Under the pieces are notes generated by a model that was not told where the DNA came from, did no database searches, and saw nothing but the letters and a program-made list of their open reading frames with translations. The position numbers and the translations under genes were made by a program. Of a stretch of 64,000 nt of DNA, positions 1 through 64,000 are shown one piece after another. How positions within the stretch are numbered: the first letter of the stretch is position 1; every line of letters begins with the position of its first letter. This DNA is from Halalkalicoccus jeotgali B3 (GTDB taxonomy: Archaea; Halobacteriota; Halobacteria; Halobacteriales; Halalkalicoccaceae), in contig NC_014297.1 in the NCBI RefSeq assembly GCF_000196895.1, positions 744,001 through 808,000 on the forward strand. The letters run 5' to 3'.

Positions 1-890
1 CCGTCCTCGGCGACAAAGGCCTCGTGGTGTTCCTCGCTCGCCTCGTTTGCGAGCCGTGAGGCGTCGCCGGCATACCGCGAGGAGATATGCGTCAGCGCGA
101 GGCGCTTGACCCCGGTGCGAGCCGCAAGTTCGCCGGCCTCGCGGGCGCTCGAGTGACCGGTTTCGCGGGCGCGCTCGGCCCAGTCGTCCCCGAAGGTCGC
201 GTCGTGGATCAGCAAGTCGGCGTCCTCGCTCGCATCGACGGTTTCCTCGGTCGGGCGCGTATCGCCCGTGTAGACGACCCGCCGTCCGGGACGGGGCGAG
301 CCGACCACCTGCTCGGGCTTGATGACGGTGCCGTCCGCCAGTTCGACGGGCTCGCCAGCGTGGAGCCGGCCGAACGCCGGGCCGACGGGCACGCCCAGTT
401 CCTCGGCCCGTTCGCGGTCGAACCGGCCTTTCCTGTCGGCTTCGACCAGCACGTAGCCGACCGAATGGGTTCGGTGGTCGGTCCGAAAGGCCTGTATCTC
501 GTAATCCTCGCCGTCGCGGACGACCTCGCCGGGGGCGACCTCACGGACCTCGACGGGAAAGCCGAGGCGAGCGTCGAGCGCGCCGACGAGGTCCTCGACG
601 GTGCGGCGGGTTCCGCGGGGCGTGTGGACCACCAGGGGGTCGGCCCGGTCGTTGAAATCGAGCGTCTGGAGGAGCCCCGGCAGCCCGAGGACGTGATCCC
701 CGTGGACGTGGGTCAGAAAGATCGCCGAGATCGAAAACCCGGTCGAAAAGCGCATCATCTGGCGCTGGGTGCCCTCGCCGCAGTCGAAGAGCAGCTCCTC
801 GCCCTCGCGGTTGAGGTAGATCCCGCTCGGGTTGCGCCGCGCGGTGGGGACCGCACCGCTGGTCCCCAGAAAGGTCACGCGTAAGGTCAT
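1..890 (-). CDS. rnz: Ribonuclease Z (tRNA 3' endonuclease), C-terminus cut by window edge
   Basis: Reading the minus strand from ATG at 890 gives an MBL-fold protein starting MTLRVTFLGTSGAVPT, with the zinc motif THVHGDHVLGLPGL near residue 63 and later conserved ALTHISSRY. This is the classic short-form RNase Z that removes the 3' trailer from tRNA precursors, which archaea need because most tRNA genes lack an encoded CCA. About 296 residues are visible with no stop, close to the family's usual length of just over 300, so only a few residues are missing. It is the last visible gene of a minus-strand run with mptA and NAD kinase (47-bp gap to mptA). Identification is firm. Confidence 0.93.
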   Translation of the reverse strand, partial: MTLRVTFLGTSGAVPTARRNPSGIYLNREGEELLFDCGEGTQRQMMRFSTGFSISAIFLTHVHGDHVLGLPGLLQTLDFNDRADPLVVHTPRGTRRTVEDLVGALDARLGFPVEVREVAPGEVVRDGEDYEIQAFRTDHRTHSVGYVLVEADRKGRFDRERAEELGVPVGPAFGRLHAGEPVELADGTVIKPEQVVGSPRPGRRVVYTGDTRPTEETVDASEDADLLIHDATFGDDWAERARETGHSSAREAGELAARTGVKRLALTHISSRYAGDASRLANEASEEHHEAFVAED

Positions 891-936
891 TGGCGGCTCT
901 GCGGGCGGCGCGCCTAAACGGGTGTCGGATCCGTTT

Positions 937-1866
937 CTACTCGCCGTTGAACTCTTCTTTGAGCGTCTCCAGCTGTGCGACCCGCTCGGCGTGGGCGTTG
1001 TGCTGGTGGATCGACTCGTCGTTCGACTGTTTCATCGTCACGACCGCGTCCGCGGGCAGGTCGGGGAACTCCCTGATGACGCCCTCGGCCATCGCGCGCA
1101 CGCAGTCCTCGACGAACTTCGCGTCGGCGTGGGACTCGTAGGTCATGTGGTCCTCGTCGGGGCGTTTCGCGAGGTTGTAGATCCGCGCGCTCATCGAGTC
1201 CCGAGCCACGTCGATCAGGTCGTTCAGGTCGACTTCGGGTGCGCCCTCGCTCTCGACCGTGAGGGTCGCGTGCCCGCGCTGGGAGTGGCCCGGTTGGGGG
1301 ACCTGATCGAGGAACTCGGTGATGACCTCGTCGTCGACGTCGAGCCCTTCGAGGGTGTCGCGGGCGCGCCCGACGGACATCCCCTGCGAACAGGGACAGA
1401 CGGTCATGCCGGTGACTCGCGTCCCGATCTCCTCGCGGGTACCCTCTTCCGTGGCGGTCGCCCCGGCGATGATGTCGACGGTGCCCTGGGTCTCCCGATC
1501 CGATTCGGGGGTGCGATCGCGGGTCATGTACTCGGCTTCCATGTGGACTTCCGCCCGCGAGGTGTAGTCGTGTCGCGAGAGCAGGCGTTCCGCGGCGTCG
1601 CCACAGACGTCCTCGACCCGATAGGTCGGCTCGCTCACGGCGTCTTCGAGGATCTCGTTGATGACCTCCATGTTCCGGCTCATGTCCGCGCCCTTGCGCC
1701 AGCTCGGCAGGTCGACGAAGACCTCGAACTCGGCCATCAGCACGATCGGGCGCTCGTCGGGTCGGGCGACCTTGACGAGTTTCTCGACCCCGGTGACGCC
1801 GACCTGACTCAGTCCGACGGTGACCTCGGGGCTGTCGGCTTGTACGTCCGGCAGTTGCCTGCTCAT
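937..1866 (-). CDS. mptA: GTP cyclohydrolase MptA (archaeal GTP cyclohydrolase IV)
   Basis: 309-residue protein of the MptA/FolE2 family, which opens GTP to 7,8-dihydroneopterin 2',3'-cyclic phosphate as the first step of (tetrahydro)methanopterin or, in haloarchaea, folate biosynthesis. Diagnostic features are the N-terminal [19 protein letters not shown] segment and the cysteine-bearing [10 protein letters not shown] motif near residue 155, expected to supply Fe(II) ligands. Length is normal. It lies between NAD kinase (51 bp upstream) and rnz in the same direction, so co-transcription is plausible but not shown. Confidence 0.93.
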
Positions 1867-1916
1867 TGTATATCAGCTAGGGCCGACGCCGATTCAACGT
1901 TTCCATCTCGCCCCGA

Positions 1917-2741
1917 TCAGTCGAGTTTGCCGAGCGCTTCGAAAAAATCCACCGGCGGGCCGGCGATGTGGGCCGGTTCCTCGGCGAGGCCGACCTCGAC
2001 TCGTGTCGGCGGTTCGACGGCCCGCTGTTGTTTCCCGTCGCTGATGACGTAAGCATACTCGGCGTCGTCGACCCGCACCGACAGCGTGCGATCGGCCCCG
2101 ACGACCAGCGACGGCATCGCCTCGGTCGCACACATCTCCGTGACGACGATCCCCGGGATATCGGGATGGACCAGCGGCCCGCCCTCACTCAGGTTGTAGG
2201 CCGTACTGCCGGTCGGCGTCGAGAGCAACACGCCGTCGGCGTGCCCACCCGTATAGAGCGAGCCGTCGACGCGGACCTCGATCGTACAGCCCTGCCCGTG
2301 GCCGCGCTGGGGACCCTGGATCACGACCTCGTTGAGCGCCGGCGAGAGCGTCCAGTCCTCGCCCCGAGCCTCGATCCGCGGCACCGACCGCGAGCGGACG
2401 GTCCCGGTTCGACGGGCGTAGGCGAGTTCCTCGCGGACCGCACTCACCGCATCCGACGGCGAGACGGCGTTCAGAAAGCCGACCTCTCCGAGGTTCACTC
2501 CGAGGATCGGGGTTGCACCGACCCCGCGGGCGGTGTACAGGAAAGTACCGTCGCCGCCGATGCTCACCACGAAGTCACACTCGCGCATCGCGCTCGGTTC
2601 GACGCCCGCCATCGAAAGGGCCTCGGCGGTCGCCTCGTCGACCTGTACGGCCGTCTCCTCCTCGCGAAGGGTTTCGATGAGTTCGTCGGCCAGGTTCGCC
2701 GCGCGGGCGTTGTCCTTCTGGGCGACGATGCCGACGTCCAT
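1917..2741 (-). CDS. nadK: NAD kinase
   Basis: 274-residue cytosolic NAD(P)+ kinase that makes NADP+ from NAD+. The N-terminus [11 protein letters not shown] leads to the hallmark GGDGT loop (residues 62-66, [12 protein letters not shown]), and a second family block [17 protein letters not shown] follows. Length matches archaeal and bacterial NAD kinases. It is upstream of mptA in a minus-strand run. A longer product is unlikely because the first Met directly begins the Rossmann-like strand. Confidence 0.94.
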
Positions 2742-2789
2742 ACCGCAGATGTGCTCCCGTCACCTAAAAACGCCTCGCACGACGGGCAC

Positions 2790-3116
2790 TCACTCGATGC
2801 GCCACTCGCGACACTGGACCGCGCCGTCCTCCACGACGAGCAACTCGCCGATGTGCTCGGCCGGGAGGTCCCGATCTTCGATGTACCGCGCGGCCACCGC
2901 GAGGGCCTCCCGCGGGTCGTCACGAGCGGGGATCTCGCCGAGCGCGTCCACGACGGCGGCCCGGTCGCGCTCGACGCGATAGAGGAGACGCCACTCCTCC
3001 CCGTCGGTGCGTTCACCGAGCAGGGTCGGCCCGCCCTCCCGGCCGAGTTCGATCCGGTCGGTCGCCGACCGGTTCCATCGCCATCCCTCGGGCGTCCGCG
3101 GAGCGTTGGCGACCAT
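2790..3116 (-). CDS. Small conserved haloarchaeal protein, unknown function
   Basis: About 108 residues from ATG at 3116 (MVANAPRTPEGW); the frame stays open five codons further upstream, but that extension has no protein-like character. It is acidic, rich in Glu and Asp, with an alternating strand-helix look and no recognisable motif, signal peptide or membrane segment. It ends 49 bp before NAD kinase in the same direction and may head that operon. I recognise no function. Confidence 0.6.
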   Translation of the reverse strand: MVANAPRTPEGWRWNRSATDRIELGREGGPTLLGERTDGEEWRLLYRVERDRAAVVDALGEIPARDDPREALAVAARYIEDRDLPAEHIGELLVVEDGAVQCREWRIE

Positions 3117-3267
3117 AGTCGGACATCCCACCGCTCGCGGGTCGGTGTTGGCCCTGCGAATGCCTGTTCCCTATTAGCTAATACGGCCGCCGTCGTCCCC
3201 TCCCGTTTCTCAGATAAATCGCAATATTTTTACCACTCTAGATTACATAATAATATAGAGGCGAACG

Positions 3268-3378
3268 ATGATCCCCGTACAGACGATGACGCTGTTGGTT
3301 CCCCTGATCGCCGGGTTGATGGTCGCGGAAGTCGCCGCGTCGTGGTATCTCAGGCTCCGCAGGCGACGAACCTGGTGA
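3268..3378 (+). CDS. Possible 36-residue membrane microprotein
   Basis: ATG at 3268 opens MIPVQTMTLLVPLIAGLMV and stops at 3378. One hydrophobic helix (about residues 5-27) is followed by a short Arg-rich tail ending RLRRRRTW, a typical positive-inside anchor. It sits after an AT-rich stretch (3225-3260) that could hold a TATA element, and 64 bp before the K+ channel gene. This is the only gene-like signal in the 326-base gap between 3117 and 3442. Evidence is limited to composition and position. Confidence 0.4.
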   Translation: MIPVQTMTLLVPLIAGLMVAEVAASWYLRLRRRRTW

Positions 3379-3442
3379 GGTCCCGCATCGGGTTCACATC
3401 GGGTCTTTGATGGCCCGGTAGTGACTATCGCTGTCAGATACC

Positions 3443-5111
3443 GTGAGATCGCTCGCCGACTTCAAGAACGTCCGGTCCTACGAGGACCTCTCGCGTCGCC
3501 AGCGACTCCTCCTCGGGTACGCGGCCGGACTCGTCTGTGTCATCCTGTTTTACACCGTCGTCTACAACGCGGGAATGCGCGCGCTCGAAGGCGAATCCCA
3601 CTCGCTGTTCCGGTCGTTCCAGACCGTCGTCGAGACGATGACGACCACGGGCTACGGCGCGGACTCGCCGTGGAGTACGCCGTGGATGAACGTCTTCGTC
3701 GTCACGATGCAGCTGTCGGGGATCGCGATCGGGTTTTTCACCCTCCGGGTACTGGTCATCCCCCTGTTCGAGCGGACCTCCCTCGATCTGGACGACCGGC
3801 TCACCCCGAAGGACGACCACGTCGTTATCGGCGAGTACCGCCGCGACAGCGACGTGTTGCTCGACGAACTCGAACGGCTGGGGATCGACTACGTGCTGGT
3901 CGATTCCGACGCCGAGGAGGCCAAACGGCTCTCGGACGACGGCTATCAGGTCATCCACGGCGACCCCGAGACCGTCGAGACCCTCGAACGGGCTTCCATC
4001 CACGAGGCAACCCTACTGGTGACCGACGCAGGCGATCGCAACGCCAGCATCGTGCTGTCGGCACTGGATCTGAACGGTGGCCTCCGGGTGGCGAGTCTCA
4101 CCGAGTCGACCCGTCGAAACGACGCGCTCGAACGCATCGGCGTCGACACCGCGATCTCCCCGCACGTCCTGATCGGGCGCCGTCTGGCGTACAAAGCCAC
4201 CACGTCCGTGGCGTTTCCCGAAGGGACGTCGCTCGACGAGGACGTCGAGATCCGCGAGGTGCTGGTCCGCCGACAGAGTCCACTACGGGGCACGAAGGTG
4301 CGCGACACCCCGTTTTTCGATCACCCGAACGTGACGCTCGTGGCCGGCTGGTTCGACGGGGACCTCCGGCTGCCCCCCGATCCCTCGGACCGACTGATGC
4401 CCAACACCGTGTTGTTGCTGGCCGGTCCGAAGGACGCGATCGACGACGTGCATGCGGACCTGTCGGGGACCGGGCTCCGGACGACCCGCGAGCACACCTC
4501 GGTCCTCGTTGCCGGCGCGGGCGAGGGCGGGCGGGCCGTCGTCGAAACGCTCCCCGAGGACGTCTCGACGACCACGGTCGACGTCGACGACCACGAGGGG
4601 GTCGACGTCGTCGGGGACGTCGGGGATCCCGGAACGCTGACCGAGGCCGGGATCGCCGACGCCACGGCGCTGGTCGTCACCGTCGACGACGACGCCACCG
4701 CGTTGCTCACGATCGCACTCGCTCGCTCGCTCGCTCAACGAGAACCTCGAGATCCTCGCGCGCGTGACCGACGAGGACAAGGTCCGCACGGCATTCAGCG
4801 GCGGGGCCGACTACGTGCTGTCGATCCAACAGGCGACCGCGCGACTGCTCGCCCGCGAGGTCTACGGCGAGGACGTCGTCTCGCCGGTGAGCCAGATCCG
4901 CCTCATCCGCACCGACGCGGCCCCCCTCGCCGGTCGGTCGATCGACGAGGCCAACGAGGGCTCCGAGACCGGCTGGGTGATCGTTGCCCTCGAACGCGAC
5001 GGCGAGTACCGGACCGACGAGACGACCGCCATTCGGGAGGGCGATACGGCTCTCGTGGCCGGAACCGACGCGATGATCCGGGAGTTCGAGGAGGGAACGA
5101 TCGCCTCGTAG
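3443..5111 (+). pseudogene. Two-TM K+ channel with tandem RCK (TrkA-N/TrkA-C) domains, frameshifted
   Basis: From GTG at 3443: TM1 (residues 21-42), pore loop with the K+ filter TTTGYGAD (67-74), TM2 (84-108), then a first RCK nucleotide-binding domain from about 125 and a second with VLVAGAGEGG near 350. This MthK-like layout fits a ligand-gated K+ channel in the membrane. After ALARSL (near 4735) the frame is lost; the rest (ARVTDEDKVRTAF to the stop at 5111) continues one frame over. The break falls in a run of CTCG repeats, and removing one 4-base unit restores a continuous protein of about 554 residues. It is either a real inactivation, a slippage variant or a sequencing error. As written the product is cut in the second RCK domain. 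Confidence 0.85.
4718..4736 (+). repeat. CTCG tetranucleotide tract at the K+ channel frameshift
   Basis: Four and three-quarter tandem copies of CTCG lie inside the coding sequence at exactly the point where the reading frame changes. The expected in-frame version has one unit fewer. Slipped-strand mispairing in a short tandem repeat explains a 4-base expansion. Confidence 0.85.
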
Positions 5112-5167
5112 CGGTCCGCCCGATCCGAGCGAGCCGCTCGTCTCCTGTTCGTATCGCCTCCGAGAAG

Positions 5168-5315
5168 TGCCCGGGGAGGGCTCCGAACCCTCGATCTCCG
5201 CATGACCCAGATTCGAGCCGTGGCACGGCGCGTGGGTATGGGAGGCTTCCAAGGCAGCCGCCTCGACTCTGAAACCCTATGAGTGCGGCGCTATGTCCAG
5301 CTAAGCCACCCGGGC
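5168..5315 (-). tRNA. tRNA-Met (CAT, elongator) with intron
   Basis: Minus strand. The acceptor stem GCCCGGG (5309-5315) pairs with CCCGGGC (5169-5175), with discriminator A at 5168. A D-arm, an anticodon stem CCGCA/TGCGG and a T-stem GAGGG/CCCTC are present. The anticodon CAT is at 5279-5281. Between loop positions 37 and 38 lies an intron of about 74 nt (5204-5277), as known for haloarchaeal elongator tRNA-Met, whose introns are removed by the splicing endonuclease at a bulge-helix-bulge. No CCA is encoded. The mature length is 74 nt. Confidence 0.92.
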
Positions 5316-5380
5316 GCGTCCGTCGATTATCGGCTGGCAACCTTTAAGGTTCCCATCTCGTCCCGTCCCGCCGGAATAGA

Positions 5381-5390
5381 TATAAATTTT
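5381..5390 (+). promoter_or_regulatory. TATA element for the 5408 gene
   Basis: TATAAATTTT lies 27-18 bases before the ATG at 5408 inside a short AT-rich patch. The spacing fits a haloarchaeal promoter driving a leaderless transcript that starts at or next to the start codon. Confidence 0.55.
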
Positions 5391-5407
5391 GAAATTAATC
5401 ACGATGT

Positions 5408-6301
5408 ATGTCTCGGCCCGAACTCGTCCGGTCGGCCCTCGACGGGGAGTCGGTCGTCGCCCGCGTCCCGCTTCGCGACGACGACGCGCTGTTCGTCTCG
5501 CCCACCAGAACCCTCCGCTATCGCTCCCGGAGCCTCCTGAGCGACGAATCGGTCGACGAGTTTTCCCACGCCGTCGAGCGGATCTCGCTCTCGGCGGGCC
5601 GCCGGAAGACGACCATCGAACTCGACTATGGGCTTGAGGGCTCGCGCGAACTCGCGGTTCCCGCAGAGCGCGTCGAGGCCGCCCTTCACCCGATCCTCGC
5701 GGGCGTGCTCTCGGCGGCCGGTCTCACCGATCCCGGCGAGACCGTACACGAACCGTTTCGCTTCAGCGAACTCACGCTCGTCGTCACCGACGACCGGCTG
5801 ATCAAACACGTCGGGCGGGCGGTCTGGGACGAGGAGTTCGAGCAGTTTCGCTTCGCCGACGTGGAGGGACTGGCCTTGGAGGAGGGCCGGGTCGCAACGG
5901 GGGTCGTCCTCACCGTCTCCGGGCGTGTCGAGCGGTTCAAGGTCCCCACCGAGCGCGCCCGAGCCGTCCGCGAGCGCCTCGAAGGCGCCTTGCTCGCCTA
6001 CCACGACGTCGAGACGCTCGCGGAGCTTCCCGGTCCCGACGCCGACGACGACGGACAAGTCCCCGTCGATACCGATGGCGATGTCGATGCTGACGGCGCG
6101 TCGACGGCGGGACCGGCCCCGAGCGTCGAGCGGTTCGGCGACGTTCGCTCGCTGCACGAACTGGGCAATGTCGGGGAGGGGCCGTCGCCGCTGGACCGTC
6201 TCGACGCGCTGGCCGACGCCATCGAGACCCAACAGGACCTCCTCGACCGCCAGCGTCGCGAACTCGACCGCCTGCGCGAGGCCCTCACTCCCGACCCGTA
6301 A
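5408..6301 (+). CDS. Conserved haloarchaeal protein (DUF7115-like) with C-terminal coiled coil
   Basis: 297 residues from MSRPELVRSALDGE, with a TATA box at the right distance for a leaderless start at 5408. The N-terminal 210 residues look like two related beta-rich domains (blocks ending RISLSAGRRKTTIELDY and DVEGLALEEGRVATGVVLTV), suggestive of PH-like folds. An Asp/Pro-rich linker follows, and the last 35 residues form a predicted coiled coil (IETQQDLLDRQRRELDRLRE). I recall this pattern as haloarchaeal DUF7115; no function is known to me. Its 3' end overlaps the convergent gene at 6285 by 17 bp. Confidence 0.75.
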   Translation: MSRPELVRSALDGESVVARVPLRDDDALFVSPTRTLRYRSRSLLSDESVDEFSHAVERISLSAGRRKTTIELDYGLEGSRELAVPAERVEAALHPILAGVLSAAGLTDPGETVHEPFRFSELTLVVTDDRLIKHVGRAVWDEEFEQFRFADVEGLALEEGRVATGVVLTVSGRVERFKVPTERARAVRERLEGALLAYHDVETLAELPGPDADDDGQVPVDTDGDVDADGASTAGPAPSVERFGDVRSLHELGNVGEGPSPLDRLDALADAIETQQDLLDRQRRELDRLREALTPDP

Positions 6302-6641
6302 CCTTCCGCACACACGACGAGCCGAAGGGTCCGTGTTCACCCGATTCGAACCGGATGAAATGGCCCGTCGAGAGGCCCGCACCACAGCGCCGACACGAGA
6401 ACTCGCCCTCCTTGGTGACGACCTCGCTCTCGAAACTGACGAACGCGCCCCGTCGCGGTCGGATCAGCCCGTCCTCGCGCGTGATGATCCCGCGTTTCTC
6501 TGCGGTATCGAGGATCTCGCGAGTGAGATGCGGGTCGGTCGTGACCGTCTCGAGGCGGTCGACCGCCGCCGACAGCTCCAGGGCCTCGTCCTCGCAGTGT
6601 TCGAGCAGTTCACAGCCCAGTTCGACCGGATCGCTCATCAC
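6285..6641 (-). CDS. DUF5830-like zinc-binding haloarchaeal protein
   Basis: 118 residues. The N-terminal half resembles a winged helix-turn-helix (TREILDTAEKRGIITREDG). The C-terminal part has CRRCGAGL (Cys 83 and 86) and a further Cys (GSSCVRKV), consistent with a treble-clef or ribbon zinc site around a GHFIRF segment. I recall it as haloarchaeal DUF5830. It could be a DNA- or RNA-binding protein, which is inference. A start one codon later (MSDPVELG) is equally good. Confidence 0.72.
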   Translation of the reverse strand: MMSDPVELGCELLEHCEDEALELSAAVDRLETVTTDPHLTREILDTAEKRGIITREDGLIRPRRGAFVSFESEVVTKEGEFSCRRCGAGLSTGHFIRFESGEHGPFGSSCVRKVTGRE

Positions 6642-6771
6642 CCCCAGTACCTAGCCGGCTCACAAAGCGCTGGCGTTCGCCAAACCGCACGGCGTTCGAC
6701 CGTGAGTTCCGAACCGCCGCCGATGGGACGGCCGTCTACGATCGTCGTTGCTCCCGTCGACGGCGTCGTGA

Positions 6772-6897
6772 TCAGTAGAACGTGTCCGCACAGTCGTAGA
6801 TCACGCCGTGGTTCGGGCAGACGTACTTACAGTGGCGGTGATACATCGGCGTCCCACAGCGCGGACAGGGCCGTCCCGCCCGTTGTCCCTCGTCCAT
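6772..6897 (-). CDS. 41-residue zinc-finger microprotein
   Basis: Minus-strand ATG at 6897 gives MDEGQRAGRPCPRCGTP and ends DCADTFY. Four to five cysteines plus His (CPRC, HRHCKYVC, NHGVIYDC) form a compact zinc ribbon. It closely matches the small haloarchaeal single zinc-finger proteins that I recall as the HVO_2523 family. Such microproteins are widespread in haloarchaea and some have been linked to motility or biofilm phenotypes; no function is assigned to this one. It lies 30 bp beyond the 3' end of the lyase gene in the same direction. Confidence 0.8.
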   Translation of the reverse strand: MDEGQRAGRPCPRCGTPMYHRHCKYVCPNHGVIYDCADTFY

Positions 6898-6927
6898 ACC
6901 CGCCTTCCAGGCGCCTCGCCTGTCAGT

Positions 6928-8181
6928 CTATCGCCCGAACACGGGGTCCGTTTCGAGACCCCGGTCGACCACGCATACCCCCTCGAGCGCTTCGAGGGCA
7001 TCGAGAACAGCCCGGAGGTGCTCGGGAGAGCTGCCCTCGATCCCCACCTCCACCACCTTCCGGTTCGGATCGTCGCCCGGCGCCCGCCGTCCCGTCCGGA
7101 CGTCAGCCAGTTTCACGCCGTCCTCGGCCACGCGTTTCGCGATCGTCCCGATCCGAGTGCGGTCTTCGACAGCGAGCCGAGGGGTCGCGTACCGGCCGAG
7201 CTCGATCAACCCCTGGCGGACGAGGTCGGCGTGATCGCTCAGGTCGGCGTTACCCCCCGAAAGCACGACCGCGACGTCCTCGTCCTCGAACTCGGCCGCC
7301 CCCGACAGCAGCGCGGCCAGCGGCGCTGCACCCGCCGGCTCGACGACCGTCTTCGCCCGCTCGGCCAGCAGCGCCACCGCGGCCGCGATCCCCGAATCCG
7401 AGACAGTCACCACGCCGTCGACCCGCCCGCGCATCGTCTCGAAGGTGGTCTCGAGGAGTCGGGTGTCGGCGATCCCGTCGGCGACGGTGTCGACGGTCTC
7501 GCGCTCGTAGATCTCATTGTTTTCGAGCGACCGACCCGCGTGGGCCGCGCCCTCTGGCTGGACGCCGAGCACCCGGATGTCGCGGTCCTGGGCCTTCAGC
7601 GCGGTCGCGATCCCGCCGATCAGTCCGCCCCCGCTGATCGCCACCAGCACGGTATCGAGTTCGGGGTACTGCTCGAACAGTTCGAGTCCCACGGTACCTT
7701 GCCCGGCGATGACGCGCTCGTCGTCGAAGGGGTGGACGAACTCCAGATCCTCGCGTTCGGCCAGATCGAGTGCGTGTTCGTAGGAGCGCTCGTAGATGTC
7801 GCCCTCGACGACCACTTCGGCGCCGTAGCCCCGAGTCGCGGCGATCTTCGAGGCGGGCGTGATCTCCGGGACGACGATCGTCGCCTCGATCCCCAGCAGG
7901 TCGCCCGCGAGCGCCACCCCCTGGGCGTGATTGCCCGCGCTCGCCGCGATCACGCCCCGCTCGCGCTGGGCCTCGGCGAGTTGGGCCATACAGTTGTACG
8001 CCCCACGGATCTTGAACGAGCCCGTCCGCTGGGTGTTTTCGAGTTTCGATCCCACTGAGCGCGCCCCGCTCATCTCCGCGAACGTCGTCGAGCGATCCAG
8101 TGGCGTCCGGTGGACGATCTCCGCGAGTCGGTCACGGGCGGCTTCGACGTCCGCGATCGAAACCGGGGTCTCGGCCGTCAT
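6928..8181 (-). CDS. Threonine ammonia-lyase / serine-threonine dehydratase family, with C-terminal ACT-like domain
   Basis: 417 residues from MTAETPVSIADVEAARDRL at 8181. The frame is open upstream to 8307, but that part has no family similarity and runs into the regulatory region. It is a fold-type II PLP enzyme with the Schiff-base lysine in RTGSFKIRGAYN, a phosphate-binding loop SGGGLIGGIA, and a C-terminal regulatory-type segment (about residues 335-417). The usual reaction is deamination of threonine to 2-oxobutanoate. It is divergent from a diaminobutyrate-type aminotransferase across a 201-bp region with two copies of the cluster's dyad. Because EutB of hydroxyectoine catabolism is a homologue of this enzyme, a role in hydroxyectoine dehydration is possible, though EutB proteins usually lack the ACT part as far as I recall. 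Confidence 0.88.
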   Translation of the reverse strand: MTAETPVSIADVEAARDRLAEIVHRTPLDRSTTFAEMSGARSVGSKLENTQRTGSFKIRGAYNCMAQLAEAQRERGVIAASAGNHAQGVALAGDLLGIEATIVVPEITPASKIAATRGYGAEVVVEGDIYERSYEHALDLAEREDLEFVHPFDDERVIAGQGTVGLELFEQYPELDTVLVAISGGGLIGGIATALKAQDRDIRVLGVQPEGAAHAGRSLENNEIYERETVDTVADGIADTRLLETTFETMRGRVDGVVTVSDSGIAAAVALLAERAKTVVEPAGAAPLAALLSGAAEFEDEDVAVVLSGGNADLSDHADLVRQGLIELGRYATPRLAVEDRTRIGTIAKRVAEDGVKLADVRTGRRAPGDDPNRKVVEVGIEGSSPEHLRAVLDALEALEGVCVVDRGLETDPVFGR

Positions 8182-8247
8182 CCGGCCCCTCCGGTCGTCG
8201 TGTCTCTCCCTGTCATACTGGTGCATGCGCCGCCCGGCACTTAACTG

Positions 8248-8265
8248 TACACAGGGACCGTTGAC
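8248..8265 (+). promoter_or_regulatory. Cluster dyad copy 1 (lyase side)
   Basis: TACACAGGGACCGTTGAC, 67 bp upstream of the lyase start. It differs at only three positions from the copy at 13658. It is flanked by a perfect 7-bp inverted repeat, ACTGTAC (8244-8250) and GTACAGT (8271-8277). Confidence 0.55.
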
Positions 8266-8308
8266 TTCGGGTACAGTCGCGTGGGTGGTCGCGGCGATGC
8301 AGGCCACT

Positions 8309-8326
8309 GGTGTCGAATACTGTGTA
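8309..8326 (-). promoter_or_regulatory. Cluster dyad copy 2 (aminotransferase side)
   Basis: On the minus strand this reads TACACAG-N4-CG, a weaker match to the same 18-bp element, 57 bp before the ATG at 8383. With copy 1 it frames the divergent promoter region. Confidence 0.4.
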
Positions 8327-8382
8327 CGGTACTTTCGGTAACCGTTGAAAAGCTATTTACTGGCGCTGTTCATTGGTGTCGT

Positions 8383-9753
8383 ATGGCAGGACCACCGATC
8401 GAGGAGATCCATTTCGAGGACGCACCCGATGTCGGGGCGGTGCCGGGCCCGGAGTCCACGCGGCTGGTCGAAAAGCAACGGGAAATCGACAGCAGTGCCG
8501 TCGCCTACCCCAACAACATCCCGTTGGCGTTCGAGGAGGGCAAGGGCGCGACGCTCCGGGACGCCGATGGCAACACCTTCATCGACCTGTTCGGGGGCAT
8601 CGGCGTGCTCAACGTCGGCCATTCCAACCCCTACGTGATGGAGGCGGTCCACGAGCAGGCCGACAGGATCGTTCATACGGTGGACTTCCCGAGCGAGGCA
8701 CGCCTCGAACTCATCGAGAAGCTCGACGAGATCGCGCCGGGTGAGCTCGCGGGCGACAACCGGGTGATCTTCGGCGGCCCGACCGGCAGCGATGCGATCG
8801 AGGCCGCCATCAAACTCGCGAAGTACAACACCGGCGGCACCGGCCTGATCGCCTTTCGGGGCGCCTATCACGGCCCCACCAGCGGCCCGATGAGTTTGAC
8901 GTCGAACAAGAAGTTCAAGGGCCACTACACGCCCTTGCTCCCGGACGTCGTCCACGCACCCTATCCGTACCCCTTCAGACAGGGCAAAACCGAGGACGAG
9001 GCCGTCAAGGACGCCCTCGAAGAAGTGCGCGCGATCGTCGAGGACCCCTACGGCGGGCTTGCGAACCCGGCGGGAATTTTCGCCGAGCCGATCCAGGGCG
9101 AGGGCGGGGTCGTCGTCCCGCCCGAGGGATTCCTCGAAGGGCTGCGCGAGATCGCCGACGACAACGCCCTCCCTCTAGTGTTCGATGAGATCCAATCCGG
9201 ACTGGGTCGCTCGGGCGAGTGGTTCGCCTGCGAGCACTACGACGTGACCCCCGACGCGATGACGATGGCGAAGGCCCTCGGTGGCGTTGGCTTCCCCCTC
9301 TCGGCGACGATGTACCGCGAGGAGCTCGACACCTGGGGGCCGGGCGATCACGCCGGCACCTATCGTGGGCACGTCGTCGCGATGCGCGCGGGCACGCGGG
9401 CCATCGAGTACATCCAGGCCCACGACCTGCTGGCCCACGCCCGCGAACTCGGCGAGTACCTTCGCGCCCGCCTCCGCGAGGCCGGCGAGGAAAACGAGCT
9501 GCTGGCCGAAGTACGGGGGAAGGGCCTGTTCATCGGCGCGGAGTTCGCCGAGGACGGTGAGCCTGTCGACGAGACGGTCGACGAAATCCAGCGCTACTGC
9601 TACGAACACGGCGTGCTGGTCTGGACCGCCGGACGCCACGGCAGCATCCTTCGCCTGCTCCCGCCGCTCGTGCTCACCGACGAACTCGCCGAAACCGCGA
9701 TGGACGTGGTTTGTGAGGCGATCGAACACGCGACCCCCGTGCGATCTGCCTGA
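8383..9753 (+). CDS. Class III aminotransferase, diaminobutyrate transaminase-like (DoeD/EctB type)
   Basis: 456 residues from [16 protein letters not shown]. It is a fold-type I PLP enzyme with cofactor-pocket block [26 protein letters not shown] and the Schiff-base lysine in [15 protein letters not shown]. The [14 protein letters not shown] segment resembles the TFRG block of diaminobutyrate and EctB-type transaminases more than GABA transaminases. In this neighbourhood the likely job is converting L-2,4-diaminobutyrate to aspartate semialdehyde after ectoine opening (a DoeD role). Substrate assignment is inference. The upstream in-frame extension to 8281 overlaps the regulatory dyads, so 8383 is preferred. 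Confidence 0.85.
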
Positions 9754-9804
9754 CGAACCCCAGATTTCGACGGTCGTTTCCCTTTCGCTCCTTTCGGGAA
9801 CTAG

Positions 9805-9821
9805 TACACGTAATATGTGTG
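9805..9821 (+). promoter_or_regulatory. Cluster dyad copy 3
   Basis: TACACG-TAATA-TGTGTG: half-sites with the same 5-bp spacing as the perfect copy at 11670. It is 88 bp before the small leader ORF and 204 bp before the transporter start. Confidence 0.5.
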
Positions 9822-9892
9822 TGCTATCTACAATAAGCGGAACCGTTATTACCGTCCTCAGCGATTGTGAATGATGGGTGACAGCACATACC

Positions 9893-10006
9893 ATGACTGG
9901 AGTTAGTGATCGTCCCGTAACCGGCGGGGATGCCGTGCGTGACCGCATCGCCCTCGATCGCTCGTTCGAACGCGAGGGGCGACTCGGTTCTGAGGGAGGG
10001 ACCTGA
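9893..10006 (+). CDS. 37-residue ORF just upstream of the BCCT transporter
   Basis: ATG at 9893 gives MTGVSDRPVTGGDAVRDRIA and ends GRLGSEGGT, stopping two bases before the GTG of the transporter. A purine-rich GGAGGGA near its 3' end could serve as the ribosome-binding site for the transporter, so translation may be coupled. It has no membrane segment or known motif. It could be a true small protein, a regulatory leader peptide or chance. Confidence 0.4.
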   Translation: MTGVSDRPVTGGDAVRDRIALDRSFEREGRLGSEGGT

Positions 10007-10008
10007 CC

Positions 10009-11637
10009 GTGGCCGACGACGACCTCGGGGCGGTCGGACGCTTCCGCGAGGAGATCGATCCGGTGGTCTTCCTCTTCGGTGCCGGACTGACTGTGGGAAT
10101 CATCGCGACGTTCTTCGCGAGTCCGGGCACCGTCGAGGGAGCCATCGCCTACCTGAATCAGGGGATGCTTCAGTACCTGAACTGGGCGTTGCTCGTGATC
10201 GTCTTCCTGATCGTCCTCTTTCTGATCTTCCTGATCGTCGGCCCGTGGGGAAAGATCAAGTTCGGTGACGAACCACCGGAATACAGCTTCATATCGTTTT
10301 TCACGATGCTCTATTCGGCGGGGTTCGCCGCCGGCGTGGTGTTCTGGGGACCGACCGAGGCGCTGTTTTACTACGCCAACCCCTCGCCGCTGTTCGACGT
10401 CTCGGGCGGGTCGGCCGCGGCGATGACCATCGCTATCCAACAGACGCTCTTTCACTGGGCGCTCCCCCAACTCGCGGTCTTCACCATCATGGGGCTCGCG
10501 ATCGGCTACTTCACGTACAACTACGAGAACGTCCCCCTCCGGGTCTCCTCGGCGCTCACGCCGATCCTCGGTGCCGACAACCTCGACGGACCGGTCGCGA
10601 AGGTCATCGACATTCTCGCGGTGTTCGCCACCATCGGTGGCGTCGCGACGTCGCTGGGGTTCATCGGGAGTCAGTTCATCAGCGGGCTGAGCTTCCAGTG
10701 GGGAATCGACCTCGGCAATGCCGGCATCCTGCTGGTGGTGACGACCATGACGCTGCTGTTTACCATCTCGATGGTACTGGGTGTCGACAAGGGGATCCGG
10801 CGACTCTCGAACTTCAACATGATCCTCTTCGTTGCCCTCATGGTCGCGACCTTCATCATCGGTCCGTCGATCTTCCTGGTGCTTCTGGGTACGCAGGCGG
10901 TCGGGGGGATGCTTACCGACTTCGTCTCGATGAGCCTCTTTACCGGTGCGGGCGTCGAAGGCGGTACGGAGTGGGTCAACTCGTGGACCGTCTTCTACTG
11001 GGCGTGGGCGCTCTCGTGGTCGCCTTTCGCCGGCGTGTTCATCGCGCGGATCTCGAAGGGACGAACCGTGAGGGAGGTCGCCTTCACCGGCATCGCCGCG
11101 ACCTCCGCGGCGACCATCCCGTGGTTCACCTTTGTCGGCGGTACGGCGGTCTGGGCCCAGCACAACGGTGTCGCTGACTTCAGCGCCGTGATCGCCGGCG
11201 AGGCCGGCCCGGAGGTCTCGGGGTTCATCCTGTTCGACGCGTTCCCGCTCGGAACCGTCTTCATGGTCTCCTTTATGGTCCTCGTGACGACCTTCTTCAT
11301 CACCTCCGCCGACTCCTCGACGCTCGCCGTCTCGATGATGACCACCGGCGGCAAAGCCCAGCCCTCGAACATCAACCGGATCTTCTGGGGCGTCGTCCTC
11401 GGGATGACCGCGGCGATCCTCATGATCATCGGCGGTATCGAGGCGCTCCAGTCGGCGGCGATCATCACGGGCGCACCGTTCGCGTTCGTCTGTTTCCTCG
11501 CCTTGCTCGGGCTTGCAAAGGACTTCAGTGCGACCCATGGCCGCGTGATCCTACAGGACGGCGCGTGGATCATCGGCTCCGGTCCCGATCGCTCGAAGCC
11601 GGCGGACACACCGTCCGCCGCCAACGACGACGACTGA
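10009..11637 (+). CDS. BCCT-family transporter (betaine/ectoine-type compatible solute uptake)
   Basis: 542 residues from GTG, with 12 predicted TM helices. It has the family block WALSWSPFAGVFIARISKGRT (the Trp-rich TM8 region, about residue 330) and an N-terminal PEYSFISFFTMLYSAGF segment. The Gly-rich TM3 stretch, which in Na+-coupled betaine carriers reads GMGIG, here is AGFAAGVVFWG, so substrate or coupling ion may differ. The family imports glycine betaine, choline, carnitine and ectoines. Sitting among ectoine-catabolic genes, it most likely brings in the substrate; this is inference. The C-terminal tail is short and hydrophilic, without the long osmosensing domain of BetP. Confidence 0.9.
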   Translation: MADDDLGAVGRFREEIDPVVFLFGAGLTVGIIATFFASPGTVEGAIAYLNQGMLQYLNWALLVIVFLIVLFLIFLIVGPWGKIKFGDEPPEYSFISFFTMLYSAGFAAGVVFWGPTEALFYYANPSPLFDVSGGSAAAMTIAIQQTLFHWALPQLAVFTIMGLAIGYFTYNYENVPLRVSSALTPILGADNLDGPVAKVIDILAVFATIGGVATSLGFIGSQFISGLSFQWGIDLGNAGILLVVTTMTLLFTISMVLGVDKGIRRLSNFNMILFVALMVATFIIGPSIFLVLLGTQAVGGMLTDFVSMSLFTGAGVEGGTEWVNSWTVFYWAWALSWSPFAGVFIARISKGRTVREVAFTGIAATSAATIPWFTFVGGTAVWAQHNGVADFSAVIAGEAGPEVSGFILFDAFPLGTVFMVSFMVLVTTFFITSADSSTLAVSMMTTGGKAQPSNINRIFWGVVLGMTAAILMIIGGIEALQSAAIITGAPFAFVCFLALLGLAKDFSATHGRVILQDGAWIIGSGPDRSKPADTPSAANDDD

Positions 11638-11669
11638 GCGGCTCGATTCGGAACCGTTTTCCGACGCCG

Positions 11670-11686
11670 TACACAATTTTTGTGTA
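11670..11686 (+). promoter_or_regulatory. Cluster dyad copy 4 (perfect palindrome at a start codon)
   Basis: TACACA-ATTTT-TGTGTA, a perfect 6-bp dyad whose last base is the A of the ATG at 11686. A protein bound here would cover the start of a leaderless transcript. Confidence 0.6.
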
Positions 11687-12345
11687 TGGGTGATGAGAAC
11701 GAAACTACCGGGAGCGAGTCAGCCGTCGATCCCGCGTTCGATCCCGACCGCGATCGGGGTGTACTGACCCCGAGCGACCGGGAGTTCCTGCTCGGGCGCA
11801 AGACCGACTACACCGATCACTCGAAAAAGCAGAAGCGAAACCGGATCCGCCGGCGGGTTCGCAACGCGATCCTCGATTTCACGATCCTCTTCGAGTACCT
11901 CGACGAGCGCGACCGCGAGACGGTCTTCGACCCCGAAAACGAGGAGTGTGACGCCTACACGCGCGGGATCACCGACACGCTCGCCTTCCTCCATCTGGGG
12001 ACGATGGGCTACTCGACGCCGTTCAAAGACATGCTCGCCCGCGGCGTCTCGAAGGGCGAGCAGGAACTGGCGGGTTCGGACTACCGGATGGTCAACGTCG
12101 AGTTCAACGTCGACCCCGTCGGCCGGATCGACGTCGACGAGGTCGTCGAGAAGCTCGATCGGGGTGCCTTCGAGGAGATCACCGACGAGGAGCTTCGTGC
12201 GTTCGTCCGCCTGCTGGCCGAAAGCGAGGACTTCTCGCCCGGACCGCTGCGCGAGGAGATCAAGGGCCAGATGGATCACTTCGCCGAGCGGGCCGCCGAG
12301 GCCGCGACCCGGCGCGACAGACAGATCGGCGAGTTGACCGACTAG
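11686..12345 (+). CDS. Conserved haloarchaeal protein of unknown function
   Basis: 219 residues from ATG at 11686 (MGDENETTGSESAVDP); a TTG two codons upstream is less likely. The body is largely helical and charged, with a basic block HSKKQKRNRIRRRVRN (about residues 46-61) amid an acidic protein, which suggests nucleic acid or partner binding. There are no membrane segments or metal motifs. It starts directly on a perfect copy of the cluster dyad, so it may belong to the same regulon, and its end overlaps the convergent M20 gene by 4 bp. Function unknown. Confidence 0.75.
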   Translation: MGDENETTGSESAVDPAFDPDRDRGVLTPSDREFLLGRKTDYTDHSKKQKRNRIRRRVRNAILDFTILFEYLDERDRETVFDPENEECDAYTRGITDTLAFLHLGTMGYSTPFKDMLARGVSKGEQELAGSDYRMVNVEFNVDPVGRIDVDEVVEKLDRGAFEEITDEELRAFVRLLAESEDFSPGPLREEIKGQMDHFAERAAEAATRRDRQIGELTD

Positions 12346-13622
12346 GGACGCTCCTTTCGGATCCGCTCGATCGACTCGGTCAGTACGTCCACGGCGATCC
12401 CCAGACTGCGCTCGTCGACGTCGAAGTGGGGTGTGTGGTGGCTGTCGGGGTGGTCCGTCCCGACGATGGCGTAGGTGGCCAGCCCGCCCGCCTCCTGGAC
12501 CGCCTGCATGAGGAACGTCGCGTCCTCGCTCGCGCCGAACTCCGCCGTCCCGACCGGCCGATTGACGCCCTCGACCCCGCGTGCGACTTCCTGGACCAGT
12601 GTCGCGAGTTCGGGGTCGCTGTCGGCACGCGGGGACTCGCTGTGGATCGCCACGTCGGCCCCACAGCCGTGCATCTCGGCGGCCGAGGTGCAGATCCGCT
12701 CGAAACGCCCCTTCATCGACTCCATCAGCCGAGTCGTCTCGCCGCGTACCTCCGCGGTGATCCTCGCGTCCTCCGCGATCACGTTGCTCGCGGTGCCGGC
12801 CTCGACCCGGCCGACGTTCACCCGCGTCATCCCCTCGCTGTGACGGGGAATCGCGTAGGCCTCGCTCACCGCGCTCGCCATCGCCTGGATCGCGTTGGCC
12901 CCCTTCTCGGGCGCTTGGCCCGCATGGGAGGACTCGCCCTCGAACGCGACGTTCATGTGGCTCATCGCCAGTGGTTTCTCCATGCCTGCGACGACTTCCC
13001 CCGTGGGGTGGTCCAGTCCGACGTGGACACACAGCAGGTACTCGATCCCCTTGGCGTAGGGTCCCTCGGCCATCGGCCGGCCGCCGCCGCCCTCCTCCTC
13101 GGCGGGCTGGAAGAAGACGGTGAACGTCCCCGAGAAGTCGCTCTCGGCGACGGCTTCCAGTACCGCGAGCCCGACCGTCATGTGGGCGTCGTGCCCGCAG
13201 GCGTGCATTAGTCCCTCATGTTCGGAGCGAAACCCCTCGCGTGCGGGACGGTGACTCTCGTCCGGGGCCTCCTCGACGAACAAGCCGTCGATGTCGACGC
13301 GCAACCCGATCGAGGGCCCCTCCCCCCGGTCGAGCACGGCCACACAACCCGTGTAGCCCCCCTCACAGGCGTCGAGGACGTCCTCACGTGCGCCCCGCTT
13401 GCGGGCGCGCTCGAACCACGGCGCCAGCTCCTCGTCGCTCGGTACCGCCATCCGTTCGTCGGGGGCCATCGCCTCCCGTCCCACCGCGAGTTCGTCCACT
13501 TCCACCTCCTCGATCGCCTCGACCAGCAGGCTCGTCGTGTAGAACTCCCGCCACGCCGGTTCGGGGTATCGGTGGAACGACCGCCGGCGCTCGCTCAGCC
13601 CCTCGTGCATCGTCCGTGACAT
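12342..13622 (-). CDS. M20 amidohydrolase, AbgA-like (p-aminobenzoyl-glutamate hydrolase subunit A family)
   Basis: 426 residues. Family blocks are RRRSFHRYPEPAWREF, an AbgA-type insertion (RMAVPSDEEL, ERARKRGA, EGGYTGCVAVLD), metal motif MHACGHDAHMT, and FFQPAEEEGGGGRPM. These give two metal-binding His/Asp/Glu sets expected of a zinc or manganese amidase acting in the cytosol. AbgA cleaves p-aminobenzoyl-glutamate, but related M20 enzymes deacylate N-acyl amino acids. Here, beside an ectoine hydrolase and without a canonical DoeB, it may deacetylate N-acetyl-2,4-diaminobutyrate (I recall an M20 enzyme called DoeB2 for this step). It is divergent from the dehydrogenase at 13728 over a dyad copy. 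A start at the second Met (13610) is possible. Confidence 0.88.
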   Translation of the reverse strand: MSRTMHEGLSERRRSFHRYPEPAWREFYTTSLLVEAIEEVEVDELAVGREAMAPDERMAVPSDEELAPWFERARKRGAREDVLDACEGGYTGCVAVLDRGEGPSIGLRVDIDGLFVEEAPDESHRPAREGFRSEHEGLMHACGHDAHMTVGLAVLEAVAESDFSGTFTVFFQPAEEEGGGGRPMAEGPYAKGIEYLLCVHVGLDHPTGEVVAGMEKPLAMSHMNVAFEGESSHAGQAPEKGANAIQAMASAVSEAYAIPRHSEGMTRVNVGRVEAGTASNVIAEDARITAEVRGETTRLMESMKGRFERICTSAAEMHGCGADVAIHSESPRADSDPELATLVQEVARGVEGVNRPVGTAEFGASEDATFLMQAVQEAGGLATYAIVGTDHPDSHHTPHFDVDERSLGIAVDVLTESIERIRKERP

Positions 13623-13657
13623 TCTCTCACGAACTCGTCGCCCCAGTCACTTAAAAA

Positions 13658-13675
13658 TACACAGAAACCGTAGAC
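13658..13675 (+). promoter_or_regulatory. Cluster dyad copy 5
   Basis: TACACAGAAACCGTAGAC lies in the divergent gap between the M20 hydrolase (36 bp away) and the dehydrogenase (53 bp away). It matches copies 1 and 7 at 15 of 18 positions each. Confidence 0.6.
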
Positions 13676-13727
13676 AGCGAACACGAAGACTTTAGCGCCG
13701 TGCGCCCGATCGAGTGGAGTGATACCT

Positions 13728-14696
13728 ATGACCGAGGAACGACCCGACGTAGTGGTGTTACGCGAGGGAACCGAGGGGCTCTCGACCGAACCATATGCCG
13801 AGGAACTGCGCGAGCGACTGCCCGAGTACGAGGTTCGACGCGCTCGGACGCCGAGCGAGGAGCGCGACCTGATCGAGGGTGCCCGGGTCGCCACGGGGGT
13901 TCGCATCGACGAGGAACTCCTGTCTCACGCAACCGATCTCGAACTGTTCGCGTGTGCCTTCGCGGGCACCGAGCACCTCCCGACCGAGGCGCTGCGCGAG
14001 CGGGGGATAGCGCTGACCAACGCCGGCGGGATCCACGCCCCGGGGCTCGCGGAGGGCGTTCTCGGCAACATGCTCGTGTTCGCCCGCCGGCTCCACGAGG
14101 GCTGGCGACGAAAGGAGAACAGGGAGTGGCGCCACTTCCAGTCGGGCGAACTCACCGGGAGCACTGTCACGATCGTCGGCCTCGGCTCCATCGGGGAGGC
14201 GCTCACCCAACGATTAGAGGGCATGGAGGTCGAGACCATCGGGGTACGCTACTCGCCGGAGAAGGGCGGACCGACCGACGAGGTGATCGGGTTCGACGAG
14301 GCGGCACTCCACGACGCGCTCGCCCGGACCGACTATCTGGTGATCGCCTGCCCGCTGACCGACACCACGAGAGGACTGATCGGCGAGGACGAGTTCGCCA
14401 CCCTGCCGCCCGAGGCGGTCCTGATCAACACCGCCCGCGGGCCGATCGTCGAGACCGACGCCCTGGTGGGCGCGATCCAGACGAACTCGATTCGGGGGGC
14501 GGCACTGGACGTGACCGACCCCGAACCCCTGCCGCCCGACCACGTCCTGTGGGGGTTCGAGAACGTTCTGATAACCCCGCATACGGGCGGGCACACCCCC
14601 AAACACTGGGATCGACTCGCAGAAATCGTCGCCGGAAACGTCGCGGCGCTCGATTCCGGTGGCGACCTCGAGAACCTCGTGTTTGCGCCGGAGTGA
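13728..14696 (+). CDS. D-2-hydroxyacid dehydrogenase, NAD(P)-dependent
   Basis: 322 residues from ATG at 13728, preceded by a Shine-Dalgarno-like GGAGTGAT; a GTG three codons upstream is the alternative. The Rossmann motif is TVTIVGLGSIGEALTQ (about residue 140). Catalytic Arg is in NTARGPIVE, Glu in DVTDPEPLP, and His in TPHTGGHT, all expected for reversible 2-oxoacid reduction. The exact substrate cannot be read from sequence. Its place between the M20 hydrolase and the malate:quinone oxidoreductase-like gene suggests handling a 2-oxo or 2-hydroxy acid in the same pathway. It ends one base before the convergent flavoprotein. Confidence 0.88.
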   Translation: MTEERPDVVVLREGTEGLSTEPYAEELRERLPEYEVRRARTPSEERDLIEGARVATGVRIDEELLSHATDLELFACAFAGTEHLPTEALRERGIALTNAGGIHAPGLAEGVLGNMLVFARRLHEGWRRKENREWRHFQSGELTGSTVTIVGLGSIGEALTQRLEGMEVETIGVRYSPEKGGPTDEVIGFDEAALHDALARTDYLVIACPLTDTTRGLIGEDEFATLPPEAVLINTARGPIVETDALVGAIQTNSIRGAALDVTDPEPLPPDHVLWGFENVLITPHTGGHTPKHWDRLAEIVAGNVAALDSGGDLENLVFAPE

Positions 14697-16058
14697 TCAG
14701 TCGTCGGCGGCGATCGGTCGCTCCTCGCGGGGGAAGTTCCCGATCGTCGCCTCGCGGAACGCCTCCTCGTCGAACTCGAACGCGCCGTTCAGGAATTCGA
14801 GGACCTGTTCGGTGTCGCGCATGGCGTTTTTCAGGCACGTCGAGGCCCCCGGCGAGGGCGTGATGTTGAAGATGATGTCCTCGCCGGTGATCTTGGCCTC
14901 GCCCATGTCGAGGGTCTTTCCGTCCGTATCGACGATCTGCGGGCGAACGCCGCCGTAGCCCTTCGCGCGCTCGATATCGTCGAGTCCGACGCTCGGCACC
15001 ACCTTCTGGACGTGCGGCAGGAACGAGCGTTTTCCGACCTCGGGGACGTCGTAGACCAGGTTCTTGAGGACGTACGGCAACAGGACCCGATCGGCGAGCA
15101 CGTTTCCGTAGCTCAAAAACGAGTCGGCGTTCAGACCGAAGACGTCGAGGAAGTCCTCGACGGTCGAGATCCGCCCCCGTTCGAGTTCGGGCACCAGCTT
15201 TGCGGTCGGCCCGAAGCGCGTGATCGAGTCGTCGTGGACGTCCGCGTCGCCGTGGATCGCGGCGAAGGGGAGTTTCTGCATCTGGAGGGTATACACCTTG
15301 CCGTTGAGCAGGTCGTCCGCGAGGAAGAAACTCCCCGCGACGGGCAATAGGGACATGTCCTCGCCGTAGCCCATCTCCTTTGCGACCTGCAGGCTGTGTG
15401 AGCCCGCGGCGACGACCGTCGCGTCGGCCTCGAACCAGCCCGCCTCGCTCTCGACGATGAAGCCGTCGTCGGTCTCGTCGAGGCGCTTTACCTCGCTGTC
15501 GGTGTAGACGTCGACGCCGGCCTCCTTGCGGGCCGCCTCGACGAACGATTTTGCGGTCTCACCGTAGTCGACGACGTAGCCGTCGGGCGTCTGGAGGGCG
15601 TATAGCTCGGTGTCGGGATCCCGCCCGTCGACGACGTTGGGCTCGATTTCGGCGATCTCCTCGCGGTCGATGGGCCGGAGCTTCGGGTACAGATCGGCAA
15701 AGCCTTCCTCGGTGTAGCGCCGCCGTAGCTCGTCGGCCTCCTCTTTCCCGACCGCCAGCACCATCTTGCTTCGCTTGCTGTGGAACTCCCTGTCGGGATC
15801 CTCCCGTTCGAGGTAACCCGCCAGCAGCTGGGCGCCCTCGTTTACCTCTTCGGCCTTCTCCCGGGTGTAGTTGGTCTCGATGTCCCCGAAGTGAAGCGTC
15901 TGGGAGTTGTTCGTGTGGTGGGAGTTGATCGAGGCGATCTCCGCTTCTTTCTCCAGGAGCGCCACTCGCTCGATGTCGGTGAACTTCGATACAGTATAGA
16001 GCAGTGCTGCGCCACTGATCCCTCCGCCGACGATGACGAGGTCGTATTTTTCTACCAT
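14697..16058 (-). CDS. FAD-dependent malate:quinone oxidoreductase-like protein
   Basis: 453 residues from MVEKYDLVIVGGGISGAAL (ATG at 16058). It has an N-terminal dinucleotide fold GGGISG, an acidic ribose-binding block LLEKEAEIASINSHHTNNS, and a C-terminal ITPSPGASTCLKNA similar to the SPGAS block of Mqo. It lacks a signal peptide and would be a peripheral membrane enzyme passing electrons to quinone. If it oxidises malate to oxaloacetate, it would drain aspartate- or fumarate-derived carbon from ectoine breakdown into the TCA cycle; L-2-hydroxyglutarate oxidase-like activity is an alternative. No clear copy of the cluster dyad lies upstream. It is downstream of the doeA homologue in the same direction (138-bp gap). 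Confidence 0.8.
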   Translation of the reverse strand: MVEKYDLVIVGGGISGAALLYTVSKFTDIERVALLEKEAEIASINSHHTNNSQTLHFGDIETNYTREKAEEVNEGAQLLAGYLEREDPDREFHSKRSKMVLAVGKEEADELRRRYTEEGFADLYPKLRPIDREEIAEIEPNVVDGRDPDTELYALQTPDGYVVDYGETAKSFVEAARKEAGVDVYTDSEVKRLDETDDGFIVESEAGWFEADATVVAAGSHSLQVAKEMGYGEDMSLLPVAGSFFLADDLLNGKVYTLQMQKLPFAAIHGDADVHDDSITRFGPTAKLVPELERGRISTVEDFLDVFGLNADSFLSYGNVLADRVLLPYVLKNLVYDVPEVGKRSFLPHVQKVVPSVGLDDIERAKGYGGVRPQIVDTDGKTLDMGEAKITGEDIIFNITPSPGASTCLKNAMRDTEQVLEFLNGAFEFDEEAFREATIGNFPREERPIAADD

Positions 16059-16196
16059 AGTTGAAAACCTTGCTGCGACGGCCGCTCTCACTCTCACGTC
16101 GGGTGTCGGGTACTTTTCTATGTCGGTATCGGTCGGTAGAAACGTTATCACGCCCCAATCGGCCGGATCGACGGCGCGTCTCGGGGCGCGGGACGA

Positions 16197-17390
16197 TCAG
16201 ACTGAAAAGACCTTCTGGGGGAACGAGGAGAACCGTTCGGCGCCGTTCGCGGTCACGCGAAACGACTCGCTGATCTCGACGCCCAGTTCGTCCGTCCAGA
16301 TCCCCGGGATCATGTGGAAGGTCATGTTCTCCTCCAAGACGGTTTCATCACCCGGTCGGATGCTCGCGGTGTGCTCGCCCCAGTCCGGCGGATACCCGAG
16401 CCCCATCGAGTAGCCGATCCTGTCTTCCTTCTCGATGCCGTGTTTCGCGATCGACTCGCGCCACGCCCGCTCGACGGCCTCGCAGGTCACGCCCGGTTCG
16501 GCCGTATCGAGCGCCGCGTTCAGCCCCTCGACGACGACGTCCGCGACCCGCCCCATCTCCTCGGGAACATCGCCGATCACGGCGGTTCGCGCAAGCGGCG
16601 AGTGATACCGGTGGCGACAGCCCGCGAGTTCGACGATCACGGGATCCCCATCCGAGAAGGGTTCGTCCGACCACGTGAGATGGGGCGTCCCCGTGTGCTC
16701 GCCCGAGGGCATCAGCGGGACGATCGCGGGGTAGTCGCCCCCGAACTCGCCGGTTCCCTCGATCAGGGTGCGGTAGATCTCGCTTGCGACTCGTGATTCG
16801 GGAACGCCCTCGCCCATTGCGTCGATTCCGGCCTGCATCGCCGCCTCCGAGAGGCGAGTGGCCTCCTCGATCAGTTCGATCTCCCGCTTTGACTTCCTGA
16901 TACGGACCCACCCCACCAGCAGGGTCGAATCGGAGAACGTCGCCTCGGGAAGGCGCTCCTGGAGGCGCTGGTGGGATTTGGCGGTGTAGTACGAGGCGTC
17001 CATCTCGACGCCGATGTGGGTGTCGTCCCACCCCATCTCCTCTATGACCCGCGCAACGAAGTCCATCGGGTGTTTGTCCACGGGCGAGTGGACGTGATCG
17101 TCGCTGTAGGCGCGTAGGTTCTTGTGATCGATCCAGACGGTCGCCTTCGCGCCGTTTTTGTCCATTCCGCGGCCGATCCAGACGGGCTGGTCGTGATCCA
17201 ATGAGACCACGAGTCCCTGATGGACGTAAAAGGACCACCCGTCGTAGCCCGAGAGGTAGTTCATGTTCGCGGGGTCGGTCACGAACAGCGTCTCGATCCC
17301 CGCCTCCCGCATGCGCTCTTTGGTCCGGTCAATCCGCCGTTCGTACTCCGCTTGTTCGAACACCTGCACGGTAATCACTGACAAGACCAT
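16197..17390 (-). CDS. doeA: Ectoine hydrolase (DoeA/EutD family, M24 pita-bread fold)
   Basis: 397 residues from ATG at 17390 (MVLSVITVQVFEQAEY), the same length as bacterial DoeA; the open frame to 17918 is not used. The fold is that of Xaa-Pro peptidases, but the metal site is dismantled: the usual first Asp is replaced in VIVELAGC and the second in YHSPLARTA. This is a hallmark of ectoine hydrolase. Further DoeA-like blocks are SGYDGWSFYVHQ (about residue 50), PHLTWSDEPF, YPPDWGEHTASIRPGD and MTFHMIPGIW. DoeA opens the ectoine ring to N-acetyl-2,4-diaminobutyrate in the cytosol. It follows the aminotransferase at 17441 in the same direction and precedes the flavoprotein. Confidence 0.88.
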   Translation of the reverse strand: MVLSVITVQVFEQAEYERRIDRTKERMREAGIETLFVTDPANMNYLSGYDGWSFYVHQGLVVSLDHDQPVWIGRGMDKNGAKATVWIDHKNLRAYSDDHVHSPVDKHPMDFVARVIEEMGWDDTHIGVEMDASYYTAKSHQRLQERLPEATFSDSTLLVGWVRIRKSKREIELIEEATRLSEAAMQAGIDAMGEGVPESRVASEIYRTLIEGTGEFGGDYPAIVPLMPSGEHTGTPHLTWSDEPFSDGDPVIVELAGCRHRYHSPLARTAVIGDVPEEMGRVADVVVEGLNAALDTAEPGVTCEAVERAWRESIAKHGIEKEDRIGYSMGLGYPPDWGEHTASIRPGDETVLEENMTFHMIPGIWTDELGVEISESFRVTANGAERFSSFPQKVFSV

Positions 17391-17404
17391 CCTCTCGGGC
17401 GCGG

Positions 17405-17422
17405 GACTTATGTTTTCGTGTA
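17405..17422 (-). promoter_or_regulatory. Cluster dyad copy 6 (half-site) upstream of doeA
   Basis: On the minus strand TACACG-AAAAC-ATAAGT: one half-site is conserved, the other weak. It lies 15-32 bp before the doeA start at 17390. Support is weaker than for copies 1, 4, 5 and 7. Confidence 0.35.
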
Positions 17423-17440
17423 TCCCGAAAACGAAAGTCG

Positions 17441-18784
17441 TTATCGAGTCGCCTCGATCGCGTCGCGAAACAGCGAGATACCGAGGTCGATCTCGCGTTC
17501 GGTGACGTCGAGCGGCGGGAGCAGTCGGATCGTGCTGTGGCCACAACCCAGCGTGAGCAGCCCCCGCTGTAACCCTGCCTTTACGACCGCGGTACGGCGT
17601 TCTTTCGAGTCGAACTCGACGGCGAGCATCAACCCCTTCCCGCGGACGTCCGTCACCCCTTCGAGGTCGGCGTCGCCGAGCAGTTCTTTCACTTGCCGGC
17701 CCCGCTCGACGGCGTTCTCTAACAGGTCGTACTCGTCGATCGCGTCGAGGGTGAACACGCCTTGGGCCGCCGCGACGAGATCGCCACCGCCCCATGTCGA
17801 GCCGAGTCGGTTTTTTTCCTCGGGGAATATCTCGGAGCGCGAGATCGTCGCGCCCGACCGGAGCGCCTTCGCGCTGGTGATCACGTCGGGTTCGATGGCG
17901 TAGTGGTCCGACGCCCACATCTCCCCCGTGCGCCCGATCCCCGACTGGATCTCGTCGACGATCAGGTGGATGTCGTGGGTCTCACAGACCCGCTGGACCT
18001 CCTCCATAAACGCCTCGCTCGGGAAGCGATACCCGCCGACGCCCTGGATCGGTTCGAGGATCAGGAAGGCGACCTCCCGCGGGTCCATATAGCCCCGCTC
18101 GGGGTCGAGCATTCGTTCGAGCTGCGAGCGTCCGCCGGCGAAAAAGCCACACGAACAGGTCGATGCCTCACAGGCCCGATCCTCGCAGAACGGAACGGTT
18201 CGAGTGCCGGCGGTTTCGGGATAGGCACGCGTATAGACGTCGCCGGCGCGCGTCATCGAGAGCGTTCCCAGCGTCCGGCCGTGAAACGCCCCCAGAAAGG
18301 TGATGCCGTACTTTCGCTCGGGAGTGTTCGCGTAGGAGATCTTCATCGCGTTCTCGATCGCCTCCGCGCCCGAGTTCGAGAGGAAAACGGTGTCCATGTC
18401 GTACTGCGAGGACACCTCGACGAGCCGTTCCATCAATTGGGCCGCCCCCGGAATCTCGGGTTCTTCGGGCCCACCCGCCGAGCCGGCGTAGAAGTCCTGA
18501 CCGGCGATCTTCAGCGGGTCGACCAGATCGAACTCGGCCATGCGATCGGTGATCTTCGGGTTGTTGTAGCCAAGCGGTGCGGCCCCGATATGGCAGGTGA
18601 AATCCAGAAAGACGTTGCCGTCGAGGTCGGTACAGAACGGTCCCTCCGACTCCCCGGCGACGTCCCAGGCGAACTCGTGGGCGTGCTCGCTGGGCGCGGA
18701 GTAGCGGTGGTGGTGCTCGATCCACTCGCGGGTCCGCTCCCCGGGAAGCCGCCGCACGCTCGGCTCCGCGTTATCACGGTTCAT
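17441..18784 (-). CDS. Class III aminotransferase (archaeal aspartate/omega-amino-acid aminotransferase family)
   Basis: 447 residues from MNRDNAEPSVRRLPGE. PLP-enzyme blocks are SNSGAEAIENAMKI, FLGAFHGRTLG, DEIQSGIGRTG and the Schiff-base lysine in TSAKALRSGATI. An insertion with four closely spaced cysteines (CEDRACEASTCSC, about residues 200-212) is seen in this archaeal subgroup. It belongs to the broad GABA/ornithine/2,4-diaminobutyrate group but to a different branch from the gene at 8383. It starts exactly at a copy of the cluster dyad and is probably co-transcribed with doeA, so it may transaminate a diaminobutyrate-derived intermediate. The two aminotransferases could act on hydroxyectoine and ectoine products or on successive steps. 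Confidence 0.87.
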   Translation of the reverse strand: MNRDNAEPSVRRLPGERTREWIEHHHRYSAPSEHAHEFAWDVAGESEGPFCTDLDGNVFLDFTCHIGAAPLGYNNPKITDRMAEFDLVDPLKIAGQDFYAGSAGGPEEPEIPGAAQLMERLVEVSSQYDMDTVFLSNSGAEAIENAMKISYANTPERKYGITFLGAFHGRTLGTLSMTRAGDVYTRAYPETAGTRTVPFCEDRACEASTCSCGFFAGGRSQLERMLDPERGYMDPREVAFLILEPIQGVGGYRFPSEAFMEEVQRVCETHDIHLIVDEIQSGIGRTGEMWASDHYAIEPDVITSAKALRSGATISRSEIFPEEKNRLGSTWGGGDLVAAAQGVFTLDAIDEYDLLENAVERGRQVKELLGDADLEGVTDVRGKGLMLAVEFDSKERRTAVVKAGLQRGLLTLGCGHSTIRLLPPLDVTEREIDLGISLFRDAIEATR

Positions 18785-18801
18785 ACACGGAAAGCGTATA
18801 C
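18784..18801 (+). promoter_or_regulatory. Cluster dyad copy 7
   Basis: TACACGGAAAGCGTATAC overlaps the start codon of the minus-strand aminotransferase (cat at 18782-18784), the same geometry as copy 4. It matches copy 5 at 15 of 18 positions. Confidence 0.6.
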
Positions 18802-18976
18802 ATCGTTATTAACTCTTGTCGTCGCGAGCGTGAGAGAGTAGGACTAGGAGTGTACTTGTAGACCCAGTTCGTTCTGCTATGTGAGGGACGCACAAAGCTT
18901 ATATGATGATTCAAGTTTTATCTGTTGGGACGTTTTGCAACTCAGTAGTCGCATACAGGTGGGTGTGTGAATTACT

Positions 18977-19141
18977 ATGACCTTAGAATCGCAAAGACGG
19001 AATCAAGAGTCTGTGAAGGAAGCGGCTGATGTCCTTCAAGAAGTCACTGGACGCCCTCGTGAGGAGTTTGACGCTAGTGAATACGAAATTCCCGCGTTCG
19101 CTGATCAAGAGATCATTGTCGAAGAGGACGATGCTGAATGA
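18977..19141 (+). CDS. 54-residue acidic small protein
   Basis: ATG at 18977 gives MTLESQRRNQESVKEAADVL and ends IIVEEDDAE. The N-terminal half is a probable amphipathic helix; the C-terminus is acidic and unstructured-looking, like many haloarchaeal antitoxin-sized proteins. It lies in AT-richer DNA than its neighbours, and its last 29 bases overlap the convergent gene at 19113. No recognised family. Confidence 0.5.
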   Translation: MTLESQRRNQESVKEAADVLQEVTGRPREEFDASEYEIPAFADQEIIVEEDDAE

Positions 19142-19523
19142 AGCCTGTAGATGCAGAGCTATCGTCCCACTTTAGATACTGATCACAAATATCGATATAA
19201 TTCTCATCGAAGTATTTCTCACAAAACGTAGGCGCATCAGCTAATGGAATCGAGGGGAAGTCTTTCACCTTACGATTGTTCTCTGTCGGATGTTCAAGGT
19301 CCATGTGTAGGCCTTCTTTTGTGATATCATGTCCAAATTGGTGGGCTGGTTGATGATCAAACCAAGCTATATCTTGCCAATCTTCGTCCGTTGTTGGATT
19401 TGGACTTCTGTTATATTCTAACTGAACATAGAATGCCTGCAGTTCATGGTCCTTGATTTTCAAACAGGTCCGCCGCTGTACCCAAGGTGAATGTATGCTA
19501 TACATATATGTACTATCGTTCAT
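19113..19523 (-). CDS. Small uncharacterised protein (DUF7718-like), AT-rich islet
   Basis: 136 residues from ATG at 19523 (MNDSTYMYSIHSPWVQRR); a TTG three codons upstream is the alternative. It has features I associate with a small haloarchaeal family recalled as DUF7718: FYVQLEYN, then WFDHQPAHQFGHDITKEGLH. The conserved His/Asp residues may be functional, but no activity is known. Codon and base use is clearly AT-richer than flanking genes, which suggests transfer. It sits tail to tail with the 54-residue ORF. Confidence 0.6.
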   Translation of the reverse strand: MNDSTYMYSIHSPWVQRRTCLKIKDHELQAFYVQLEYNRSPNPTTDEDWQDIAWFDHQPAHQFGHDITKEGLHMDLEHPTENNRKVKDFPSIPLADAPTFCEKYFDENYIDICDQYLKWDDSSASTGFIQHRPLRQ

Positions 19524-19579
19524 GGATACCAAATATATTAGGTGGGTTTTGCGGGGATTTCCCGCTGAATATGCCTACC

Positions 19580-22500
19580 TCAGCACTCCGACCAGCCACA
19601 GGACTCGCAGGTCTTACAGCCCTCCGAGTAGTACAGCGTCATCGACCCACAGTCGGGACACTCGGGGCTCTCGCCCGCGTCGATGAGGTCCTGGTGGGCG
19701 TCGTCGGAGCCGGAGTCGACGGCCGTCCCGCCGTCGGAACTCGTCTGGGTTCGACTGACCCCGTCTTCGCGTTCTTCGTCTTCGAGTTCGGTGAGGTTCT
19801 GCTGTTTGGGATAGGCGCGTTCGATGTCGCCGTCGAGGTATCGTCGCATCGCCGTCCCGATCGCGTCCGGGATGGAGTTGACCTGCTGGCCCTTGTCCCA
19901 GGCGACCTTCGGCGAGCGGATGCCTTGGAGTTCGCTTGCGATCTCCTCGGGGTCGACGCCCGAGCGAAGCGCCGTCGAGATGGTCTTTGCGAGCGCCTCG
20001 GTGAAGCTCGCGGTAAACCCGCCCGAATTACCGATGTTGGCAAAGAGCTCGAACGGCCGGCCCTCGCTGTCCTCGTTGATGTTGACGTAGAGCTTGCCGT
20101 AGCCCGTGTCGATACGCTGGGTCACGCCGTGGAGCACGTCGGGTCGGGTGCGCTTCGTGGCGTACTGGCCCGACTCGGGGGTGAAGTCGAAGTCGTCGTT
20201 GAGGGTTGCGCGGACTTCCTCGTGGGTGAGGAACTCATCGATCCCGCCGAAGACCTCGGTGATCTGTTCGACGAGTGACTCTGCGGCCTCCTCTTCGTCG
20301 GCGAACTCGGCGTTGTCCGCCCGCGTGGTCAGCACCTGCTTCGAGCGCGTGCCGTCGCGATAGACGGTGACGCCCTTGCCGCCGTTGTCGTAGATGTAGC
20401 GATACACTTCCTCCATGTCCTCCTTCGAGGCGGCGTTGGGGAAGTTACAGGTCTTCGAGATGGCCGAGTCGACGCCGGTCTGGCAGGCACACTGAACCGC
20501 GGCATGGTCCTTGCCCGCCAGATCCGACGTGACGACGAACAGCTCGCCGATGGCGTTCGGAACAGTAGAAAGCCCCTCGACGCCGTCGAACTCGTTTTCG
20601 CTCATCTGCTCCTGCGCTTCGGCCTTGACGGCCTCGACGTCGACGTCGTTGGCCTCTAGGGTGCGCAGGAAGTAGTCGTCGAACTCGACGAGCATCTCCT
20701 CGCCCTGCACGTCGTCGGAGACGTTCTTGTAGTAGGCGACGTTGTAGATGGGCTCACAGCCCCCAGTTGTATTGCCGACCATCGAGGTGGTGCCCGTCGG
20801 CGCGATGGTCGTCGTGTTGTGGTTGCGGATGGGGTACCCTTCTGCCCAGTCGTCGGCGGACTCGCCGGTGTGGTGTTCGAACCACTCGGCGTACTCGGTC
20901 GGGTTCGCGTACTTGGAGTCGCTCCAGTCCTCGAAGGAGCCGCGCTCACCCGCGAGCTCGTGGCTCGCACGCTTCGAGCCGTGGTTGATATGGGTCATCA
21001 GCTGGCTGGCCATCTCGTTGCCCTCTTCGCTGCCGTAGCGCACGCCGAGCTGGATGTACAGCTGTGCCAGTCCCATGATCCCCAGCCCGATCTTACGCAT
21101 CTCTCGCACTTTCTGTTCGATCTCGGGGACCGGGAAATCGCTCATCGTGACGACGTTCTCCAGGAATCGGGTACCCAGTTCGATCCGGCGATCGAACTCC
21201 GCCGTGTCGATCGCCTCCTCGAGGTAGTCCGCCATCGCCGCCTCCAGCGAATCGTACTCCGCCCCGTGTTCTGTGTGCCAGATCCGCCAGTCGGGAGCGT
21301 CGGTCGCCGCAAGCGTCGAGAGGTTGATGTGACCCAGGTTGCAGGCCTCGTACTCCTCGAGGGGCTGTTCGCCACAGGGGTTCGTCGCGAGGATGCGGTG
21401 GTCGGGATGGGCCTCGACGTCGAAGGAGTGTTCCTTGTTGACCCGTTCGAGGTAGATCACGCCGGGCTCGCCGTTCTCGTAGGCGCCGTCGACGATCCGG
21501 TCCCAGAGCGCCTCGGCGGGGATCGCCAGTTCCTCACCGACCTCGACGTGGTGTCCGAGGCCGTAGCGGGAGTACATCTCCTTGGTTTCGGCGGTCGCGA
21601 TGTGCGGTTCTTCTGTCCGAGGGTTCTCGAAGACGAACTCCTCGTCGTTGTAGAGTGCCTCCATGAACCCGTCGGTGACGCCCACGGAGATGTTGAAATT
21701 GGAGAGGTGGCCCTCGACGGCGTTGCGGAGGTGTTTCGGAACTCTGCCGTCCTCGTCGATCAGCCCGCGGGCCTCCTCGAGCGCCTCGGAAAACGAGGTG
21801 TACGTGTAGTCGTCGGGGTCGTTGAGCCGCAGGGTGTGTGCAAGCGAGACGTCCTTGTTCTTCGCGTGGATGAACTCGATGACGTCCGGGTGGGACACGC
21901 GCATGACGCCCATCTGGGCCCCCCGTCGCGTCCCACCCTGGGCGATCGTCTCGCACATCTGGTCGAACGTGCGCATGAACGTGATCGGGCCGCTCGCGAT
22001 GCCGCCCGTGCTCCCTACTGAATCGCCGTAGGGACGCAGTCGCCAGAACGCATAACCCATGCCACCGCCGCTTTGGAACACTTCCGCCGCCTCTTTGGCG
22101 GTCTGGTGAATGTCCGAAATGTCGTCACCGGGCGAGTCGACGAAACACGCAGAGAGCTGTTGGAGCTCGTCGCCCGCGTTCATCAGCGTCGGACTGTTCG
22201 GGATAAACGAGAGGCGTTCCATCAGCGCCTGGAACTCGTCGGCTTTCGCCTCGACGTGCTCGCGGATCCCGTCGGGCAGTTCAGGGACGAGCGTCTCGTA
22301 GGTGAACTTGTTGACGTTATGGACGGTGAGTTCGGTTTGTGCGTCGTCGGTCGCACTCGTTCCGGCACCGAAGACCGTCGCGGCCAGTTCGTCCCGGCGC
22401 GGGTGGTCGGGTTTGAGCTGGTCGGGCGTGACGGTGACCTCGACGTCCCGACGCTCGCTCTCGAAGACCGCCTCCGCGAGCGCGATGTTCCTCGCGACCC

Positions 22501-22675
22501 GCTCGAAGAGGTCCTCCTGGGTTTCGACGAGTTCGCCCTCGGCGTTCTTCCGAAGGTAGCGCGCCGGGAGGATGTTGTGATACGCGTTCGCGGTCAGACG
22601 CTCCTCTAGGGTCTCGCCCTCGGTGCGTTTGACCGGGAGGGTGATCTCCTCGGCGTCCGCGTCCGCACGGCTCAC
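19580..22675 (-). CDS. nrdJ: Adenosylcobalamin-dependent ribonucleotide reductase (class II)
   Basis: About 1031 residues from GTG at 22675 (SRADADAEEITLPVKRTEG); the frame is open to ATG at 22774, but that 33-codon extension has no family character. It has the class II barrel with finger-loop and active-site cysteines (NPCGEQPLEEYEACNLGHINLS), the LSACFVDSPGDD block, and a C-terminal redox and zinc-ribbon tail (CPDCGSMTLYYSEGCKTCESCGWSEC region, about residues 1005-1030). It reduces ribonucleotides to deoxyribonucleotides using B12 and is the usual haloarchaeal enzyme. It is a single gene. An unusual nested inverted repeat lies 160-230 bp upstream. Confidence 0.95.
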   Translation of the reverse strand: MSRADADAEEITLPVKRTEGETLEERLTANAYHNILPARYLRKNAEGELVETQEDLFERVARNIALAEAVFESERRDVEVTVTPDQLKPDHPRRDELAATVFGAGTSATDDAQTELTVHNVNKFTYETLVPELPDGIREHVEAKADEFQALMERLSFIPNSPTLMNAGDELQQLSACFVDSPGDDISDIHQTAKEAAEVFQSGGGMGYAFWRLRPYGDSVGSTGGIASGPITFMRTFDQMCETIAQGGTRRGAQMGVMRVSHPDVIEFIHAKNKDVSLAHTLRLNDPDDYTYTSFSEALEEARGLIDEDGRVPKHLRNAVEGHLSNFNISVGVTDGFMEALYNDEEFVFENPRTEEPHIATAETKEMYSRYGLGHHVEVGEELAIPAEALWDRIVDGAYENGEPGVIYLERVNKEHSFDVEAHPDHRILATNPCGEQPLEEYEACNLGHINLSTLAATDAPDWRIWHTEHGAEYDSLEAAMADYLEEAIDTAEFDRRIELGTRFLENVVTMSDFPVPEIEQKVREMRKIGLGIMGLAQLYIQLGVRYGSEEGNEMASQLMTHINHGSKRASHELAGERGSFEDWSDSKYANPTEYAEWFEHHTGESADDWAEGYPIRNHNTTTIAPTGTTSMVGNTTGGCEPIYNVAYYKNVSDDVQGEEMLVEFDDYFLRTLEANDVDVEAVKAEAQEQMSENEFDGVEGLSTVPNAIGELFVVTSDLAGKDHAAVQCACQTGVDSAISKTCNFPNAASKEDMEEVYRYIYDNGGKGVTVYRDGTRSKQVLTTRADNAEFADEEEAAESLVEQITEVFGGIDEFLTHEEVRATLNDDFDFTPESGQYATKRTRPDVLHGVTQRIDTGYGKLYVNINEDSEGRPFELFANIGNSGGFTASFTEALAKTISTALRSGVDPEEIASELQGIRSPKVAWDKGQQVNSIPDAIGTAMRRYLDGDIERAYPKQQNLTELEDEEREDGVSRTQTSSDGGTAVDSGSDDAHQDLIDAGESPECPDCGSMTLYYSEGCKTCESCGWSEC

Positions 22676-23009
22676 GCGCAAATCCCCTCGGTGCCAGCAA
22701 ACAGGCTCTGTCGCCTGATTCCTCTCGATAGAGTCCTCGTATTTCCTTCCATGTTTGACGAGGTTTCTATACATCCCGCTATAGATAAAGCCCTGTCTTT
22801 TCTTTCTTACATATTTTTGTAGAATAAACTGACGGCTGGGTAATAGTTAGATTAATATTTCTGCCACGTCCGATGGCAGAGTCACTTACTCCAACTATTA
22901 CCTGGGGGCTATTAGTATGTATCCAAACCGGAGCGAAAGTGATTCGGCGTCCGACGGGTGTTAGCCGCCGTAGGCAAACACTTATTTATTTCTATATTAA
23001 TTACGAGTT
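22676..23009 (+). other. 334-base AT-rich intergenic region between nrdJ and a small membrane protein
   Basis: No convincing gene is present. It holds divergent promoters: a TATA-like TTATTTATT (22982-22990) 20-28 bases before the ATG at 23010, AT-rich DNA near 22790-22830 for nrdJ, and the nested inverted repeat listed separately. An open frame from 22873 across this region has an unnatural Arg/Trp-rich composition and is rejected. Confidence 0.6.
22839..22902. promoter_or_regulatory. Nested inverted repeats upstream of nrdJ
   Basis: Outer arms GGTAATAGTT (22839-22848) and AACTATTACC (22893-22902) match perfectly over 10 bp. Inside them CTGCCA (22861-22866) and TGGCAG (22874-22879) form a second hairpin. 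This could be a regulator-binding site or a structured leader for nrdJ; it does not show the conserved boxes of a cobalamin riboswitch. Confidence 0.45.
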
Positions 23010-23213
23010 ATGGACGAACCAATCCCGATGGAGGCGGCCCTCGCCGCCGATTCGAGCATGGCACTGCTCGTGTTGGCGGCGCTCGTGGTCGTAATCCTCG
23101 TCGGGCGGTTCCTGTTGAACCTCGCGTGGCGGCTCGTCGCGATGACGACCGTCGCGATCGTCGCCTTCTACGCGGTGACGGTCGTGCTCCCCTCAGTGTT
23201 CGCGCTGGCGTAG
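23010..23213 (+). CDS. 67-residue membrane protein
   Basis: MDEPIPMEAALAADSSMALL begins a protein with two predicted TM helices (about residues 17-35 and 43-63) separated by a short basic loop (NLAWRLV). A TATA-like element at 22982 gives a leaderless arrangement. The last 21 bp overlap the convergent trpG end. It is a common haloarchaeal small membrane protein type; function unknown. Confidence 0.65.
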   Translation: MDEPIPMEAALAADSSMALLVLAALVVVILVGRFLLNLAWRLVAMTTVAIVAFYAVTVVLPSVFALA

Positions 23214-23795
23214 GAAGTTCTCGATCACGTCGTGGCCCACGCCCGTGAGCACGCTCTCGGGGTGAAACTGCACGCACTCGATGGGGTACTCGCGGTGACG
23301 AATCCCCATGACCAGCTGCTGGCCGGCGTGGTCCGTCGTCGCCGTCACGTCGAAACACTCCGGGACCTCGGTCGCGATCAACGAGTGATACCGCCCGGCC
23401 TGAAACTCGTCTTCGAGCCCGGCGAAGACGCCCCGGCCGTCGTGCTCGACGGGAAAGGCCTTCCCGTGGATCGGTTCGGGTGCTCGTCCCACGCTGCCGC
23501 CGTAGGCGTAGACGGCGGCCTCGAGCCCGAGACAGACACCCAGAGTCGGGATCTCGGGGCTCACCTCGCGGAGCACCTCGGTCGTGACGCCGACGTCCCG
23601 GTCGTTCTTCGGGTGGCCCGGCCCCGGCGAGATCACGATCGCGTCCGGGTCCGCGGCGCGGATCTCGGAAAGTGAAGCAGTATTCCTGAGAACCTCGGTT
23701 TCGGCACCCTGTTCGGAAACGTACTCGACGAGGTTGTAGGTGAACGAATCGAAGTTGTCGACGAACAGCACGCGTTTCGTGCGGGCGAGGCTCAT
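23193..23795 (-). CDS. trpG: Anthranilate synthase component II (glutamine amidotransferase)
   Basis: 200 residues. Class I glutamine amidotransferase with VDNFDSFTYNLVEYV, ISPGPGHPK, the nucleophile in LGVCLGLEA (Glu where most have Gln) and VQFHPES with the catalytic His. It supplies ammonia from glutamine to TrpE. It is the last gene of trpDFEG, with a 4-bp ATGA overlap with trpE. Confidence 0.94.
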   Translation of the reverse strand: MSLARTKRVLFVDNFDSFTYNLVEYVSEQGAETEVLRNTASLSEIRAADPDAIVISPGPGHPKNDRDVGVTTEVLREVSPEIPTLGVCLGLEAAVYAYGGSVGRAPEPIHGKAFPVEHDGRGVFAGLEDEFQAGRYHSLIATEVPECFDVTATTDHAGQQLVMGIRHREYPIECVQFHPESVLTGVGHDVIENFLRQREH

Positions 23796-25336
23796 TGGAG
23801 CACCCCTTGCTCGACCTCGATACGCTCGAGCGCGTCGAGGACGCCGCCCATTTTCTTCTCGGTCTCCTCGTATTCGGCGGCGGGGTCGCTGTCTGCGACC
23901 AGCCCCGCGCCCGCCTGGACGGTGATCCGATTGCGCTCGCCGTGTTCGATCGTCGCGGTTCGGATCGCGATGGCGGTATCGGCATCGCCGGTCCAGGAGT
24001 AGTAGCCGACACCCCCACCGTAGATTCCCCGGGGCTCCCGTTCGAGCTCGTCGATGATCTCCATCGCGCGGATCTTCGGCGCGCCGGAAAGCGTTCCGGC
24101 GGGGAACGCCGCCCGCGTCGCGTCGAAGCTGTCACACCCGGTCGCGAGCTCGCCGGTGACGGTGCTTTCGATATGCTGGACGTGGCTGTACTTGAGGACA
24201 TTCATGAACTCCTCGACCCGTACGGAGCCCGGTTTCGAGACCCGCCGGACGTCGTTTCGTGCCAGATCGACGAGCATGGTGTGTTCGGCGCGCTCCTTGT
24301 CGTCGGCGAGCATCTCGCCGGCGAGCCGACGGTCCTCGACGGGGCTCGACCCCCGCGAGCAGGTGCCCGCGATCGGGTTGCTCGTCACCAGCCCGTCCCG
24401 GACCGAGATCAGCGTCTCGGGGCTCGCGCCCACTACCGTGCGCTCGCCGTAGCCGAGTAAGTACATGTACGGCGAGGGGTTGATCTCCCTGAGGGCTTCG
24501 TACAGTCCCAGCGGATCGACATCGCCGATGAGCTCGCGTTTCCGTGAGAGCACGCCCTGATAGATGTCGCCATCGAGTACGCGCTCTTTCGTCTCTCGGA
24601 CCACCGCCTCGTACTCTTCGCGGGAGCCCGCGCGCTCGCCCTCGCGGACGAATCCGCCGGTTTCGGGCTCGTCGGCCGCCACGAGCGATTCTCGCACGCG
24701 CTCGACCTCCGTTTCGAGCGCGTCGTAGAGCTCGTCGGGATCGTCCTCCGGGAAGACGATCGGGGTCAACGAGAGCGTGAGCGTCCCCTCGACTTCGTCG
24801 AAGACGAGCGTTCTGGTGCTCAGGACGAACTGAGCGTCGGGCGTCTCGCTTGCGGGTCGCTCGATTCCTACCTCCGAGAGCCAGAGGTCGTAGACCGCGT
24901 CGTAGGCGAGAAAGCCGACGAGCCCGCCGTGGAGGTGACCGTCCGCCGGAAATCCGATTCTGGGAACCTCAGGAAGCGCCTCCCGGAGGGTATCGAGGGT
25001 ATCGCCGCCGTTCGGCTCGACGAGAGTTTCGAGGCGCTCGTCGCCGAGCACGTCGACCTCGGCCGATCCCGACCGGACGGTGACGACTGACTCAGGGTCG
25101 TAGCCGACGAAGGAGTACCGCGCGTGGCGGGTCGCGGTCGTACTCGCGGGCTGGAACGCGCCGTCGGGGTCCGAGGAGGCGACCTTCTCGGCGCTTTCGA
25201 GTAGGTAGCCGTACTCCGTATCGAGCGCCCCGTAGGCCGCAAGCGGCGTCGTCTCGACGTCGAGCTCCGCCCCGACGTAGACGACCGAGGGCTCCTCGAC
25301 GGCGGCTCGCTCGCGGAAGCTCTCGCGGTCGATCAT
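23792..25336 (-). CDS. trpE: Anthranilate synthase component I
   Basis: 514 residues. It makes anthranilate from chorismate with TrpG. The N-terminal half carries the tryptophan feedback motif LLES (about residue 46) followed by a Ser-rich loop. The catalytic half has the blocks YQGVLSRKREL, ERAEHTMLVDLARNDV and FPAGTLSGAPKIRAMEII. The PIAGT block is followed by Cys (PIAGTCSRG) instead of the common Arg, a variant I believe is common in haloarchaea. It overlaps trpF and trpG by 4 bp each, indicating translational coupling. Retention of LLES predicts allosteric inhibition by Trp. Confidence 0.94.
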   Translation of the reverse strand: MIDRESFRERAAVEEPSVVYVGAELDVETTPLAAYGALDTEYGYLLESAEKVASSDPDGAFQPASTTATRHARYSFVGYDPESVVTVRSGSAEVDVLGDERLETLVEPNGGDTLDTLREALPEVPRIGFPADGHLHGGLVGFLAYDAVYDLWLSEVGIERPASETPDAQFVLSTRTLVFDEVEGTLTLSLTPIVFPEDDPDELYDALETEVERVRESLVAADEPETGGFVREGERAGSREEYEAVVRETKERVLDGDIYQGVLSRKRELIGDVDPLGLYEALREINPSPYMYLLGYGERTVVGASPETLISVRDGLVTSNPIAGTCSRGSSPVEDRRLAGEMLADDKERAEHTMLVDLARNDVRRVSKPGSVRVEEFMNVLKYSHVQHIESTVTGELATGCDSFDATRAAFPAGTLSGAPKIRAMEIIDELEREPRGIYGGGVGYYSWTGDADTAIAIRTATIEHGERNRITVQAGAGLVADSDPAAEYEETEKKMGGVLDALERIEVEQGVLQ

Positions 25337-25986
25337 CTCGCGGGCACCTCCACGTCCCCCGCCTTCGCCTGCCGAACGAACCGTTCGACCGCGTCGTGGT
25401 CTTTCACCCCACCGTTACGTTCCACGCCACTAGCGACGTCGACACCGAACGGTTCGGCGATCTCGACCGCCTCGGCGATGTTCTTGGGGGTCAGCCCACC
25501 CGCGAGAACCACCGGTGAGTCGAGGTCTGTTGCGAGTTCGCCGGTTCGCTCCCAGTCGTGGGTTCGCCCGGTACCCCCGGCCCCGCTCGCGTCGGTCGAG
25601 TCGATCAAGAGAGCGTCGGCGATCGGGTCGAACGCACGTGCCTCCTCAAGATCGGTCGCATCGACGGATTTGATCACTGGCCGCGAGATCGTTTCCCTCA
25701 CCACTTCGAGCCCATCGGGGTCGAACGGGCCGTGGATCTGGAGGACGTCCGGCCGGGTGCGTTCGACCAACTCGATCGCTTCGTTGGGAGTTTCGGGCAT
25801 CGTCACGAGCACGCCGGTCACGAACGGCGGAACCCCTTCGAGTAGGTCGGCGGCCCGCTCGGAATCGACGGCGCGGGGGCTGTCGACAGGCACGCCGCTG
25901 ATGACGCCGATCGCGTCCGCACCCGTAGCGACCGACGCCGCGATATCTGCTTCGCGGGTGTGCCCGCAAATCTTCACGCGGGTCAC
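25333..25986 (-). CDS. trpF: Phosphoribosylanthranilate isomerase
   Basis: 217 residues from GTG at 25986 (MTRVKICGHTREADIA), which overlaps the trpD stop as GTGA. The open frame further upstream is antisense noise within trpD. A (beta/alpha)8 barrel with the catalytic cysteine in VKICGH, LLIDSTD and the phosphate-binding LAGGLTPKNI. It carries out the Amadori rearrangement of PRA to CdRP in tryptophan synthesis. Confidence 0.93.
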   Translation of the reverse strand: MTRVKICGHTREADIAASVATGADAIGVISGVPVDSPRAVDSERAADLLEGVPPFVTGVLVTMPETPNEAIELVERTRPDVLQIHGPFDPDGLEVVRETISRPVIKSVDATDLEEARAFDPIADALLIDSTDASGAGGTGRTHDWERTGELATDLDSPVVLAGGLTPKNIAEAVEIAEPFGVDVASGVERNGGVKDHDAVERFVRQAKAGDVEVPAR

Positions 25987-26987
25987 TGAACCACCGTCCC
26001 GCGCATCGATTCGAGTTTTTCGGCGGCACCCCCTTCGTCGATCGCCTCGGTCGCGATCTCCACCCCCTCTTCGAGCGAGGCGGCCTCGCCGGCGACGTAG
26101 ATCGCCGCGCCCGCGTTCGCGAGGACGATCTCGCGTTTCGCGCCCTCGACCTCGCCGGTGACGATCCCTTCGAGGTCCGCGGCGTTCTCCTCTGGCGTGC
26201 CGCCGCTGACTGCTTCGACGGGGTGGGTTTCGAGGCCGAGGTCCGCCGGTTCGAGGGTGTACTCCTCGATTCCGTTTTCGCGGACTTCGGCGACGCGTGT
26301 CTCGTCGTGGATCGCGATCTCGTCCATGCCCGATCCGTGGACCACCAGCGCGCGCTCGACGTCCATGTGCGAGAGCGCACGGGCGAGGATCGGGACGAGT
26401 TCGGGGTCGTAGACGCCGACCACCTGCGCCTCCGCGCCCGCGGGGTTGGTCAGCGGCCCGAGCACGTTGAAGATCGTTCGGATTCCTAACTCTTTTCGCG
26501 GGCCGATGACGGCCTTCATCGCGGGGTGGAACACGGGCGCGAGCATGAACCCGATCCCCTGATCCTCGATCGCGTGCTCGACCGCCGGGGGTTCGGCGTC
26601 GATCTGGACGCCCAGTTCCTCTAAGACGTCCGCGCTCCCGGAGTTCGAGGAGACCGAGTAGTTGCCGTGTTTGGCGACGGGGACGCCCGCACCGCTGGCG
26701 ACGATCGCGCTCGTCGTCGAGACGTTGATCGTGTCGTAGTCGTCGCCGCCGGTCCCGCAGGTGTCGACCAACGGGGTGCGCTCGGGGGCGATGGTCCGGG
26801 CGGCCTCGCGCATCCCCTCGGCGAAGCCCGCGATCTCCTCCTCGGTTTCGCCCTTCGCCCGGAGCGCGGTCAGCAGCGCGCCGATCTGGGCCTCGGTGGC
26901 GTCCTCGAAAACCGCCGTCGCTGTCGCCCGTGCTTCGTCCTGCGTCAGGTCCTCGCCCTCCGTGACTCGCTCGATGGTGTCCTTCAT
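25983..26987 (-). CDS. trpD: Anthranilate phosphoribosyltransferase
   Basis: 334 residues. Diagnostic CGTGGDDYDTINVSTTSA (PRPP binding), KHGNYSVSSNSGSADVLEELG and a C-terminal GAAIYVAGEA. It transfers phosphoribosyl from PRPP to anthranilate. It is the first gene of trpDFEG and starts 10 bp downstream of a nested palindrome with TGTAC half-sites, a probable operator. trpA, trpB and trpC are not in this window. Confidence 0.95.
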   Translation of the reverse strand: MKDTIERVTEGEDLTQDEARATATAVFEDATEAQIGALLTALRAKGETEEEIAGFAEGMREAARTIAPERTPLVDTCGTGGDDYDTINVSTTSAIVASGAGVPVAKHGNYSVSSNSGSADVLEELGVQIDAEPPAVEHAIEDQGIGFMLAPVFHPAMKAVIGPRKELGIRTIFNVLGPLTNPAGAEAQVVGVYDPELVPILARALSHMDVERALVVHGSGMDEIAIHDETRVAEVRENGIEEYTLEPADLGLETHPVEAVSGGTPEENAADLEGIVTGEVEGAKREIVLANAGAAIYVAGEAASLEEGVEIATEAIDEGGAAEKLESMRGTVVQ

Positions 26988-26996
26988 GAGTGAACT

Positions 26997-27040
26997 CCGA
27001 TGTACGTATTCGGCTTGTAATGGACAAGTAAGTACATCGG
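26997..27040. promoter_or_regulatory. Nested palindrome before trpD (putative trp operator)
   Basis: Perfect 9-bp arms CCGATGTAC (26997-27005) and GTACATCGG (27032-27040) enclose a second dyad CTTGT-AATGG-ACAAG (27014-27028). The outer arms contain TGTAC, resembling the TGTACA box bound by TrpY in methanogens. It lies 10-53 bp upstream of the trpD ATG, over the expected core promoter. Confidence 0.6.
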
Positions 27041-27133
27041 CTTAAGCGTGTCGTCGTTTTCCCTTCTCTGCCCTCCCCGAGTCGAAAGCTTCAATTACTC
27101 CGGCGGGGTATCCGGAAGTGCACGAGGCAGCGA

Positions 27134-27208
27134 GGGTTGGTGGTCTAGTCAGGCTATGACACCTCCTTGACATGGAGGAGGCCGGCGGTTCAAATCCGCC
27201 CCAACCCA
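27134..27208 (+). tRNA. tRNA-Val (GAC)
   Basis: 75 nt. Acceptor stem GGGTTGG (27134-27140) pairs with CCAACCC (27201-27207), discriminator A. Anticodon stem CCTCC/GGAGG encloses TTGACAT, anticodon GAC. T-stem GGCGG/CCGCC with loop TTCAAAT. No intron and no encoded CCA. Confidence 0.95.
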
Positions 27209-27318
27209 TTTCTCGACGACGCAAACCGACGAGCGCAGCGAGTCGGTCGCGTCGGCGGAAATGGTTACGAAGTATTTAAACCAGGGAGTGTAGCGAACGA
27301 AGTGAGCGGAACGACCGA

Positions 27319-27339
27319 GGTTCAAATCCGCCCCAACCC
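27319..27339 (+). repeat. Duplicated 3' end of tRNA-Val (att-like direct repeat)
   Basis: The 21 bases from the T-arm through the acceptor 3' strand of tRNA-Val (27187-27207) recur exactly here, 132 bp downstream. The similarity continues imperfectly for about 30 more bases (GACGAC and GACGAGC blocks). A repeated tRNA 3' end is the usual footprint of integrase-mediated insertion. No integrase gene is present between or near the copies. Confidence 0.7.
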
Positions 27340-27401
27340 GCTTCTTGACGACACAACCTGACGAGCAGTAGAATCCAACGCCTTCACACTAGAGTGGAGA
27401 T

Positions 27402-28037
27402 TCACGAATCGTTATAGCCTCCTGATTCTACAACTACTGTTTCAAAACCTGGATCGGAATACTCACTATATTCTTCCCAAGGAACCCATTTCTTGTATTT
27501 TTCCTTCCATTCCATTGCGCGATACCAGTGACCACCCAATTGTGGAGTAGATTGGTTGAGTCGGTGCCGTTGGTCTTCTAAACTTTCGTACGTTTCCCGA
27601 AGCTCGCTTATCTCTTTGTTTGTATCCACAAGATCAATTTCGATGAAATTTCGTACTTGGTCATGTAATTGATGAAGTTCTTGCCCAGCGTTATAATAAT
27701 CTCGTGATCTTAGCTTTGGTCCATAGAACGTACTTAGCAAGGATCCTATGAGTATTATTATCGCAAGATCAGTGGGTGTGAGAATAGAAAATGGATAAAA
27801 TAAAACAAACTCTGTCGCCTCATCTCTTGTTAATACATACAGTAGAATAGAACCAATTATCACTATGAATAAATCTAGTATCCATCCGAATCGACCGACC
27901 CACTCTGCTGCGACATAATTTCGCAGATATGTATATTTCAATGCACCCTTCGTAGAGAGTGATCGGTTATACAGCTGTTTTCGCATTCTAAATTCTCTAC
28001 TCCCTCCGAAAATACTGTGTAAGTCCTTCTCATCCAT
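27402..28037 (-). CDS. Two-TM protein with cytosolic helical tail (SLATT-like?), AT-rich
   Basis: 211 residues from MDEKDLHSIFGGSREF. It has a basic N-terminal helix, two TM helices (about residues 52-68 and 82-100), then a long charged helical region with a heptad-like stretch (VDTNKEISELRETYESLEDQ, about 135-154). This resembles the SLATT two-TM effector proteins linked to nucleotide-activated defence, but I cannot confirm the family. Base composition is far more AT-rich than flanking genes. It sits next to tRNA-Val with a duplicated 3' end, so it was probably acquired horizontally. No partner sensor gene is adjacent. Confidence 0.6.
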   Translation of the reverse strand: MDEKDLHSIFGGSREFRMRKQLYNRSLSTKGALKYTYLRNYVAAEWVGRFGWILDLFIVIIGSILLYVLTRDEATEFVLFYPFSILTPTDLAIIILIGSLLSTFYGPKLRSRDYYNAGQELHQLHDQVRNFIEIDLVDTNKEISELRETYESLEDQRHRLNQSTPQLGGHWYRAMEWKEKYKKWVPWEEYSEYSDPGFETVVVESGGYNDS

Positions 28038-28141
28038 ATCCGATGTTTCCCTTTTAGTCTTTTAAATCCTCGACAATCCATATGAATGTCTAATCGAGAC
28101 TTCCACCGGTTTCTTTACTCCCTCGCCCCCTTCCACCGAGT

Positions 28142-29464
28142 ATGCCAACCGATCTCGTAGTACCCGAGGAAACGATACAGGAAGCCTGCGGGGACGTCGA
28201 GTTCCCGCGCATGGGCGTTATCGAACAGGTCTGGGAAACCGATCCCATTCCCACCGAGGAGATCGAGGACCGGGCGGCAAAAGCAGTCAAAGGGCTCCCC
28301 TTCGAGGACGTCCCCGACGGCGGCGAGGTGGCGATCGGCGCGGGCAGCCGCGGCATCGCGAACCTGCCCGCAATCGTCCGCGGGGTGGTCCGGGGCGTCG
28401 AGGAGTCGGGCTACGAGCCGTTCGTCTTCCCGGCGATGGGCTCCCATGGGGGTGCCACGGCGGAGGGCCAGGTCGATAAGCTCTCGACGCTCGGGGTCAC
28501 CGAGGAGTCGGCGGGCTGTCCGATCCGCGCGACGATGGAGGTCGTGGAGGTCGGGCGCACCCCCGAGCGCGACGTGCCCGTGTATGCCGACGCCAACGCG
28601 GTCGAGGCCGAAGCGATCATCCCAGTCAACCGGATCAAACCCCACACGGACTTTCAGGGCCCCGTCGAGAGCGGGCTCTCGAAGATGCTCGTCATCGGGA
28701 TGGGCAAACAGCGCGGCGCGAAAATGGCTCACGACTGGGCGGTCGACTGGAGCCTGCGCAACATGCTCCCCGAGATCACCGAGATCCTCCTCGAAAAGCT
28801 CCCGGTCGCCGGCGGCGTCGCGATCCTCGAGGACGAACACGACGACACCGACCGGATCGAGGCGATCCCCCCGTCAGGGTTCTTGAAACGCGAGGCCGAA
28901 CTCCTCGAAGTCGCGTGGGAACGAATGCCCAAACTCCCGTTCGAGGAGCTGGACGTGCTCGTCGTCGACCGGATCGGCAAGGACGTCAGCGGCCAGGGGA
29001 TGGACACCAACGTCACCGGCCGCCGTCACTTCACCATCAACGAACCCGAGCCCGAATCCCCCGACGTGAAGCGGATCTACGTCCGGGGCTTTACGGGGAA
29101 AACGAAGGGCAACGCGATGGGCATGGGGGCAGCGGATTTCGTTCATGAGAACGTTTTCGAGGGGCTCGAACCGTCGAAGACGCTGATCAACGCGATCACC
29201 GCGAGCACCGTTCGCGGGGTACGCCTCCCGCCGGTCGTCGAAACCGATCGGGCGGGGCTGACGGCCGCACTCGGCACGATCGGTCCCGTTTCCGGCTCCG
29301 AGGCGCGCGTCCTCCGGGTGACCGACACGATGCGCTTACAGCGGTGTTACGCCTCCGAGGCGCTTATCGAGGCCGCTCGCGAGCGCGCGGACCTGCGCGT
29401 GGTCGGCGAGCCCGGGGGAGTCGAGTTCGATGCCAACGGCGAGTTCCTCGGGGCCCCTGAGTAG
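28142..29464 (+). CDS. LarA-like (DUF2088) protein, possible nickel-pincer-cofactor isomerase
   Basis: 440 residues. The N-terminal two-thirds match the LarA/DUF2088 fold: SRGIANLPAIVRGVV, the glycine-rich MGSHGGATAEGQ with conserved His (about residue 101), and NRIKPHTDFQG followed by SGLSKMLVIGMGKQRGA. Classical LarA is a lactate racemase using a nickel-pincer nucleotide; many homologues act on other 2-hydroxy acids. Substrate cannot be predicted here, and no larB, larC or larE homologue is in the window. A single gene downstream of the tRNA-Val islet. Confidence 0.8.
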   Translation: MPTDLVVPEETIQEACGDVEFPRMGVIEQVWETDPIPTEEIEDRAAKAVKGLPFEDVPDGGEVAIGAGSRGIANLPAIVRGVVRGVEESGYEPFVFPAMGSHGGATAEGQVDKLSTLGVTEESAGCPIRATMEVVEVGRTPERDVPVYADANAVEAEAIIPVNRIKPHTDFQGPVESGLSKMLVIGMGKQRGAKMAHDWAVDWSLRNMLPEITEILLEKLPVAGGVAILEDEHDDTDRIEAIPPSGFLKREAELLEVAWERMPKLPFEELDVLVVDRIGKDVSGQGMDTNVTGRRHFTINEPEPESPDVKRIYVRGFTGKTKGNAMGMGAADFVHENVFEGLEPSKTLINAITASTVRGVRLPPVVETDRAGLTAALGTIGPVSGSEARVLRVTDTMRLQRCYASEALIEAARERADLRVVGEPGGVEFDANGEFLGAPE

Positions 29465-29507
29465 CGACGGGCGATACGGCTTACTGTCCGTAGCCCTACG
29501 CGGACGT

Positions 29508-29804
29508 ATGCCACCCGACCTCGGACTGCTCGCTCGGCTCGCGGTCGCGGTCTTCGTGATCGTCATGCCGACGCTCATGTTTCTGGGACTCGTACGCCTG
29601 TTGAACCGGATGCGCGATGAGGACCTGATCTACCGGTTGATGACCGACGAAGAACTGCGAAGCGTCGAGCGCTCGCACTCGCTTGCGGGTTTCGTCGAGG
29701 AGGTCACCGGGACGACCCCCGGCGCGATCCGCTGTCCCGACTGCGGGGGGCTCAACGCCGCGGGGATGGACAGCTGTGTCGAGTGTGGTGCGCGAATCGG
29801 CTGA
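29508..29804 (+). CDS. Small membrane-anchored zinc-ribbon protein
   Basis: 98 residues from ATG at 29508 (MPPDLGLLARLAVAVF). One N-terminal TM helix (about residues 8-29), a charged middle, and a C-terminal zinc ribbon CPDCGGLN...CVECGARIG with two CxxC pairs. It starts 43 bp after the LarA-like gene. Function unknown; such proteins are common in haloarchaea. Confidence 0.72.
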   Translation: MPPDLGLLARLAVAVFVIVMPTLMFLGLVRLLNRMRDEDLIYRLMTDEELRSVERSHSLAGFVEEVTGTTPGAIRCPDCGGLNAAGMDSCVECGARIG

Positions 29805-29822
29805 TCGGCGAGCGCAAACCGG

Positions 29823-30146
29823 TCACTCCGCGTCGGCTTGGGCCTCGGAGACGTCGTGAAGCGTCTCGTGAAACCCGAGGACGAGCGAGGGAACCACGAC
29901 GATGAAACAGTGTTCCTCGAGGGGAATCCCCGCGACCTCGATCCCGGTTCGCTCGACGATATCGAAGACGCCGACTTCGAGGGTGTACCAGTCCCAGACG
30001 TACGCGACGGGATAGAGCACGAGGACCGTCTTCGCGGCGCGTCTCAGGGCACCGGCTCGCTGAAGCAACGCGCCGGCGATCGCCCCCCAGAAGACGATGG
30101 TAGCGAGGTACGTATAGCGCCCGAGGACCGTAATATCGACTCGCAT
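29823..30146 (-). CDS. Single lycopene-cyclase-type membrane domain protein
   Basis: 107 residues from ATG at 30146 (MRVDITVLGRYTYLAT). Three predicted TM helices and the family features YTYL, YPVAYVWDWY and PLEEHCFIVVVPSL (the PxEE motif) of the CrtYc/CrtYd-CarR lycopene beta-cyclase fold. Full haloarchaeal CrtY carries two such repeats in one chain of more than 200 residues, while this has one. It could be a homodimeric or partner-dependent cyclase, or a paralogue with another role. No other carotenoid gene is nearby. Confidence 0.72.
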   Translation of the reverse strand: MRVDITVLGRYTYLATIVFWGAIAGALLQRAGALRRAAKTVLVLYPVAYVWDWYTLEVGVFDIVERTGIEVAGIPLEEHCFIVVVPSLVLGFHETLHDVSEAQADAE

Positions 30147-30236
30147 ACCGGACTCGACGGATGGCACGTGCTAAACAGTATCGCCGTGGGAATGACTAAC
30201 GTTGATTACGGTGGACAGCCAAACGTAACCGATACG

Positions 30237-31379
30237 ATGGATATTGCCGATATAGCCACGACCGACTACACCGAAGCCGACGTCGGCGAGCGCTTCGGGA
30301 AGATCCGGGCCGCCTTCGAGGAGACCAACCCCAAAGCGATCGTGATCACCGACGACGGCGAGTACGCCGGTATCGTCACCGAGCGCCAGATCCTCCAATC
30401 GCACGTCGAGGACAACACCAAGGCCTCGGCGTTCATGCGCTCGGCGCCGGGGATCGACCGCGAGGAGGACATCCGCGAGGTCGCGCGCAAACTCGTCGAG
30501 GGCGGGACGATGGTCGCGCCCGTCTTCGACGGGGAGGGACTCTGGGGGATCGTCACCGCCGACGCCATTCTCGAGAGCGTCCTCGAGAACCTCGACGCCA
30601 TCACCGTCGAGCAGATCTACACCGACGAGGTCGTCTCGGTCAACCGCGATACGACCGTCGGTCGGGCGATCAATCTCTTGCGCGAGCACGGCATCTCCCG
30701 TCTGCCCGTGCTGGCCGACGACGGCCAACTCGAAGGCGTCGTCACCACGCACGACCTGCGGGACGTGATCATCCGCGACATGGACAAAGCCACCGTCGGC
30801 GACCGGGCGGGCGACCTCGAACGGATCCTCGACATTCCGGTCTACGACGTGATGAACAGCCCCGTCGAAACCGCCGACCGCGAGGAGACGGCCAAAGCCG
30901 CCGTCGAACGAATGCTCGACAGCGATTACAACGGGCTGATGGTCACTGCCGACGAGAACGACCGACACGTCTCGGGCGTCGTCACCAAGACCGACGTGTT
31001 GCGGGCGCTGACCTTCACCGAGGACGAGCATATGGACGTCCAGATCACGAACATCGACCTGCTCGATACGCTCGCGCGCGAGGACGTCCGCACCGACATC
31101 GCCGGCGTCACCGACAAGTACCGCCGGATGCAGGTCCAACACGCCCACGTTCGCTTCCAGGAACACAAGGAGAAACTCCGGGGCACGCCGCTGATCCACT
31201 GCCAGATCCGTCTGCGCACCAACCGGGGCCAGGTCGCCGGTTCGGGCGAAGGCTACGGCGCGAACTCCGCGTTCCACGTCGCGCTCGATAAACTGGAGCG
31301 AAACGTCCTCGAAATGAAGGGGATGCAATCGGACGAGGAGTACGAAGGGCAGTTGCTCAGGAAACTCAACGAGATCTGA
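30237..31379 (+). CDS. Four-CBS-domain protein with C-terminal HPF/RaiA-like region
   Basis: 380 residues from MDIADIATTDYTEADV at 30237; an in-frame ATG at 30192 is the alternative. Four CBS repeats (about residues 1-60, 65-125, 130-190, 205-265) are each seen by a GIVT, GVVT or VTKTD signature, indicating adenosine-nucleotide sensing. The last 100 residues (HVRFQEHKEKLRGTPLIHCQ, then RGQVAGSGEGYGANSAFHVA) look like an HPF/RaiA-type beta-alpha ribosome-binding domain. CBS proteins acting as ribosome hibernation factors have been described in archaea, so energy-linked translational silencing is a reasonable hypothesis but unproven. Confidence 0.78.
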   Translation: MDIADIATTDYTEADVGERFGKIRAAFEETNPKAIVITDDGEYAGIVTERQILQSHVEDNTKASAFMRSAPGIDREEDIREVARKLVEGGTMVAPVFDGEGLWGIVTADAILESVLENLDAITVEQIYTDEVVSVNRDTTVGRAINLLREHGISRLPVLADDGQLEGVVTTHDLRDVIIRDMDKATVGDRAGDLERILDIPVYDVMNSPVETADREETAKAAVERMLDSDYNGLMVTADENDRHVSGVVTKTDVLRALTFTEDEHMDVQITNIDLLDTLAREDVRTDIAGVTDKYRRMQVQHAHVRFQEHKEKLRGTPLIHCQIRLRTNRGQVAGSGEGYGANSAFHVALDKLERNVLEMKGMQSDEEYEGQLLRKLNEI

Positions 31380-31383
31380 TCAC

Positions 31384-31433
31384 CCAGCTTTTACCAGCGA
31401 GTGAGCGAATCGAACGAGCGCTGTAAAAGCTGG
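31384..31433. terminator. Strong hairpin between convergent genes
   Basis: CCAGCTTTTA (31384-31393) pairs with TAAAAGCTGG (31424-31433); after one bulged base, CAGCG (31395-31399) pairs with CGCTG (31419-31423), giving 15 bp around a 19-base loop. It starts 4 bases past the CBS stop and about 70 bp from the azlD stop, so it may mark transcript ends from both sides. Confidence 0.45.
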
Positions 31434-31502
31434 ATCAAAAGCGCGGCGTCTCCCTTTGGTCCGGCTGCGCTACCGCTCGCTTCGCTCGTAGAGTGCACTC
31501 CC

Positions 31503-31814
31503 TCAGACGGCCCTGAACGCCACGACCCCGACCACGCCCGCGATCAGCGCGAGCAGGATGCTCTCGGTGCGCCACACCACCAGCAGGGTGAGCCCCGCCG
31601 CGGCCCACTCGGCGGGGCCACCCGAGGCCAGTTCCGGCCCGAGTATCGCGATCACGATCGCGCCCGGCAGGACCGAGATCCCGGCTTCGAGCCGGTCGCT
31701 CACTTCGACGCGACTCAACAGCCACAGCCCGCCGGCCTTCGTCACGAACGTCACGGCGGCCATCGCGAGGATCACGCCCACTACCCGTGGATCGAGCGAG
31801 AGGGGTTCACTCAT
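31503..31814 (-). CDS. azlD: AzlD-type small subunit of branched-chain amino acid exporter
   Basis: 103 residues, three to four TM helices, with the AzlD-type VTFVTKAGGLWLLSR and ISVLPGAIVIAIL segments. It works with AzlC to export branched-chain amino acids or analogues. It overlaps azlC by 8 bp. Confidence 0.88.
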   Translation of the reverse strand: MSEPLSLDPRVVGVILAMAAVTFVTKAGGLWLLSRVEVSDRLEAGISVLPGAIVIAILGPELASGGPAEWAAAGLTLLVVWRTESILLALIAGVVGVVAFRAV

Positions 31815-32565
31815 CGTAGCGGATCACCTCGACGACCCCGGCGAGCGCGCCCCCGACGAGGATGTACCACTGGCCGGGGAGGAATCTGGCGGCAAGCAGC
31901 GCGCTCGCGAGCGCGACGACCCACGGGACGAGCGACGACCGGCCCTCCCAGAGTTCGGCGGCGAGCGCGACGAAGACGGCCGCGAGGACGAAGTCGATCC
32001 CGTACCTGGCGGGATCGCCGATTTTCCCGCCCGCGAGAACTCCAAGCACCGTCGAGCCGACCCAGAACGTCCAGACTGCGAGGCCGCTTCCCAGCAGGAA
32101 CGCGCCCCGGCCGCTGCCCGAGCCCAGATCGCGCATCGTCAGCGCCCAGTTCTCGTCGGCCATCAGAAAGAGGCTTCCGTAGGCCTGCCTCGCCGAGAGT
32201 CGACTGAACCACGGCTGGAGGGCCGCCCCCATCAGCGAGTACCGGAGGTTGATCGCGACCACCGCGAGCAGGACCGTCGTGACCGGGATCGGGTCGGCCC
32301 AGAGTTCGACGGCGACGATCTGTGAGGCCCCCGCGACGACGGTGGCGCTCATCAGCCCCGCCTCGGCGGCGCTCAGACCCGCACGAGCGGCCAGCACGCC
32401 GAACGCGACTCCATAGCCCCCGACCCCCAGCGCGATCGGGAGCGCCGTGAGAAATCCCGCCCGCACCCCGCGTCGGCGAAACGTGACCGGTTGCGATTCG
32501 GCCCCGTCGCTGTCGGCCCCCTCGTCCGGGCGATCGCTCTCGGCGTCGGGTCGTGGATTCGACAT
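31807..32565 (-). CDS. azlC: AzlC-type large subunit of branched-chain amino acid exporter
   Basis: 252 residues from ATG at 32565 (MSNPRPDAESDRPDEG); the upstream open frame is not needed. An acidic N-terminal leader of about 45 residues precedes five or more TM helices with family blocks ALPIALGVGGYGVAFGVLA, GASQIVAVELW and MADENWAL. It is a membrane exporter paired with AzlD through an 8-bp overlap. It is immediately downstream of the kinase gene at 32610 in the same direction and could be read from the aIF2-gamma operon. Confidence 0.9.
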   Translation of the reverse strand: MSNPRPDAESDRPDEGADSDGAESQPVTFRRRGVRAGFLTALPIALGVGGYGVAFGVLAARAGLSAAEAGLMSATVVAGASQIVAVELWADPIPVTTVLLAVVAINLRYSLMGAALQPWFSRLSARQAYGSLFLMADENWALTMRDLGSGSGRGAFLLGSGLAVWTFWVGSTVLGVLAGGKIGDPARYGIDFVLAAVFVALAAELWEGRSSLVPWVVALASALLAARFLPGQWYILVGGALAGVVEVIRYDE

Positions 32566-32609
32566 TCTCCGGGTCCTCTCGTCGACCGTGGTCGCAACCG
32601 GGCCACCGG

Positions 32610-33158
32610 TCACCCCTCCAGCAGTTCCCAGAGACGCTCGTGATCGCCGTCCATGCGCCCTACGAGGTCGCGTGCCCGGTTTCTGGTCTCGCCGTCGATG
32701 CGGACGTGGACCATCCCCTCGCCGGGTTGGCCGTAGACGACGCTCGCGCCGTCGGGTGCCAGCGCGATCGCGGGCACGGTCACGAGGTCCTCCTCGCCTG
32801 CAACGTCGATAGCGACCGGCTCATCGCTCTCGATCGCCTCCCGAAGCGCCCGGCAGATCGATTCCGAGAGTGCGCCGGCGGGGTTCGTCGCCGCGATTCG
32901 ACGGGCGTCGCTTCCTTCGAGCGCGGCGGCGACCTCGGGATCGACCGTCTCGCGCTCGGTCAGCCCGTCGACCACGGCGACGTCGGGAGTCCGGCCGATC
33001 CGCTCGAAGTGAGAGGAGACGACGTCACCGACGGCGATCAGGGGGCCCGAAACGCCTTCCAGAAGGACAGCGGCGTCGGTCTCGATCGGTCCCATCGGCT
33101 CTTTGAACGCGCCTCGAAGGGAGTCGGGGAGTCGGAGGAGGACCTCTGGGTCCGCCAT
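32610..33158 (-). CDS. GTP-dependent dephospho-CoA kinase (DUF359 family)
   Basis: 182 residues from ATG at 33158, overlapping the spt4 stop as ATGA. Features are LIAVGDVVSSHF, DVAVVDGLTER and TNPAGALSESICRALREAI, typical of the archaeal enzyme that makes CoA from dephospho-CoA with GTP. It is the last member of the conserved aIF2-gamma, PIN, rpoE', spt4 string. Confidence 0.88.
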   Translation of the reverse strand: MADPEVLLRLPDSLRGAFKEPMGPIETDAAVLLEGVSGPLIAVGDVVSSHFERIGRTPDVAVVDGLTERETVDPEVAAALEGSDARRIAATNPAGALSESICRALREAIESDEPVAIDVAGEEDLVTVPAIALAPDGASVVYGQPGEGMVHVRIDGETRNRARDLVGRMDGDHERLWELLEG

Positions 33159-33355
33159 CAACGGACTTTCAGTGCGTACTCGCCGGCTTCGGTGACTTGC
33201 ATCTCGCGGGCGATCTCGCTGTCCTCGGGGTGGGCGATCACGACGTAGCCCGCCCAGTCCTCGGTAAAGGAGGTCGATCCACACGACGGGCAGGCGTTGG
33301 TGTCGGGATCGACGACGCGATGGCAGTCCCGACAGACCTTTCGGTTGCGGGCCAT
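33158..33355 (-). CDS. spt4: Transcription elongation factor Spt4 (RNA polymerase subunit E'')
   Basis: 65 residues. Zinc ribbon CRDCHRVVDPDTNACPSCGS with two CxxC pairs, then a compact beta domain. It pairs with Spt5 to raise RNA polymerase processivity. It starts directly after the rpoE' stop. Confidence 0.95.
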   Translation of the reverse strand: MARNRKVCRDCHRVVDPDTNACPSCGSTSFTEDWAGYVVIAHPEDSEIAREMQVTEAGEYALKVR

Positions 33356-33940
33356 CTAGTCGTCACCCGCGGCCTGTTGGCGTGCCTCGTGGTCCTCGGT
33401 AAGCCAGCCGTGCTTGCCGAGGCCGGGCTGTTTCGCGGTCAGACCGATCTTCGAGTCCCGTGGGTTGCGTTCGTCGATGCTCTTGGTGACGATCCGCGCG
33501 CGGACGGCGTCGTCCACACCGAGGGTACGGTTGGATTCGGTCGAGGCCAGTTGTTGGTTCTCGGCGTCGTAGGAGAGGTATTCGTCGGAGATCTGCGAGA
33601 CGTGCAACAGGCCATCGACGGGGCCGATACCGACGAACGCACCGAACTCCACGACCTCCACTACCGTTCCGTCGACGACCTCCTGCATTCGGGGGTCGAA
33701 CGTGACGGCGTCGAATTCGGCCTCATAGAAGACCGACCCCTCGTGGCGCTCGCGCTCGGGGAGGACGACGCCCTCGCCGACGTCGCGGACTTCGGTGACG
33801 GTGACGACGCTCCCGACCTCCGAGTCCATGCGTCCCTCGAGTTTGTCCTGGAGGAGTCGCTGTATCTGATCGGTCGTGACGCTGCCGAGTTCCCGCGCGG
33901 GGACCTCGACCGTGTCCGTGAGTGTAACCCGTTTATACAT
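33356..33940 (-). CDS. rpoE1: DNA-directed RNA polymerase subunit E' (Rpb7-like)
   Basis: 194 residues. The N-terminal RNP-like domain begins MYKRVTLTDTVEVPA; the S1/OB domain VDGTVVEVVEFGAFVGIGP (about residue 90) follows. It is the RNA polymerase stalk subunit that contacts nascent RNA with subunit F. One base separates it from the PIN gene. Confidence 0.95.
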   Translation of the reverse strand: MYKRVTLTDTVEVPARELGSVTTDQIQRLLQDKLEGRMDSEVGSVVTVTEVRDVGEGVVLPERERHEGSVFYEAEFDAVTFDPRMQEVVDGTVVEVVEFGAFVGIGPVDGLLHVSQISDEYLSYDAENQQLASTESNRTLGVDDAVRARIVTKSIDERNPRDSKIGLTAKQPGLGKHGWLTEDHEARQQAAGDD

Positions 33941-33941
33941 G

Positions 33942-34322
33942 TTATGGCTGAGTGACTGCGAGTTCGTTCCGGCCCCTTAAACCAATTACTGGAACGCTGG
34001 CGTCGAGCAGTCGCTCGCGCAGCGGGCCGTCGTTCGTGACGACGTACTCGCACTCGCCCGCCCGGGCCAGCGCGACGATGGCGTCGTCAGCGTGTGCGTG
34101 CTCGGTTTCGACCGTTCGACACCGCTCGGCGAGATCCGATCCGACCGTGGCCGCGACCGCCTCCCGACTCGCCCCGCCGGCGAGGTTCCGAAGCTCCCGG
34201 CACACCGAATCGGGGACGACGTACTCCGGGTCGGCCACCACCTGCTCGGTGGCCTCGAACACCCGCAGATCGCATTCGACTGGCATCATCAACGCGTTGG
34301 TATCCATGCAGACGACGGTCAT
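33942..34322 (-). CDS. PIN-domain ribonuclease (Fcf1/Utp24-like, archaeal operon type)
   Basis: 126 residues. Acidic catalytic set is MDTNALMMP (Asp 7), CRELRNL (Glu), HADDAIVALA and VTNDGPLR. It lies between aIF2-gamma and rpoE', a placement conserved in euryarchaea for a PIN protein thought to process rRNA rather than act as a toxin. There is no antitoxin partner. Confidence 0.88.
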   Translation of the reverse strand: MTVVCMDTNALMMPVECDLRVFEATEQVVADPEYVVPDSVCRELRNLAGGASREAVAATVGSDLAERCRTVETEHAHADDAIVALARAGECEYVVTNDGPLRERLLDASVPVIGLRGRNELAVTQP

Positions 34323-35570
34323 CTACTCCGTCAGGGTGCCGATCCCGATGAGCCGCCAGCGCGTCCCGACCCGACGGTTGATGGCGATCGTCGCGTCGAC
34401 GGGCGCACAGACGGGTCGCTTGAGCTTGACCTCACACTCCCCGTCGCGCGCGCTCGTGACCGCGCCGACCGTGGTGGCGGTACCGATGGTCATCATCAGC
34501 GGCTCGCCGGTGGAGATCGGGTCGATCGAGTCGCCCGCCTCGGCCCCGACGACCCGTTCGAGAAGGTCGATGTCCATCGTAAAGGACTCCCAGGTCGGCG
34601 GCAACGTTCCGGGGATCCCGGCGATCTGGCCCGCGAGCGCGTCGCCCTTCGTCAGGCTGGGATCCAGCCCGGTTCCGATACCGAGCAGGCCCCCCGGTAC
34701 CGCCCGGTCGACGGCCTCGCCGCCGGCCTGTATCGAGCGCACGTCCGTCCGGATCGGCTCCCAGGAGGACTGGCCCCCCTCCTCGACCTCCCGGCCCGGC
34801 CGGACCTCGAGGTCGTCGCCGACCTCCAGGTGACCCGAGACGAGACTGCCCCCGATCACGCCGCCGGTGAGTTCGTCCCAGGTCGTCCCGGGGCGGTTGA
34901 TGTCGAAACTGCGCGCGACGTGCATCCGGGGGTCGGCGTCGGGATCGCGTTCGGGCGTGGGGATCTCCTCCTCGATCGCGCCGATCAGGTAGTCGATGTT
35001 GACCTCCTGTTGGGCGCTAATCGGGACGATGGGTGCGTCCTCGGCCACAGTACCGGAGACGAACTCCTTGATCTGCTCGTAGTTCCGCTCGATCCGGTCG
35101 CGATCGACCAGGTCGACCTTGTTCTGGGCGATGACGACGTTCTCGATCCCGATGATATCGAGCGCCATCAGGTGCTCTTCGGTCTGGGGCTGGGGCACCT
35201 CCTCGGTGGCGCTGACGACGAGGACCGCTCCGTCCATGATCGAGGCCCCCGAGAGCATCGTTGCCATCAGGGTCTCGTGGCCCGGCGCGTCGACGAAGGA
35301 GACGGTGCGGACGACCTCGCTCTCCTCGCCGTCGGGGCAGGTCTCCTCGATCGTGTAACACTCGGGTTCGGGGAGGCCCGGACACCGCCGGAAAGTCGTA
35401 TCCGCGTAGCCGAGTCGGATGGAGATCCCGCGTTTCATCTCCTCGGAGTGCTGGTCGGTCCACGACCCGCTCAGCGCCTGTACCAGCGTCGTCTTGCCGT
35501 GGTCGACGTGGCCGACCAGTCCGATGTTCACCTCCGGTTGCCGTTGTTTCTCCGCCAATGAAGCCTCCAT
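34323..35570 (-). CDS. eif2g: Translation initiation factor aIF2 subunit gamma
   Basis: 415 residues. GTPase motifs [12 protein letters not shown] (residues 21 on), DAPGHETL and NKVDLVD are present, with the aIF2-gamma cysteine region ([16 protein letters not shown]) that replaces the switch-adjacent loop of EF-Tu. It delivers Met-tRNAi to the small subunit. It is the first gene of a tightly packed five-gene minus-strand operon. Confidence 0.96.
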
Positions 35571-35661
35571 AGTAATTTGGTGAGTGTTCGCCCCGAACGA
35601 CTGATAAACCTACTGTTCTCTCCCCTCTCGCCGTGCGAACCGTCACCGCATTTCGTCCCGA

Positions 35662-36216
35662 TTAGCCCCCGGTTTCGTTCGTCCCGTTCGATCCGTCCGT
35701 CCCGCTCTCGTTGCCAGTCGACGACCCGGTATCGCCCCCCTCGCTCGGAGCGGTCTCGAAGGTAAACGTCAGGCTCTCGTCGTCGTCGGCCGCGAGGCTG
35801 ACCTCCCGTCGGTCCTCCCGATCGCCGACGGCCGCGGTGACGGCGTACTCGCCGGGCTCGACCCCTCGCCGGATGACGCGCCCGTCGGCGTCGGTGGTGA
35901 ACGATTCGTCCTCGATCGCGCCGCCCGAAACGGTCACTGTCGCCCCCTCGATCGCGAGTCCGGTCCCGTCGACCACCCGTACGAAGAGGTTCGTCCCCTC
36001 GACGTCGAGGCCGCCGTCCTCGGGCGCGCCGTGTCCCGCGCCGCTCTCGTTGTCCCCCTCGGGGTCCTCGGCGCTTTCGTCGTCCGCGCCGCCCTCCTCA
36101 CCGCCCTCGTCTCCGCCACCGGTGGATCCGTTCTCGTCCGCACAGCCGGCAAGCGTCGCAGCGACCGCGAGGCCGGCGAGAAAACGCCGTCGGCTGGGGT
36201 GGCGCTCGGGGTTCAT
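35662..36216 (-). CDS. Tat-exported lipoprotein with carboxypeptidase-regulatory-like domain
   Basis: 184 residues from ATG at 36216. Tat signal RRRFLAGLAVAATLAGC with lipobox Cys (about residue 25), then a Gly/Glu/Asp spacer, then a beta-sandwich (LFVRVVDGTGLAIEGATVTV to YAVTAAVGDRE) like the CarboxypepD_reg fold, and a Gly/Ser/Thr-rich tail. It should sit outside the membrane anchored by lipid. The role is unknown, perhaps ligand or surface binding. Confidence 0.72.
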   Translation of the reverse strand: MNPERHPSRRRFLAGLAVAATLAGCADENGSTGGGDEGGEEGGADDESAEDPEGDNESGAGHGAPEDGGLDVEGTNLFVRVVDGTGLAIEGATVTVSGGAIEDESFTTDADGRVIRRGVEPGEYAVTAAVGDREDRREVSLAADDDESLTFTFETAPSEGGDTGSSTGNESGTDGSNGTNETGG

Positions 36217-36317
36217 CTCTCGATTACCCGTATCGGCGGGATGATAAAAACACCCCCGTTCGCTGTCGCCGACCGACAGGCGGATGTTCTCGGCGGGCCG
36301 ACCTCCGGCGAGATCGA

Positions 36318-36851
36318 ATGCGAACGGGACTCCTCGCGGTCGCCTGTCTGCTGGTGTTCGTCTCGGCAGCCATCCACCTCGCAATGGGCGTCGTCGGCCT
36401 TCTCGAAGCGATTTCGGGGGGCGGAAGTGTGCTCCTGCCGGCGCTGTATCTGCTCGGCGGGTTGGCCGCGCTCGCCCTGCTTGGTGTCGTCGTGACCGGT
36501 CGGTTTTCCGCGCCGATCACCTACGCGGCCGGCGTGGGGCTGATGGGACTTCTGGTGTTCGCGTACGCCGACGTCCACGCCCTCGGCCTCGCCGAATCGA
36601 CCCTCGGGATCGAGACGGGCCACGACCACGGAGCGACATCGGCCCACGACGGTGCCCACAGTCACGACCACGGGGCAGGCGAGCACGGTCACAGTCATGA
36701 CCACGACCACGGCGAGCACGCCGACACGGGCGCGCTGGCGACGCTCGCGAGTCACCTCCGTGGGGACACCTATGCGTTGGTTTCGAAAGCCGCCGAAGTG
36801 GGCGCCGGCGTTCTGTTCGTCGCGTTGCTCGCGTTGGAGCGCGCTCGCTGA
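36318..36851 (+). CDS. Membrane protein with His/Asp-rich metal-binding loop
   Basis: 177 residues, four predicted TM helices (about 4-28, 38-60, 64-85 and 150-170). Between TM3 and TM4 lies a loop of about 40 residues dense in His and Asp (HDHGATSAHDGAHSHDHG and a further HSHDHDHGEH), typical of Zn, Ni, Co or Cu buffering. It is convergent with ccdA and close to SCO1/DsbA/TlpA genes, so copper handling is a reasonable guess. It is not a recognisable CDF, ZIP or NicO protein. Confidence 0.7.
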   Translation: MRTGLLAVACLLVFVSAAIHLAMGVVGLLEAISGGGSVLLPALYLLGGLAALALLGVVVTGRFSAPITYAAGVGLMGLLVFAYADVHALGLAESTLGIETGHDHGATSAHDGAHSHDHGAGEHGHSHDHDHGEHADTGALATLASHLRGDTYALVSKAAEVGAGVLFVALLALERAR

Positions 36852-36852
36852 T

Positions 36853-37530
36853 TCAGAGCACGTCGAGGACGACGACCGAGAGGTACAGCTGGCCGAGCCC
36901 GGCCAGGATCATGACCGCGCCCGCGAGCCGCCGCAACCGCCCGCCGTAGCCGACGAACCGCGAGGTCCCGAGTGCCACCCCCACGCCGGTGGCGACGGTC
37001 GTCGCGACCATCAGCAGGCTCACCCCGCCCGCGTACGCACCGACCACGAGCGCCGCCTCCGTCGGCGGGCGGGCGATGGCCCCCAGGAACACCCCCAGCA
37101 CGACCGGCACGACACAGCCGGCGGCCGCGAGCGCGTAGACCGCCCCGAAGAGCACGAAGCCGGCCACGTCGGTGCGCCGTGCGGGCAGGGCGACCCGCAG
37201 CGAGGGACCCCGATCGAGAACGACGAACAGGCCGACGACGACGAGCGCCGCCCCGATTACGGGTTCGAGTGCCACGAGTCGCTCGAAGCCGGCCTGTCCG
37301 ACCCCCACCGCGAGTGCCGCGAGCGCCGCGAATACCGCGAGGACGCCCGCGCCGGCGGCAAGCCCCCTGAGGAGTGCGCCGCCGACCGGTCGGCGATCCC
37401 CCGCCTCGGCCCGTGAGACGTAGTAGCCGACGTAGCCCGGCAACAGCGGGTATGCACACGGCGAAAAGAAGGTCGCTACGCCGGCCCCGAAGGCAAAGCC
37501 CATCGTCCCGAGGAGTTCGAGGTCGGCCAT
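36853..37530 (-). CDS. ccdA: CcdA-type thiol-disulfide electron carrier
   Basis: 225 residues, six TM helices. The redox cysteines are in FFSPCAYPLLPGY (about residue 25) and AAAGCVVPVVLGVF (TM4). It passes reducing equivalents across the membrane to extracytoplasmic thioredoxins such as the adjacent TlpA protein, for cytochrome or CuA maturation. It starts one base after the TlpA stop. Confidence 0.9.
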   Translation of the reverse strand: MADLELLGTMGFAFGAGVATFFSPCAYPLLPGYVGYYVSRAEAGDRRPVGGALLRGLAAGAGVLAVFAALAALAVGVGQAGFERLVALEPVIGAALVVVGLFVVLDRGPSLRVALPARRTDVAGFVLFGAVYALAAAGCVVPVVLGVFLGAIARPPTEAALVVGAYAGGVSLLMVATTVATGVGVALGTSRFVGYGGRLRRLAGAVMILAGLGQLYLSVVVLDVL

Positions 37531-38049
37531 CTACCGGGCGTCCTCGATCGCGCCGACCAGTCGATCGGCCTCGGCCAGTCCCGTGTGGGACCACGTGACG
37601 GTGTTCTCGGCGTCGAGCACCACGGCGGTCGGCAGACGAGTCACGTCGTGGCGCTCGGTGAGTTCGTGCTCGGCGTCGTGGGCGACGGTCCACGCCCCGC
37701 CGTTTTCGGCCCACCACTCGGCGACGTCCTCGGGCGGAAGGGTGGTGCCGACGGGTTCGTTCGTGATCGAGACGAACTGCACGTCCGTGTCCGCGACTCG
37801 CTCGTGGCTCGTCGCGAGCGCGGGCATCTGGGTCTCACAGGGCCCACACCACGTCCCGAAGAAATCGAGAAAGCTCACCCGCCCGCGCTCGGGCACCCGG
37901 ATCTCGCCGGCGTCGCTCCCGGGTGCCGCGATGGTTTCGAGGGTCAGGGGCGCGTAGCCGCCGCCGAGCGAGGTCGTCGACACCGCCCACGCACCCGCGC
38001 CGACGACCCCGGCGCTCGCCACGCCCGCAAGCAGGTCGCGCCGGCGCAT
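37531..38049 (-). CDS. TlpA/ResA-like exported thioredoxin
   Basis: 172 residues. Tat-like N-terminus MRRRDLLAGVASAGVVGAGA, then the thioredoxin fold with active site FFGTWCGPCETQMPAL (about residues 64-79) and cis-Pro RLPTAVVLD. It is a membrane-tethered or secreted reductase, the expected partner of CcdA. It overlaps the SCO1 gene by one base. Confidence 0.9.
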   Translation of the reverse strand: MRRRDLLAGVASAGVVGAGAWAVSTTSLGGGYAPLTLETIAAPGSDAGEIRVPERGRVSFLDFFGTWCGPCETQMPALATSHERVADTDVQFVSITNEPVGTTLPPEDVAEWWAENGGAWTVAHDAEHELTERHDVTRLPTAVVLDAENTVTWSHTGLAEADRLVGAIEDAR

Positions 38050-38744
38050 CAGTTCCCGGTGACCGTCCCGAGGTCCTCGACGACGCGGGAGGTGCCGGGC
38101 ACGCCGGTGTAAGCGCGTTCGACGTAGCCCTCGCGGTTGACGAGGTAGGTGATCGGGTAGTGGTCGAAGCCGTACTCACCCATGTCGTGGCCCGAGTGGT
38201 CGCCCTGCATCTCCGAGGGATCGATCCGCTCGTACTCGACGCCGTAGGTGTCGGTGACGACCTCGCGGGCGCGCTCTTCGCTTTCAGGGCGCAGGAAGTG
38301 CCACCCCCCGGCCTCGTAGTCGACGCCCTGTTCGTCGCCGAACTCCCGGAGGACGTCTGCGGTATCGCGCTCGGGGTCGAACGTGGTCGCGAGAAAGGCT
38401 ACATCGCCCGTATATTCCTTCTCGACGGCGTCGGCCTGCGCGTGGCGAAGCACCTGGGTCAGGGCGGGACAGACCCCGTCGGGACAGTGCGTGTAGATGA
38501 ACGTCATCACCACGACCCGGTCGTCCTCGAAGTCGGCGGTCGAGACCTCCTCCCCCGAGAGCGCGTCCGGAAGCGTCGATTCGGGGAACTCCTCGCCGTA
38601 AGCGGGATAGGGCAGGTCCTCGCTGTCGGCGCCCTGATCCTCGGGCTCGCCGAGGCTGGTTTCCTGTGCGCCCCGTCCCAGACAGCCGGCAGCGAGTGTC
38701 CCCACGGTCCCCGCAGCCGCGCCGAGGTACGTACGCCGGTCCAT
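38049..38744 (-). CDS. SCO1/SenC-family copper chaperone lipoprotein
   Basis: 231 residues. Tat lipoprotein signal RRTYLGAAAGTVGTLAAGC. Copper motif THCPDGVCPAL (Cys pair about residues 90-95) and the distal His in YGFDHYPITYLV. It delivers Cu to the CuA site of terminal oxidases or reduces its thiols. It is in an operon-like run with dsbA-like, tlpA and ccdA. Confidence 0.9.
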   Translation of the reverse strand: MDRRTYLGAAAGTVGTLAAGCLGRGAQETSLGEPEDQGADSEDLPYPAYGEEFPESTLPDALSGEEVSTADFEDDRVVVMTFIYTHCPDGVCPALTQVLRHAQADAVEKEYTGDVAFLATTFDPERDTADVLREFGDEQGVDYEAGGWHFLRPESEERAREVVTDTYGVEYERIDPSEMQGDHSGHDMGEYGFDHYPITYLVNREGYVERAYTGVPGTSRVVEDLGTVTGN

Positions 38745-38795
38745 GTCCCCCGCTCGGGTGCGGGGACAATTAGCCTCGTTGGTTCGCCCGTCGAA

Positions 38796-39449
38796 TCAGC
38801 TCAGCGCCGATTCGATGGCCTCGCGCAGCTCCTCGACACTCGGAGCCTGTAGCTGTTGGTCGTTGACGAACACCGTGGGCGTGGCCTCGATACCTCGCTG
38901 TTGACCCTCGGATTTACTCTCCTTGAGCTGTTCGCAGAACGGACCGCTCTCGATCGCCTCCCGTACCGGCTGCTCGCTCGCACCCAGTTCGGCGGCGAGG
39001 CCGGCGACGTTATCGGCCGAGTACTCGCCCTGATACTGGTAGACCTCCTCGATGAAGGGGTAGTAGGCCTCCGCGCCCGCATCCTCGAAGACAGCGAGCG
39101 AGGCGTTCGCGACCGGCCAGGACCACTCCCCGTGAAACGGGAAGTCCCGATGTTCGTAGGCGATATCGCCGGGTTCGGCGTACTCGGCTTTGATCTCGGG
39201 GGCAGTATTCTCGGCGTACTGCTTGCAGCCCGGACACGCGAAGTCCTCGTAGGCGGTGACGACGACGTCGCTTTCGGGATCGCCCAGCGGCGGGACCTCG
39301 ACGCTGCGTTGCTCGCCCGAGCACTCGCGCTCGTCGCCACTGCCGTTTCCACCGGAACCACCGGAACCGCCGCCGAGACAGCCCGCGAGCCCGCCCGCCG
39401 AGAGCGTGCCGGCGCTCGCGAGCAGCGCCCGCCGGGAGAATCGCTTCAT
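38796..39449 (-). CDS. DsbA-like exported thioredoxin-fold lipoprotein
   Basis: 217 residues. Tat signal SRRALLASAGTLSAGGLAGC, Gly/Ser linker, then the DsbA-type active site FACPGCKQYAENTAPEI (about residues 70-87) and cis-Pro GIEATPTVFVNDQ. It is likely a disulfide oxidoreductase outside the membrane. It is 51 bp upstream of SCO1, probably co-transcribed. Confidence 0.88.
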   Translation of the reverse strand: MKRFSRRALLASAGTLSAGGLAGCLGGGSGGSGGNGSGDERECSGEQRSVEVPPLGDPESDVVVTAYEDFACPGCKQYAENTAPEIKAEYAEPGDIAYEHRDFPFHGEWSWPVANASLAVFEDAGAEAYYPFIEEVYQYQGEYSADNVAGLAAELGASEQPVREAIESGPFCEQLKESKSEGQQRGIEATPTVFVNDQQLQAPSVEELREAIESALS

Positions 39450-39524
39450 ACCCGACGGTTCGGCGCAGTCGGGTTAGGCCTGTCGCTCCGGCGGCCTTTT
39501 CTCGCTCGACTCCCTACCCAGCCC

Positions 39525-40481
39525 GTGCGCGAGTTCGGCTTCGAACTGTCGCTGTGTGCCCGCCTTGAACGGGAGGGTGGGATCGTCGCCCGCCAGCTCG
39601 GCGGCGCCGTCGCCGCCCCGGGGAGCCGGATCCTCGACGTCGTTCACGTCGAACCGGGCCCCGATCTCGACGAACGGGCGGCGATCACGCCCGAGCGCAT
39701 CCCGGGACCGGCGATCGAGGCCGACGTCGGGACCGGCAGGGCGCGCTACTGGAAGGACGCCTTCTCGATCCACCCCGACCGCGCTCGGGGAGTCGTCGAC
39801 AGAGCGGTCGAGGTGGGGTTTTTCGAGCGCGAACGACGCGGCGGGCGCGAGTACGTCCGCCAGACGGCCCGCTATCCCGACTGGTTCGGGCCGATCACGG
39901 CCATCGAGAACAAACCCGACCTCGGCTCGCCGGGCGATCTGGACCGCCAGCTCCGGTTCGACGTCTCCCTCGGTTTGGTCGATCGGGTCGTCCTCGCGAC
40001 CGAGAGCTACGTCACGCGCGCCCATCTGAACCGACTCCCCGAGGCCGTGGGCGTCTGGCGGGTCGTCGACGGCGAGCGCGAGGTCGTCCAGGAGCCCACC
40101 CCGCTCGATCCCGAGGGGTGGGGTGTCGAACTCCGCGAGCGAACGCCGCTGCGAACCGACGTCTCGATGGTCTCACCCGCCCGGAAGGCGAGAAAGCGCC
40201 GCCGGATCGCCGAACGCGCCTACGCGAAGGGATGGCGAAGCGAGCCGCCGGCCTGCACTCACGGCGGGATCGAGACGGTCGCGGGCGCGAGCGTCCCCTA
40301 CTGTACCCACTACGACCGGATCGTCGATCCCGGCGACTGTGGCCCCGGGTGTCCGGGCTACGACCCCGACCGAGCGCCCGAGATCGACCTCGCCGCCGAG
40401 CGCGAGCGCCGGACGCCGTGGGTGGCGGACCCGGCGGGACGAACGCGACGCCAGACCGGCCTCGATCGGTTCTCGACCTGA
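39525..40481 (+). CDS. DUF5787 protein: putative PD-(D/E)XK-type nuclease with four-Cys cluster
   Basis: 318 residues from GTG at 39525 (REFGFELSLCARLE). The central part shows a nuclease-like pattern: WFGPITAIENKPD (E-x-K) then LDRQLRFDVSLGLVDRVVL, as in restriction-endonuclease folds. The C-terminal part has four cysteines (ACTHGG, YCTHYD, DCGPGCPGY) that could bind zinc or an Fe-S cluster, as in Cas4/AddB nucleases. I recall this family as DUF5787. The N-terminal segment also holds a conserved FELSLCARLERE block. It is a single gene; the nuclease reading is inference. Confidence 0.7.
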   Translation: MREFGFELSLCARLEREGGIVARQLGGAVAAPGSRILDVVHVEPGPDLDERAAITPERIPGPAIEADVGTGRARYWKDAFSIHPDRARGVVDRAVEVGFFERERRGGREYVRQTARYPDWFGPITAIENKPDLGSPGDLDRQLRFDVSLGLVDRVVLATESYVTRAHLNRLPEAVGVWRVVDGEREVVQEPTPLDPEGWGVELRERTPLRTDVSMVSPARKARKRRRIAERAYAKGWRSEPPACTHGGIETVAGASVPYCTHYDRIVDPGDCGPGCPGYDPDRAPEIDLAAERERRTPWVADPAGRTRRQTGLDRFST

Positions 40482-40497
40482 CTCGCCCTCATACCCC

Positions 40498-40746
40498 CTA
40501 CCGCCGGACCCGTATCGGGCGCTCGGCCCGGATGAACGGGTCGCTCTCCCCGTCCTCGGCGAGCGCCAGCCCCCCGTCGTCGCTGATGACCCGCCAGTCG
40601 GGCAGTGCCGGGATCCCGTAGGTTTCCGGATCGGCGTAGCGGTACGCCACTGCCCATACCCGCGCGCGCATCGACGACCGGCCGTCCGTCCCGCGTCGAG
40701 ACCCCGATCCGACCGGCCGGCCCGTCGCCGTTTCCTTCTCGTCCAT
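40498..40746 (-). CDS. Small conserved protein downstream of siderophore-binding gene
   Basis: 82 residues from ATG at 40746, two bases after the preceding lipoprotein stop, so translation may be coupled. The conserved-looking core is ARVWAVAYRYADPETYG to WRVISDDGGLALAEDG. Cytosolic, no known motif; function unknown. Confidence 0.58.
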   Translation of the reverse strand: MDEKETATGRPVGSGSRRGTDGRSSMRARVWAVAYRYADPETYGIPALPDWRVISDDGGLALAEDGESDPFIRAERPIRVRR

Positions 40747-40748
40747 CG

Positions 40749-41924
40749 TCACACCTCTTCGGCGATGGCCCGCGCAACTCGCTCGCGGTCGAACAACCGC
40801 TCCTCGGCGGGGAGTTCGGGGTACGGCCCCTCCTCGTAGGCCGGCCACTCGCCGAAGGCCTCGGGGTAGAGCTGTTTGGCGGTCATCTCGAGCTGGAAGA
40901 GGTTCAGGATCGGGCCCTGATACCGCGCGCCCTGCGGATAGACACGCCCTTCTCTCACGGCGGCAATCTCTGTAGCGACGGGATTCGACTCGAGCGCCGC
41001 CCGGGTGTCGGGCAGGCTCGTCTCGGGTTCCATCCCGCCGAGAAACAGGATCACCTCGGGGTCGGCCTCCAACAACGTCTCGTAATCGACCGTCGCGCCC
41101 GAATCGACCGCCCCCTCGAAGGCGTCGCGCGGTCCCAGCGGCCGGGTGTGGGCCGTCAGGAACCCCGGGTTGCTAAGCGTATAGGCGTAGATCGTCTCCA
41201 TGTCCCCCGAGGAGATCATGGCCGCCGTCGGCCGCTGTTCTTCGGGGGGCAACCCCGAGTCGATCGTCGCGAGCAGTTCCTCGTACACCGCCGCGAGTTC
41301 CTCGAAACGAGCTGTCTCGCCGAACGCCGTCGCGACGAGTTCGAACTGCTCCCAGAGGCTGTAGTACTCGTAACCCTCGGCCCACGCCGTCGGCGGCTCT
41401 TGGTGGCGGTCGCTCAGGGAGTTGCCCAACCACGGGGCGACGTTCTCGGCGATCTCGTCGATGTCCTCGCGAGTCCAGCCCTCGATCTGTGTGACCCACG
41501 CCGGATCCGCCAGATGGACGTCGCTGTCGAGTTCGTACAGCGTCTCCTTATCGGGCTCCCACGAGGAGTACAGCCCCGACCAGTCCAGCGAGACGCCCGG
41601 CAGGCGCTCGACGAACTGGTTCCACAGTCCGTCGTAGTACTCGGGGGCGTGCAGCGCTGTGATCCCCTCCCCGCGCCCGAGCGCGAACGCCATGTCCGCG
41701 TGGTGGGTCAGTCGCGTAAAGACCGTCTCGGGCGGGGACTCGAAGCTGACCTCCCCGACCGGTGACATCGAGACGGTAGTGCCCGCCCCGTCCTGCTCGC
41801 CCGACCCGCCGCCGTCCGAGCCGCCACCGCCGGTACAGCCCGCGAGCAGACCGCCCGCAAGCACCGTTGTACCGTACTTCACGTACTCGCGTCGCGTCGG
41901 TTCGTCGCGTGATCGTTGGGACAT
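40749..41924 (-). CDS. Fe-siderophore ABC transporter binding lipoprotein (paralogue 1)
   Basis: 391 residues from ATG at 41924; the upstream open frame is discarded because the Tat signal TRREYVKYGTTVLAGGLLAGC begins here. After the lipid-anchored Cys comes a Gly/Ser linker and a periplasmic-binding-protein fold of the FecB/BtuF class (PVGEVSFESPPETVF, LLEADPEVILFLGG, VREGRVYPQGARYQGPI). It captures ferric siderophore or a related chelate outside the cell for the permease at 42877. It has its own TTAGG-N4-CCTAA dyad 3-20 bp upstream. Confidence 0.88.
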   Translation of the reverse strand: MSQRSRDEPTRREYVKYGTTVLAGGLLAGCTGGGGSDGGGSGEQDGAGTTVSMSPVGEVSFESPPETVFTRLTHHADMAFALGRGEGITALHAPEYYDGLWNQFVERLPGVSLDWSGLYSSWEPDKETLYELDSDVHLADPAWVTQIEGWTREDIDEIAENVAPWLGNSLSDRHQEPPTAWAEGYEYYSLWEQFELVATAFGETARFEELAAVYEELLATIDSGLPPEEQRPTAAMISSGDMETIYAYTLSNPGFLTAHTRPLGPRDAFEGAVDSGATVDYETLLEADPEVILFLGGMEPETSLPDTRAALESNPVATEIAAVREGRVYPQGARYQGPILNLFQLEMTAKQLYPEAFGEWPAYEEGPYPELPAEERLFDRERVARAIAEEV

Positions 41925-41926
41925 AG

Positions 41927-41944
41927 TTTTAGGCCCACCTAAAA
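41927..41944. promoter_or_regulatory. Iron-regulator-type dyad, paralogue 1
   Basis: TTTTAGG-CCCA-CCTAAAA, a perfect 7-bp dyad beginning 3 bp upstream of the start codon. It fits the TTAGG-N4-CCTAA form recognised by haloarchaeal DtxR/Idr-type regulators. Confidence 0.65.
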
Positions 41945-41998
41945 AACGATAACTCCTCCGGTTCGAGGCCGGTCGAAATAGAGGGGGTCGACCGGGTG

Positions 41999-42877
41999 CT
42001 ACTCGGCGTCGACGGAGCCGTGGTGGGCGCGGATGGGCGTTACCCGCGGGCCGCGGTCGGTACGTTCGACCTCCGCTTCGATCCCGAAGACCTCGGCAAG
42101 TAACTCCTCGGTGATGACCGTTCCGGGGGCACCACGCGCCTGGATCTCGCCGTCTTTGAGTGCGACCACGTAATCGGCGTAGCGGGCGGCCTGCTCGATA
42201 TCGTGGAGCACGAGTACGACGGTGATCTCGCGATCCTCCCGGAGGGTTCGGACGATCTCCATCACTTCGAGCTGGTGGTGGAGATCGAGGAAGGTCGTGG
42301 GCTCGTCCAACAGCAGGACGTCGGTGTCCTGGGCCAACACCATCGCGATCCAGACGAGCTGGCGCTGCCCGCCGCTCAGGCTGCTCACCTCCCGGTCGCG
42401 GAGGTGCCCGACGCCCGCAAGCGAGATCGCGTCTTGAACCGCACACTCGTCCTCGTCGTCGACGCTCTCGAAGAAGCCTCTGTGGGGGTAGCGGCCGTGA
42501 TAGACCAGCTCCTCGACGGTGATCGATTCCGGCGAGACGTTCTCTTGGGAGAGCAGTCCGAGCTTGCGCGCGAGTTCTTTGGTCCCGAGTGACTGGACGT
42601 CCTGGCCGTCGAGCACGACCGACCCCGCATCCGGCGAGAGCTGGTTTGCAAGCCCCTTGAGAAGCGTGCTCTTTCCCGAGCCGTTGGGCCCGACCAGCGC
42701 CGTCACCGCCCCCCGTTGGGCGACGATCGACTCGCCGTCGAGGACCGGCTCGCCGCCGGGATAGCTCACCACGAGGTCCTCACACGAGAGTTCGCTCGCC
42801 GAGGAGTTCGTGGCGTCGCGGCGGTTCGTGTTGCGATCCGTCTCGGTCGTGCCGTATTCGAGTGTGTGTTTCGACAT
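41999..42877 (-). CDS. Fe-siderophore ABC transporter ATPase
   Basis: 292 residues. Walker A GPNGSGKSTLLKGL (about residue 65), signature LSGGQRQLVWIAMVLAQ, Walker B DVLLLDEPTTFLD and the H-loop LHDIEQAARYADY. It closely resembles FecE/FepC. It overlaps the permease stop by one base. A variable 30-residue N-terminal extension precedes the ATPase fold. Confidence 0.92.
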   Translation of the reverse strand: MSKHTLEYGTTETDRNTNRRDATNSSASELSCEDLVVSYPGGEPVLDGESIVAQRGAVTALVGPNGSGKSTLLKGLANQLSPDAGSVVLDGQDVQSLGTKELARKLGLLSQENVSPESITVEELVYHGRYPHRGFFESVDDEDECAVQDAISLAGVGHLRDREVSSLSGGQRQLVWIAMVLAQDTDVLLLDEPTTFLDLHHQLEVMEIVRTLREDREITVVLVLHDIEQAARYADYVVALKDGEIQARGAPGTVITEELLAEVFGIEAEVERTDRGPRVTPIRAHHGSVDAE

Positions 42878-43992
42878 CAGATCTCACCCATGTTTTGCTG
42901 TTTGCGCATCAGATACAGGAAGTAGGGGCCGCCGACCAGTCCGGTGACGATCCCCACCGGTATCTGGACCGGGTTGAGCGCGAGGCGTGCCCCGACGTCG
43001 GCGCCGACCATCAGCGCCGGGCCGACGAACAGACAGCCGACCATCAGCTTCCGGTAGTCGCTGCCGACGAGGTTCCGAACCATGTGAGGGACGATCAGCC
43101 CGACGAACCCGACGATCCCCGCCACGGCGATGCTCGCCGCGGCCGCTAGCACCGCGACCCCCGAGAGCGCGAAGCGAACCCGCTCGATCGACATACCCAG
43201 CGAGCGTGCGGTGCTCTCACCGAGCAACAGGACGTTACACTGCCGTGAGCCCGCCACCGACAGCGACACCGCCACTAGCGTCCAGGGCAAGGCCAACCGG
43301 ACCTGCTGCCAGTCGGTGCCCGTTAGCGAGCCGGTCGTCCAGGCGATCGCCGACTGGACGACGCCGATGTCCTCGGCGAAGAAAAACAGCGCCGTCTGGA
43401 GGCTCCCGAAGACGGTGCCGACGATGACGCCCGCGAGCACCAGGCGTACCGGCGAGGTGCCGCCCTTCCAGGCGATGACGTAGACGATCAGGAAGGCCCC
43501 AGCCCCGCCCAGCGAGGCGATCAGCGGGAGGAACGCGGTGAGACTCCCGAAGACCACGAGCGTCAGCAGGATGAGGAGCCCGGCCCCCGAGGAGACGCCC
43601 AGAATGAACGGACTCGCGAGTTCGTTTCGGGTGACCGCCTGGAAGATCGCCCCCGAAACCCCGAGGTTCATCCCGACGAGGATCCCGACGAACACCCGCG
43701 GAAGGCGGATGTTCCAGACGATGAGGCTCTCGCGGCTCATCTCGGGGACCTCGCCGCCGAAGAGGAACGCACTCCAGGCCTGAGCGTTGAAGATCACCTC
43801 GGGGTTGAACACCGCCGCCCACGCCTGCGAGAGCGTCATCGAGTACGCGCCGAAGCTCACCTGCACCAGCCCGCCGCCGACGACCACGGCGGCGCTCGCG
43901 AGCGCGACGACCAGAAGCTTCGGATCGAACAGCCACGAGAGACGCCCCTCGGCGGCGACGTTCGACGATTCGAGGCTCGACCCGCCGCTCAT
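42877..43992 (-). CDS. Fe-siderophore ABC transporter permease (FecCD family)
   Basis: 371 residues from ATG at 43992 (MSGGSSLESSNVAAEGRL). About nine to ten TM helices, with the family blocks NIRLPRVFVGILVGMNLGVSG, GVSSGAGLL and GFVGLIVPHMVRNLVGSDYR. It forms the membrane channel as a homodimer with the ATPase at 41999. It is downstream of binding protein 2 (55-bp gap). Confidence 0.92.
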   Translation of the reverse strand: MSGGSSLESSNVAAEGRLSWLFDPKLLVVALASAAVVVGGGLVQVSFGAYSMTLSQAWAAVFNPEVIFNAQAWSAFLFGGEVPEMSRESLIVWNIRLPRVFVGILVGMNLGVSGAIFQAVTRNELASPFILGVSSGAGLLILLTLVVFGSLTAFLPLIASLGGAGAFLIVYVIAWKGGTSPVRLVLAGVIVGTVFGSLQTALFFFAEDIGVVQSAIAWTTGSLTGTDWQQVRLALPWTLVAVSLSVAGSRQCNVLLLGESTARSLGMSIERVRFALSGVAVLAAAASIAVAGIVGFVGLIVPHMVRNLVGSDYRKLMVGCLFVGPALMVGADVGARLALNPVQIPVGIVTGLVGGPYFLYLMRKQQNMGEI

Positions 43993-44047
43993 GGTGCCTC
44001 GTGTTCCCGGGGGCGTGCGTACGCGAGTGCGTCGAGCGCGCTCACGG

Positions 44048-45262
44048 TCAGGCCTCTCCGGTGACGATCTCGGCGACTTCGGCCCGGTCGAACAACTGTT
44101 CCTCGGCAGGGATCTCGGGATACGGCTCGCCGGCTGCATACTCGGGCCACTCGCCGAAGACCTCGGGGTAGAGCTGTTTGGCGGTCATCTCCAACTGGAA
44201 GAGGTTCATCAGCGGGCCCTGTACCGGGTCCCCCGAAGGATAGACCCGCCCCGACTCGACGGCCGACAGCTGACTCCCGACGGGGTGATCGGCCAGCGTC
44301 TCGGCGATCGCCCCGACGTCGTAGTACGAGGCGATACCGTACTCGTGGAGCAACACGTCCGGATCGAACTCGAGCATCGTCTCGTACCCGTAGCTCGTCC
44401 CGCCGGTGATCTCCTCGCCGGCCAATGCGTCGGGCGCGCCGAGCGGACGAACGTGTGCGTTGGCAAAGCCCGGCGTGTCCGACCGGGTGGGATAGAACGT
44501 CCCGTCCATGAAGATGACCGTCGCGACCGTCGGGCGCTCCTCCTCGGGCGGGAGGTTCGACTCGATCGTTTCGAGGAGCTCCGAGTGGACGGCCGCAAGC
44601 GCCTCGAAACGGTCCTCGGTTCGGAACACCCCCGCGACCTGCTGTGCGATCTCCCAGAGGGTGTAGTACTCGTAGTCCTCGCGACACTCCTCGGGGGGTT
44701 GTGCGTGGTCGCGACTGAGGGTGTTTCCGAACCACGGCCCGATGTTCCGCTCGATCTCGTCGACGTCAGCCGACTCCCAGCCGTCGAACGAGAGGACGAG
44801 ACAGGGATCGACCAGGTGAAGGTCGGAGTTCAGTTCGTAAAACAGCTCCTTGCCCACGTCGAGCTGTCCCGAGCCGGTGTTGAGCTGTGCCAGCCCCTCC
44901 CGGTCGAACGCCACCCCGTCGAGGGCTTCGTAGTAGGCGTCGAGCGTGTTCCCGCCGGTTTCGGCGTCGAACCCCAGCGAGTTCACCGACTCGCCGTGGC
45001 CGTACGCGACCGCCATGTCCGCGTACAGCAGGCTATAGACCATCACGCTCTCGGGGACCGCCGTGAACTCGACGTCGCCCACCGGAGCCATCGACGCCGT
45101 GTAGGTCTCGCCCCCCTCGGAACCGTCCGATCCGTCCGACTGCCCCTTCCCACTATCGTCGCCAGTACATCCTGCAAGCAGGCCGCCGCCGGCGACTACC
45201 CCACCGTACTTGACGTACTCTCGCCGGGTCACTCCCCCACGGTCGGCCGCCTCTCTTCCCAT
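44048..45262 (-). CDS. Fe-siderophore ABC transporter binding lipoprotein (paralogue 2)
   Basis: 404 residues. Tat lipoprotein signal TRREYVKYGGVVAGGGLLAGC, Ser/Gly/Asp linker, then a binding-protein fold clearly paralogous to the genes at 40749 and 46100 (shared NLFQLEMTAKQLYPEVFGEW near the C-terminus with paralogue 1). It heads the permease-ATPase operon and is probably the main binding partner. Two tandem dyads lie upstream. Confidence 0.88.
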   Translation of the reverse strand: MGREAADRGGVTRREYVKYGGVVAGGGLLAGCTGDDSGKGQSDGSDGSEGGETYTASMAPVGDVEFTAVPESVMVYSLLYADMAVAYGHGESVNSLGFDAETGGNTLDAYYEALDGVAFDREGLAQLNTGSGQLDVGKELFYELNSDLHLVDPCLVLSFDGWESADVDEIERNIGPWFGNTLSRDHAQPPEECREDYEYYTLWEIAQQVAGVFRTEDRFEALAAVHSELLETIESNLPPEEERPTVATVIFMDGTFYPTRSDTPGFANAHVRPLGAPDALAGEEITGGTSYGYETMLEFDPDVLLHEYGIASYYDVGAIAETLADHPVGSQLSAVESGRVYPSGDPVQGPLMNLFQLEMTAKQLYPEVFGEWPEYAAGEPYPEIPAEEQLFDRAEVAEIVTGEA

Positions 45263-45267
45263 GGGTC

Positions 45268-45281
45268 TTAGGGGTCCCTAA
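45268..45281. promoter_or_regulatory. Iron-regulator-type dyad, paralogue 2, proximal
   Basis: TTAGG-GGTC-CCTAA, a perfect palindrome 6 bp upstream of the ATG. Confidence 0.65.
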
Positions 45282-45301
45282 AAACATAAAGCGTTTTCGA
45301 C

Positions 45302-45319
45302 TTTTCGGGGTGCCTAAAA
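45302..45319. promoter_or_regulatory. Iron-regulator-type dyad, paralogue 2, distal
   Basis: TTTTCGG-GGTG-CCTAAAA: one mismatch from the consensus dyad, centred 36 bp from the proximal site. Confidence 0.5.
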
Positions 45320-45357
45320 CGAACCCCGGACCGGGACACTGCGCTTTCGTCGGCCGG

Positions 45358-46092
45358 CTACACTCGACGCACGAGGTGATCCCGAACGGTTCGCTGACAC
45401 TCCCGGCAGAGTTCCTCGAGGCGCACGGCAGTCACGAGCACCGGGTGATCGATCGGGAGTCCCTCGTAGAGATAGCTCGCGAGGTCCCGCTGTCTGACGC
45501 CCGCCCGGCCCTGTGCGCCCGTGGTCCGCCCGAGGTCCGTCTGGCGGTCGGCGAGCAGCCCCTCACAGTCCGCCCGAAACGCCCCGAGGCGGGCGTGGCG
45601 CTCGCGCAGTCCCTCGAACCCATACGCCGAAAGCGCCGTCTCGTTCTCCTCGATCATCCACTCGCGGACCGGCTCGACGACTCCCCTCGCGCGTCGAAGC
45701 GAGTCGGCTTCGGCCTCGAGCGCGCCGTCCATCGCGGCGAGTTCGGCCCGACGGCGATCGACTTCGGTGCCGATCGCCCGATAGAGCGGGGGCGAGACGC
45801 CGCCGGTCGCGAGCGCCGTCGCGATCTCCTCGCCGAGTTCCGCGCCGAGCAGTTCCATCGTCGCGCGGTCCTCGCAGGTCGGCGCGACCGTCTCGGCGAA
45901 CGCCTCCCGGATCGGTCGCGCGCCCGTCCGGCCGGCCGAGGAGACGAGGGTGTCGCCGCCGTCGGCGATCGCTGCCCGTGGCGAGACCGATTCTATCCGG
46001 GTGCGAAACCGGTCGTAGGCCGCGCGCTTTTCGGAAACCGCCTCGCGTTCGCGCGCGACGCGTTCGCGTGCCCCCTCGATGTGGGTCCTCAT
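45358..46092 (-). CDS. Coiled-coil haloarchaeal protein (DUF7260-like)
   Basis: 244 residues from ATG at 46092 (MRTHIEGARERVAREREAV). It is almost wholly helical, Arg/Glu/Ala-rich, with long coiled-coil stretches (residues 5-30 and 110-160). There are no membrane segments. Near the C-terminus RLEELCRECQRTVRDHL has two Cys. I recall the family as DUF7260, of unknown function. It lies 7 bp after binding protein 3 and may be read with it. Confidence 0.65.
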   Translation of the reverse strand: MRTHIEGARERVAREREAVSEKRAAYDRFRTRIESVSPRAAIADGGDTLVSSAGRTGARPIREAFAETVAPTCEDRATMELLGAELGEEIATALATGGVSPPLYRAIGTEVDRRRAELAAMDGALEAEADSLRRARGVVEPVREWMIEENETALSAYGFEGLRERHARLGAFRADCEGLLADRQTDLGRTTGAQGRAGVRQRDLASYLYEGLPIDHPVLVTAVRLEELCRECQRTVRDHLVRRV

Positions 46093-46099
46093 CGGCTCC

Positions 46100-47233
46100 T
46101 CATTGGCCGGTGACGATCCCGGCGACCTCGTCCCGGTCGAACAGCTCCTCCTCGATCCCGTAGACCTGTCCAGCGGCCCGCTCGGTGAGCACGAGGTTCG
46201 TGATCGGGCCCTGATAGAGCGGTCCACCCCGGTAGACGTCGCCGTTCTGGACGGCGGTCAGACGGCTCGCGACGTCGTCGTTCTCCAGGAACGAGACGAC
46301 GGTGTCTTGGAACTCCGAGGCGGTTTTTCCCTCCTGGCCCCGCAGGAGCAACACCTCGGGGTCGACCTCCAGCAGCGTCTCGAAGTCCAGTTCCCCGCGA
46401 TTGGTGTGGAAGTCCTCGACCTCCGAGTTCGCGAGCGCGTCGCGCACGCCCAGATCGCGCCACTGCTTGAAGCTCGTCCCCTCGCTGATCAGGTACGGCA
46501 GGAACGTTTCGGGCTGGTCGCCGTCGGCCCACAGGATCGCCACCTCGGGGCGCTCTCCTTCCGGCGGAACGATCTCCTCGACCCGGCCCTGAAACTCCTC
46601 GTGGAGCGCGACGAACTGCTCGTAGCGCTCTTGTTCCTGAAAGGCCTCCGCGAGCTTCCCGAACGCCTCGTACAGGGTATAGTACTGGTAGTCGTCGTGC
46701 CAGGCGTACTCCTGCGAGAAGATGCTGTTCCCGAAGAAGGGTCCGACGCTCTCGTCGATCTCGTCGATGTCGGCCTGCTCCCAGCCGCTGTAGCGATTCA
46801 ACAGGAAGTTCGGGTCGATGACGTGGACGTCGGCGTCGAGTTCGTAGAACAGCTCCTTGTCGACGCCGTTCTGATAGAGGTCCGTCATCCCGCTCGTATC
46901 GACAGAGACGTCCGGGATCCCGTCGTAGTACCGGGTGTGATACCGGCTCGTGAGCCACAGCGCTTCGGGGGGCTCGTGGCCGAGCGCCACCCCCATGTCC
47001 GCCCAGCTCCCGTTGTTCGCGACCCACCGCTCGGGCGGGGACTCGAAGGTGACCTCCCCGACCGGCTCCATCGAGACGGTGTAGGACCCGCCTCCGCCCC
47101 CGCCATCGTCGCTCGAACCGTTCCCGTCTCCATCGCCATCGCCGCCGGTACAGCCCGCGAGTGCGAGCCCCGCCGCCGAACCGCCCGATACTAGTACCTC
47201 CCGTCGCGTCGGTCCCCTCGAACTACCTGCCAT
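46100..47233 (-). CDS. Fe-siderophore ABC transporter binding lipoprotein (paralogue 3)
   Basis: 377 residues. Tat lipoprotein signal TRREVLVSGGSAAGLALAGC, a Gly/Asp-rich linker, then the same binding-protein fold (MEPVGEVTFESPPERW, VLLLRGQEGKTASEF, VQNGDVYRGGPLYQGPI). It is more divergent than paralogues 1 and 2 and has no transporter subunits of its own nearby. It may offer a second ligand specificity to the same permease. Two tandem dyads lie upstream. Confidence 0.87.
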   Translation of the reverse strand: MAGSSRGPTRREVLVSGGSAAGLALAGCTGGDGDGDGNGSSDDGGGGGGSYTVSMEPVGEVTFESPPERWVANNGSWADMGVALGHEPPEALWLTSRYHTRYYDGIPDVSVDTSGMTDLYQNGVDKELFYELDADVHVIDPNFLLNRYSGWEQADIDEIDESVGPFFGNSIFSQEYAWHDDYQYYTLYEAFGKLAEAFQEQERYEQFVALHEEFQGRVEEIVPPEGERPEVAILWADGDQPETFLPYLISEGTSFKQWRDLGVRDALANSEVEDFHTNRGELDFETLLEVDPEVLLLRGQEGKTASEFQDTVVSFLENDDVASRLTAVQNGDVYRGGPLYQGPITNLVLTERAAGQVYGIEEELFDRDEVAGIVTGQ

Positions 47234-47237
47234 ATGA

Positions 47238-47253
47238 TTTAGGGCCGCCTAAA
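47238..47253. promoter_or_regulatory. Iron-regulator-type dyad, paralogue 3, proximal
   Basis: TTTAGG-GCCG-CCTAAA, a perfect 6-bp dyad 5 bp before the ATG. Confidence 0.65.
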
Positions 47254-47271
47254 GAGACATAGTTCTTTCCG

Positions 47272-47288
47272 TTTTCGGTAAGCCTAAA
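47272..47288. promoter_or_regulatory. Iron-regulator-type dyad, paralogue 3, distal
   Basis: TTTTCGG-TAAG-CCTAAA, centred 35 bp from the proximal site; the same imperfect half (TCGG) as the distal site of paralogue 2. It abuts the 3' end of the protoglobin gene. Confidence 0.5.
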
Positions 47289-47291
47289 CCG

Positions 47292-47879
47292 TCACCAATC
47301 GCCCTCCGGGAAGTACGGCTGGGTCCAGAGGGTCACCTGGAGGGTGACCGACTTGAACCATGCGTGGAACATGTCGTTTACCATCCCCTCGCTGTGATCC
47401 CCGTTCTCGAGGAAGTCCCGGATCGTGGCGGAGATGGGATAGATGAAGGCGATCAGGTAGCGCGCGTGGATATGGTCGACGGCGTCGGCGTCGTCGGTTC
47501 GGTTCTTCTTCTCGCGGTGATGTCGCAGTCCGATCTCGTACTGGTAGTTCAGCCACTCTTGGTCGTAGGGCGGATCGCAGGTGTCACGTATCCACTGGCC
47601 GAACCGTGCGCGCACCCGATCGAGGTACTCCTCGTCGGGGGTGCCCTCTCCGTCGGTGAAGTAGTAGACGAGGTGGTCGTTCGCGCCGACGAAGTCGTAC
47701 CACAGATCGAGGATCTCCTCGATCTGGGGTTCGAGCACCTCACCGGCCTCCCGAAGCGCCTCCTCGTCCTCGGCGTCGAACATCACCGCCGCCTGCAGCC
47801 TCTCCAGTTCCTCCTCGTCGTACGGGGCCTCGGGGAGCGATTCGTCGCCGTAGTCGTAGCCGGGGATCTCCTCGGACAT
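47292..47879 (-). CDS. Protoglobin-domain haem protein
   Basis: 195 residues from ATG at 47879 (MSEEIPGYDYGDESLPE). It shows the protoglobin pattern seen in archaea: GLRHHREKKNRTD with paired His (the proximal haem ligand is probably in this block), HARYLIAFIYPISATIRDFL and FKSVTLQVTLW near the C-terminus. It binds haem and gases such as O2, CO or NO; the role is sensing or detoxification. It is divergent from an HxlR regulator (77-bp gap) and upstream of siderophore-binding gene 3. Confidence 0.85.
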   Translation of the reverse strand: MSEEIPGYDYGDESLPEAPYDEEELERLQAAVMFDAEDEEALREAGEVLEPQIEEILDLWYDFVGANDHLVYYFTDGEGTPDEEYLDRVRARFGQWIRDTCDPPYDQEWLNYQYEIGLRHHREKKNRTDDADAVDHIHARYLIAFIYPISATIRDFLENGDHSEGMVNDMFHAWFKSVTLQVTLWTQPYFPEGDW

Positions 47880-47956
47880 CACGGGAGAGGATACCACGCC
47901 CGAAGTTGTAAATCGGGGAGTAAGAACCAAGCGAGTAGGTCCACGATTTCGAAGCG

Positions 47957-48226
47957 ATGGGAACCGATCTCTGGGACGTGCTTGGCTGTAAGTGGACCCG
48001 GCGGATCGTCGCGCATCTCGCGGGCGGGGAGACGCGCTTCAACGAGATCAAGCGCGCCCTCGGGGTTCCCACGAGCACCCTCTCGGCCCGTCTCAAACGC
48101 CTCGAATCGTCGGATATCGTCTTTCGGGAGGTCGAGGAGAGCACGCCCCCGGCGGTACACTACGGCCTCACGAACCGGGGCGAGCGACTGGCAGAACTGC
48201 TCGCCGAGATCGACCGTCTCGACTAG
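47957..48226 (+). CDS. HxlR-family winged-helix regulator
   Basis: 89 residues from MGTDLWDVLGCKWTRRIVAH. HxlR-type wHTH: GKWT-like GCKWT, FNEIKRALGVPTSTLSARLKRLE recognition region, then VHYGLTNRGERLAELL. It is shorter than the usual 100-120 residues, lacking the N-terminal CP motif. It is divergent from the protoglobin and may regulate it. Its stop overlaps the convergent MBL gene by 4 bp. Confidence 0.85.
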   Translation: MGTDLWDVLGCKWTRRIVAHLAGGETRFNEIKRALGVPTSTLSARLKRLESSDIVFREVEESTPPAVHYGLTNRGERLAELLAEIDRLD

Positions 48227-49041
48227 AGGCTGTAGCGTTCGCCGTCGACCGCGAGCGGCTCCGCGAACGCCTCCTCGGGCGGGTAGAAGTGCGCGAGGTG
48301 GACGAGGCGGGTCCGCTCGGCGTTCAGTTCTTCGGCTAAGTCGAGTGCCCCCTCGCGGGTCATGTGTTTGGTCCCGAACGTACGGGGCACACCTTCGGAA
48401 TCGTGGTGGCGTCCCCCGATGGGATGGCCTTCACACCGCGAGGCCGGAACGATGGCGTCCGCGAGCAGGAGGTCCGGGTCCGAAAGCGCCTCCTTCGAAC
48501 GGTCGGGCACGTCGTAGCTGGTGTCGCCGGTCAGCGAGAGCTTCGTCTCCCCTTCCTCGATGACGAGCCCGTAGCAGTAAAGCGGCGGGTGATCGACCGG
48601 CACGAGCGTCACGTCGAACCCGCAGGTCCGAAACCGCTCGAATGGCGCGTGGTCTCGAACCGTGATCCGGTCGAGGTAGTCGTATTTGTCCCGGATCGTA
48701 TCGGCGACGCTTTCGTCGGTCACGGGGTCGATCTCGTTGGCAGCGTGAACCGGGAGGTCCTCGAACAGCCGGTAGGCGTTTCCGAGCCCGTCGAGGTGGT
48801 CGAAGTGGATGTGGCTGATGACCATCGCATCGGGCAGCGGGACTTCCTGTGTGAGAAACTGGTGGCGAAAGTCGGGGCTGGCGTCGATCAACAGCGACTG
48901 GTCGGTCACCTCGTTGGTGAGGTGAACCGAAAAGCGACTGCGCTCGACGCCGAGTTCGCGCGCGCGCTCGCAGGTCCCACATTCACAGTCCGGCGTCGGG
49001 GTCCCGGTCGTATCGCCGGTCCCCAACAGCGTGACTTCCAT
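48223..49041 (-). CDS. PhnP-like metallo-beta-lactamase-fold phosphodiesterase
   Basis: 272 residues. N-terminal MEVTLLGTGDTTGTP, a cysteine set CECGTC typical of PhnP structural zinc, HxHxDH motif SHIHFDHLDGLG (about residue 77), and C-terminal LVHLAHFYPP. PhnP hydrolyses cyclic phosphodiesters; other family members act on lipoyl or small cyclic esters, so substrate is open. Its ATG overlaps the ATPase stop (ATGA), indicating coupling with the AAA protein. Confidence 0.85.
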   Translation of the reverse strand: MEVTLLGTGDTTGTPTPDCECGTCERARELGVERSRFSVHLTNEVTDQSLLIDASPDFRHQFLTQEVPLPDAMVISHIHFDHLDGLGNAYRLFEDLPVHAANEIDPVTDESVADTIRDKYDYLDRITVRDHAPFERFRTCGFDVTLVPVDHPPLYCYGLVIEEGETKLSLTGDTSYDVPDRSKEALSDPDLLLADAIVPASRCEGHPIGGRHHDSEGVPRTFGTKHMTREGALDLAEELNAERTRLVHLAHFYPPEEAFAEPLAVDGERYSL

Positions 49042-50378
49042 CAGTGATCGTGGTCGTGATCGTGTCCCTCGGGTGACCCGCCGGCGACCAGCGCCTCGTG
49101 ATCGCCCTCGATCATGTCGAGGTCCTTCAAGGTGTCTCGCTCCTCGAAGTCCGTAACCGCATCCAGCAGGTCACGCTGGGTCAGCGTGCGACGGTTCTCG
49201 GTCAGCGCCTCCAACACCGCTTCCCGGAGGACCATCCGCAGGTCGCTGCCGGTCAGGCCCTCGGTTTCCGTAGCGATCTCCCCGGGGTCGAAGCCGGTGA
49301 TGTCCATCTCGCGGGTGATGACGCTGAAGATGTCCGCGCGCATTCGATCGTCGGGTTTGGGGAAGTTGACGATCTCGTCGAAGCGGCGCCACGCCGCGGC
49401 GTCGAGTTGGTCGGGGTGGTTGGTCGCCCCGATGAGAAGGACGTCGTCCTGGATCAGGCTCACCTCGTCGATACTCTTCAACAGCGTGTTGACGGCGCGC
49501 TTGATCGCGGCGTGCTCGTCGCTTCGCCGCGTTTTGGCGACGAAGTCGAACTCGTCGATAAAGAGGATACACGGCGAGAGGCGTTTGGCGACCTCGAAGA
49601 CCTTATCGACGTTTTTGGCCGTTTCACCGAGGTACTGGCTGGTGATCATCGAAAGTTTGACTTCGACGAACGGCAGGTCCAGATCGTGGGCCAGCGCCCG
49701 CGAGGTCGTGGTCTTGCCGGTGCCGGGCGGTCCGACGAAGAGGAGCTTGCCGATCTCGCGAAGCCCGATGGCCGCCAGGTACTCGCGGTGCTCGATGGCT
49801 TTGACGATCTTGTCGATCTCGGCCTCCTGCTGGTCGGTCAGTACGAGATCGTCGAGGGTCATCTCGATCTCCTCGGGGGCCCGGATGTCGACGAGATCGA
49901 GCATCTCCGCCTCGTCCTCGTCGTCGGGATCGAAGTACGTCTCGAGCAGGTTGTCGATCCAGACGCGATCGGCCCGGATCGGCCGGGCGTTCTCGCGGGC
50001 GTGCTCGTAGTCGACGGGCACGTCGATATCGCGGTCCTCGTAGAACCCCGAGAGGGTGGGGTTGTCGGCGAGTCGCCCCTCGTCGGTTCGCGTTGCGACC
50101 CAGTCGGCCGCCAGATCGGAATCCGAGAGCGTCAACTCGCCGGAGAACTCGGCTCGCTGGGTAAAGAGCAGATCCGAAACCGCCTCCCAGGGCTCGTTGA
50201 CGCCCGTAGCTTCTCGGGCGTTCTCCTCGGTCACCGAGAGCGGGCGCTCGATCGACCCGCCCTCCCAGAACACCTTTCGGTACTCGGCGGGCAGGTCGTT
50301 CTCGTCGAAGCGCCGGTCGGTGCTGTAGGCGTGAGCCGTCAGTAGGAACTCGACCACCGGAAGCGCCGAATTACTCAT
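49041..50378 (-). CDS. AAA-family ATPase with His/Asp tail
   Basis: 445 residues from ATG at 50378 (MSNSALPVVEFLL); an ATG three codons upstream is also possible. An N-terminal domain of about 190 residues of unknown fold is followed by an AAA module with Walker A GPPGTGKTTTSRAL, Walker B CILFIDEFDFVAK, sensor GATNHPDQLD, and C-terminal helical lid LTGSDLRMVLREAV. It ends with alternating His and Asp (HDHDHDH), a possible metal-binding tail. It resembles membrane-free FtsH/CDC48-like AAA proteins but has a single module and no protease domain. It may be a chaperone or remodeller. Confidence 0.85.
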   Translation of the reverse strand: MSNSALPVVEFLLTAHAYSTDRRFDENDLPAEYRKVFWEGGSIERPLSVTEENAREATGVNEPWEAVSDLLFTQRAEFSGELTLSDSDLAADWVATRTDEGRLADNPTLSGFYEDRDIDVPVDYEHARENARPIRADRVWIDNLLETYFDPDDEDEAEMLDLVDIRAPEEIEMTLDDLVLTDQQEAEIDKIVKAIEHREYLAAIGLREIGKLLFVGPPGTGKTTTSRALAHDLDLPFVEVKLSMITSQYLGETAKNVDKVFEVAKRLSPCILFIDEFDFVAKTRRSDEHAAIKRAVNTLLKSIDEVSLIQDDVLLIGATNHPDQLDAAAWRRFDEIVNFPKPDDRMRADIFSVITREMDITGFDPGEIATETEGLTGSDLRMVLREAVLEALTENRRTLTQRDLLDAVTDFEERDTLKDLDMIEGDHEALVAGGSPEGHDHDHDH

Positions 50379-50641
50379 TCCCACCACACTTATCGCCCCG
50401 GATTCTTAACGCCATCGACATTCGGACCGCGTTGTTCTCCTCGCGTCCGCCTCTTGTATTATTATTTATCATTTATTATATATTCGTGCCCGATCCGTCG
50501 ATCCGTCGACCGCCGAGCACTCTCCTCTAGGTGTTCGTACCCGTCCGAACGGGAGCTAGTCGAAGCCAATGGGCAGAACGTGTATCGAAAACGACTGATA
50601 TACTACGGATGGAATAAGCTTTTGTCTCTGAAAGATCATTA

Positions 50642-51436
50642 ATGGGTATGACTGCTCCAGCGCACAGTCTCCTCGAGACCGTCATGCGGCGGCGGGCGGT
50701 TCTCGAGTGTCTCGGGGACGGTCCACGCGAGAAGCGCGGCCTCACCGAGCGCCTCGACGTCTCGAGACAGACGGTCGATCGCTCGGTTCGGGAACTCGAG
50801 GCCGCCGCCTTGGTCGAACGTGCCGACGAGGGCTACCGGCTGACGCTCGTCGGGAACCTGGCCTACCGGGAGTTCGAATCGCTGCTCGAGCGGTACGACC
50901 GCCTCCGTCTCGCCCGCGACCTCCTCGCCTATCTCCCGCCGGAGACGGGACTCGATGTCGACTGTCTCCTCGGCGCGGAGGTCGTCCATGCCGGCCATCC
51001 GATGCCCCACGAACCGGTTCGGGAACTCGAACGCCTCGTCGAGAGCGCAGCGCACCTCGTGGGCTACTCCCCGATCGCGTTTCCCCAGTACGTCTCGCTG
51101 TTCTACGAGCAGATCACGCGGACCGACACCGAAATCGAACTGTTCCTCGATGCCCCGCTGGTCGAACAGCTCCGCTCGAAGTACGACGAGAAGCTCCGTG
51201 AGGGGCTTGCGGCGCCGAACTTCACCCTCTATCGGCTCTCCGAGTCGCTCTGTCCGAACATGGGGATCCTCATCGCCGACGGCACGACCGTCTGGATCGG
51301 CATCTACGACGAGACCGGCAACGTCCGCGGGTCGATCACGACCGAGGCCGACTCGGCGCTCGCGTGGGCCCGCACCCACCTCGATGGCTGTCGGGATCAC
51401 GGCCGGGAGGTACGCTTGCGATCGACCGGTCGATGA
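50642..51436 (+). CDS. Winged-helix regulator with FilR1-type sensor domain (DUF1724)
   Basis: 264 residues. N-terminal wHTH (GLTERLDVSRQTVDRSVREL, about residues 35-54) and a C-terminal domain similar to methanogenesis regulator FilR1 (SAAHLVGYSPIAFPQYVSLF, then GILIADGTTVWIGIYDETG). It probably senses a small ligand and regulates nearby or distant genes. An AT-rich promoter patch with GAATAAGCT lies about 30 bp upstream. A start two codons later is equally possible. It is upstream of the thiolase (63-bp gap). Confidence 0.82.
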   Translation: MGMTAPAHSLLETVMRRRAVLECLGDGPREKRGLTERLDVSRQTVDRSVRELEAAALVERADEGYRLTLVGNLAYREFESLLERYDRLRLARDLLAYLPPETGLDVDCLLGAEVVHAGHPMPHEPVRELERLVESAAHLVGYSPIAFPQYVSLFYEQITRTDTEIELFLDAPLVEQLRSKYDEKLREGLAAPNFTLYRLSESLCPNMGILIADGTTVWIGIYDETGNVRGSITTEADSALAWARTHLDGCRDHGREVRLRSTGR

Positions 51437-51499
51437 ACTCCTCTCCCGGTCCCGGGAGTTGTACGGCCGTTTAAGTTCGCCCCGGCCGAAACGGGCCCA

Positions 51500-52642
51500 A
51501 TGGCACCTGATACCACCCCCGTGATCGCGCAGGCGGTTCGCACCCCCTTCGGCAAGCAGGACGGGGTCTTCGAGTCGGTCCGCAGCGAGGACCTCTCGAT
51601 CCCGCTGATCGACGAGATCCTCGCCGAGACGGGACTGGGAAGCGACGACGTCGACGACCTGATGTGGGGCGTCGCCCAGCAGCGCGGCCAGCAGGACAAC
51701 AACGTCGCGCGCGTGATCGCGTTGCTGTCGGAACTGGGCGAGGGGACGCCGGCGACGACGATCAACCGCTGGTGTGCCTCCTCGATGCAGGCGATCATCT
51801 CCGCGAGCGACGCGATCCGCGCCGGCCAGCGCGAGGCGATCATCGCCGGCGGCGTCGAGTCCATGTCGAACGTGCCGATGGACGGGGAGTCCTACGCGCA
51901 CCTCCATCCCCGACTCGCCGAGACCTACAACGTCGGCGAACTGGAGATGGGGATGACCGCCGAGAAGGTCGCCGAGACCTACGACGTCTCCCGGGAGACC
52001 CAAGACGAGTTCGCCCTGCGGAGCCACCGACGGGCCGCCGAGGCGACCGACGAGGGCCGGTTCGACGACGAGATCGTCCCCATCCGGACCGACGAGGGGA
52101 CCGTCGACGAGGACGAGGGGATCCGACGGAATACGGACATGGAGACGCTCGCGGGTCTACCGACGGTGTTCAAGGGCGACGGCACCGTCACGCCCGGCAA
52201 CGCCTCCCAGATCACTGACGGTGCCGCGGCGACGCTGGTGACCAGCCGCGCGTTCGCCGAGGACCACGGTCTCGACGTGCTCGCGGCGGTCGGCTCGAAC
52301 GCCGTCGCCGGCGTCGATCCGACGGTGATGGGAATCGGGCCCGTTCCCGCCACCGAGAGCCTGCTCGAACGCACGGGTCGGGGGATCGACGAGTACGATC
52401 TGGTCGAGATCAACGAGGCCTTCGCCAGCCAGTGTGAGTACTCCCGGCGCGAACTCGGGATCGATCCCGAGCGCCTGAACGTCAACGGCGGGGCGATCGC
52501 GCTCGGCCACCCGCTGGGTGCAAGCGGCGCACGCCTGCCCGTGACGCTGCTTCACGAACTCACAAAGCGCGACGCGAGTCGTGGACTCGCGACGCTGTGT
52601 GTCGGGTTCGGTCAGGGCGCAGCCATCGAGTTCGTCCGATAG
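51500..52642 (+). CDS. Thiolase (acetyl-CoA C-acyltransferase/acetyltransferase)
   Basis: 380 residues. Active-site nucleophile in NRWCASSMQAI (about Cys 92), glycine-rich NGGAIALGHPLGASGAR with catalytic His, and second Cys in ATLCVGFGQG. Both catalytic cysteines are present, so thiolytic or condensing activity is expected rather than the SCP2-type archaeal variant. It may act in fatty-acid beta-oxidation or acetoacetyl-CoA formation. No beta-oxidation partners are adjacent. Confidence 0.92.
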   Translation: MAPDTTPVIAQAVRTPFGKQDGVFESVRSEDLSIPLIDEILAETGLGSDDVDDLMWGVAQQRGQQDNNVARVIALLSELGEGTPATTINRWCASSMQAIISASDAIRAGQREAIIAGGVESMSNVPMDGESYAHLHPRLAETYNVGELEMGMTAEKVAETYDVSRETQDEFALRSHRRAAEATDEGRFDDEIVPIRTDEGTVDEDEGIRRNTDMETLAGLPTVFKGDGTVTPGNASQITDGAAATLVTSRAFAEDHGLDVLAAVGSNAVAGVDPTVMGIGPVPATESLLERTGRGIDEYDLVEINEAFASQCEYSRRELGIDPERLNVNGGAIALGHPLGASGARLPVTLLHELTKRDASRGLATLCVGFGQGAAIEFVR

Positions 52643-52715
52643 CGTCCCCGAGCGGAGCCCTATATACTCCTCCTAGAAAACGCCATTACCCGCTCGCCCG
52701 ATCGTTTCGACACCG

Positions 52716-53117
52716 ATGGGAGCCCCGACGCCGGAACCGGACCGTTCGAACCGGACCGAACGCGACCGCCCGCGACGTGGAATCGACCGGGGATCGCCGT
52801 CCCTCCGCCGGGCTCGTGCGCCCTGCGAACGCTGTGGGGACGCCATCGAGACGGACGTACCGGCGTGTCCTCACTGCGGGAATCACCCGCTCGCCGGCGT
52901 CAAGACCGGCAGCGTCGTCGTCATGTTCGTCGGGGCGGTGCTCGCGGTGGCCCTGAGCCACGGCGCGTTCGCGCTCGTCTCGCTTCTCGGGGTCGGGCTG
53001 TTCTGTGGCGGGGCCGGCGTCTACTGGATCGCCACCGAGCGTTACAGCCCGACCGAACACGACGCGGGCGGCTCCCCGCGTTCTGTGACCGAAGCGAGCG
53101 ACGCCCGAACGGACTGA
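52716..53117 (+). CDS. Zinc-ribbon membrane protein
   Basis: 133 residues. An Arg-rich N-terminus leads to a zinc ribbon PCERCGDAIETDVPACPHCG (two CxxC), followed by two TM helices (about residues 65-83 and 87-107) and a hydrophilic tail. Such zinc-ribbon plus TM proteins are common and uncharacterised in haloarchaea. It is convergent with the broken DUF2062 gene (one base apart). Confidence 0.7.
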   Translation: MGAPTPEPDRSNRTERDRPRRGIDRGSPSLRRARAPCERCGDAIETDVPACPHCGNHPLAGVKTGSVVVMFVGAVLAVALSHGAFALVSLLGVGLFCGGAGVYWIATERYSPTEHDAGGSPRSVTEASDARTD

Positions 53118-53118
53118 C

Positions 53119-53603
53119 TCACTCCGAGAGGCGCTCGGACAGGAAGTCACCGAACCGGGCCTCGCGCCGGCGGTACTCGTGGACGAACCGCAGCGCGCCG
53201 ACGTACCCGACGGCCGTCAGGACGACGGCGACGAGGAGGTTGCCGAGCACCAGCCGGGTGACGATGGCCGGTCCTGCGTCGAACGAGACGTCGGCGAGCG
53301 TCACGCCCGGGACCGGCCCGAGCAGGAGCGTTCCCAGCGAGAAACTCGCGGCGTAGACGCCCCACTTCGCGACGGGGTTGAGGACCCGACGGAGGCAAAC
53401 AGCGCGAGTTTGCTCACGCGCTCGAGGAGCGCGACGATGAGGACGAACACCAGCAATCCCGCGCCCAGCGTCGGCAGCGCCGTGATGAAGACCCCGAGCG
53501 CGAAGCTCGCGGCGATGTCGCGGGGTGGGTGGTCCTCGGTCGAGATCGCCTCCAGTTCCGACCGGACCCCACGCCGGTACTCCGACAGCCGTTCCCGAAG
53601 CAT
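53119..53603 (-). pseudogene. DUF2062 membrane protein, frameshifted
   Basis: The N-terminal part from ATG at 53603 (MLRERLSEYRRGVRSELEAI, then ASFALGVFITALPTLGAGLL) continues only to about 53385 in that frame. The C-terminal half (LNPVAKWGVYAASFSLGTLL to the stop at 53119) is in another frame. The break is in the GTCGGGTCCTCAACCC region (about 53378-53393, minus strand); one missing base (GTCGNGGTC) would restore a protein of about 160 residues with three TM helices. Either a real loss, a sequencing error, or very recent damage, since both halves keep normal codon use. DUF2062 proteins are of unknown function and often lie beside glycosyltransferases, as here. Confidence 0.8.
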
Positions 53604-53662
53604 CGGCTGGTCCGACGTGGTCGAGCGAGATCAACCCTTCGTACCCGTGCCGGCGACGCCCG

Positions 53663-54778
53663 TCACCCCTCTCGGTTGGCCTCGCCGGCCAGTTCGCGCC
53701 GCGAGCGCCCGCTGGAGGGCGGCCCCGCCGGGCGGTCCTCGTCGTCGTCGGTGACGTCCCGATAGAGGGTTTCGAGGAGGCCGATCGTGTGGTGGATCGA
53801 GTAGCGCTCGACGGCGGCTCTGGTCTCCCGGTCGCCGTCGAGACACGCCTCGATCGCTCCGGCCATCGAGTCGAGGTCGCCGTACTCGAAGCGCACCCCG
53901 TTGTCCGGGCCGATGGTCCGGTCGAACGGCGGCGCGTCGACGGCCGCGACGGGGGTTCCACAGGCGTTGGCCTCGAGCGTCGACAGCCCCAGCGTGTCCG
54001 CGGTCGAGGCGGTCACGAAGACGTCGATCGAACTGTAGAACGTCGGCAGCTCCTCGCGGGGCAGAAACCCCCTGATCTCGACGTTTTCGGGGGCGCGTTC
54101 CTCGAGGGAGTCGCGAAACGGACCCGCACCCACGATGCGAACGTCGTACTCGGGTAGTTGCCTCGCAATCCGGAGGATCTCCCGGACGTTTTTCTCCATG
54201 CTGAGACGCCCGCTGTAGCCGATCACGGGTCGCTCGGAGAACCACCGCCGTTCGGTCGGCGCGAAGAAGTCCATGTCGATGCCCACCGGGAGTTCGACGT
54301 GCTCGACGTCGCGCTCGATCCGCGAGGTCGAGGCGGTCACGGCGTCGAAACTCCGCAGAAAGGCGTTCTCGAGGGGCACGTAGGCCCGTCCGAGCGCGCG
54401 CGCCAGCCGGTCCGAGCCGACGCTCTGGTGGAAGTACTCCTCGAGGGGGGTGTGGTGGGTGTAGATCGCCGGGATGTCGTGTTTCCGGGCGTAGTACCGG
54501 CCGAGCAGTCCCACCGGGGCCGGGCCGTGACAGTGCACGAGATCGAGGTCGGGCAGCGTCGAGGGACGCCGGAACAGCGGGACGTTGTACCCGCCGTAGA
54601 AGGGATTGGGCAGCGAGGTGACGGGGAGTTCGCGCTCGTCGGGTTCGTAGTCGCCGTCGGGGTAGACGACGGACACCTCGTGGCCGGCCGCCTCGAGTCG
54701 CTCGCGCCAGAGCTGGATGGTGTAGGTCACCCCGTCGATCTCCGGGAAGTAGCTGTCAGTGAAAAAGCCGATCCTCAT
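53663..54778 (-). CDS. GT4-family glycosyltransferase (first)
   Basis: 371 residues. N-terminal FFTDSYFPEIDGVTYTIQLW, IYTHHTPLEEYFH, and C-terminal nucleotide-sugar motif (GYSGRLSMEKNVREIL, then FVTASTADTLGLSTLEANA with the EX7E-type glutamates). It resembles the MgtA/diglucosyl-diacylglycerol and mannosyltransferase branch. It is a cytosolic-face enzyme adding hexoses to lipid or glycan. Adjacent (no gap) to the second GT gene. Confidence 0.9.
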   Translation of the reverse strand: MRIGFFTDSYFPEIDGVTYTIQLWRERLEAAGHEVSVVYPDGDYEPDERELPVTSLPNPFYGGYNVPLFRRPSTLPDLDLVHCHGPAPVGLLGRYYARKHDIPAIYTHHTPLEEYFHQSVGSDRLARALGRAYVPLENAFLRSFDAVTASTSRIERDVEHVELPVGIDMDFFAPTERRWFSERPVIGYSGRLSMEKNVREILRIARQLPEYDVRIVGAGPFRDSLEERAPENVEIRGFLPREELPTFYSSIDVFVTASTADTLGLSTLEANACGTPVAAVDAPPFDRTIGPDNGVRFEYGDLDSMAGAIEACLDGDRETRAAVERYSIHHTIGLLETLYRDVTDDDEDRPAGPPSSGRSRRELAGEANREG

Positions 54779-55750
54779 TCAGACCACCGCCTCGTAGACG
54801 GCTTCGAGCTGGCGGGCGGTCTCCGGGAGGGCGAAGGAGTCGCTGGTTCGGGCCGCATTCGTACCGAGTTCTTCTCGGCGTTCGGGGTCTTTCAACGCTT
54901 CGAGTTCGCGCTCGAACGATCCCGCTGTCTTGAGACAGTCCTCGCCGTCGGTCAGCCACGAGAACGTCTCGATGTCCCTGACCACCGCGGGATGGCCGGT
55001 ACTCATCGCCTCCAGCAGCGCGATCCCCTCGTTTTCCTCGTGGGTCGGGAAGAAGAAGACGTCGCCGGCCGCGTACGCCCCCCGGATGTCCTCGACGTAG
55101 CCGGTGAACGTGCAGTTCTCCGGCGACCCGTCGATCAGCCGCTTGGTCTCGCGGCCCTTCAGGGAGCGATCCAATGGGCCGAACCACGCGAAGTCCAGTT
55201 CGGGCATCCGACGGGCCGTCTCGACGAACGTCTCGAGTCCCTTGCGCTTGAGGACGTGCCCGACCGCGAAGACGGTCGGCTCCGAGAGGTCGTAGCGCTC
55301 GCGGTATTCCGATTCGAGGGCCGCGAAGCCCGCGAGTTTCTCGCGGTCGACCCCGTTCGAGATCACGGTCGTCGGCGTGTCGGTGTACTCCTCGATCAGC
55401 CGGCGGTTGTACTCCGAGGGACAGATCAGCGCGTCCGCAAGCCCGTAGACGCGCTCGAGATACGGCTTGAGCGGTTTGGCGAGGGCGTTCGTAAAGCGAA
55501 AGCTGTCACCGAAGTCCTCGGCGGTCACGTGGGTGTGGGCGATGACGGGCACGCCGCGGGTACGGGCCCGTTTCGCATACCACACCGAGCGCGGGCCCAT
55601 CAGATTGAGGTGCAGGGCGTCCGAGTCGAGGTGCGGGTCCATCGACTGGTCGATCCCAAGCCGGCGCAGCATCTTGCGCTGGTTCTTGACCGACTCGCGG
55701 ATCCCACCGGTGATGTGGTCCTCGAACTCGAAGTAGTGACTGATCTTCAT
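54779..55750 (-). CDS. GT4-family glycosyltransferase (second)
   Basis: 323 residues, shorter than most GT4 proteins. MKISHYFEFEDHITGGIRES at the N-terminus, PVIAHTHVTAEDFGDSF, PSEYNRRLIEEY, and C-terminal VGHVLKRKGLETFVETA plus FFPTHEENEGIALLEAMSTG with the conserved glutamates. The stop abuts the start of the first GT gene, so the two are translated from one message and probably act in sequence. Confidence 0.9.
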   Translation of the reverse strand: MKISHYFEFEDHITGGIRESVKNQRKMLRRLGIDQSMDPHLDSDALHLNLMGPRSVWYAKRARTRGVPVIAHTHVTAEDFGDSFRFTNALAKPLKPYLERVYGLADALICPSEYNRRLIEEYTDTPTTVISNGVDREKLAGFAALESEYRERYDLSEPTVFAVGHVLKRKGLETFVETARRMPELDFAWFGPLDRSLKGRETKRLIDGSPENCTFTGYVEDIRGAYAAGDVFFFPTHEENEGIALLEAMSTGHPAVVRDIETFSWLTDGEDCLKTAGSFERELEALKDPERREELGTNAARTSDSFALPETARQLEAVYEAVV

Positions 55751-55921
55751 GCAGTCTGCGCTAGCTCATACGGAACCCGTACTATCAATCTTTCAGTATT
55801 GACTCCGTCCCCACCGTGGACGCTCGATTCGACCGGTGGGCTTCCGTTCCGAAGATATCAAAAGAGCTTCACGAGCCGCACGGTTCGCTTCGATGGCAGG
55901 TCCCCGCGGCGCGATTCGATT

Positions 55922-56776
55922 TTAGTCGAGTTCGAGCCACGGCACCTCGATCAGCGCCGGAATCGGCGTCTCGATGTGGTGTTCCCAGACGCCCTCCTCG
56001 CCGAAGGCCTCCCCGTGGTCGGCGGTGACGACGACCCGTCCGTCGAGGTCCGCCACCAGATCGTCGACCTCTTCGAGCGCGATCCGGAGGTTCTCCTCGT
56101 AGAGTTCCATCGCCGCCTCGCGGGTGCCGTTTCGCACCAGATCGGCCGGATCGAGTTCGAGCCACAGCCCCGCCTTCTGGGCGAGTTTGCTCCCATCGAG
56201 GGCGCTCTCGACCTTCGGGCGGACGACGTCGCTGATCCCCGAGAGCGCACTGCCGCCGTCGGCGCTCGCCTCCCGGCCCTGCCGGTCGATGCCCTTGCGG
56301 ATCTGCTTGAGTTTCTGGCCCTTTCCGCGCCCGAGATACGGCGCGTGGGGCTGCATGTAGTGCAGTACCGTCCGGTCGGCGCGCTCGACGGCCTCGGAGT
56401 GCTCGCGGAACGACGCGGCGAGGCTCTCGGGGGGGACCGTCCCCAGCTCGTCGTCCCAGCCGTGTTTCCAGACGTCGAACACCTCGGTGATGTGATCGGC
56501 GGCGGCCCACTCGTAGTCGCAACTGGCGCCCCACTTGAGTTCGTTCAGCGGGATGCCGAGGCTGTTGATGAAGGGGTTGCCTGAGAAGTACGCGATGTCG
56601 TGGTGATCGGTAAAGGTCCGATAGGCCCACTCGGGCGTCGAGGAGCCCTTGCTGCGGCGCTTTTCGAGCGTGCCGTCGAGGTACTCGTCGTAGACCTCGC
56701 TGAAGACGTCGTAGCGACACGCGTCGAGCACCACACAGTAATCCCAGTCGGACTCGAGAAAGCGGTGGTCCTCCAT
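55922..56776 (-). CDS. Alkaline-phosphatase-superfamily protein, sulfatase-like
   Basis: 284 residues from ATG at 56776 (MEDHRFLESDWDYCVVLDAC); the open frame continues upstream without family signal. It has VVLDACRYDVF (metal Asp and Cys/Arg near the expected nucleophile), HYMQPHAPYLGR, and VVVTADHGEAFGEEG with the metal-binding DHG. It belongs to the sulfatase/phosphoglycerol-transferase superfamily and is shorter than true sulfatases. No TM helix or signal peptide. Possibly acts on glycan phosphates or sulfates. Part of the glycan gene run. Confidence 0.8.
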   Translation of the reverse strand: MEDHRFLESDWDYCVVLDACRYDVFSEVYDEYLDGTLEKRRSKGSSTPEWAYRTFTDHHDIAYFSGNPFINSLGIPLNELKWGASCDYEWAAADHITEVFDVWKHGWDDELGTVPPESLAASFREHSEAVERADRTVLHYMQPHAPYLGRGKGQKLKQIRKGIDRQGREASADGGSALSGISDVVRPKVESALDGSKLAQKAGLWLELDPADLVRNGTREAAMELYEENLRIALEEVDDLVADLDGRVVVTADHGEAFGEEGVWEHHIETPIPALIEVPWLELD

Positions 56777-56855
56777 TAGTTGCCGTCGGTTCCCGTCACG
56801 GCCATGTATTCCTATTGGTTTCGGCCTGCTCGGGGTAGAATCGTTCCCGAGCGAA

Positions 56856-58421
56856 TCACTCCAGATATCCCAGTTCCCGCAGGCGGTCTTTCGTCTCCGC
56901 GTCGGCCTCGTCGAGCGCGTCCTCGGCGCTCGCCTCCGCGGGCGTGGTCCACGCGCCTCCGACCTCGTCCTCGAATCGGGAGAGTGCCCGCTCGGCGGCT
57001 GCGACCCGCTCGTCCTCCTCGGACGAGAGCGACGAGACCTCCCCTGGATCGTCGTCGAGTCGGTAGCCTTCATCGGGGATCCGGTCGGCCCGGACGTACT
57101 TACCCGCCTCGCCGCGGGCGGCACGCATCCGGGCGTAGGCCCGATGGTCCTCGGGCAGGGTGATGCGGGCCTCGCTGGCCTTTTCTTCGAGATGGTGGAG
57201 TTCGATCACCGGCTGGGCGTACTCGACGAAGGCGTAGTCCCCGCGTTCTCCCTCCTCGCCGTCGCCATCCAGTACGGCGCGCTGGCCGATATCGGGGGAG
57301 TCGACACCGTCGAACGCCCGGTACTCGTTCGACAGCAGCGAGCGGGTGGGATCGAACGCGGTCGCGCCCGGAACGCCCCCGGCGTCGACTGAAAGCGAAT
57401 CGAGTGTCGTGTGATAGAGGTCGAGCAGTTCGACCAGCTCCTCGTTTCGCCCCGCGTCGATCTCGGGGTGTTTGACGAGGAGCGGGACGTTGATCAGTTC
57501 CTCGTAGAGGGCGAACTCGTGGCCATAGAGGTCGTGTTCGCCGTGGAGTTCGCCGTGATCGGCACAGACGATGACGGTGGTGTCGTCCCACTGGTCGGTC
57601 TCGCGCAGCCACGCGAACAGCCGACCGAGCTGGGCGTCCATATGAGCGATCTCGGCGTCGTACAGCCCCCGGATCGCCTCCCACTCCTCGTCGTCGATGT
57701 CGCGTGCCCCGGAGTTGTACTCCTTCGAGTTCTGGCACACGTCGGCGGGATCGACGCCGGGAGCGAACTGCTCGCGCTGGTCCTCGGGGGGGTAGTACGG
57801 CAGGTGGGCGTCCATCAGGTTGACGAACGCGAACCACCCCGCTTCGCTCTCGCTTTCCTCGATGAACGATCTCGTGCGGTCGATTACTGCCGGTGTTTTC
57901 GAGTCCGCGCCCTCGCCGCTTGCGAGTTTCTCGTGGGCTTGGGCACCCAGCCTGACGAGCCGGGTCGCGACCTCGTTGAGCCGGTCGTTGTCGTTAACCA
58001 GCCGCCAGGCGCGCGCCAGTGGCCCCGAGAATAGGTCCTGGGGCAACACCTCGAAAAACGAGTCCTGGGCGTCGAACCCGCGGGTCAGCTCGGTGTAGGG
58101 GGTAATCCAGGCGTTCGAGGAGTAACAGGCCGTGTCGTAGCCCGCCGCCGAGAGCGCCGAGGCCAGCGTCGGGACGTCCTCCAGATACGGGCTCTCCTGG
58201 TCGGCGCCGTGCTGGCTCGGATAGAGCCCGGTGAACATCGAGGCATGAACTGGAAGCGTCCACGGCGCGGGCGCGACGGCCGACTCGAAGACGGCCGCCT
58301 CCTCGGCGAGCGTCTCCAGTTCCGGCGTCGTCGGCCGGTCGTAGCCGTAGGGCGTGAGGTGGTCTTTCCGAACCGTATCCAGAACGACCATCAGGACGTT
58401 CCGGGGCTGCTGGCGGCCCAT
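56856..58421 (-). CDS. Sulfatase-family protein with Thr at the nucleophile position
   Basis: 521 residues. N-terminal MVVLDTVRKDHLTPYGY (metal Asp pair), APWTLPVHASMFTG at the active-site position (true type I sulfatases have C/S-x-P-x-R here; this has Thr and lacks the formylglycine Cys or Ser), and VIVCADHGELHGEHDLYGH with DHG. Thr nucleophiles are seen in phosphoglycerol or phosphoethanolamine transferases of the same superfamily. The C-terminal 120 residues are acidic and variable. Likely substrate: phosphodiester or sulfate on surface glycan or lipid. It is 79 bp upstream of the second superfamily member. Confidence 0.85.
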   Translation of the reverse strand: MGRQQPRNVLMVVLDTVRKDHLTPYGYDRPTTPELETLAEEAAVFESAVAPAPWTLPVHASMFTGLYPSQHGADQESPYLEDVPTLASALSAAGYDTACYSSNAWITPYTELTRGFDAQDSFFEVLPQDLFSGPLARAWRLVNDNDRLNEVATRLVRLGAQAHEKLASGEGADSKTPAVIDRTRSFIEESESEAGWFAFVNLMDAHLPYYPPEDQREQFAPGVDPADVCQNSKEYNSGARDIDDEEWEAIRGLYDAEIAHMDAQLGRLFAWLRETDQWDDTTVIVCADHGELHGEHDLYGHEFALYEELINVPLLVKHPEIDAGRNEELVELLDLYHTTLDSLSVDAGGVPGATAFDPTRSLLSNEYRAFDGVDSPDIGQRAVLDGDGEEGERGDYAFVEYAQPVIELHHLEEKASEARITLPEDHRAYARMRAARGEAGKYVRADRIPDEGYRLDDDPGEVSSLSSEEDERVAAAERALSRFEDEVGGAWTTPAEASAEDALDEADAETKDRLRELGYLE

Positions 58422-58525
58422 TTCTCCGTCAATCGGTCGTCCGTACCGATAAATCGGTCGACATGCGTCCGCCCCGGTGCGAACGATATCAGACGTTTCA
58501 AGGTCCGCTCACGCCTCGATCGTGT

Positions 58526-59545
58526 ATGAACGGTCGAAACTGGCGGGCGCTGGTCCTCGGCTTTGGGGCGGCGCTCGTGCTGTTCGTCGGGCTCTTCTTC
58601 CTCGTCGGTGCGGGCGACGTCCTCGATTCGCTCGCGACGGCCGACCCGACGCTCGTGGCCGCGACCGTCGTCGGGGCGCTGTGCTGGCTCGCCGCGTGGG
58701 CGCTCATGCTCCGGTCGATCCTCCGGACCCTCGACGTCACCATCCCGGTCGTCCGGGTGTTTTTCGTCTACGCCAGCGCCGTCTTCGCGAACAACGTCAC
58801 CCCCTTCGGGCAGGCCGGGGGCGAGCCGGTCGCGGCGCTGCTCATCTCGAAGGTCTCGAAGGCGCGCTACGAGACCGGCTTCGTGGGCATCGCCACCGTC
58901 GACGTGCTCAACGTCGTCTCGTCGCTCTCGCTGGTGTTCGTCGGCGTCGGCTACTACGCGACGACGACCATCATCGGCGAGCGCCTCCAAACGGCCGTCC
59001 TCTCGGCGATCGCGGTCGTCGCAGCCGTCGCCGTCCTCCTGGTACTCGGCTGGCGCTACCGCGAGCGGATCGTCGAGTCCGTCTCCGAGGGCGCCGCCGA
59101 CACGGTCGCACGCCTCCCGGTCGGCCACTCGGACCCCGAGGCCGTCGCCGAGGACCTCTCGGGGCGTCTGGAACGATTTTTCGATCACATCGCCCGGCTC
59201 GCGACCCGCCGGCGGGCGCTCGCGGTCGCGTTCGGGCTCTCGACGCTGGGATGGCTCTTTCAGGCCGTCGCGTTGCTGACCGCCTTTTGGGCCATCGGCC
59301 ACAGCGTCCCGATCTACGTCGCGCTGTTCGTGATCCCGCTCGGTAACCTCGCCGGGGCGGCCCCGCTGCCGGGCGGACTGGGTGGGATCGAGGCGGCCTT
59401 CGTCGCGCTGTTGGTCCCGACGACGGGGCTGGCGGCCGCGACCGTCACCGCCGCGGTCCTGATCTACCGGGGGACGATCTATTGGCTGCCGGTACTGATC
59501 GGCGGGGGGTCGATGGCGGCCTTCGGCGCCCGCACGGTGGCGTGA
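58526..59545 (+). CDS. Flippase-like membrane protein (LPG synthase TM region, UPF0104/YbhN type)
   Basis: 339 residues from ATG at 58526 (MNGRNWRALVLGFGAALV). About eight TM helices with family blocks FANNVTPFGQAGGEP, RYETGFVGIATVDVLN and GAAPLPGGLGGIEAAFV. The family carries polar lipids or lipid-linked sugars across the membrane, or is the transmembrane half of lysyl-PG synthase; there is no C-terminal synthase domain here. Divergent from the glycan genes (104-bp gap), upstream of a DedA gene. Confidence 0.86.
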   Translation: MNGRNWRALVLGFGAALVLFVGLFFLVGAGDVLDSLATADPTLVAATVVGALCWLAAWALMLRSILRTLDVTIPVVRVFFVYASAVFANNVTPFGQAGGEPVAALLISKVSKARYETGFVGIATVDVLNVVSSLSLVFVGVGYYATTTIIGERLQTAVLSAIAVVAAVAVLLVLGWRYRERIVESVSEGAADTVARLPVGHSDPEAVAEDLSGRLERFFDHIARLATRRRALAVAFGLSTLGWLFQAVALLTAFWAIGHSVPIYVALFVIPLGNLAGAAPLPGGLGGIEAAFVALLVPTTGLAAATVTAAVLIYRGTIYWLPVLIGGGSMAAFGARTVA

Positions 59546-59608
59546 GACTCAGAGCGCGGAGAGACAAGGCTTAACGCGCGACCCCGCTTTCGGGAGACTG
59601 TCTCGCCA

Positions 59609-60151
59609 ATGTACCTGCTGCAACTCGATCGGATTCCGACGGAGGTCGAGACTCTGCTCACCTCGGAGTTCGCCCTCGCCGTGTTGTTGCTCATCGCCGT
59701 CCTCGAGGGGGCGATGATGCTCCGATTCATGCCGAGCGAACTCGTCGTTCCCACCGCCATCCTGTTGATCGGCTCGTCGATCCCCGAGGTGATCACTATC
59801 GTCGCCGTCACCGTCGTCGGGACCACGATCGGCCAGTTCGTCCTCTTCTCGCTGGTTCGGCGCGGCGGGCGGAACTACATCCTGCAAAAGCGCTGGTTCC
59901 CCATCAGCGAGTCCCGCCTCGACCGGATCGACGGCTGGTTCGAGCGCTGGGGCCCGGTCGCCGTGCCGGTGAGCAACACGATGCTGTTCATCCGCGGCCT
60001 GCTCACCGTTCCCGCCGGCCTCTCGGACATGGATAGCCGAGTGTTCGTCGTCCTCTCGGCACTCGGATCGCTCTCCTTTCAGTCGATCCTCGCGGCGCTG
60101 TACCTGCTGGTCGATTACCAGTTCGTGCTGGATAACTACCTGCTCGTCTGA
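59609..60151 (+). CDS. DedA/VTT-family membrane protein
   Basis: 180 residues. Four to five TM helices and family features EGAMMLRFMPSELVVPTA (the re-entrant E-x-P motif), GTTIGQFVLFSLVRRGG, and a second re-entrant MLFIRGLLTVPAGLS. DedA and VTT proteins are lipid scramblases or undecaprenyl-phosphate recyclers; in archaea a polyprenyl-phosphate role in glycosylation is a reasonable guess. It is 63 bp downstream of the flippase-like gene, likely the same transcript. Confidence 0.86.
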   Translation: MYLLQLDRIPTEVETLLTSEFALAVLLLIAVLEGAMMLRFMPSELVVPTAILLIGSSIPEVITIVAVTVVGTTIGQFVLFSLVRRGGRNYILQKRWFPISESRLDRIDGWFERWGPVAVPVSNTMLFIRGLLTVPAGLSDMDSRVFVVLSALGSLSFQSILAALYLLVDYQFVLDNYLLV

Positions 60152-60342
60152 GGATTCTTCGATACGGGAGCCGGTCGAGCGAAAACGAATGGCTCCGTTG
60201 GAACACCATCTGTTCCATATCTACGAGTCGGATAGCCGGTAGATTGTTTATGCGAGTCTTACAGACGGTCGGATACATGAGAATCTCGCTGAATACTCAT
60301 TATGGGAAGAAGATTTTTAGTTGAACAAAAGTCATATGGGCC

Positions 60343-60528
60343 ATGGCTTCCCGTGAAAATCGCCTAACTGTAGTTTCCATCATTATCGCCCTTCCAACAG
60401 CCTATCTTTCGAGAGCGCTACTTGACTCCGTTAACGTTGGCGAACAGACCGGCTTTATGGTGTCGTTCTTCGTCCTGATAGGTGTCGGTGTCTTCCTGCC
60501 CCAGTTCCTTAACCGCCGCCTCAATTAG
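60343..60528 (+). CDS. 61-residue two-TM protein, AT-richer islet
   Basis: MASRENRLTVVSIIIALPTA begins a protein with two TM helices (about residues 8-26 and 36-55) and a basic C-terminus NRRLN. The DNA is richer in A+T than its neighbours. No homologue recognised. First of three small genes on the + strand. Confidence 0.55.
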   Translation: MASRENRLTVVSIIIALPTAYLSRALLDSVNVGEQTGFMVSFFVLIGVGVFLPQFLNRRLN

Positions 60529-60760
60529 ATACCTCCCCTGTATCTACCACCGACCGGTATTCCAGTACTTTCCCGAGGACCTCGTAGGGAGCGGCTGATA
60601 CGTAGCTCGTGCGAATTGGTCGAAGTCTTGTGGAGCGATTCATCGTGGATTAGTGGAAAATCTTATCACTATTTAGTAAAGATATGTTTACACAATATCG
60701 AACTTACCCTTTATTGGGAGAGAAGATGAACGGTCTCAGAAAATTGGAGAACGGGCCTCG

Positions 60761-60928
60761 ATGTGGGCATATATAGCCCTTTCAGCACTGCTTTTAGCGA
60801 TCATCGTCATGCACGTTGTCGAGAACGGATTCACGAATATTGGAGCCATCAGTCTCGAAATCACTGGCTTTGTTCTCGGGTGGGTAGTCTACTTCGGGAT
60901 GGGGCTGTACTACACCCGAGCGATGTAA
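60761..60928 (+). CDS. 55-residue two-TM protein paired with the XRE regulator
   Basis: ATG at 60761 gives MWAYIALSALLLAIIVMHVV and ends GLYYTRAM. Two TM helices (about 3-20 and 33-50). It stops three bases before the regulator start, so the pair is probably one operon. This matches the common pattern of a small membrane protein with a short Cro/CI-type regulator (for example DUF2178 with YozG-like proteins), though this one is shorter. Confidence 0.6.
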   Translation: MWAYIALSALLLAIIVMHVVENGFTNIGAISLEITGFVLGWVVYFGMGLYYTRAM

Positions 60929-60931
60929 GCG

Positions 60932-61147
60932 ATGAAAAATGACCTCAAAGTACGACGAGCGAGACACGAGTTGACACAGAGTGACCTTGCGGAGGCCGTT
61001 GATGTATCTCGGCAGACGATTAGTGCGATTGAAGCAGGTCGCTATAATCCAAGTCTCGAACTTGCCTTCCACCTTGCAGAATACTTCGACTGCTCTATTG
61101 AGGATATCTTTGAACCGCCTTTGACCAAAGAAGAGTCCCAATCATAA
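60932..61147 (+). CDS. XRE-family helix-turn-helix regulator (YozG-like)
   Basis: 71 residues. Cro/CI HTH: RRARHELTQSDLAEAVDVSR (about residues 8-27) then QTISAIEAGRYNPSLELAF, typical of short DNA-binding proteins with no sensor domain. It follows the two-TM gene by 3 bp and probably regulates that operon. Confidence 0.9.
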   Translation: MKNDLKVRRARHELTQSDLAEAVDVSRQTISAIEAGRYNPSLELAFHLAEYFDCSIEDIFEPPLTKEESQS

Positions 61148-61240
61148 GGCATTTCTCTCTATCTACCGGTCCCTCACTCCGCCCTCGTAATAGTCGAGTT
61201 TCGACGAGCTAAGCGAATCTACACTCGAACGGCGCTTCGC

Positions 61241-62674
61241 CTACCGGTCCCGATAGACCGGCAGCTGGGCCCTGATCCCTATATCCCGGAGCTGCCAGAC
61301 GAGTTCGGCCCCGATCCAGACCAGCGCCGTCAGGATCCCGATCCCGGCCGCCGCGAAGTGGGCCGTACCCATCCACACCGGGCTGATGAAGAGGATGGCG
61401 TTGTGGATCCGGAAGGGGATGAACGACTCGATGATCAGACCGATCTCGTGGAAGAAGCCGACGATCGCGCCCAGCGGGTCGAATCCGCTCTCGGCGCTCT
61501 CGGTGCTCTCCCCGCCGCCTTCCTCGGGGGTTCGGGACTCGTAGCCCAGTTGCTGGGCGCTCTGGCCGCCCTCGCTCTCGTCGCCGCTTTCGAGTCGCTC
61601 GGCCTCGTAGGGCATCGTCGAGCCGACCTCCCAGACGACCTCGCCGTCGGGGGTCAGCTCCATGACGCGGTTGCCGTGGCTGTCGGTCACGAGCGTGTTG
61701 CCGTTGGGCAGCCGGTCGGCGTCCCGTGGCCACTGCATCTGCTGGTCGGACCACTCCCACGTCTGGGTCCACTCGTCGCCCTCGCGCTGGTACTCCTCGA
61801 CGTTGCCGTTCTCCGAGTCGGCGACGACGACCGCGGGCCCGCCCTGATCGGTGGGGATGTAGTCGGGGTTGTGCTGCTGGTAGAGGACGCTGTGGTCGTT
61901 CTGGGCACCGAGGGTCCACTCCTCCTGGAGGCCCTCCTCGGGGTCGACGAAGACGACCTGGTCCTGATTGCGCATGCTGACCATGATGGTGCCGTTGACC
62001 TCGCTACCCGGATCATCGACGTATTCGACGTCGTTGATGTGTGCCCAGTCACCCGGGAAGGGGCCGCCCTCCTCGACCGGGTAGTCCGCCTGGGCGTCCC
62101 ACATCCACTCGATGAGTTCGGTTTCGGTGTTGACGATGAAGACCTGGTCGTCGATCATGTCGGCGACGACGAACCGGTTCTCGTCGAGCCGATCGACGTC
62201 GTGCCACTCGGCGCCGGTCTCGGTGGCGTCGTAGCGCTCGTAGAGCACCTCCGTCTCGCCGGTTTCGAGGTTCGTGCGCTCGATGGCGTTGACGGCACAC
62301 GGCGGCGAGCCACAGGTCGGGCCCTCGCTGTGGATCGTGTCGGTCGTCGCGTACTCGACGGTCAGGGGCTCGCCCTCGACGGGGTCGACGTCGAAGTACT
62401 TGGTCCGCTCGTTCTCGTAATAGAGGACGCTCCCGTCGGGGTTGTAGGCGGTGATCGTACCGGCGCGTCCCGACTCGGTGATGACGGTGTGACCGTCGCT
62501 CTCGGGCGCGGTCGGTACGTCCTCCTCGGTCGCCGTCGAGAGCCCCCCTGCGGTCGCACCGCTGACGAGAACGGCGATCGAGAGGACGATCAGCACCGCG
62601 AAGGCGATCCGCACCTTGTTGCGCGAGACGGCCGACCGAACGCGCTCGGCCCCCGTTGAGGATCGCTCGCTCAC
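61241..62674 (-). CDS. Arylsulfotransferase (ASST)-family membrane protein
   Basis: 477 residues. N-terminal TM anchor (about residues 20-43), a large extracytoplasmic beta-propeller with repeated W/H-rich blocks (EWHDVDRLDENRFVVADMID, WAHINDVEYVDDP, GNTLVTDSHGNRVMELT), and two C-terminal TM helices (about 418-458). Similar to bacterial ASST, which transfers sulfate between aryl esters through a histidine. In haloarchaea it may sulfate or desulfate glycans or act as a sensor; no partner tells which. It faces outward beside the glycan region. Confidence 0.82.
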   Translation of the reverse strand: MSERSSTGAERVRSAVSRNKVRIAFAVLIVLSIAVLVSGATAGGLSTATEEDVPTAPESDGHTVITESGRAGTITAYNPDGSVLYYENERTKYFDVDPVEGEPLTVEYATTDTIHSEGPTCGSPPCAVNAIERTNLETGETEVLYERYDATETGAEWHDVDRLDENRFVVADMIDDQVFIVNTETELIEWMWDAQADYPVEEGGPFPGDWAHINDVEYVDDPGSEVNGTIMVSMRNQDQVVFVDPEEGLQEEWTLGAQNDHSVLYQQHNPDYIPTDQGGPAVVVADSENGNVEEYQREGDEWTQTWEWSDQQMQWPRDADRLPNGNTLVTDSHGNRVMELTPDGEVVWEVGSTMPYEAERLESGDESEGGQSAQQLGYESRTPEEGGGESTESAESGFDPLGAIVGFFHEIGLIIESFIPFRIHNAILFISPVWMGTAHFAAAGIGILTALVWIGAELVWQLRDIGIRAQLPVYRDR

Positions 62675-62815
62675 GGCTTCCTACCCGTCGGGTCTGGTCC
62701 CTCCGTTCCTCGAACTGTCATACGTCGCCTTTGGGAATCGTGCGGATATTACTTTCCTTTTTGGCCCCCTCGTGGTCGAACTCCCTTTCAGTCTCGACCG
62801 TTACGGTTCGGTCGA

Positions 62816-63880
62816 ATGGTAACTCTAGAGGTCGTCGCTCGGCTCGTCGCCGGTGTGGGGCTCATCCTCGCGAACGCGTTTTTCGTCGCCATCGAGTTCG
62901 CGCTGACCCGCGCCCGGCAGTTCAGCGAAGGGGAGTTCGTCGGGGACAACCAGTCCTTGGAGCGGGCTTGGGAGATGACTCAGAACCTCGAACTGTACTT
63001 GACGACCTGTCAGGTCGGGATCACGGCCTCGAGCATTGCGGTCGGAATCGTCGCCGAACCCGCGCTGGCCGCGCTCTTCGAGCCGCTGTTCGAGGGGACC
63101 CTGCTGGCGTCGGTCGGGTCGGCGGCGATCCTCTCGTTTCTGATCATCAACCTCGTCCACCTGACCCACGGCGAACAGACCCCGACGTATCTGGGCGTCG
63201 AGCGCTCGCGGTGGGTCTGTCGGTACGGGGCGACGCCGCTGTACTGGTTTCACTGGCTGATCTCCCCGCTGATCACGCTCGGCGACTGGGTCGCGAAGGC
63301 GACGCTTTCGCTGTTCGGCATCGAGATGACCGGCGCGTGGCTCGAAACCGAACAGGACGTCATCGAGAGCCGGGCGGACCTCAGGAACCGAATGCGTTCG
63401 CTGCTCGCGGAAGGCGACCTCGACGAGGAGCGATACGAGGAGGTACTGAGCGCGCTTGCGGCCGGCAGGATGACCGTCGGAGACGTCATGGTCGACCGCG
63501 AGGAGATCGTCTTCCTCTCGACGGAACTGCCCCTCGCGGAGAACCTCGAACGGCTCTCGGGATCGCTGCACAACCGCTATCCGCTGATCGGTGAGGAGCC
63601 CGAGGACTTCCGCGGGATCGTCTACGTCTCAGCGGCCCTCGATCGGATCGACGCCCTCCAAGCGGGGGAGACGACCCTCGAGGACATCGCCGCGCCGCCG
63701 CTGACCGTCTCCGAAGACATGACCGTCAGCGACGTCATCGATCGGTTTCAGGACGAAAGCCAGGAGCTCGCGCTCGTTCGCACCGAGAACGGCGATCTCA
63801 TCGGACTCGTGACCGCCACGGACGCGATGGAGGCGGTCGTCGGGGAACTCGAAGACCCCCTCGACGAGGTGGCGGCCTAA
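62816..63880 (+). CDS. CNNM-type transporter with paired CBS domains (CorC/HlyC-like)
   Basis: 354 residues. N-terminal CNNM domain (residues 1-190) with three to four TM helices and the blocks NAFFVAIEFALTRARQ, QVGITASSIAVGIVAEPAL and LVHLTHGEQTPTYLG. A CBS pair follows (about residues 220-345, ITDR-like VGDVMVDREEI and LIGLVTATDAMEAVV). Members handle Mg2+ or Na+/Mg2+ export with adenine-nucleotide control. It has no C-terminal CorC transporter-associated domain. Confidence 0.88.
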   Translation: MVTLEVVARLVAGVGLILANAFFVAIEFALTRARQFSEGEFVGDNQSLERAWEMTQNLELYLTTCQVGITASSIAVGIVAEPALAALFEPLFEGTLLASVGSAAILSFLIINLVHLTHGEQTPTYLGVERSRWVCRYGATPLYWFHWLISPLITLGDWVAKATLSLFGIEMTGAWLETEQDVIESRADLRNRMRSLLAEGDLDEERYEEVLSALAAGRMTVGDVMVDREEIVFLSTELPLAENLERLSGSLHNRYPLIGEEPEDFRGIVYVSAALDRIDALQAGETTLEDIAAPPLTVSEDMTVSDVIDRFQDESQELALVRTENGDLIGLVTATDAMEAVVGELEDPLDEVAA

Positions 63881-63890
63881 TTGCTTGTCC

Positions 63891-64000
63891 TCAGAGGACG
63901 AGCACCGGCGTGTCCGTCAGCCGGATCACGCGGTCGGTGACGCTTCCCAACAGTGCCTCCTGAAGCCGTCCGCGCTCTCGTTTTCGCATGACGATCAGGT
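63891..64000 (-). CDS. Universal stress protein (UspA family), C-terminal fragment at window edge
   Basis: Minus strand, stop at 63891-63893. The visible 36 residues read LIVMRKRERGRLQEALLGSV and end DRVIRLTDTPVLVL, the typical UspA C-terminal block with the G-x-GSV-x-D-x-V nucleotide-binding end. The rest of the gene lies beyond 64000. Confidence 0.85.
   Translation of the reverse strand, partial: LIVMRKRERGRLQEALLGSVTDRVIRLTDTPVLVL

Follow-up and report, generated by a model that had tools for sequence, protein, structure and literature searches.

The stretch of DNA analysed here (the window) comprises 64 kb, bases 744001-808000 of contig 1 in a 3.7-Mb haloarchaeal genome. By Pfam and NCBIfam annotation it contains a putative ectoine cluster that spans positions 6928-18784 (Table 1). 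The DoeA/EutD-like hydrolase found in it matched the model TIGR02993 with an E value of 3e-132 and 441 bits, below the curated cut-off of 613 bits, and hence ectoine is only the presumed substrate. Taken as a whole, its genes encode an ectoine-hydrolase-like pathway that includes a BCCT transporter. Passages of a 2026 survey (PMC13188858) also call the ectoine clusters of Halobacteria putative or provisional. Judging from the hydrolase, the nearest named relative is Halalkalicoccus paucihalophilus (87% identity). Recurring neighbour genes across the loci compared include those of a glutamate dehydrogenase-like protein, a FAD/FeS oxidase and an AOR-like protein. The LhgO-like oxidoreductase is found in Halalkalicoccus clusters; in many other genera a large FAD/FeS protein of the GlcD type stands in its place beside the hydroxyacid dehydrogenase gene (HDH), as in L045:13701-16919, and is possibly its functional replacement.

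Table 1. Genes of the putative ectoine cluster and palindromic sites at their promoters (window coordinates).
Feature	Position	Strand	Basis
PALP-family ammonia-lyase, EutB-like	6928-8181	-	PF00291; TIGR01127 above cut-off, EutB models below theirs
Candidate operator upstream of the eutB-like gene, beside TATA-like 8244-8240 (minus)	8248-8264		Conserved in 6 Halalkalicoccus genomes
Candidate amt1 operator, about -57 to -73 from inferred start	8310-8326		Genus conservation; score 9.9
Another weak amt1 copy at a distance of 22 bp, contains ACCGTT of 8341	8332-8348		Genus conservation; score 9.9
amt1, class III aminotransferase	8383-9753	+	PF00202
Candidate operator upstream of BCCT gene promoter	9805-9821		Genus conservation; other-family matrix
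BRE/TATA-like core promoter of BCCT gene, GGAACCGTTATTA (ACCGTT element)	9839-9851	+	Read from sequence; 20-30 nt before inferred start near 9871
BCCT transporter	10009-11637	+	PF02028
Perfect palindrome, candidate operator over start of 219-aa gene	11670-11686		Top match of window with either matrix; same position in other genera
219-aa protein, unannotated haloarchaeal family, candidate regulator	11686-12345	+	Co-occurrence, basic helix; no Pfam/NCBIfam match
M20 amidohydrolase, DoeB-like	12342-13622	-	Pfam/NCBIfam models
Candidate operator in divergent M20/HDH promoter region, abuts M20 TATA-like 13657-13651	13658-13674		Genus conservation; held-out and other-family matrices
D-2-hydroxyacid dehydrogenase (HDH)	13728-14696	+	Pfam/NCBIfam models
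FAD-dependent LhgO/Mqo-like oxidoreductase	14697-16058	-	Pfam/NCBIfam models
M24 family, DoeA/EutD-like ectoine hydrolase (putative)	16197-17390	-	TIGR02993
Proximal DoeA site; a single half-site is clear and runs into TATA-like sequence	17406-17422		Genus conservation; layout shared by other families
Distal DoeA site, 22 bp from proximal	17428-17444		Genus conservation; other-family matrix; 22-bp pair elsewhere
amt2, class III aminotransferase	17441-18784	-	PF00202
Candidate operator over amt2 start codon, between TATA-like 18812-18807 and start	18784-18800		Genus conservation; other-family matrix; fixed register

The palindrome and its register at the promoters

We have aligned the promoters of the cluster in Halalkalicoccus genomes; the comparison within the genus covered seven genomes, the source genome included. 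The alignment yielded a 17-bp palindrome with the consensus TAYACRG-NNN-CYGTRTA, and its sites are kept while the flanks diverge. It occurs at seven places in the 64-kb window, and at two of these it is accompanied, at a distance of 22 bp, by a weaker copy. The original prediction had described an 18-bp dyad recurring at the promoters of the cluster. The recurrence holds, but the symmetric unit is one base shorter. All the sequences listed then are present where they were placed, and the 15 matches in 18 positions reported between copies proved correct by direct comparison. Two weak copies that had been located at 8309 and 17405 are also real, with their coordinates shifted by one base to those of the amt1 and proximal DoeA sites in Table 1, and each has an additional weak copy 22 bp off. 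The weak sites (8248, 8310, 8332, 17406 and 17428) are supported by conservation and not by score. A further ACCGTT motif, proposed to recur at 8341, 9841 and 11651, was rejected as a regulatory element in its own right: at 9841 and 11651 it corresponds to the BRE/TATA region of the core promoter, 26-30 nt upstream of the inferred start, and at 8341 it is part of the weak tandem copy.

Two copies lie exactly on start codons, as had been noticed. That of the 219-aa gene has the A of the ATG (11686) as its last base, and in that of amt2 the A of the ATG (18784, minus strand) is the first. At amt2 the register was identical in 22 of 25 loci, with the centre of the site 8 nt from the start codon, and the layout at the 219-aa gene is the same in Halalkalicoccus, Haladaptatus, Halorussus, Halogranum and Halobacterium-like genomes. 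Both genes have a TATA-like sequence 28-30 nt before the start codon, and their promoters are therefore read as leaderless, with the palindrome located between TATA and start. In Haloferax volcanii 72% of the protein-coding transcripts are leaderless (PMC4983044). At the M20 and eutB genes the site adjoins the TATA. Upstream of DoeA two sites are spaced by 22 bp, an arrangement seen in 27 of 50 other loci and, as a weak pair, in the window; the weak 22-bp pair of amt1 is similar, and the BCCT gene of other genera shows a repeated 33-bp spacing upstream.

Specificity of the palindrome and its reading as an operator

A genome scan had been suggested as a check of whether strong matches are confined to the cluster. 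With this genome alone they are not: allowing up to one mismatch we found 41 places against 27 for a reversed control, and with a refined pattern seven against one, two of the seven being in the cluster. The specificity becomes visible only in the comparative data. Across the genus, all ten exact matches were at the cluster or, in one fragmented genome (G003), directly upstream of the 219-aa gene on another contig. Drawing on Halalkalicoccus alone, we built a matrix and applied it to the loci of other genera and families (score of at least 16, 300-bp upstream zones); it gave 130 matches in 40.2 kb of upstream zones and a single one in 310.1 kb of coding sequence of the clusters, while 60 column-permuted matrices on the same held-out loci gave a mean of 1.3 matches and a maximum of 20. 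With the converse matrix, derived from other haloarchaeal families only, four cluster sites were the top four of the whole window. The intergenic DNA of the cluster (875 bp) contained six matches scoring at least 9, the mean in shuffled sequences being 0.23. Finally, a strict pattern, TACACRNNWNNYGTGTA, was searched in 145 genomes; 31 of its matches belong to the cluster and 14 lie elsewhere, against five for the reversed control, membership in the cluster being our own judgement from the coordinates. The 31 sites were distributed over 27 of the 44 genomes that have the 219-aa gene.

Several copies overlap TATA sequences or start codons, and one conserved match of the genus outside the cluster turned out to be a TATA overlap at the IF-5A promoter, for which it was discarded as a further target. 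The palindromes might on these grounds be just sequence for basal transcription, at core promoters and start codons, or chance. We consider this very improbable: both half-sites are conserved, copies are found also at -50 to -75, sister genomes lack the sites at the same promoters with the TATA intact, and the permuted matrices and the coding control gave almost no matches.

The same palindrome, conserved across species, is thus found at several promoters of one pathway, the pattern of an operator regulon. Because the genes belong to an ectoine-hydrolase-like pathway, BCCT transporter included, the element most likely serves as operator for a dedicated regulator that responds to the substrate. 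From the sequence comparisons we estimate a probability of about 85% that it serves a single transcription regulator dedicated to the haloarchaeal regulon for ectoine/hydroxyectoine catabolism. A shared operator that acts in part by repression, at leaderless promoters, had been put forward from the outset; conservation and position support it well, repression being the presumed effect there, and the sites upstream may instead activate. In the haloarchaeal TrmB system, binding downstream of the TATA represses and binding upstream activates (PMC10817205; PMC4158304), and by analogy amt2 and the 219-aa gene would be repressed and bcct, amt1 and HDH possibly activated.

The regulator would bind the 17-bp palindrome, presumably as a dimer. 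On the leaderless promoters of amt2 and the 219-aa gene it would cover the region from about -16 to the start codon and block initiation. At M20, eutB and DoeA the site touches or overlaps the BRE/TATA, where the protein would obstruct TBP/TFB or contact TFB. The sites of amt1, bcct and HDH lie upstream of the core promoter, a location compatible with activation. The spacing of 22 bp in the pairs points to dimers that bind cooperatively on one face of the helix. A metabolite or intermediate of the pathway probably controls binding, by analogy with the bacterial regulator EnuR, whose ligand is N-alpha-ADABA (PMC5924519).

EnuR, a MocR/GabR protein of Proteobacteria, exerts substrate-linked control over hydrolase, deacetylase, aminotransferase and transporter genes (PMC5924519). 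The archaeal cluster has a similar catabolic gene set and, we presume, a substrate-linked regulator, but differs in its archaeal promoters, its BCCT transporter and the distribution of sites over many divergent promoters; no EnuR-like MocR/GabR protein was found among the cluster proteins with Pfam and NCBIfam. Putative ectoine clusters without EnuR, associated with PucR, appear also in Bacillota (PMC13188858); unlike these, the archaeal cluster has no protein with a PucR-family match. The passages of the 2026 survey consulted name no archaeal regulator, and we found no report in the literature that describes an operator or a regulator of ectoine catabolism in archaea. As far as we could find, a conserved dedicated operator with its regulon is new for this archaeal pathway, although of a familiar general kind. 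It provides a compact and testable definition of a regulon common to many haloarchaeal genera and supports the view of the scattered genes as a single pathway. It also draws attention to an unannotated protein family whose members may regulate transcription.

Candidates for the regulator

No product of the cluster genes matched a known HTH family in Pfam or NCBIfam, and no conserved HTH or other regulator-like gene was recognised among the recurring neighbours. The original prediction had the cluster without a regulator gene and so implied a distant one. The distance does not follow, since the 219-aa gene is a plausible local candidate. It was present at high identity in 44 of the 145 genomes, namely in 44 of the 50 with the DoeA hydrolase and in none of the other 95. 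An ordinary member of the regulon would also co-occur with the pathway in this way. In several families the start codon of this gene bears the best of the palindromes. Its product has a strongly conserved basic helix at about residues 38-62, with a charge of +9 in 25 residues in a protein of -19 overall, against at most +5 in the other cluster proteins. We regard as close to an even chance that the regulator is this protein, autoregulated and binding the palindrome through the basic helix. Against it stands the lack of any match to Pfam, NCBIfam, PHROG or PDB sequences, HTH or other DNA-binding families included. Two structure models (mean pLDDT of 72.7 and 82.9) were all-helical, and a fold search with both matched no known fold, which is not proof of a new one.

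The distribution of gene and sites bears on the same question. On the hydrolase tree the absence of the 219-aa gene requires five changes, and in three of them the sites are gone too (G106 with L018, G007-9, and G087 with G100); one site remains in the other two. Genome G101, which has the gene, carries at amt2 the site CACGATTTCTGTG flanked by TA. In G106 and G010, of the same genus and without the gene, both outer half-sites at amt2 are broken with the TATA region intact, and in Natronosalvus hydrolyticus (L018), like G106 a close relative of G101, the site is also broken in both halves and the TATA region kept. The sister genus G007-9 has neither gene nor sites, and the same applies to G087 and G100, a weak test because most of the cluster genes are missing near DoeA, which is found there together with the transporter only. 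The clusters of G007-9, G106 and L018 imply that the sites are not essential to the pathway. By contrast, G049 and G113 keep the amt2 site in the absence of the gene, for which nothing was detected even at an E value of 1e-5, making the joint loss suggestive and not strict. Where G101 has the 219-aa gene, G106 (L150:14100-14880) and L018 (15455-16200) share a short conserved ORF starting with MDETE, and no remnant of the 219-aa gene was recognisable at that position.

The retention of the site in G049 and G113 would be expected if a conventional regulator of the IclR, TrmB, Lrp/AsnC or GntR type were encoded elsewhere and the 219-aa protein were a mere member of the regulon. We consider this quite possible, somewhat short of even odds. 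The architecture resembles that of the haloarchaeal TrmB palindrome, TACT-N7-8-GAGTA (PMC4158304): both have an N7 spacer, and for TrmB the position of the site relative to the TATA decides between activation and repression (PMC4158304; PMC10817205). However, the half-sites here are TACAC/GTGTA (TAYAC/GTRTA) instead of TACT/GAGTA (PMC4158304), so that the palindrome is not the TrmB motif, and the TrmB regulon is global while these sites are concentrated in one catabolic cluster. Few strict sites are found off the cluster, none of those inspected marks a regulator gene, and a distant regulator by itself gives no reason for the joint loss of the sites and the 219-aa gene in different lineages.

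The 219-aa protein has paralogues in many haloarchaea (about 25-43% identity), which have in common with it an N-terminal RGxLTPxDRxFL...RIRxR...DF region (L123-L129, L168-L171, L182-L191); none of those scanned matched a Pfam family. We propose tentatively that the protein is the haloarchaeal ectoine regulator and also the first characterised member of a multi-paralogue DNA-binding family without a recognised HTH fold, in which case the paralogues would be uncharacterised regulators too. Genome G161 has, close to the 219-aa gene, a gene for an ABC transporter ATPase that is PotA-like (L156:6279-7361).

Two other places deserve mention. In Natrarchaeobius chitinivorans a strict copy (L138:1501-1517) is found just after a TATA-like sequence and before an apparent gene for an ABC-transporter solute-binding protein, opposite a permease gene, and is possibly an extra member of the regulon. 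In the source genome, overlapping palindromes of similar type, TATACGCTTACCGTATA and its neighbours, recur in a 13-bp register near PaaA/PaaC, acyl-CoA ligase and transporter genes (L097:10346-11558, equivalent to G000:C2:50345-51557), where perhaps a related regulator of phenylacetate catabolism binds.
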